Below, in pieces: positions 1 to 33,947 of a DNA stretch of 33,947 nt. Numbering within the stretch: position 1 is the first letter of the stretch; the number at the start of each line of letters is the position of its first letter. The DNA lies in assembly GCA_021736255.1 (NCBI GenBank), contig JAIPGG010000019.1:1-33947 (forward strand), read 5' to 3'. The DNA comes from Spirochaetales bacterium. Lineage in GTDB: Bacteria > Spirochaetota > Spirochaetia > JAIPGG01. Made by a program: the position numbers and the translations under genes. A model generated the notes under the pieces. That model was given only the letters and a program-made list of their open reading frames with translations, did no database searches and had not been told where the DNA came from.

Positions 1-1
1 A

Positions 2-1036
2 TACAGTCGTTCGGGGCTTGCGGGGCTTGCGGGGCTTGCAGAACAAGGCTTCTTTCCGGATGATTCCGGTATGCAGAACCAAGTGCCCGGAAACATCGAA
101 AACCTGACCGGGGACCGGCCCCGCGGCCTCGGTCTCTCCTTCCTCCTTACTTTGCGTGCCTTCGGGGATATGGGACTCACGGGGTCTGCGGGGTCTGCGG
201 GGTCTGCGGGGTCTGCAAACCGCTCGCATCTGGCATCCTTACTCAGGGTTCCCGAACGCTCGATTATCGGCTGCAGGCAGACCCATTCCCGCCGGGTAGC
301 TGCGGTTGATGTGCCCGGGGAGGAGGCAGCCGGCTCAGGTAGTGTTGCAGGGCGCACCGGGCGCACCGGGGACGTCGGGGGCAAGGGCACTGCGGGCTCC
401 GGCGGCACCGGCGGTAAGGGTTCTGCGGGCACCGGCGGTGCCGAAGACACCGGCCATATCGAGGCCGACGGGCTAGGTAGTGTTGCGGGGTGCACCGGAG
501 GCACCAGGCGAACCGGGGCTGCCGGGGACGCCGGCCATATCGAGGCCGACGGCCTGGTTACCTCGAACCCGGACCTCCTTATGTCGGTAACGGTGGCCGA
601 CTGCATGCCGATTTATCTGTACACAAGCGACGGAAGGGTTTTCGGCGTGCTCCACTCGGGAAGGCGCGGAACGGGGATAGCACAGGAGGCGGCCCGTTTG
701 GTGGAAAGCCGGTACGGGTACTCCAAAAGCGAGCTGCACTTTGTTTTGGGGCCCTCCATCGGCAGCTGTTGTTACCGGGTGGACCGTGCTACCGCCGAGG
801 GATTTGCCGGGGAATTCGGAGCGCAGACCCTGCTATGGAAGGGAGAAGATCCCTACATAGATCTGGTAAAAGCAAATGCCTCTCTGTTGCAAGAGGCAGG
901 GCTTTCGTATAGCATTCGCCACGAGTGTACCGCCTGTACCCTCCGCTACGGTTCCAACCGAAGAGAAGGGGCATCGCTGTATACCCGAATGCTTGCTGTG
1001 GCAGGCCGTTTTGCAGGGGAAGCGGGTGCGGTATAA
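2..1036 (+). CDS. YfiH/YlmD-family (DUF152, polyphenol oxidase/purine nucleoside phosphorylase-like) protein, 5' truncated by window edge, with Gly/Ala/Ser/Thr-rich insertion
   Basis: Family motifs QTHS, ADGLVT, TVADCMP, GVLHSGRRG and CTAC...RREG...TRM are present in the provided translation. The frame is open upstream of the listed ATG at 71 to the window edge (YSRSGLAGLAGLAEQGFFPDDSG-M...). Confidence 0.8.
   Translation, partial: YSRSGLAGLAGLAEQGFFPDDSGMQNQVPGNIENLTGDRPRGLGLSFLLTLRAFGDMGLTGSAGSAGSAGSANRSHLASLLRVPERSIIGCRQTHSRRVAAVDVPGEEAAGSGSVAGRTGRTGDVGGKGTAGSGGTGGKGSAGTGGAEDTGHIEADGLGSVAGCTGGTRRTGAAGDAGHIEADGLVTSNPDLLMSVTVADCMPIYLYTSDGRVFGVLHSGRRGTGIAQEAARLVESRYGYSKSELHFVLGPSIGSCCYRVDRATAEGFAGEFGAQTLLWKGEDPYIDLVKANASLLQEAGLSYSIRHECTACTLRYGSNRREGASLYTRMLAVAGRFAGEAGAV
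13..39. repeat. Minisatellite: 3 exact copies of GGGGCTTGC (9 bp), in frame (GLA)n
   Basis: Direct reading: 13-21, 22-30, 31-39. Confidence 0.95.
181..216. repeat. Minisatellite: 4 exact copies of GGGGTCTGC (9 bp), encoding (GSA)4
   Basis: Direct reading: 181-189, 190-198, 199-207, 208-216. Confidence 0.95.
337..555. repeat. Diverged in-frame tandem duplication (copy 1 ~337-474, copy 2 ~475-555)
   Basis: aggtagtgttgc occurs at 337-348 and 475-486; ccggccatatcgaggccgacgg occurs at 450-471 and 531-552. Protein copies are GSVAG...GHIEADGL twice. Confidence 0.85.
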
Positions 1037-1078
1037 GCGGCTGCGGCAAGTAGAAGACGAAAAAGAAAGGATTTGAAT

Positions 1079-2842
1079 ATGAAACGCTTTCGTGAGCGTA
1101 TGAAGGAACAGGTCTATCAGGCCGTTCTCCGGGTTGCCGGCTCGGAAGGGATCGATGGAACGGGACTGAGTCAGGACCAAATTATTGCCGAGCGGCCTCC
1201 TAAACCGGAACTCGGAGACGTTGCCTTTCCCATGTTCCCGCTGGCCGGAGTTTTTCGCCGGGCCCCGCAGCAAATTGCAGAGCTCGTGGAAAACCAGCTT
1301 GCCAAAGAGCTTTTGGGGAACCGAATCGAGCGGGCCGGCGCCTATATCAACATCTTTTTCGATCAGACTTCGGTTACCGGGGAGGTCATGAGCGCTGTCG
1401 AAAGGGCGGAAGATCGGTACGGGAGGACCGGGCTGTTCGAGGGAACCAAGCAGATGGTCGAGTTCTCCTGCCCGAATACGAATAAACCCCTGCACCTCGG
1501 GCACCTGAGAAACGATGCACTCGGCGAAAGCGTTGCCAGGATTCTGGAAAGCTGCGGAGCGGAGGTGCGGAAAGTAAACCTCATCAACGACCGAGGCATC
1601 CATATCTGCAAGTCCATGCTTGCCTATCAGGCCTTCGGAGAGGGCGAAACCCCTGAATCAACCGGCAGAAAGAGCGATCACTTTGTGGGCGACTATTATG
1701 TACGTTTCAATCAGTGGTCTGCCGAGGATGAAAGTGCGGAAGAGAAGGCCCGCTCCATGCTTCGGAGTTGGGAAGAGGGAGATCCGGAAGTTGTTTCCCT
1801 CTGGAAGACGATGAATCAGTGGGCAATCGACGGGATCAGCGAAACCTACCGGCGCACGGGGGTGAGCTTTGATACCTATTATTACGAGAGCCGAACCTAC
1901 ACCCGCGGCCGGGAAGAGGTCCTCAAAGGGCTCGAATCCGGCAGTTTCTACCGGGAAGAGGACGGTTCTGTCTGGGTTGATCTGTCGGATATCGATCTGG
2001 ACAAAAAGGTCCTCCTCAGGAGCGACGGCACCTCGCTGTATCTGACTCAGGACATAGGAACGGCTATCGCCCGGCATGAAGACTGGCCCTTCGGCCGCCT
2101 TGTCTATGTTGTGGCCTCTGAACAGGAGTATCACTTCCGGGTATTGTTTTATGTGCTCGAAAAGCTCGGCTTCGACTGGGCCTCGAGCCTGCACCATCTT
2201 TCCTACGGTATGGTGAATCTTCCGGAAGGAAAGATGAAATCCCGGGAAGGGACGGTAGTGGATGCCGACGATCTGTTGGTCCAACTGCGCGAGATGGCGC
2301 TCAAGGAAATAGGAGAGAAGGAACGTGATGCGGAGGTTGCCGATCCGGTAAAAACCGCCGAGGGGATTGCTCTTGCCGCCCTTCATTACTACCTGCTCAA
2401 AGTCAATCCGAACCGGGATATGATTTTCAATCCCGCCGAATCCCTCTCTTTCAACGGCGACACCGGCCCCTATCTGCAGTATGTAGGAGCGCGGATCTCG
2501 AGTATCCTGAGAAAGGCTGAAAAGATGTACGGACCCTCCGGTCCCCAGGGAGTTTTCAAGCCTGACTTGCTGACGGTCGCAGATGAGTGGGAACTCATTA
2601 AGCTGCTGGCCGAATACCCTGATTTTGTGAACCAAGCCGGAGAGAAGCTCGATCCCTCCATTATTGCAGGCTACCTTTTCGAGACCGCTAAGGCCTTCAG
2701 CAAGTATTATCATGACAATCCCATTCTCCACAACGAGAATCCGGACATTGTAGTCAGCCGGATACGCCTGGTGCGAGCGGTCCTGCAAGTCATGAAAAAC
2801 GGCTTTCACCTTTTGAATATCCCCTTTCTCGATGTAATGTGA
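1079..2842 (+). CDS. argS: Arginyl-tRNA synthetase
   Basis: Class I motifs PLHLGHLRND (HIGH) and GKMKSREGTVV (KMSKS-like). The listed start 1073 is TTG; ATG 1079 is preferred. Confidence 0.95.
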   Translation: MKRFRERMKEQVYQAVLRVAGSEGIDGTGLSQDQIIAERPPKPELGDVAFPMFPLAGVFRRAPQQIAELVENQLAKELLGNRIERAGAYINIFFDQTSVTGEVMSAVERAEDRYGRTGLFEGTKQMVEFSCPNTNKPLHLGHLRNDALGESVARILESCGAEVRKVNLINDRGIHICKSMLAYQAFGEGETPESTGRKSDHFVGDYYVRFNQWSAEDESAEEKARSMLRSWEEGDPEVVSLWKTMNQWAIDGISETYRRTGVSFDTYYYESRTYTRGREEVLKGLESGSFYREEDGSVWVDLSDIDLDKKVLLRSDGTSLYLTQDIGTAIARHEDWPFGRLVYVVASEQEYHFRVLFYVLEKLGFDWASSLHHLSYGMVNLPEGKMKSREGTVVDADDLLVQLREMALKEIGEKERDAEVADPVKTAEGIALAALHYYLLKVNPNRDMIFNPAESLSFNGDTGPYLQYVGARISSILRKAEKMYGPSGPQGVFKPDLLTVADEWELIKLLAEYPDFVNQAGEKLDPSIIAGYLFETAKAFSKYYHDNPILHNENPDIVVSRIRLVRAVLQVMKNGFHLLNIPFLDVM

Positions 2843-2907
2843 GCCCCGATCTTAGGTGAAACGGAACGGATATGGTTCAAAACAAACAGCCTGACCCTTC
2901 TTGAATC

Positions 2908-2921
2908 CTACGAATATGTAG
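2908..2921. promoter_or_regulatory. Dyad CTAC-GAATAT-GTAG (extended TCCTAC-N6-GTAGGA), candidate activator site 1
   Basis: Perfect inverted repeat read directly, in the argS-gltB intergenic region. Confidence 0.55.
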
Positions 2922-2938
2922 GACGGCCCGCTATGAGT

Positions 2939-2952
2939 CTACATCCTGGTAG
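2939..2952. promoter_or_regulatory. Dyad CTAC-ATCCTG-GTAG, candidate activator site 2
   Basis: Same CTAC-N6-GTAG architecture, offset exactly 31 bp from site 1. Confidence 0.5.
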
Positions 2953-3080
2953 GGCCGTGAACGTGCTGTTTTCCCGCTCAGCGTCTCTATTCCGGCAGAA
3001 TAAAGAAAATCACATATAAAAGCCGGCGACCGCCCGGAAAATTCCCGTAATTTCCGATTTAATACGCTCATTCATGTTTA

Positions 3081-3096
3081 TGGCATGGAAATTGCA
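3081..3096 (+). promoter_or_regulatory. Sigma54 (-24/-12) promoter TGGCATGGAAATTGCA for gltBD
   Basis: Matches TGGCACG-N4-TTGCA at all but one position; GG at -24 and GC at -12 if +1 is ~3107. The gltB Shine-Dalgarno and ATG (3145) lie downstream. Confidence 0.8.
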
Positions 3097-3144
3097 ACAA
3101 ATGTTCCTACGGAAATGAAGGACAGGCTTTCAGGAGGAACAATA

Positions 3145-7853
<4,709 letters not shown>

Positions 7854-7854
<1 letters not shown>

Positions 7855-9296
7855 TGGGAGATCCGAAAGGTTTTTTGAACTACAAACGGGTTACGGCACA
7901 GCTGCGGCCTGTGCACCAGCGGGTCCTGGATTTTCAGGAGGTGAACGAACGGCTCGGCGAACAGGAGCTGCGCAGACAGGGAGCACGCTGTATGGACTGC
8001 GGCATTCCCTACTGCCATGCCCTCGGCTGTCCGCTGGGAAACCTTATTCCCGAGTGGAACGATGCCGTCTTCCGAGGGGACTGGTATGAGGCCTTTACCC
8101 GTCTGGAAAAGACGAATGACTTTCCAGAGATAACCGGAAGAGTGTGTCCTGCACCCTGTGAGGATTCCTGCACCCTGGCTATCAACGATGATGCCGTTTC
8201 TATTAAAGAGATCGAGCTTGCGGTGATCGAGTACGCCTTTCGCCGCGGCTGGGTGCTCCCGGTCCGATCGGCAGGTGCGGTTGCCGCAGGCGCAACACGT
8301 GCGGAGACAGGAAAGCGTGTAGCCGTCGTCGGATCGGGTCCGGCCGGTCTGAGTGCGGCCCGGCAGCTGCGGGTCCGGGGGCACGAAGTGACCGTATTCG
8401 AAAGAGAACAGGAGGCGGGTGGAATTCTGCGTTACGGCATACCCGGTTTCAAGCTGGAAAAACAGGTGCTGGAGCGCCGGATCGATTTGCTCCGGCAGGG
8501 GGGAGTGAACTTCGAAACGGGAGTAACCATCGGAGCCGATCTCTCGGCCCGTTACCTTTTTAAAAAATTTGATGCAGTGCTCCTTGCTACCGGGGCAGGG
8601 ACGCCTCGGGACCTGGATGTTCCGGGCCGGGGGTTGGAGGGAGTCGTCTTTGCCATGGACTATTTGGGCGCTTCTGCTGTGCATAGCTTCGGAGTCCCGG
8701 CACATATGAACGCCCGGGACCGGGACGTTCTGGTTATCGGCGGCGGAGATACCGGTTCCGATTGTGTGGGAACGGCAATCCGCCAGGGAGCTTCGACGGT
8801 TACCCAGGTCGAAATTCTCCCCAAGCCGGAACAGGCCCTCGAACCGGGGAATCCCCGCTGGCCCTACCGGCCGGGGACGCTCAAAACATCGAGTTCCCAT
8901 CAGGAGGGCTGTGAACGCCGTTGGAATACAGGAACCCTGAGCTTTGCATCCGAGTACGGGCGGGTCGAGAGAACGGAAATTGCCGATCTTGCCTGGAAAA
9001 CGGACAAAAACGGGAGGCGCAGTTTTGAGGTGATTCCCGGAAGCGAGCACTGGATAAAGACTGATCTTGTCGTGCTGGCGATGGGTTTTCTGCACACCGA
9101 ACACGGCCAATGGCTGGATGAGCTGGGGATCGCCCTCGACGAACGGGGAAATATCAAACACGAAGCATACCGCTGCAACGAAGGGGGCGTTTTTGTTGCG
9201 GGAGATGCGGCTGCCGGGGCCTCGCTGGTTGTAACGGCCTTCCATCACGGCCGGGAAGCGGCCCGGCAGGTGGACGAGTATCTTGTCAGCGGATAG
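7854..9296 (+). CDS. gltD: Glutamate synthase small subunit
   Basis: ARCMDCGIPYCH, GRVCPAPCEDSC, Rossmann VVGSGPAGLSAA; TGATG overlap with gltB. Confidence 0.95.
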
Positions 9297-9318
9297 GATA
9301 TACCAGGATGTTGATGAT

Positions 9319-10902
9319 ATGACGGTAGAGCAATCGGATGCTCAGCGAAAGATCAATGAACTCTCTCTCCTGTTTGAAATCAGTCAGGTCCTCGATCAGA
9401 GTCTTGATCTCGAAGAGGTAATGCATCCGGTATTCCGCGCTATTTCAGAACACCTGGGAATGCATCGGGGTGTAATTACGCTCTTGGACCGAAAAAGCGG
9501 AGAGATCTTTATCGAGAATGCCTACGGTCTGTCGCCGGGAGAACAGCAGCGCGGCAAGTATCGCCTCGGAGAGGGGATAACCGGCCAAGTGGTCAAGACC
9601 GGGAAACCCCTGGTTATTCCCAAGGTCGCCGACAACCCGGATTTTCTGAACCGAACCGGCGTTCTGTCCGAGTCCGAGAAAGAAGACATCTCGTTTATCT
9701 GTGTTCCGGTGAAAATCGGAAACGAGACGATCGGGACCTTGAGTGTAGACCGTCTCTTTGCCGAAGAGGTGAGTCTCGACGAAGACCTTCGGCTGCTCTC
9801 GATTATTGCATCGATGATTGCTCAGGCTGTCCAGCTGCGCCAGTCGTTGAAAGAAGAGCAGCGGCGTCTGGAAGAAGAGAATTCCCGTTTGAAGGAAGAG
9901 CTTCAGGACCGTTTCCGCCCGTCCAATATTATCGGAAATTCCGCTGCAATGCAGGAGGTCTACAACCAGATAGCCAAGGTGGCCGCCGGCAGCACAACGG
10001 TTTTGATCCGGGGGGAGAGCGGGACCGGTAAGGAGCTTGTTGCTCATGCCCTCCACTATGCGAGCGCCCGGGCCCATGAGCCCTTTGTAAAGGTCAACTG
10101 TTCCGCGCTGCCGGAAACGGTTATCGAGAGCGAACTCTTCGGACACGAAAAGGGGGCCTTTACCGGCGCCGTGAACCGGAGAAAGGGGCGTTTCGAACTG
10201 GCTCACCGGGGAACGATTTTCCTCGACGAGATCGGGGACCTATCTCCCATGATGCAGATCAAGCTCTTGCGGGTGCTCCAGGAGCGCGAAATCGAGCGAG
10301 TAGGGGGAGTCGAAACGATTCAGGTCGATGTTCGTGTCATTACCGCTACCAACCGGAATCTCGAGGAGCTGATGGCGAGCGGACGTTTCCGCGAGGATCT
10401 TTACTACCGTCTCAATGTCTTTCCCGTGCATATTCCCCCGCTTCGCGACCGGAAGGGAGACATCCTCCTTCTTGCCGACCACTTTGTGGAGAAGTACAGC
10501 AAAACGAACGGAAAACAGGTCAAGCGCATATCCACCCCTGCAATCAATCTTTTGACCATGTATCACTGGCCGGGGAACGTCCGGGAATTGGAAAATTGCA
10601 TCGAGCGGGCCGTACTTCTGAGCTCCGACGATGTTATTCACGGGTATCATCTGCCTCCGAGCCTTCAGTCCGCCGAATCCTCCGATACGGCATTGGAGGG
10701 TACCCTCGAAGAGGCCCTGGACAAGCTCGAGAGGGAATTGATTGTTGAAGCATTGAAAATGAGCAGGGGAAATATGACCGCAGCCGCCCGAAACCTCGGA
10801 ATTACCGAGCGGATAATCGGTCTGCGGGTCAAGAAGTACCGGATCGATCCTCGAAATTATCGAGGCGGCCCATCTATTGATCCATCTCTTGACCCCCAAT
10901 AG
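9319..10902 (+). CDS. NifA-like sigma54-dependent activator (GAF-AAA+-Fis HTH)
   Basis: GESGTGKELVA, GAFTGA loop, ALPETVIESELFGHEKGAF, C-terminal Fis-type HTH (NMTAAARNLGITERIIGLRVKKY). Listed start 9283 is TTG; ATG 9319 is preferred. Confidence 0.9.
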   Translation: MTVEQSDAQRKINELSLLFEISQVLDQSLDLEEVMHPVFRAISEHLGMHRGVITLLDRKSGEIFIENAYGLSPGEQQRGKYRLGEGITGQVVKTGKPLVIPKVADNPDFLNRTGVLSESEKEDISFICVPVKIGNETIGTLSVDRLFAEEVSLDEDLRLLSIIASMIAQAVQLRQSLKEEQRRLEEENSRLKEELQDRFRPSNIIGNSAAMQEVYNQIAKVAAGSTTVLIRGESGTGKELVAHALHYASARAHEPFVKVNCSALPETVIESELFGHEKGAFTGAVNRRKGRFELAHRGTIFLDEIGDLSPMMQIKLLRVLQEREIERVGGVETIQVDVRVITATNRNLEELMASGRFREDLYYRLNVFPVHIPPLRDRKGDILLLADHFVEKYSKTNGKQVKRISTPAINLLTMYHWPGNVRELENCIERAVLLSSDDVIHGYHLPPSLQSAESSDTALEGTLEEALDKLERELIVEALKMSRGNMTAAARNLGITERIIGLRVKKYRIDPRNYRGGPSIDPSLDPQ

Positions 10903-10955
10903 ATAATTGTGATAGAAAAAGCTCTACACGAACGAAAATCGGAGTTAGTAGCGAA

Positions 10956-11270
10956 ATGTACGCGCTTGTGGAAATCAAAGGAAAACAGTATAAGGCCGAA
11001 AAAGGCAAAACCCTCAAGGTGGATCGACTGGAAAATCAATCCGGCGACAACGTGGAGTTTGATTCGGTCATGCTTTTGCGGAAGGACGATGATGTTTCAG
11101 TGGGTACACCCTATGTTAAAGGGGTGTCGGTAAAGGCCACAGTCGGAGATACCCTCAAAGACGAGAAGATCATTGTGTATAAATACAAGAAACGGAAAGG
11201 GTATCGACGCAAACAGGGTCACCGTCAGCAATATACGATGCTCACTGTTGACGACATCGTTGGAGTTTGA
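10956..11270 (+). CDS. rplU: 50S ribosomal protein L21
   Basis: MYALVEIKGKQYKAEKG...YKYKKRKGYRRKQGHRQQYT; gene order with rpmA/obg. Confidence 0.95.
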   Translation: MYALVEIKGKQYKAEKGKTLKVDRLENQSGDNVEFDSVMLLRKDDDVSVGTPYVKGVSVKATVGDTLKDEKIIVYKYKKRKGYRRKQGHRQQYTMLTVDDIVGV

Positions 11271-11279
11271 CGATCTACG

Positions 11280-11654
11280 GTGATTCGGGTTCGGCTTTGC
11301 CTTGACGAGCACGGAGCTCTGAAAGAGCTGCGTGCCGATGGTCATTCCGGTGCAGCCCCTCGAGGGGAAGACCTGGTATGTGCGGCGGCATCTTCGCTGC
11401 TTCGTACGGTAGCCAGGCTTCTCGAAAAACGGGGCGACCTTTCGGTAACCGGAGAAGCCGGTCACGAAGGCAGCATGAGACTGCAGATCACCGGGAAATC
11501 GAAATCAGGCGGGATGCCGGAGGAAGGCCCTCGCCCGACTGAATGGCTCGCAGGGGTCACCGATACTCTCCTGCAGGGACTGACGGATCTCAGCAGGGAA
11601 CAGCCCCGGAGCCTCGAACTTGTAATCAACACGGAGGACGTGGATGGCACATAA
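11280..11654 (+). CDS. prp: Prp-family ribosomal-processing cysteine protease
   Basis: [29 protein letters not shown] carries the GH and CA catalytic motifs; located between rplU and rpmA. GTG start. Confidence 0.85.
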
Positions 11655-11907
11655 AAAAGGACAAGGAAGCTCGAGAAACGGTCGTGATTCCCAGGCGAAG
11701 CGTCTCGGAATCAAACGCTACGGAGGAAAACTGGTCCAGGCCGGGGAAATTATTGTCCGGCAGCGGGGAACCAAGTTTCATCCCGGAGAGAATGTCGGCA
11801 AAGGGAAAGACGACACCCTTTTTGCAAAGGACACCGGAATCGTGGAGTTCAACTCCAGACAGCGGAAGAAATTCGTCTCCATCAAACCGGTGAGTGAGGC
11901 CTCGTAA
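11644..11907 (+). CDS. rpmA: 50S ribosomal protein L27
   Basis: [28 protein letters not shown]...; begins directly with AHKKG. Confidence 0.97.
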
Positions 11908-11945
11908 GCGGTCATTATGAATGTTCCGCTCCTTCACAGCTAACC

Positions 11946-12953
11946 GTGGAAGAATTCGTAGACGAAGCTGTGATAGAAGTCTCTTCCGGTAAGGGGGGAG
12001 ACGGCTCGGTATCGTTTCGCCGGGAAAAGTATGTTCCCAAGGGCGGTCCCGACGGGGGCGACGGCGGAAACGGCGGGAATGTCCTCTTTCAGGTAGACAG
12101 CTCGATAAAAACCCTGTATCAACTCAGAACGAATCCTCACATCAAGGCGAAAAACGGGCTTCCCGGAATGGGGAAGCGGCGCCATGGAAAGCAGGGCGAT
12201 CATGCTGTTGTCCGGGTCCCTCCGGGTACGGTTGTCCGTGACGAGGAAACGGGCATGTTTCTCAGGGACCTGGTAAAAGAGGGAGAGACCTGGCAGGTAC
12301 TCAAAGGGGGCAGAGGAGGCTGGGGAAACTGGCACTTTCGAAGCTCCACCCGACAGACTCCCCGTTTTGCCAAACCCGGACTTCCCGGCGATACCCTCCG
12401 CTTGCGCGTAGAGCTTCGGATCATCGCCGACGTAGGCCTGGTCGGTTTTCCGAACGCCGGGAAATCAACCCTCTTGTCGGTAGTTACCGGCGCCCACCCC
12501 AAGATTGCCGGCTATCCCTTTACTACCAAGGTGCCGAATCTCGGCATTCTTTACACCGGCGGAAGGGAGCTGATCCTTGCCGATATCCCGGGAATTATCG
12601 AAGGCGCGGCAGAGGGTGCCGGTTTGGGGCTGCAATTTCTCCGGCACATAACCCGGACCCGGGTTCTTGTCTTCCTGATAGATCTTTCGGAGGATAACTT
12701 TATCGATCATTTTCCGGTACTTCTCCAGGAGATGGAGGCCTTCTCTGCAGACCTTTTGGAAAAACCGAGACTCGTAGCGGCGAGCAAACTCGATCTTGCC
12801 GAGAGCGGAGAACGTATGGATGAGCTGAAACAATCTCTTCCCTCAGAAAGAGTGCTCGGGATCTCATCGGCGGCGCGCATCGGTTTCTCCGAGTTCGAAC
12901 GGGCACTGACCGAACTCATCAAAGAAGCCGGAACAGGAGAGCAGGAAAAATGA
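11946..12953 (+). CDS. obg: Obg GTPase
   Basis: Obg glycine-rich fold plus GTPase motifs GFPNAGKST and DIPGII; GTG start. Confidence 0.95.
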   Translation: MEEFVDEAVIEVSSGKGGDGSVSFRREKYVPKGGPDGGDGGNGGNVLFQVDSSIKTLYQLRTNPHIKAKNGLPGMGKRRHGKQGDHAVVRVPPGTVVRDEETGMFLRDLVKEGETWQVLKGGRGGWGNWHFRSSTRQTPRFAKPGLPGDTLRLRVELRIIADVGLVGFPNAGKSTLLSVVTGAHPKIAGYPFTTKVPNLGILYTGGRELILADIPGIIEGAAEGAGLGLQFLRHITRTRVLVFLIDLSEDNFIDHFPVLLQEMEAFSADLLEKPRLVAASKLDLAESGERMDELKQSLPSERVLGISSAARIGFSEFERALTELIKEAGTGEQEK

Positions 12954-13555
12954 AGGCGGCGATCCTGGGGGGGACCTTTAATCCACCGCATATCGGGCAT
13001 CTCTACCTCGCCGAAGAGGTGCACAAGCTTGGTTACGATTCGGTATTTCTCGTCCCGGCGCACTGGCCTGCCCACAAGCCCCAGCCCACAGGTCCAACTC
13101 CTTCCCAGCGGATAGAAATGCTCGAACAGGCTGCGGGCCAGGTTCCCTATTTTCGAGTCGAAAGCTGTGAAATAGATCGAGGCGGGACCTCCTACACCAT
13201 TGAAACGGTTCACTATCTGCTCGAGCACTATCGGATCGAAGGCCGTCCGGCCTTGGTTGTAGGTGATGACTTGGCCGAGGGATTTTCCGGCTGGAAACGA
13301 GTGGATGAGCTGGCACAGCAGGTCGATTTTCTTGTCGCCAGAAGAAGCAGGAAAGAGGGATCAGCGACCTTTCCCTATCCTCATACGAGGATCGAAAACA
13401 TCTTTTTGCCGATTTCGTCACGGGATATCCGTCGCAGGGTAGCCGAATCCCGTGCATTCCGCTATCTGGTCTGTGAACCGGTCTATCAATATATCGTGAA
13501 GGAGGGTTTGTACGCCCTCGAAACAAATCAGGAGGAAAAAAACGGTTTTGAATGA
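12950..13555 (+). CDS. nadD: Nicotinate-nucleotide adenylyltransferase
   Basis: GGTFNPPHIGHLYLAE, ISSRDIRRR; ATGA overlap with obg. Confidence 0.93.
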   Translation: MKAAILGGTFNPPHIGHLYLAEEVHKLGYDSVFLVPAHWPAHKPQPTGPTPSQRIEMLEQAAGQVPYFRVESCEIDRGGTSYTIETVHYLLEHYRIEGRPALVVGDDLAEGFSGWKRVDELAQQVDFLVARRSRKEGSATFPYPHTRIENIFLPISSRDIRRRVAESRAFRYLVCEPVYQYIVKEGLYALETNQEEKNGFE

Positions 13556-14108
13556 CTACTTGCGCTATCTTCGGAAGAACCTGAGCTTTGAGCGCTACAC
13601 ACATTCCCTCCGAACAGCAGAACTTGCCCGAGTACTGGCGCAGGAGAACGGAGTGGACCCCGAAGATGCTTATCTGGCAGCCCTTCTCCATGATATTGCC
13701 CGGGACCTGCCCGTAGAGAGGCTGGAGGAACTGGCCGGGCAGGACGGCAAACCCTTCCGTGACTTCGAACGGGAGAAGCCGGTAATGCTCCACGGCCGGG
13801 CCGGGGCGGTCCTGATTGAACAGCTGTTTGGGATCGAAGACAAATCAATTCTCGAAGCGGTCAGGAATCACACGACCGGCAGTCCCGGTATGGACTCACT
13901 TTCTAAGATCGTCTATGTAGCGGATACCATCGAACCGGGACGAAAGCACATCAGCCGGGAGGATTTTACCCGGTATCGAAAGATGAGCATGAACGAACTC
14001 TTGTGCCGGCTGCTTGAGGAGAGTTTCGCTCATCTGGGTTCAAAGGGAAATGCAGTTGCACAGCCTGCTTTGGATTTATACAATGAACTCTCGCGGGTAA
14101 CTCAGTGA
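13548..14108 (+). CDS. yqeK: YqeK-type HD-domain hydrolase
   Basis: RYTHSLRTAELA, ALLHDIARD, YVADTIEPGR; downstream of nadD. TTG start with upstream ggagg. Confidence 0.88.
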   Translation: MNDYLRYLRKNLSFERYTHSLRTAELARVLAQENGVDPEDAYLAALLHDIARDLPVERLEELAGQDGKPFRDFEREKPVMLHGRAGAVLIEQLFGIEDKSILEAVRNHTTGSPGMDSLSKIVYVADTIEPGRKHISREDFTRYRKMSMNELLCRLLEESFAHLGSKGNAVAQPALDLYNELSRVTQ

Positions 14109-15283
14109 AGCGGAGTAAATCATTCGACAGAGGACTTTTTTTCCTCATCCCTATTGTAGGGTTGGTCGTTGCAACAGCAGTCTTCCTCTACATCCAGACC
14201 AGAACCGACAGGGTAACCGAATCGATCCAGGAAAACGAGGCTATTACCATGGCTTTTGTTTTTCTTGATGACGGGTCGATCGAGGCAACAGAGGTGGTAA
14301 TGTATCACCCGGGGTCGAAAAATGCCGCAATTCTGGACATTCCCTCCAATGTTGGAATGTTGATCGAGAAGTTGAACCGGGTCGATCGCATCGAACGGGT
14401 CTATCAAGAAGAGGGGCGGGATGCGTACATCGAAAAACTGGAAGAACTGACCGGGCTCAATATTCCCTTTGTTATGGAAATGAACATGCAGGATTTTACC
14501 CGTATAGTCGATCTTCTCGGAGGGCTGGAACTCTTTATTCCCAATCCGATAGAGGTCCGTTTTGACGATGAGATCATCCTCCTGCCGTCGGGGAATGTCA
14601 GGCTCGACGGTGCAAAAGCCCGCACCTATATGTCTTTCAGTCTGCCCGATGAGGGTACCATCGAGCGGGTAAACAGAAAACAGAAAACCATCCAGTCGTT
14701 TTTACGGAGACTGCCCGAACTCGACGATACATTCCAGAAGCGGGGATTTACTCAGACCTTCTTTGATAATTTGGAAACCAATCTTGGACACGATGCGTTG
14801 CTGAGTTTTATCGACAGCCTCGGAGAACTCCATTCGGAACAGATCATTTTCCAACGAGTCCTCGGTGTACAGAGGGAAGTGGATGAACAACAGCTGTTGT
14901 TTCCCCACTATGAAGGGAAGCTGCTCAAGGAAACCGTTTCCCGGACAAAGGAGACCCTCAAACGCAGCGGCACCGCAGTCGAGAGTGAACTCATTACCTC
15001 CGTAAAAATCCTCAACGGTACGACAAAGAACGGGCTTGCAAGCCGGACGGCTCAGCTTCTCGAGAGCTTCGGATACGAGGTAGCACACATCGGCAATGCC
15101 GAAAAAAATGATACGGAACACACGATGATTATTGATAATAGGGGAAACCGGGATCTGGCCAGGGAACTGGCCGATCGAATACGCTGTAACAGAATTTTCA
15201 GCCAGGCCGATCCACTCGGAGAGCAGGCTGATATAACCCTCATTTTGGGACAGGATTTTGATGGACGATATTGTGAAGAGTAA
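14105..15283 (+). CDS. LytR-CpsA-Psr (LCP)-like membrane protein with LytR_C domain
   Basis: N-terminal TM segment, LCP-like block (MNMQDFTRIVDLLGGLEL...RVNRKQKTI), C-terminal VKILNGTTKNGLASRTAQLLESFGYEV. GTG start. Confidence 0.75.
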   Translation: MKRSKSFDRGLFFLIPIVGLVVATAVFLYIQTRTDRVTESIQENEAITMAFVFLDDGSIEATEVVMYHPGSKNAAILDIPSNVGMLIEKLNRVDRIERVYQEEGRDAYIEKLEELTGLNIPFVMEMNMQDFTRIVDLLGGLELFIPNPIEVRFDDEIILLPSGNVRLDGAKARTYMSFSLPDEGTIERVNRKQKTIQSFLRRLPELDDTFQKRGFTQTFFDNLETNLGHDALLSFIDSLGELHSEQIIFQRVLGVQREVDEQQLLFPHYEGKLLKETVSRTKETLKRSGTAVESELITSVKILNGTTKNGLASRTAQLLESFGYEVAHIGNAEKNDTEHTMIIDNRGNRDLARELADRIRCNRIFSQADPLGEQADITLILGQDFDGRYCEE

Positions 15284-15647
15284 AGCTCTCGCCGTGGAAA
15301 CGGCCAAACTGTTGACCGAACATAAGGCAAAAGAGGTCAACGCCCTCTACATCGGTGATATATCAAGTTTCACCGACTGTTTTGTAATCGGTACCTTTAC
15401 CAGCCAGGGCCATTTGAAGGGACTGGTTCGACACTTGAAGGAGTATCTTGCCCGAAACCATTTGAGTCCGGTCCACAAACACAGGAAGATAGAATCAGAG
15501 AATTGGGTGCTCATAGACTGTGGACGAATTGTGATTCATCTCCTGAATGAAGAAAGCCGAACCTTCTATGAGTTGGAAAAATTGTGGCACTCCGGTGAAA
15601 CGATTTATTCGGAAGAACGGGTTCATTCTCCCTCGAGATCGTCGTAA
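15261..15647 (+). CDS. rsfS: Ribosomal silencing factor RsfS
   Basis: DISSFTDCFVIGTFTSQGHLKGLV...ENWVLIDCGRIVIHLLNEESRTFYELEKLW. Confidence 0.93.
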   Translation: MDDIVKSKALAVETAKLLTEHKAKEVNALYIGDISSFTDCFVIGTFTSQGHLKGLVRHLKEYLARNHLSPVHKHRKIESENWVLIDCGRIVIHLLNEESRTFYELEKLWHSGETIYSEERVHSPSRSS

Positions 15648-15901
15648 TCTAAATCGTCGTTGTACTCGAAATCGTCGTCATCGAGGAAATCATCATCCTC
15701 TTCGTCGTCTGAAAAGTCATCCAGGTTGTTTAAATTCTCATCTTCCTCAAAGGCATCGTCTTCGATTAAATCGTCATCGAAATCATCGTCATACTCGGTA
15801 TCATAATCATCGAAATCATCGTAGAATTCTTCATCCCCGTCGGCATTCTCTTCGGAATCCTCCGACAGGAACGGACCCCACTGTGTTTCATCTTCGGCCA
15901 T
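15623..15901 (-). CDS. Small extremely acidic protein of unknown function (92 aa, 51 D/E, no K/R/H)
   Basis: ATG at 15901 with gggag SD; translation given; overlaps the rsfS 3' end convergently by ~25 bp. Confidence 0.7.
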   Translation of the reverse strand: MAEDETQWGPFLSEDSEENADGDEEFYDDFDDYDTEYDDDFDDDLIEDDAFEEDENLNNLDDFSDDEEDDDFLDDDDFEYNDDLDYDDLEGE

Positions 15902-15938
15902 GGACAACTCCCGCGATAGCGATGTGATTTATAGTAGT

Positions 15939-15968
15939 ACTCTACGGGGAAGCCGATGAAACTGTCAA
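15939..15968 (-). promoter_or_regulatory. Possible sigma70-type promoter TTGACA-N18-TAGAGT for the acidic gene
   Basis: Minus-strand -35 at 15968-15963 is exact; -10 at 15944-15939 matches 4/6. Confidence 0.4.
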
Positions 15969-16001
15969 CATTCATTTCGAAGTTCCGGACTACTTTTCTC
16001 T

Positions 16002-16469
16002 CTATTGTGCCCCGAAGAATGCGTCGAGGCCGGTTGTATCGTCGATACTGATGCGGCAGATCGTTGATTCCCGTATGGAACTGATATCACTGTTCAGATT
16101 GCTCCCGGTCATAATTGTCGGGGGAGTAATATTGGTGTTTATCCCCGATTTTTCCAGATGCATGCTGATCCGCCCCGCCAGCTGATTGGTCAATTCCGTC
16201 AGAGTGGATGTCTGAAAGGGACCGAAACCCTCTCCCTCCGGTTCCATGCCGAGGAGTTTGCTGATAATAGAGATAAAACTGATTACCTCTTCCTTATCCC
16301 CCTGGAACTGGAGAAAACCGTGAAGCTCGCCGGTAAATCCTACCGATGCGATTACATCATATTCCGGTCGTGGCGCTTCTATCTCTTTTACAAGAACCGG
16401 ATCGACCCCCATTTCGTTGAACACCTCGGAAGCCGCAGTCAAAACGGCCGCATGTACTTTCTCTATCAT
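16002..16469 (-). CDS. cheX: CheX-family chemotaxis phosphatase
   Basis: MIEKVHAAVLTAASEVFNEMG, IASVGFTGELHGFLQF, LTNQLAGRI. The listed GTG start at 16490 would run through the promoter-like -10; ATG 16469 is preferred. Confidence 0.8.
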   Translation of the reverse strand: MIEKVHAAVLTAASEVFNEMGVDPVLVKEIEAPRPEYDVIASVGFTGELHGFLQFQGDKEEVISFISIISKLLGMEPEGEGFGPFQTSTLTELTNQLAGRISMHLEKSGINTNITPPTIMTGSNLNSDISSIRESTICRISIDDTTGLDAFFGAQ

Positions 16470-16476
16470 GCATGGA

Positions 16477-16504
16477 AGTATAATAATCACGTGTCCTGTG
16501 TCAA
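16477..16504 (-). promoter_or_regulatory. Sigma70-type promoter TTGACA-N16-TATACT for cheX
   Basis: -35 at 16504-16499, -10 at 16482-16477 on the minus strand; 7 nt to ATG 16469. Confidence 0.65.
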
Positions 16505-16556
16505 ATTTTCTCCGAATGCCGTGGAAAAAACGTCAAACCGCTGTATGATCTCCCAT

Positions 16557-16584
16557 TTGACAGAATCATACATTTGAGTATAAG
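16557..16584 (+). promoter_or_regulatory. Sigma70-type promoter TTGACA-N16-TATAAG for ispE
   Basis: -35 at 16557-16562, -10 at 16579-16584; 11 nt to ATG 16596. Confidence 0.65.
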
Positions 16585-16595
16585 ATTGCACTACT

Positions 16596-17486
16596 ATGGA
16601 GAGGATGGTGACCGTCCTGTCTCCGGCGAAGGTCAATCTTCACCTCGATGTTCGGGGGAAACGGGCGGACGGGTTCCATGCATTGGTATCCATCTTCCAA
16701 ATGGTCGGCCTTTATGACCGGATAACTCTTCGCTCTTTGAAATCAACCTCAGGCTGCTCGGTTTTGGGTGAACTTCCGTTTTCACGGACGCAGAATACCA
16801 TCACACAGGCGGTGGATGAATTCCGCCGAATTGCCGGTTTTGATGATGGGCTGGAGATAACGGTAGAGAAACGCATACCTGTCGGAAGCGGTCTGGGAGG
16901 CGGGTCAAGCAACGCCGCATCTACCCTGCTGGCTCTCAACCGGCTGAGCGGAATATCCTGTACAACAAAAAAGCTGCATAAAGCTGCAGCGGCCGTCGGC
17001 AGTGATGTTCCTTTCTTTCTTTATTCAGCCTTGGCACTGGTAACCGGAAGGGGGGATCATGTATTTCCCCTCGACGACGCCGGTGAATTCTGGCTGCTCA
17101 TGATCTTTCCGGACCTCCGGATTGATACGGCACAAGCCTATTCCTGGCTGAGAGCCGGCATGGTTACGGATCAACGGATTCATGAAACCGGAATCCTTCA
17201 TCGGCTTTCCGATCAATATCGGAATATTCCGCCGGCTGAATGGCGGTTTCATAATTCTTTCTCCTCCGTGTTGTATGACCGGTATCCCAGGTACCGACGG
17301 ATCGAAGAGGATCTGTATAGACAGGGTGCCGATTTTGTGTCCATATCCGGGAGTGGTTCTACCATGTATGGGGTATTTGCCACATCCGAATCCGCAGAAG
17401 CCGCACAGACGGCCTTGCGGACAATGTATCCTTCTTCGGTTGTCGTACCGACATTGAAGAAGAAACCAGAGTGCATGTATCACTGA
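16596..17486 (+). CDS. ispE: 4-diphosphocytidyl-2-C-methyl-D-erythritol kinase
   Basis: GHMP kinase motifs [42 protein letters not shown] 16605 is an alternative start. Confidence 0.93.
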
Positions 17487-17511
17487 TACTGCCGGGAGAA
17501 GGAGGGACTGC

Positions 17512-17802
17512 ATGGAGATTACCGATATCAGGGTTCGAAAGGTCAACAGCGAGGGGAAGCTAAAAGCCTATGTGACGGTTACCTTCGATGATTGTTTCGT
17601 TGTTCACAACGTGAAAATTATCGAAGGGAAAAGCGGTACCTTTATCGCCATGCCGAGCCGGAAAACAAAGAACGGAGAGTACAAGGATGTTGCCCACCCC
17701 ATAAATTCGGATTTCCGGGGTATGCTTCAGGAACGGATTCTCGAGGCTTATAAGGAAGCTGAAGAGCCGCCGGAAGCAGGAAGTGCAGCAGGAGACGAAT
17801 AA
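17512..17802 (+). CDS. spoVG: SpoVG family regulator
   Basis: [39 protein letters not shown]...FIAMPSRK...[11 protein letters not shown]. Confidence 0.95.
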
Positions 17803-17824
17803 AGACGATCAATCAATCACATTT

Positions 17825-17896
17825 TGGGACGTAGGCAAGCGGTAAGCCACCGGGTTTTGGTCCCGGCATGCGCAGGTTCGAATCCTGCCGTCCCAG
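17825..17896 (+). tRNA. tRNA-Gln (anticodon UUG), CCA not encoded
   Basis: Acceptor TGGGACG/CGTCCCA, anticodon arm CCGGG-TTTTGGT-CCCGG (TTG), T arm GCAGG-TTCGAAT-CCTGC. Confidence 0.93.
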
Positions 17897-17915
17897 AAAA
17901 CTTCACGATAAAAAC

Positions 17916-17931
17916 CGCCGGAGTACCGGCG
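17916..17931 (+). other. Perfect 6-bp hairpin CGCCGG-AGTA-CCGGCG in the tRNA-rplY spacer
   Basis: Direct reading; no following T-tract. Confidence 0.5.
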
Positions 17932-17993
17932 AAACAGACAAAAGTCGAACGAAAAGAACGTATGGGAGAAGCAATAAAGGAGCTGAAGCGAAG

Positions 17994-18644
17994 ATGGAAC
18001 GCAAAACGCTTACAACAACAAAGCGAACCGACTTCCGAAAGGGAGTGAATCGCCGCCTGCGAAAAGAAGGCAAAATTCCGGCGGTTATCTACGGTCACAC
18101 TGAGCCAAGGGCCATCGCCCTGGACGAATTGGAATTCAACAGAAAATTCCACTATATGTCCGAGAATATGATCATCACTCTCAAGACCGAGGACCGTGAT
18201 TACGATGTCCTGATAAAGGATTATCAGGAAGATGTGCTGACTGAACGAATTATGCACATAGATTTCTTTGCTATCGATGAAAAGAGTGAACTTTCTGCGC
18301 GTGTACCGATTCATATCGAAGGGTCGGCCGCCGGGGTTCGCGAAGGCGGCATTCTCGAAACCTATCTGTATGAACTCGATATTCAGTGCCTGCCGAAGGA
18401 CCTTCCCGACAACATCAGCGTGGACATTAGCCCGTTGGAGATCGGCGACTCGATTCATGTCAGTGATCTCGAGGTGCCCGAAGGGGTCAAGCTGCTTCAT
18501 GAAGATGAACAGGTACTGATCCACGTATCTCATCAGCGGATAGAGGAAGAAGAGGTCGAAGAGGAAGAACTCGAAGAAGGCCTCGAAGGTGAAGAAGGTC
18601 TCGAAGGCGAAGAAGTCGAAGGCGAAGAAGAGGAGGAAGCCTGA
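17994..18644 (+). CDS. rplY: 50S ribosomal protein L25/CTC with Glu-rich C-terminal tail
   Basis: RKEGKIPAVIYGHTEPRAIALDELEF..., TL5/CTC C-terminal domain. ATG 17994 with aaggag SD; the listed start at 17868 overlaps the tRNA. Confidence 0.93.
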   Translation: MERKTLTTTKRTDFRKGVNRRLRKEGKIPAVIYGHTEPRAIALDELEFNRKFHYMSENMIITLKTEDRDYDVLIKDYQEDVLTERIMHIDFFAIDEKSELSARVPIHIEGSAAGVREGGILETYLYELDIQCLPKDLPDNISVDISPLEIGDSIHVSDLEVPEGVKLLHEDEQVLIHVSHQRIEEEEVEEEELEEGLEGEEGLEGEEVEGEEEEEA

Positions 18645-19302
18645 TACGGGCATTCCGAATCTCAACCGGATTCTGATCGGTCTCGGTAATCCGGGTGAAC
18701 GTTACCGGTTCACACGGCATAATGCAGGATTTCTCGTTCTCGACAAGATTGCGGAATTACGCGGCGGCCTGCGCTACCGCAGGCCGCTGTTTGCCTCATA
18801 CCGTTATGCTCTCGTTTCCTATGGGAACAACCGTTCCGGCGATGGTCAGAACGGCAATGCCGCCAGCGGGCAGAGCGGCGGCAAGCCCGGCAGCCTTGTT
18901 TGCGTCAAACCACTGACGTACATGAATCGCTCCGGAGAAGTGCTGCCTCCGCTTGCGAAACGGTTTTCCTCAGAGATGAAGCCGTGGATGGTTGTCCTCG
19001 ATACTCTCGATCTTCCGGCAGGAAAAATCAGAATCAAACAAGCCGGCGGAACCGCCGGCCACAAAGGCCTTGCTTCTCTTCTCGATTTTGCCGAATCCCC
19101 CGATTTTTTTCGACTCTATGTGGGAATAGGAAGGCCTTCCGGCGGTGTGCCGGTCGCCCGCTATGTGCTCGAAGAGCCTCGAGGCAAGGAAGCAGAGGGC
19201 TTTCGGCAGGCGATAGAAGATGCGGCGTCGGCCGCACTCCGCTTGCTGGAAGCACCGCTCGAGCAGGTTCGCAATGAAATCAATCGTCGAGAAAATTCAT
19301 AA
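18589..19302 (+). CDS. pth: Peptidyl-tRNA hydrolase; GTG start lies inside the rplY tail
   Basis: ILIGLGNPGERYRFTRHNAGFLVLDKI, KPLTYMNRSGE, GTAGHKGLASLL. Confidence 0.9.
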   Translation: MKKVSKAKKSKAKKRRKPDTGIPNLNRILIGLGNPGERYRFTRHNAGFLVLDKIAELRGGLRYRRPLFASYRYALVSYGNNRSGDGQNGNAASGQSGGKPGSLVCVKPLTYMNRSGEVLPPLAKRFSSEMKPWMVVLDTLDLPAGKIRIKQAGGTAGHKGLASLLDFAESPDFFRLYVGIGRPSGGVPVARYVLEEPRGKEAEGFRQAIEDAASAALRLLEAPLEQVRNEINRRENS

Positions 19303-20587
19303 ACAAGCAGCCTACGTACTCCGGGAGGAGACCGGAGCGGTGCTTGTTGTTGCCCTGTCTGCGGGACCCGACTCGACAGCCCTCTTGTACATTCTCAGCG
19401 AGCTGGCCCTGCAACATCATCTCCGCCTTGTTCCGGCACACTATTCACACGATATCAGGGAAGCGGCCGAACACCAGGCCGACGAGGATCTGGCCAGGCA
19501 AATCTGTTCGGAGCTGGGGCTGGAGTTCAGGTTCGGCCGAGCGGGAAAGGGGGCGATCGAAGCAGAGGCGGCCCGCAGCGGAAAAGGGATCGAAGCGGCG
19601 GCCAGAATGTTCCGGTACAGCTTTCTCGAGAAGGTCGGATCCGAGAGCGGCGCCGATTTCATAGCGACAGGCCATACCCTCGATGATCACCTGGAAACCC
19701 TCGTTATGCGCTTTTTTCAGGGATCGGGGGCGGCCGGCCTATCGGGGATCGAGGCCCGGAGGGGGCGCTATCTGCGCCCGCTTATCGGTATCGAAAAGGC
19801 GGAATTGATCCGGTATCTGCAGGAGAGGAATATCCCCTACCGGGAGGATCGCAGCAACCGGGATGAGCGCTTTTTGCGGAACAAGGTGCGTCACCGATTG
19901 CTGCCGGTAGTAGAGGAGGTTTTTCCCGGATATCGCAGATCTTTAGCGGCAGGATCGATTAAACAGTCGGTTGCCGCCGACTTTCTCCAAAAAGAGGCTG
20001 AAAAGCTCGAGATCGAAGAGGATGCACACGGGGTGAGTGTGAAGATGGCGGACTATGCGCAGCTTCCGGCGGCCGTCAGACTCGAAACGGCCTATCGGAT
20101 TATAGACCGGTTCGATACCGGTGGCTCCCGGATTCCCTTTCGCGCCCTGCAGATTCTGCTCGATGATGAAGCGGTACGCCGGCGGGCGGTCCTCATCGAC
20201 GAAGCCGGCATCAGGTGTGAACGCCGGGGAGAGCGTTTGTGGTGGGGGGCCGATATTGTAACGAAGGGACAAAGCGGCTATTGTATAGTGGTGCAGCCGG
20301 GCAAGCGGTATCGCCTTCCCGTTGCCGGAGATGAAGCTGATATCGAAATACCTTCGGCCGGCGATCTGAAATATTCTGATAGCAATGGTCCGTTGGTGCT
20401 TCGATCATTAATGACGGGAGACAGAATACGCACCGGCGGCGGGGAAAAAAAATTAACGACGTATTTTGCAGAACGGGGGATTCCTGCACATCTTCGCCGG
20501 TTTGTTCCGGTCCTCCAGGACCGGCAGGGGATAATCGCCTGTTTTGGTAACGTAATCGGATATGAGTATATTACAGGAGTAAGGTAG
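19274..20587 (+). CDS. tilS: tRNA(Ile)-lysidine synthase
   Basis: PP-loop VVALSAGPDSTALLYIL, ATGHTLDDHLET, EDRSNRDERFLRNKVRHRLLP. ATG 19274 preferred over 19220. Confidence 0.9.
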   Translation: MKSIVEKIHKQAAYVLREETGAVLVVALSAGPDSTALLYILSELALQHHLRLVPAHYSHDIREAAEHQADEDLARQICSELGLEFRFGRAGKGAIEAEAARSGKGIEAAARMFRYSFLEKVGSESGADFIATGHTLDDHLETLVMRFFQGSGAAGLSGIEARRGRYLRPLIGIEKAELIRYLQERNIPYREDRSNRDERFLRNKVRHRLLPVVEEVFPGYRRSLAAGSIKQSVAADFLQKEAEKLEIEEDAHGVSVKMADYAQLPAAVRLETAYRIIDRFDTGGSRIPFRALQILLDDEAVRRRAVLIDEAGIRCERRGERLWWGADIVTKGQSGYCIVVQPGKRYRLPVAGDEADIEIPSAGDLKYSDSNGPLVLRSLMTGDRIRTGGGEKKLTTYFAERGIPAHLRRFVPVLQDRQGIIACFGNVIGYEYITGVR

Positions 20588-20592
20588 AATAT

Positions 20593-22587
20593 ATGCAGGA
20601 TAATGGACAGGGCGACGGAAAGAAGCCCGACAATCAGCCTCCGCAGGACCCGAAAAACCAGTCTCCCTTCCAATTCGGAAACAACCGTTTTGCTCTCTTT
20701 TTTCTGCTCACTCTTATTATCATGTTCGTACTGCTGTTTGTCTTCAGCGATAACGAAACGACAAACGAGCTGCCCTATTCGGTTTTTATGGATTATTTGA
20801 ATGCCGGGGATGTAAGAACGGTTACCATTATTGATCAATCCAAGATAGAGGGGACTCTCATCGGCCGCAACGGCGAGCTCACCTATTTTACCACCAAGAT
20901 CCCCTATTATGACGAAGAGCTCATGAAATTGCTCCGTGATCAGCAGGTCAAGGTTTCCGGAGAGGGGCAGGAACGATCCCCCTTTATGGTTTTTCTTGAA
21001 TTTCTTCCCTGGATGATCGGGTTTGCGCTTATCTGGTTCATGTTCCGGCAAGCACAGGGAAGCGGCAGCCGTGCCTTCAGTTTTGGCAAGAGCCGGGCAA
21101 AACGGTATATCGATGTTTCCGGAAAGATAAATTTTGCCGATGTAGCCGGTCAGAGCGAGGCAAAGTTCGAACTCCAGGAAGTCGTGGAATTTCTCAAAGC
21201 GCCGGAAAAGTTTACCAATATTGGCGCGAAGATACCAAAGGGAGTTCTTCTTGTCGGGATGCCGGGTACCGGAAAGACCCTTCTGGCAAAGGCCGTAGCC
21301 GGAGAGGCGAATGTCTCCTTTTTTCATATGTCCGGTTCGGATTTTGTAGAGATGTTTGTTGGTGTTGGAGCGAGCCGGGTCCGGGACCTCTTTGAACAGG
21401 GCAGACGGAATGCTCCTTGCATCCTTTTTATCGACGAGCTCGATGCCGTCGGTCGAACCCGTGGGGCAGGTTACGGCGGCGGCCACGATGAACGGGAACA
21501 AACTCTGAACCAGATGCTGGTGGAGATGGACGGTTTCGATACCAAAGACGGAGTAATCATACTGGCTGCTACCAACCGCCCCGACGTACTCGATCCGGCC
21601 CTTCTCCGACCAGGGCGTTTCGATCGGCAGGTTGTCGTGGACATGCCGGACATCAAGGAGCGGGAAGACATTCTCCGGATACACGCAAAAAAGATTCCTG
21701 TCGACGATACGGTAGATATGATCCGGCTCTCCCGGGCGACTCCCGGAACATCCGGGGCGGATCTGGCAAACCTGGTGAACGAGGCGGCGCTCTATGCGGC
21801 AAGAGCGGGCCGTACGCGGGTGGCGATGGTAGACTTCGAAGAAGCACGAGATAAAATTCTGATGGGGGTAGCCAGAAAATCCCGGGTTATCTCCCAGGAA
21901 GACAAGGAAATGACCGCCTACCATGAGGCCGGACATGCACTGCTCCATTATTACCTGGAGAATGTCGATCCACTTCATAAGGTTACCGTTATACCCAGGG
22001 GCAGGGCCCTGGGGGTTTCGATTTCATTGCCGGAAAAGGATTCATATTCACGCAGCAAGAGCTGGCTTCTCGACAGGATCAAGGTGGCAATGGGAGGATA
22101 CGTGGCGGAGAAGCTGGTATACAACGAAACCTCTACCGGCACCAAGAACGATATACAGCAGGCAACCGAGATCGCCCACAGCATGGTTTGTGAATGGGGG
22201 ATGAGTGAGACCGTTGGTCCGGTTGCTTTCGGGCAGGAGGATGAACCCATCTTTCTTGGAAAAGAGATTGCCCAGCATAAAGAATATTCGGATGATACAG
22301 CCCGTATTATTGATGAAGAGGTGAAACAGATTCTGATAGGGTGCCTGCAGGATACCGAGAAAATTCTTACTGAGCACAAAGAACAGCTCGACCTTTTGGC
22401 TTCTACCCTTGTACGGAAGGAGACCCTGGACGATGCGGAAATTCGCGAACTCTTCGGCTTCGAAGCGATAAAATCGGCAGAGCCGGATCAGGTTCAGGAT
22501 GACCCGAAGGTTCCCGGAAAGGGTGAAGAAGCCGAGGAAGAGACGGATACAGGCGAAGAAGAATTGCCGGGGAACTCCGAGGTATAA
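20593..22587 (+). CDS. ftsH: ATP-dependent zinc metalloprotease FtsH
   Basis: Walker [12 protein letters not shown] region, HEAGH zinc motif, two N-terminal TM segments. Confidence 0.97.
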
Positions 22588-22601
22588 AAGGCCGATATAT
22601 C

Positions 22602-24323
22602 ATGTATATGGGAAGACCATTTACAGCGACTGCTTTGATTCTTCTGTGTTTATTGCTGCCGATTCTTTCTGCGGCGGCCCAGGAGAATGCGGAAGTGCAT
22701 GAACAGGCCCTTTCCCGGATTAACGTAAAACAGGCCTGGGACATCTACCGCAGCATAGCGGAGACCAGTGCAGGGGCGGGTGTTCCGGCGGAAATCGTTA
22801 CCCCGAAAGATAAGCTCGATCAGGCCGGGAACATCCTCGAACGCGCTCTGACCTACGATCCGAACAACAGTGATGCGCTATTGTTTCAGGCAGTATTTGT
22901 TCTGCGCCGATCAGGCCGGGTCGACTCAGCCGTTTCTCTGATGGAACGGTCGATAGAAGCAGACAGCTTTTCGTTGTGGGACCGCGATAGAGCAGGGGAG
23001 CTTCTTGCCGCTTTGCTGCTGCGAAGCAGACGCCTCCAGCAGGCACGGCAGGTCCTTCTTGCTATGGAACTGGAGCAGCGCTATGCTTCGCCCCGCCGCA
23101 TCTCCCTCCTGGCAGAGGTCCTCTCCCGCTTGGGAATGAATGATACGGCGGAAGAGGTGCTCAACGACGGAAGGCGGCTGTTTCCGGAAAACGGACACCT
23201 ATGGGGCCGGCTGCTCACGGTGAATCCGGCCTATCGGCAGCAGGCGGAGTACCTGCTCCGGTCCGGTAATATGGATTCCGAAGATGTGCCGGCTGTGAAC
23301 CGAACCCGGAAAATACCCGATGGCGAGTTTTTGATCAGATCGGTCGAACAAAAGTTTCCCCGCTTCCTGCGCAGCGAAAGCGGCGGAGAAAAAGCAATAC
23401 TCCTGCAGCTCATGCTCAGTGAATACCAGCCGGATCAGAGAGCCGTTTACCGCAAACGCTATCTGGAAGCAGGCGGCCTGGATCAACGCGCCCTTGCCGA
23501 GGCTGCTTATTTCGAGGATGAATATGCGGCCCGCAGTGGAAAAGACTTTTTCGACCTGTATCCCGAATCGGCTCAACCCTACAACCTGGCGGTCCTCGAC
23601 CACCTGGCGGAACTTGAAACCATTCCGGGCATACTCCCGGAAACCGAAACCGAAACCGAAACCGAAACTGAAACTGGGCCCGGACAATCGTCGGAGATAA
23701 TCCCCCTGAACATGGATCTGATCCGTGATGCGGACTACGACGGCGTTGCAGAGGAATTCATTCGCCTCGAGGCGGCCGGCCCTTCGAGGTTTCAACCGGC
23801 CTCTTGGCTGATAGACCGGGATCAGGATGGGAATGTCGAGGTAGAGGTCCGCTTTTCCGGCGGCAAACCCCTGATAATAAAAAGCAAGGGGCAGACAGTT
23901 GAGCGAACGTATAAGTATCGCATCTATCCCTTTCTGGATACGCTTACCGTTGATATTTCCGGGCGCCGGTTTGTCTTTGAATATTCACCGGGGCAGGAGA
24001 GTTTTGAACCGGTTCGGGTCGGGTACGAGATGAATGTTCCCCTGCCTGTCATGCGTTTACCGGCAACTGCTTACAGTGTTGTCGAGAGCATCCCTTCTTC
24101 CCACAGGATAGGAGAATATGAAGAGGTCGGGGGGAACCCCGAACGGTGGAGGGTATGGCATCTGACTGACGGGCGGCTCTCTTTGCTCGAAGAAGATCGA
24201 GACAAAAACGGGGTGCTCGATACGAGGGTTATCTATCGAAACGGGATACCCTGGAAGTATCAATATGATCCGTCGGAAACAGGAGATTACCGGCAAGAGC
24301 CGGTGCCGGAGGAATGGAAATGA
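22602..24323 (+). CDS. Exported TPR-like protein with (ET)n linker and DxDx[DN]G motifs
   Basis: Signal peptide MYMGRPFTATALILLCLLLPILSAAAQE; helical repeat region; three DxDx[DN]Gxx[DE] motifs in the C-terminal half. Confidence 0.65.
   Translation: MYMGRPFTATALILLCLLLPILSAAAQENAEVHEQALSRINVKQAWDIYRSIAETSAGAGVPAEIVTPKDKLDQAGNILERALTYDPNNSDALLFQAVFVLRRSGRVDSAVSLMERSIEADSFSLWDRDRAGELLAALLLRSRRLQQARQVLLAMELEQRYASPRRISLLAEVLSRLGMNDTAEEVLNDGRRLFPENGHLWGRLLTVNPAYRQQAEYLLRSGNMDSEDVPAVNRTRKIPDGEFLIRSVEQKFPRFLRSESGGEKAILLQLMLSEYQPDQRAVYRKRYLEAGGLDQRALAEAAYFEDEYAARSGKDFFDLYPESAQPYNLAVLDHLAELETIPGILPETETETETETETGPGQSSEIIPLNMDLIRDADYDGVAEEFIRLEAAGPSRFQPASWLIDRDQDGNVEVEVRFSGGKPLIIKSKGQTVERTYKYRIYPFLDTLTVDISGRRFVFEYSPGQESFEPVRVGYEMNVPLPVMRLPATAYSVVESIPSSHRIGEYEEVGGNPERWRVWHLTDGRLSLLEEDRDKNGVLDTRVIYRNGIPWKYQYDPSETGDYRQEPVPEEWK
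23640..23675. repeat. Hexanucleotide repeat (GAAACY)x6 encoding (ET)6
   Basis: Four GAAACC followed by two GAAACT, read directly. Confidence 0.95.
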
Positions 24324-26248
24324 AAGGTTGGCACACACAGCACTGCTCCTGTCGGACCGGAATACAACGGAAGGGTCTTGGCCTGTTCTCTTTGTTTTCT
24401 CTGGTGCTTCTATCGTTTGTCATTTTTGGTTCCTGTGCCGGCGGACCGGGAGTCAAAGAAGAGCAAACGGAGACCTTTCCCTCTATCGACCAGGTCACCC
24501 GTGAACAGATAGAGTCGCTTATCGATACCGGAAAGACCGAGCGTGCTTTGCAAATGCTTTCCCGCCTGCAGAGAGAAGAGAATATCATGTCGAAGACGGT
24601 GATCCGGGAGCTCGACCGGAGGGCCCGCCGGCGGCTGGAAAGGGATTATCAGCAAGCTTTGAACCAGGATCCGAAAGCTGCTGCAAGACTTTTTCACTCG
24701 CTTTCTTCGGCAACCGAGGCATCGCAGAATCCGGACGGCTCTCTGGGCTCGGAAGAGGCGGTCTCCGGGTTGGAGCTTACCCTAGAGGTGGCCGATTCGT
24801 ACCTGGAAGAGGGCAACAAGGTTCTTGCAGTTCATACCTTTCTCGAGACACTGAAAAACATCGAACAGAAAAATTCCGAGGAAGCGGGAAATGCCTCCAG
24901 ATTAGAAAATCTGCTGGAAAACCGAATCGGGAAGTATCTCGATACGGCAATGGAGCTTGGACACAACAGTGCAGTTGCCCGGATCGTTCGGGCCATGGAT
25001 GTTCTTTCCCTTTCTGTGTCAGAGAAAGCACGGAAAACGGCGGAAAAGGTTCCCTTCAATCCACAGGCGATGGTAAAGGGTGTGGTAACAATTTGGGTCG
25101 ACAAGGGGATCCGCATCGAACAGGGGGTAGGTTTACCCGATAGGGTGATCGGAAGCGGTTTCTTTATTGACCCCCGCGGATATATCATCACCAACCATCA
25201 TGTCATCAAGAGCGAGGTGGACCCGGAGTATGAAGGCTACTCTCGTCTTTTCGTCCGTCTATATGACAGGCCGGAGGAACGCATTCCGGCCAAGGTAGTA
25301 AGCTATGACGAGGTCTTCGACATTGCCCTTCTCAAGGTGGAAAAAACACCTCAGTATACCTTTTCTTTTCCCGAACCGGTAGAACCGGAGATCGGAGAAC
25401 AGATTTTTGCCATTGGCTCTCCGGTCGGTCTGGAAAACACCATAACCTCAGGTATCGTATCGGCGGTGAACCGTCGTTTTCTTCAGCTAGGTGATGCCCT
25501 TCAGGTGGATGTACCCGTAAATCCGGGGAACAGCGGGGGGCCGGTTATAAATCAGGACGGCAGGCTTGTCGGGATCGTTTTTGCCGGGTTGGAGACCTTC
25601 GAGGGCTTGAATTTCATCATTCCTTCTCATTGGGTGCGGGGGATACTGCCCGAGCTCTACAGCGGCGGAGAGGTTGTGCATCCCTGGCTGGGAGCCGCCC
25701 TTAGGGACGGCAGCAATTCAGTTGAAGTCACCTATACTCTTCCTACCAGTCCAGCCAAGGAAGGCGGATTGAAAAAGGGGGATCAACTGATTTCTCTGAA
25801 CGGTAAGCCCATTGAAGATATCAGTGCTGCCCAGAAGATTGTTCTCTCCTATGATCCGAAAACCCTGGTGCGTTTGAAGTGGAAACGGAACGGAACGGTG
25901 ATGGAAGGACTGTTTTCTCTCGGCGAACGTCCGTTAAAACCTGTACAAAAAGCGCTCGATCTCGACGTGAAAAACAATTTGTTTCCTCCGTTATTCGGGA
26001 TGGAGGTAGAGGAGGTTCGAAGCCTTCTCTTCGGAGCCACGGACTACCGGGTTACCAGGGTTTACCCCGGCAGCGCGGCAGATGAAACCGGGATTTCTAC
26101 CAACGATTCAATCACTGTCAGGAACTGGAAAGTAGACAGGAATAATCGTTTTGTTGCAATCGAAGTTGTAGTAAAAAAACGGAAAGGCGGGTTTATGGAA
26201 AGCGTGATCCGGCTCGCAGCTCCGCTTGAATCAAATAAGTTTTTTTGA
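24314..26248 (+). CDS. S1C (Deg/Htr-like) serine protease lipoprotein with PDZ domain(s)
   Basis: Lipobox VIFGSC; catalytic GYIITNHHV, FDIALLKV, NPGNSGGPV; PDZ-like LKKGDQLISLNGKPI. Confidence 0.85.
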   Translation: MEMKGWHTQHCSCRTGIQRKGLGLFSLFSLVLLSFVIFGSCAGGPGVKEEQTETFPSIDQVTREQIESLIDTGKTERALQMLSRLQREENIMSKTVIRELDRRARRRLERDYQQALNQDPKAAARLFHSLSSATEASQNPDGSLGSEEAVSGLELTLEVADSYLEEGNKVLAVHTFLETLKNIEQKNSEEAGNASRLENLLENRIGKYLDTAMELGHNSAVARIVRAMDVLSLSVSEKARKTAEKVPFNPQAMVKGVVTIWVDKGIRIEQGVGLPDRVIGSGFFIDPRGYIITNHHVIKSEVDPEYEGYSRLFVRLYDRPEERIPAKVVSYDEVFDIALLKVEKTPQYTFSFPEPVEPEIGEQIFAIGSPVGLENTITSGIVSAVNRRFLQLGDALQVDVPVNPGNSGGPVINQDGRLVGIVFAGLETFEGLNFIIPSHWVRGILPELYSGGEVVHPWLGAALRDGSNSVEVTYTLPTSPAKEGGLKKGDQLISLNGKPIEDISAAQKIVLSYDPKTLVRLKWKRNGTVMEGLFSLGERPLKPVQKALDLDVKNNLFPPLFGMEVEEVRSLLFGATDYRVTRVYPGSAADETGISTNDSITVRNWKVDRNNRFVAIEVVVKKRKGGFMESVIRLAAPLESNKFF

Positions 26249-26269
26249 GTTCTCTGAAAAACAGGACAT

Positions 26270-26297
26270 TTGCATTTTTAGACATTTTCTCTATACT
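26270..26297 (+). promoter_or_regulatory. Sigma70-type promoter TTGCAT-N16-TATACT before the STAS/chemotaxis operon
   Basis: -35 26270-26275, -10 26292-26297; 8 nt to ATG 26306. Confidence 0.55.
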
Positions 26298-26305
26298 TTA
26301 TTAGC

Positions 26306-26638
26306 ATGAAACAGCAGGAAGATCTTCACGTTGTCGCTTTGAGCGGCAGGTTGACAATCAGTCGGGCTAAGGAACTTTCCGAGCAATTGAAGTCCTCTCT
26401 TGATGAGCATCAGCGCGTGCTCGTTAATCCGGCAAGGGCCGAGAATATCGACGCATCCTGTATCCAGGTCCTTTATGCCTCAGCGAAATATGCGCAGTCC
26501 ATCGGAAAGGAATTCGGTTTTACCGGAGAGGTTCCGGAACAGGTACGGGAAGTCCTGGTCACTACCGGTTTGTGCCGGGAGGCTCCTGATGAAGCAAAGG
26601 AACTTACGGAAACCCTCATCGAGTTTCCCAAAACCTGA
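26306..26638 (+). CDS. STAS-domain protein
   Basis: HVVALSGRLTISRAKELSEQL...VLVNPARAENIDASCIQVLYASAKYAQ. Confidence 0.75.
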   Translation: MKQQEDLHVVALSGRLTISRAKELSEQLKSSLDEHQRVLVNPARAENIDASCIQVLYASAKYAQSIGKEFGFTGEVPEQVREVLVTTGLCREAPDEAKELTETLIEFPKT

Positions 26639-26667
26639 AATGAAGAAATCCTGAATCGAAGGGGCTT

Positions 26668-28782
26668 ATGGTAGACCAATTCAAAGAAGCATTCAAAGAA
26701 GAAGCCTACGAACTCTTGAATCAACTCGAGCAGGACCTTCTCGAAGCCGAAGAGAACCAGGAAAGTCCTGAGGCTGTATCAGCTGTATTCCGTACTATGC
26801 ATACCATCAAGGGATCGGCCGGTATGTTTGGATATGAACGGATATCCAAATTCACCCACGAGGTCGAAACCGTACTCGATATGGTCCGAGAAGGAAAGGT
26901 TGATATCAGCCAGGATCTGATAGATCTGACCCTTCGGTCGAGGGATCACATCAACGAGATGCTGGAAGAACAGACGGTAACCGGCGAAGCGGATGACCCG
27001 GTATCCCGGGAAATCATCACGGGCCTGAAACAGCTTGTCGAGGAGGCCGAACGTGCTCGAAAGCCCGAAGAGCAGGAAACCGCTCCCTCCAAAGCCGGCC
27101 GGGAAACCGGAGAGGCCGGAGATCTCGATCATGAGGTAACCTACCGTATATCCTTCAAACCCCCTGCAGAGCTGTTTCAATCCGGGACCAACCCGGTGCC
27201 CCTCTTGCGGGAGCTTCGGGAAATGGGGGATTACACCTGCATCGCCAATACCGAATCCATACCACCACTCGATGAGATCGTACCTGATCAATGCTACACG
27301 AACTGGGATATCCTGCTCACCACTACGAAAAACAGAAAATCTATAGAAGATGTGTTCATCTTCGTAGCCGACGAGTCGGAGATAAAGATAGACATCATAG
27401 ATGAGACCACCGGCATTGAAGACGACCCCTCCTACAAACGGATCGGAGAGATCCTCCAGGATCGCGGGATCATAGATCAATCCAAGCTCCGTCTGATCCT
27501 CGAAAAGCGGAAACGCCTCGGCGAGGTTCTGCTCGAAGAAAATATTATCTCCGATCAGCAGCTGCAGTCCGCTCTCAGCGAACAGGAACATGTCAAGAAG
27601 GTCCGTTCACAAAAGCAGACGGAGACAGCCGGTTCGAGTATCCGAGTAAATGCCGAAAAACTCGATCAGCTGGTGGATCTGGTTGGAGAGATGGTAACCG
27701 TCCAGGCCCGCCTGGCCAGGACGAGCAATTCCCTCAAGGATTCACAACTCGAGAACATATCCGAACAAATCGAGCGGCTCACCTCCGAGCTCAGGAACAA
27801 TACCATGAGTATGCGGATGGTCCCCATCGGGATGACCTTCAGCAAGTTCCGGCGGCTGGTGCGGGACCTCTCGCAGGATCTGGGAAAGGAGATCGAACTG
27901 GAAACCTCCGGAGGAGAGACGGAACTCGATAAGACCGTTATCGACCGGTTGAACGATCCCATGGTCCACATTATACGAAACAGTATCGATCATGGAATCG
28001 AAACCCCCGAGGTACGGGAGCAAGCGGGGAAATCCAGAGACGGCCTGATTCGCCTGGAGGCTAGTCATTCGGGAGCATCCGTGCACATTACGATTTCCGA
28101 CAACGGCAAGGGGCTAAATGCCGATAAACTCCGCGAGCGTGCCGTAGAGCGGGGAGTAATAGCTCAGGATGCCGAGCTCAGTGAACAGGAGATCTATCAG
28201 CTCATTTTTGCTCCCGGCTTTTCAACCGCTGAGGTTGTGAGTAAGGTTTCCGGACGGGGCGTCGGGATGGATGTTGTCCGTCAGGAGATAGAAGCTCTCG
28301 GCGGTGCGGTGATTCTCGAGTCGGAAGTCGGACAGGGTACGAGTGTTTTATTGAAAATTCCGTTGACCCTGGCTATTATTGACGGGCTTCTGGTGCAGGT
28401 GGGCATAAATTATTATGTGTTTCCCCTTTCTGTTGTGGAACGAGTGGTTGAATTTCCGGAAGAAGAGAAAAGCAGGGGTGACAATCGACGGATTATTCCC
28501 TACCAGGACGGCCTGGTACCCTATGTTTCTCTTCGAGAATTCTTTTCTATTCAGGACGAGAAGGCTGACTATGAACAGGTCGTTGTCATTCAGAACAACG
28601 ATAACCTGATCGGATTTCTTGTGGATCAGGTTATCGGCGACTTCCAGACGGTGATTAAGCCTCTCGGCAAGATGTACCGGGACCAGGAGGGTATATCGGG
28701 AGCTACCTTCCTCGGGGACGGTTCGATCGCACTGATACTGGACATACCAAAGCTGGCGGCACAAATAAAGAATGGCTTTTGA
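26668..28782 (+). CDS. cheA: Chemotaxis histidine kinase CheA with embedded MshEN-like tandem motif
   Basis: P1 MHTIKGSAGMFG; LVDLVGEMVTVQ; MRMVPIGMTFSKFRRLVRDL; HIIRNSIDHGIE; GRGVGMDVV; CheW-like C-terminus. Confidence 0.95.
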   Translation: MVDQFKEAFKEEAYELLNQLEQDLLEAEENQESPEAVSAVFRTMHTIKGSAGMFGYERISKFTHEVETVLDMVREGKVDISQDLIDLTLRSRDHINEMLEEQTVTGEADDPVSREIITGLKQLVEEAERARKPEEQETAPSKAGRETGEAGDLDHEVTYRISFKPPAELFQSGTNPVPLLRELREMGDYTCIANTESIPPLDEIVPDQCYTNWDILLTTTKNRKSIEDVFIFVADESEIKIDIIDETTGIEDDPSYKRIGEILQDRGIIDQSKLRLILEKRKRLGEVLLEENIISDQQLQSALSEQEHVKKVRSQKQTETAGSSIRVNAEKLDQLVDLVGEMVTVQARLARTSNSLKDSQLENISEQIERLTSELRNNTMSMRMVPIGMTFSKFRRLVRDLSQDLGKEIELETSGGETELDKTVIDRLNDPMVHIIRNSIDHGIETPEVREQAGKSRDGLIRLEASHSGASVHITISDNGKGLNADKLRERAVERGVIAQDAELSEQEIYQLIFAPGFSTAEVVSKVSGRGVGMDVVRQEIEALGGAVILESEVGQGTSVLLKIPLTLAIIDGLLVQVGINYYVFPLSVVERVVEFPEEEKSRGDNRRIIPYQDGLVPYVSLREFFSIQDEKADYEQVVVIQNNDNLIGFLVDQVIGDFQTVIKPLGKMYRDQEGISGATFLGDGSIALILDIPKLAAQIKNGF

Positions 28783-29635
28783 TACACAATCCGGATCTAT
28801 GTCCCACAGGCTCAACGAGAAAGAATTCCAAAAGTTGAGCAGCTATATTCAGTCCGAACTCGGTATACGCATGCCCCCGGCCAAGCGAATCATGCTCGAA
28901 TCGAGGCTGCAAAAGCGGCTTAGGACGACCGGGTTCCAGACCTTTACCGAGTACATAGATTTTGTGTTCAGCCCTGAGGGGCATGATACCGAACTGGTGC
29001 ACATGATCGATGCGGTGACAACCAACAAGACCGACTTCTTTCGCGAGCCAGCTCATTTTGATTATCTGCTTCAGGTGCTTCTTCCCGAGAAGGTGGAACA
29101 GGAGGGCTGGGGAAAGCGGAATCCAATCCGAGTATGGTCCACAGCCAGTTCCACTGGAGAAGAACCGTACACCCTGGCAATGGTTTTTCAGCTGTTTTCC
29201 GAGACCCGGAGCGAAATCAAATTCCACATTACCGCTACCGATATCTCGAGCCGGGTCCTCGAGCATGCGCTGCAGGGTATATATACTACCGAACGGGCTG
29301 CTCCTATCCCGGAGGAATACAAAAAACGCTACATCCTTCGCTCACGGGACCGTGACCGTCAGCTCGTCCGGCTGCGGCCGGAAATACGCAGCAAGGTGAG
29401 CTTTCACCGGATGAATCTCATGCAGGCATTCAGCTTTTCCAAACAATTTCAAATTGTCTTTTGCCGGAATATGATCATTTACTTCGAAAGACCCGACCAG
29501 CTCAAACTGTTACGCAATCTTTTCCATCAACTTACACCGGGAGGATATCTGTTCCTCGGTCATTCGGAGACCCTCACCGGCATGGAAATCGATCTCCATT
29601 CGGTAGCACCGACTATCTATCAAAAACCGTTCTGA
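28772..29635 (+). CDS. cheR: Chemotaxis methyltransferase CheR
   Basis: [49 protein letters not shown]. Confidence 0.94.
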
Positions 29636-29651
29636 AAGGGGGAATGCCCGC

Positions 29652-30731
29652 ATGCCCGTAACCCGTGTCATGATTGTCGATGATTCCGCCGTTGTCCGGC
29701 AGACAATGAAGGATGTACTTTCCAGTGCTTCCGGTATCGAGGTGGTCGGTTCGGCCGCGGATCCATACATTGCAGCTAAAAAGTTGAGCACCACTCCGGT
29801 GGATGTCATGATACTCGACATCGAAATGCCCCGGATGGACGGTTTGACATTTTTGAAAAAAATAATGACGCAGCATCCCTTGCCGGTAGTGATCTGCTCG
29901 AGCAAGGCTGAAGAGGGCTCCCAGAACGTTATCAAGGCGATGGAGTACGGGGCGGTGGAAATCATCACAAAACCCAAGGTCTACACCAAGGAATTTCTCG
30001 AGGAGTCCCGCGTCAGGATTATCGATGCGGTCAAGGCTGCCCATATGACGGCGGTAAACAGGGTCACGGTCAAAGAAGAAGCCTCCCAAGCCCCGGAAAA
30101 GAAACTCACTGCCGATGCCGTAATCAGTATGGGCGGCAGGTCGCAACACATAGAAACTACGGAAAAGCTCTGTGTCGTCGGTGCATCCACCGGTGGAACG
30201 GAGGCCCTCAAGGATTTCCTTCAGATGCTGCCCCTCGACGCTCCGGGGATCGTAATCGTGCAACACATGCCGGAGAATTTTACCCGGGCCTTTGCCGAAC
30301 GGCTGAATAGTACCTGCAACATGACCGTTAAGGAAGCAGCCCACAACGATACGGTGGTCAGGGGCCGCGTGCTCATTGCTCCCGGGAACAAACATACCCT
30401 CCTCAGGCGGAGCGGGGCCCGCTACTATGTGGAAGTCAAAGAAGGACCTCTTGTTTCTCGTCACCGGCCGTCGGTGGATGTCTTGTTCCGTTCGGCAGCG
30501 AGGTATGGGGGGCCCAATATCATCGGTGTGATCATGACCGGGATGGGGGATGACGGCGCCCAGGGCATGCTCGAGATGAAACAGGGCGGCGGCTACACCA
30601 TTGCACAGGATGAGAAGACCTGTGTGGTCTACGGCATGCCCGGAGAAGCCGTCAAGAAGGGCGGCGTGGATATCATCCTTCCGCTGCCCTCGATTGCCGG
30701 TGAAGTAATGAAAAAATCCAAGGTGCATTGA
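29652..30731 (+). CDS. cheB: Chemotaxis methylesterase/response regulator CheB
   Basis: [16 protein letters not shown]; methylesterase [41 protein letters not shown]. Confidence 0.95.
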
Positions 30732-32578
30732 TGACCGACAGTCCGCGCATTTTGCTGGTGGAGGATGAAGCGGTAACCCTGGTGGACCTCGAGCGGATTC
30801 TTACCCGCTATGGTTATCAGGTAGTGGCGCGGGCCTCGACCGGAGGTGAAGCGGTGGAGTCTGCACAAGCCCACCGGCCGGACTTGGTCCTGATGGACAT
30901 CCGTTTGCGCGGCGAGATGGACGGGATCGAGGCTGCCGAAAAAATCAAGGTGGCATATAATATACCGGTGGTTTACATGTCGGCATACGCCGATGAACAA
31001 ACCCTTGCCAGGGCCAAGGAGACAGCTCCTCATGCCTATATCACCAAACCCTATAATGAACGCGTTCTGCGGATAACCCTCGACACCGCCCTCTCCCGCC
31101 ATCGGTTGGAAACGCAGCTGCTTCAGAACGAGAAGCTCCTCGAGGCCACGGTAAACAGTATCGGTGCCGCCGTTTTTACTCTCAACAGCCGGTTGAAGGT
31201 GCGCCTTGCTAATCCTCCCGCCTGCAATCATTTTTTTTCCGATTCCTCCTGTTCAAAGAATTTCCATATAGACAATGTGTTTGAGCTCGAGGACCCGGTT
31301 ACCGGCGAGAAGCCGACAATTGCAGAGCTGATCGACATCATGAGCAGGCAGACGGATATTACAGATGTGTATGAACACGAATATATTGTTTCCCCTCGTG
31401 CGGAAACCCCGCAAACGGAGGGCCGCAGGGAATATTCGGAGGGGCTTCAGGAAAGATTCCAAAGAGCCATCCTTCGCATAAACGCTATCAATTCCGGATC
31501 TTGGAATGGTACGCCGGTCGAAGGGGATGAGGCGGCCTTCGTTCTTACCATTCGGGATACTACCGAGCTCCACAGGACCGAACTGCAAAAGCAGGTCTTT
31601 GCAACGGTGATCGAAAATTCCGGTGAACCGGTGATCCTCTGCCGCTATGACGGCACTATCCACCATTGGAACCGGGGCGCCGAGCTCTTGTTCGGGTATT
31701 CCCAGGAAGAAGCGGAAGGAAGAAGTTTTTCCATGCTGCTTCCTCCCTATCAGCCGAACGAGCTCCCCGACATCTTCGAGCGGATAGCAGACGGGGTGGA
31801 CGGACAGGAATACGAAACCGTTGCCCAGCGCCGAAACGGGGCTGTACGGGAGGTTTCTCTCAGTATCATGCCGATACATCTCGAACAGATCGAGAGTGGT
31901 CTGGTATCCGTTTTCGTACGGGACATTACCGAACGGAAACGGCTCGAATGGGAAGCGACCAATATGGCCAACCGAGAACGCCGCCGAATCGGCGAAGAGC
32001 TTCACGACAGCCTCGGACAGATGCTCACCGGACTGAGTTTCAAGGTGAAGGCCCTTCAGGATACATATGACGGAAAAAGCGAAGGACAGGAAACACTGTC
32101 GGAAGCAGGTGATCTCGTAAAGACGGCGCTGAAAAAAACCCGGGAGCTCTCCAGGGGGCTTGTGCCCGACGGTCCAAGACCGCAGCAGCTTCCCAATGCC
32201 CTGCGGATGCTTGCAGCTGCCATGTCGGACCAGTATCAACAGCAGGTAGACCTTGCTCTGGAGGAAGAACTCTCCTTCGATGACGAGAATGTTGCCCACC
32301 ACCTGTTTCTCATTGCCCGGGAAGCTGTCTACAACGCCTATCAGCATGCCCGAGCCCGGAAGATATGGATCGAACTCCATCAGGAAGACACCGAAATAAT
32401 TCTGGTAATAGGAGATGATGGAATCGGACTTCCCGAAGCAATTCCCACCGGGCTGGGGATCCAGGTTATGCGCTACCGGGCGAATATGATCGGGGCCTAT
32501 TTCGAGGTTTTTTCCGTACCGGAAGGGGGCAGCAGGGTGGTGTGCCGCCTTCCGTGGCCAAAGGGGGAGTCTTCATGA
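30731..32578 (+). CDS. REC-PAS-HisKA_3-HATPase hybrid sensor kinase
   Basis: N-terminal REC LVLMDIRLRGEMDG, PAS-like GTIHHWNRGAELLFGYSQEEAEGRS, RRRIGEELHDSLGQMLTGLSFKV, IAREAVYNAYQHARA, GDDGIG. Confidence 0.88.
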   Translation: MTDSPRILLVEDEAVTLVDLERILTRYGYQVVARASTGGEAVESAQAHRPDLVLMDIRLRGEMDGIEAAEKIKVAYNIPVVYMSAYADEQTLARAKETAPHAYITKPYNERVLRITLDTALSRHRLETQLLQNEKLLEATVNSIGAAVFTLNSRLKVRLANPPACNHFFSDSSCSKNFHIDNVFELEDPVTGEKPTIAELIDIMSRQTDITDVYEHEYIVSPRAETPQTEGRREYSEGLQERFQRAILRINAINSGSWNGTPVEGDEAAFVLTIRDTTELHRTELQKQVFATVIENSGEPVILCRYDGTIHHWNRGAELLFGYSQEEAEGRSFSMLLPPYQPNELPDIFERIADGVDGQEYETVAQRRNGAVREVSLSIMPIHLEQIESGLVSVFVRDITERKRLEWEATNMANRERRRIGEELHDSLGQMLTGLSFKVKALQDTYDGKSEGQETLSEAGDLVKTALKKTRELSRGLVPDGPRPQQLPNALRMLAAAMSDQYQQQVDLALEEELSFDDENVAHHLFLIAREAVYNAYQHARARKIWIELHQEDTEIILVIGDDGIGLPEAIPTGLGIQVMRYRANMIGAYFEVFSVPEGGSRVVCRLPWPKGESS

Positions 32579-33231
32579 CAAAGATTGTCCTGGTGGAGGA
32601 TCATCCTATTGTACGGCAGGGTATCGCGAGGCTCATCGAACGGGAAGACGATTTGACCGTCTGTGGCGAGGCTGAAGAAGCCGGCCGCGCCCTCGAGCTG
32701 CTTGATGAGTGCCGGCCGGACCTTGCTGTGGTGGACCTGTCTCTCAAGGAGTCGAGCGGTCTGGAGCTGATCAAGGATTTGCATATACGGATGCCGGACT
32801 TGCTGATTCTGGTAGTCTCTCTCCATGATGAGCGGCTCTATGCCGAGCGGGTGATCCGATCGGGAGCTCGAGGCTACGTGATGAAGGATGAGGCCACCGA
32901 GCGCATCCTCGAGGCGATCAGGGTGGTTCTCAGCGGTGATATATACGTAAGCGAACCCATTCGGAAACAGCTTCTGAGGAAACAGCTGCAGCCGGAAGCT
33001 GAAAAATCCGGTCAGGTATACGATCTGCTCAGCGACAGGGAACTGGAAATCTTTCGCCTGATCGGCGAGGGCTGTGATACCAAAACAATTGCAGAAAGGC
33101 TGGCACTGAGCGCAAAGACGGTGGATACCTACAAGTCCCATCTGAAGCAGAAACTGCACTTGGAAAGCTCAACCGAACTCATTCACCGGGCGGTCAACTG
33201 GCTCATCCAGGAACGGGGCGGCGGGAGTTGA
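32575..33231 (+). CDS. NarL/LuxR-type response regulator
   Basis: REC VVDLSLKESSGLE; HTH LSDRELEIFRLIGEGCDTKTIAERLALSAKTVDTYKSHL; ATGA overlap with kinase. Confidence 0.93.
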   Translation: MTKIVLVEDHPIVRQGIARLIEREDDLTVCGEAEEAGRALELLDECRPDLAVVDLSLKESSGLELIKDLHIRMPDLLILVVSLHDERLYAERVIRSGARGYVMKDEATERILEAIRVVLSGDIYVSEPIRKQLLRKQLQPEAEKSGQVYDLLSDRELEIFRLIGEGCDTKTIAERLALSAKTVDTYKSHLKQKLHLESSTELIHRAVNWLIQERGGGS

Positions 33232-33382
33232 AAACCAGGGAAGGGGCAGGCTATCTCCACGATCGGGGGCAGTCCCTTCTTTTCAAAAAATCCTGATAGC
33301 CAATTCAGCATTTTCCCGATGGTAATTCCGCAAACCCTCAATTAGATTCAAACTAGCAAACTATTTCGAGGGGGAGTAGCCC

Positions 33383-33748
33383 ATGGCTCAGAAAGTACTA
33401 GTAGTTGATGACTCTGCTGCAATACGGCAGAGCATTACCTTTGTCCTTGAACAGGAGGGCTTTGAAGTAGTTGCAGCCGGTGACGGGGAAGAGGGACTTG
33501 CCGCTCTGAAGACCCAGGGAGTGGACCTGATAGTTACCGATGTAAATATGCCCAATATGGACGGCATCACGTTTACCCGGGAGCTGAGAAAACTCGATTC
33601 CTGCAAGTATATCCCTGTGATTGTCTTAACGACCGAATCGCAGAATACCAAGATGCAGGAAGGAAAGGAAGCCGGTGCAACCGGTTGGATCGTGAAGCCC
33701 TTCAGTGCGGAAAAACTCCTGAGTGTTGTAAAAAAGGTTATGGGGTAG
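33383..33748 (+). CDS. cheY: CheY-like single-domain response regulator
   Basis: KVLVVDDSAAIRQSI, LIVTDVNMPNMDGITF, VLTTES, GATGWIVKPF. Confidence 0.92.
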   Translation: MAQKVLVVDDSAAIRQSITFVLEQEGFEVVAAGDGEEGLAALKTQGVDLIVTDVNMPNMDGITFTRELRKLDSCKYIPVIVLTTESQNTKMQEGKEAGATGWIVKPFSAEKLLSVVKKVMG

Positions 33749-33798
33749 CAGGCCCGCTAAACAACTGCACTGACTTACAGTAGGAAGGAGAGGAATCA

Positions 33799-33947
33799 AT
33801 GCTAAAGAACATGAAGATGGCGGCCAAAATGATCTTCGGTTTCGGAATCGTGATCGTTCTGGTCCTGATTGTCGGGGGACTTGCAGTAATAAACCTGCTG
33901 CAGATTCAAAACGATTCGAACATGCTTGCTAAAGAGTATGTGCCGGA
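33799..33947 (+). CDS. Methyl-accepting chemotaxis protein N-terminus, truncated by window end
   Basis: aaggagagg SD; MLKNMKMAAKMIFGFGIVIVLVLIVGGLAVINLLQIQNDSNMLAKEYVPE; follows cheY. Confidence 0.7.
   Translation, partial: MLKNMKMAAKMIFGFGIVIVLVLIVGGLAVINLLQIQNDSNMLAKEYVP

Follow-up and report, generated by a model that had tools for sequence, protein, structure and literature searches.

A phased dyad pair and sigma54 promoter upstream of gltBD point to a GS-GOGAT regulon under a NifA-type activator in spirochaetes

The window analysed here is a stretch of 33,947 nucleotides from the genome assembly of a Spirochaetales bacterium (contig JAIPGG010000019.1). It carries the genes for the large and small subunits of glutamate synthase, gltB and gltD, and directly after them the gene for a one-component activator. 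The interval between argS and gltB contains a putative regulatory region comprising two dyads and a sigma54-type promoter element. The features discussed below are:

2908-2921, no strand: distal putative activator dyad, CTACGAATATGTAG, identified by sequence match and by the conserved pair in relatives; in its extended form, TCCTAC-N6-GTAGGA, it spans 2906-2923
2939-2952, no strand: proximal putative activator dyad, CTACATCCTGGTAG, 31 bp from the distal dyad
3081-3096, plus strand: sigma54 -24/-12 promoter element, TGGCATGGAAATTGCA, with a predicted +1 near 3107
3132-3137, plus strand: Shine-Dalgarno sequence of gltB, AGGAGG
3145-7854, plus strand: gltB, glutamate synthase large subunit, the first target gene, with its ATG at 3145
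7854-9296, plus strand: gltD, glutamate synthase small subunit
9319-10902, plus strand: one-component activator with a GAF domain, a sigma54-interaction AAA+ domain (GAFTGA) and a Fis-type helix-turn-helix (HTH), the candidate binder of the dyads

The promoter element shows both the GG and the GC of the consensus, correctly spaced, and apart from TGGCATGGAAATTGCA at 3081-3096 no sequence of the window fits TGGCA-N6-TTGCW exactly. The original prediction of a sigma54 promoter ahead of gltBD, exact at this position, is strengthened by its conservation in relatives (see below), and the rpoN gene that it presupposes was found when the genome was searched. On re-reading, the predicted dyads lie exactly at 2908-2921 and 2939-2952, 31 bp from start to start, and their centres are correctly placed near -193 and -162 relative to a +1 at about 3107. 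CTAC-N6-GTAG occurs nowhere else in the window; dinucleotide shuffles of the same sequence lead one to expect 0.15 copies, and two were reached in one shuffle out of 100. A separate feature of the window is the N-terminal part of its first gene (71-1036), which is of low complexity, rich in Gly and Ala, and resembles a tandem repeat (GSAGSAGSAG, GGTGGKGSAG).

The reading frame of the activator is open from 9283, with the ATG at 9319 as the likely start, and its product combines the GAF domain, GAFTGA-bearing AAA+ domain and Fis-type HTH expected of a sigma54 activator. The NCBIfam NifA model (TIGR01817) scores 559.5 bits against a cut-off of 528.85, over an alignment of residues 27-458 that stops short of the HTH. 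The NtrC model falls far below its cut-off (358 vs. 559 bits), and a receiver domain is lacking. With a threshold of E<=1e-175, 147 of the 395 genomes of the class Spirochaetia match the regulator, for the most part over its full length and with some 53-72% identity, and a phylum-level search recovered orthologues in some other classes as well. Around the recognition helix, pair-bearing spirochaetes conserve (S/T)ER-x-MGLR (TERIIGLR in the window); in deltaproteobacterial homologues, which are more distant, the helix is TVRKFSYK or TERKFVYK. A generic AAA+ peptide search of genome contigs returned mostly unrelated activators, with informative loci confined to L116-L123. One of these (L122) is a Desulfovibrionaceae homologue of 55% identity that has the spirochaete-type helix and adjoins glnN and gltB; only degenerate, dyad-like sequences occur at this locus, ahead of a sigma54 site, and the combination gives only a hint that helix and operator may be matched. 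At another, from Acidobacteriales (L120, 11512-12100), the homologue is 56% identical, and immediately downstream of it come a sigma54 promoter and what reads as nifH.

A lone CTAC-N6-GTAG carries little information. Genome-wide the single dyad occurs at 37 sites, compared with 33 for the reversed control, which is background, and for the 35 dyads elsewhere in the genome, no sigma54 site lies closer than 350 bp; evidence must therefore rest on the pair, the promoter and their conservation. A genome scan for the single dyad is uninformative, and the pair followed by a -24/-12 element proved to be the usable signature. The phased pair, unlike the single dyad, is significant. Allowing any spacing of 26-36 bp, exact pairs were found in 35 of the 395 Spirochaetia genomes (draft assemblies), whereas the reversed control, counting any match, gave 15 genomes. 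These 35 genomes, from 25 genera, hold 42 exact pairs, and in 39 of the 42 the spacing is about 30-32 bp (total pair length 44-46). The consensus from 38 modules with at most two mismatches is CTACATWWATGTAG; since many of these loci were chosen by the exact pattern, the weight matrix is partly circular for the fixed arms, and the spacing peak is less biased. This conserved spacing strengthens the proposal of a helically phased pair of upstream activator sites.

Conservation upstream of gltB was compared across 39 Spirochaetia genomes and scored against dinucleotide shuffles. Where a -24/-12 element is present, a pair of dyads spaced by 28-34 bp reaches a shuffle p<=0.005 in 13 of 15 genomes; where it is lacking, the pair reaches this level in two of 24. 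Lack of conservation before orthologous gltB genes, named at the outset as evidence against the operator, was thus not what we found. The GltB proteins of the compared relatives are mostly about 50-63% identical over the matched stretch, and their intergenic DNA has no visible resemblance to the window apart from the shared arrangement. Because pair and promoter are kept despite distant GltB proteins and otherwise dissimilar intergenic DNA, selection seems to maintain the arrangement. In two genomes, G026 and G012, gltB is preceded by dyads but not by a sigma54 promoter. Other signals also occur in these regions. At five dyad-less loci (L020, L024, L025, L027 and L028) a different palindrome, TGGCAA-N4-TTGCCA-like, lies a short way ahead of the gltB start and is likely a separate repressor operator. 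Sequences similar to TATGCATAAATATACA, resembling an ArgR box, occur near the gltB promoter at L021, L022, L031-L034, L036 and L044, sometimes alongside the sigma54 site.

The genes that follow the pair are largely those of ammonium assimilation. By reading of flanking genes, 38 of the 42 exact pairs stand before gltB (14), glnN, encoding glutamine synthetase (GS) III (12), glnA, encoding GSI (6), or amtB (6), and downstream of most there is a sigma54 promoter, strong in the majority. Of the residual pairs, two precede a permease gene (BPD_transp_2) and a gene whose outer-membrane-like product matches no Pfam family, one follows directly on the regulator gene at the end of a contig and has a sigma54 site, and that of G266 looks like a chance match. 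The same reading of flanking genes placed no identified nif gene behind any of the 42 pairs. Among 23 sigma54-like sites in the window's own genome, the pair accompanies two, at gltB and at glnA. At glnA (L226, L240; G000 contig C47) the dyads are degenerate, spaced by 30 bp and followed by TGGCATAACACTTGC, and this glnA is the sole glutamine synthetase gene found in an assembly that is 81.8% complete. Searches of the same assembly (G000) for AmtB (PF00909) and PII (PF00543) gave no match to these customary partners in nitrogen signalling, which may reflect its incompleteness; such missing matches are unusual beside a sigma54-controlled GS-GOGAT regulon. Taken across the class, the dyad pair is predicted to be a conserved docking site at GS, GOGAT and ammonium transporter genes of spirochaetes. 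In one Treponema metagenome-assembled genome (L123, 11550-13780), the regulator, dyads, sigma54 site, amtB, a gene that by eye is PII-like, and glnN all occur in one stretch.

The likely binder of the dyads is the GAF-AAA+-Fis activator encoded at 9319-10902, as the original prediction had suggested, and this assignment is upheld by both gene position and co-occurrence. Fifteen of the other 41 exact pairs lie within 2.1 kb of an orthologue of the regulator gene, 11 at no more than 90 bp from where that gene ends (G066, G098, G133, G201, G231, G286, G289, G295, G300, G350 and G362) and four about 2 kb away (G003, G016, G028 and G279). The regulator adjoins amtB in several relatives, and at L047, L050, L051 and L055 the sigma54 promoter between the two genes bears one or two dyads. 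At E<=1e-175 the regulator is present in 30 of the 35 pair genomes vs. 117 of the 360 others (Fisher p 9e-10, uncorrected for shared ancestry, which together with incomplete assemblies confounds this comparison and also the conservation of the pair). Among the five pair genomes below threshold, G362 has the regulator beside its pair with a match just over the E threshold, G243 has a fragment at a contig edge, two are incomplete assemblies, and one holds a chance match.

Several sigma54-activator homologues are encoded per spirochaete genome, and some pairs have no recognisable sigma54 promoter, so that another protein, either a different sigma54 activator or a repressor, might occupy the dyads while the 9319-10902 product acts elsewhere. 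We judge this unlikely. The adjacency of 15 pairs outside the window to an orthologue of this very regulator, the strong co-occurrence of pair and regulator, and the conservation of the recognition helix in pair-bearing genomes, matched in the Desulfovibrionaceae homologue beside glnN with its dyad-like sites, all point to the 9319-10902 product instead. The dyads follow directly on argS and could form short RNA hairpins, yet that they act as an RNA element, as hairpins in tandem at the 3' end of argS serving as terminator or attenuator, is scarcely credible: both a terminator-like site and a T run are absent, folding is no better than that of shuffles (z -0.35), and the pair lies upstream of the promoter and recurs away from argS, before glnA, glnN and amtB, which rules out a feature of the argS 3' end. 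A chance pair beside a genuine sigma54 promoter, conceivable given that single dyads are at background frequency, is extremely improbable, since phased pairs are kept across many families and are mostly confined to nitrogen-assimilation genes.

We consider it highly likely that this region provides a gltB-gltD-regulator operon with its enhancer and sigma54 promoter, and that a NifA-type one-component activator runs a GS-GOGAT regulon. Under this proposal the activator would bind both CTAC-N6-GTAG dyads as dimers, which, three helical turns apart, would sit on the same face of the DNA; the bound activator would then oligomerise, loop to sigma54 polymerase at 3081-3096 and drive open-complex formation. 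A nitrogen signal would presumably enter through the GAF domain. The sites, their spacing and conservation, the target genes, and the regulator's linkage and co-occurrence are evident from sequence; that the protein binds, that the DNA loops, where transcription starts and how the signal enters are inferred. The operator-promoter module shared with glnA would join the GS-GOGAT cycle into one regulon, which in relatives would extend to glnN and amtB. The regulator directly follows gltD in the window; the relatives have the order gltB-gltD-rplU, with no regulator in it. Because it abuts gltD, the regulator is probably co-transcribed with gltBD as the third gene of the operon and autoregulated, and as a member of its own target operon its activation should feed back positively.

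In function the regulator resembles two known activators, Leptospira EbpA and Desulfovibrio DVU1949. The latter presumably acts on amtB and on the genes for glutamine synthetases and for glutamate synthase. EbpA of Leptospira interrogans is a sigma54 activator with GAF that is needed for amtB transcription and for growth under nitrogen limitation (PMC12655853). The EbpA-RpoN system is thus like that of the window in pairing a spirochaete sigma54 activator and GAF input with control of amtB. Compared by description, EbpA differs in being FhlA-like with two GAF domains, and amtB and two lipoproteins have been reported as its targets. No CTAC-N6-GTAG operator is reported in the EbpA-RpoN texts consulted, a review (PMC12655853) and a map of transcription start sites (PMC5243855). 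Desulfovibrio vulgaris DVU1949 is a one-component sigma54 activator with a predicted nine-operon regulon labelled nitrogen metabolism and transport; it comes from another phylum, and the likeness is by description, the motif being given in a figure only (PMC4641369). For a relationship with DVU1949 or a motif in common, the L122 locus provides no more than an indirect hint. The operators of FlrA and DVU2894, GTCA-N6-TGAC in the same source (PMC4641369), are alike in geometry, with two 4-bp arms 6 bp apart and a Fis-type HTH activator, but differ in arm sequence and in function (flagella). In the open-access texts searched, which take in few subscription papers, neither a CTAC-N6-GTAG operator nor this spirochaete regulon was found described. 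The suggestion of an undescribed operator stands to that extent, qualified by the similar regulon already predicted for DVU1949, whose motif appears in a figure only.

The regulator shares with NifA a GAF and AAA+ region above the model cut-off, paired upstream sites and a sigma54 promoter. It differs in that the model match stops before the HTH, the recognition helix is another one, and the targets are ammonium-assimilation genes; the conserved operator, as originally noted, is not the NifA site TGT-N10-ACA, from which CTAC-N6-GTAG departs in both sequence and geometry. NtrC regulates genes for ammonium assimilation, glnA and amtB among them, through sigma54. The likeness to NtrC lies in this regulatory role, while the window regulator has GAF input and no receiver domain, and another operator than the NtrC consensus. 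A NifA-type protein seems, judging from sequence, to do the job of NtrC in these spirochaetes, and an automatic NifA label on regulators of this type would mislead. Experiments on spirochaete sigma54 have, to our knowledge, mostly dealt with Borrelia and Leptospira; for many further families the present analysis names a regulator, an operator and a set of targets through which ammonium assimilation can be tested. One recognition helix tied to one operator would also provide a handle for decoding the specificity of Fis-type HTH domains.

One family, f41, departs from the sigma54 arrangement at gltB. Five of its genomes (loci L096, L097, L100, L101 and L257 in G187, G223, G151, G243 and G235, respectively) have an exact pair in the argS-gltB interval and lack the sigma54 element. 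At all five loci a promoter like TTGACS-N17-TAAGAA (also TATCTA, TAATAA), sigma70-like in form, begins a few bases past the proximal dyad. Members of f41 retain the pair and sigma54 site before amtB and glnA, and their regulator keeps GAFTGA. One activator and one operator may serve two promoter classes within a single regulon, the f41 activator also acting on (or repressing) sigma70 polymerase, or else the pair may have outlived a promoter switch; the two-class reading is tentative, and we lean somewhat against it. The f41 promoter switch offers a route to testing a change of promoter class under a constant activator. The sigma70-like promoter of this family is followed by TCGATATTTATGC, which resembles an ArgR box.
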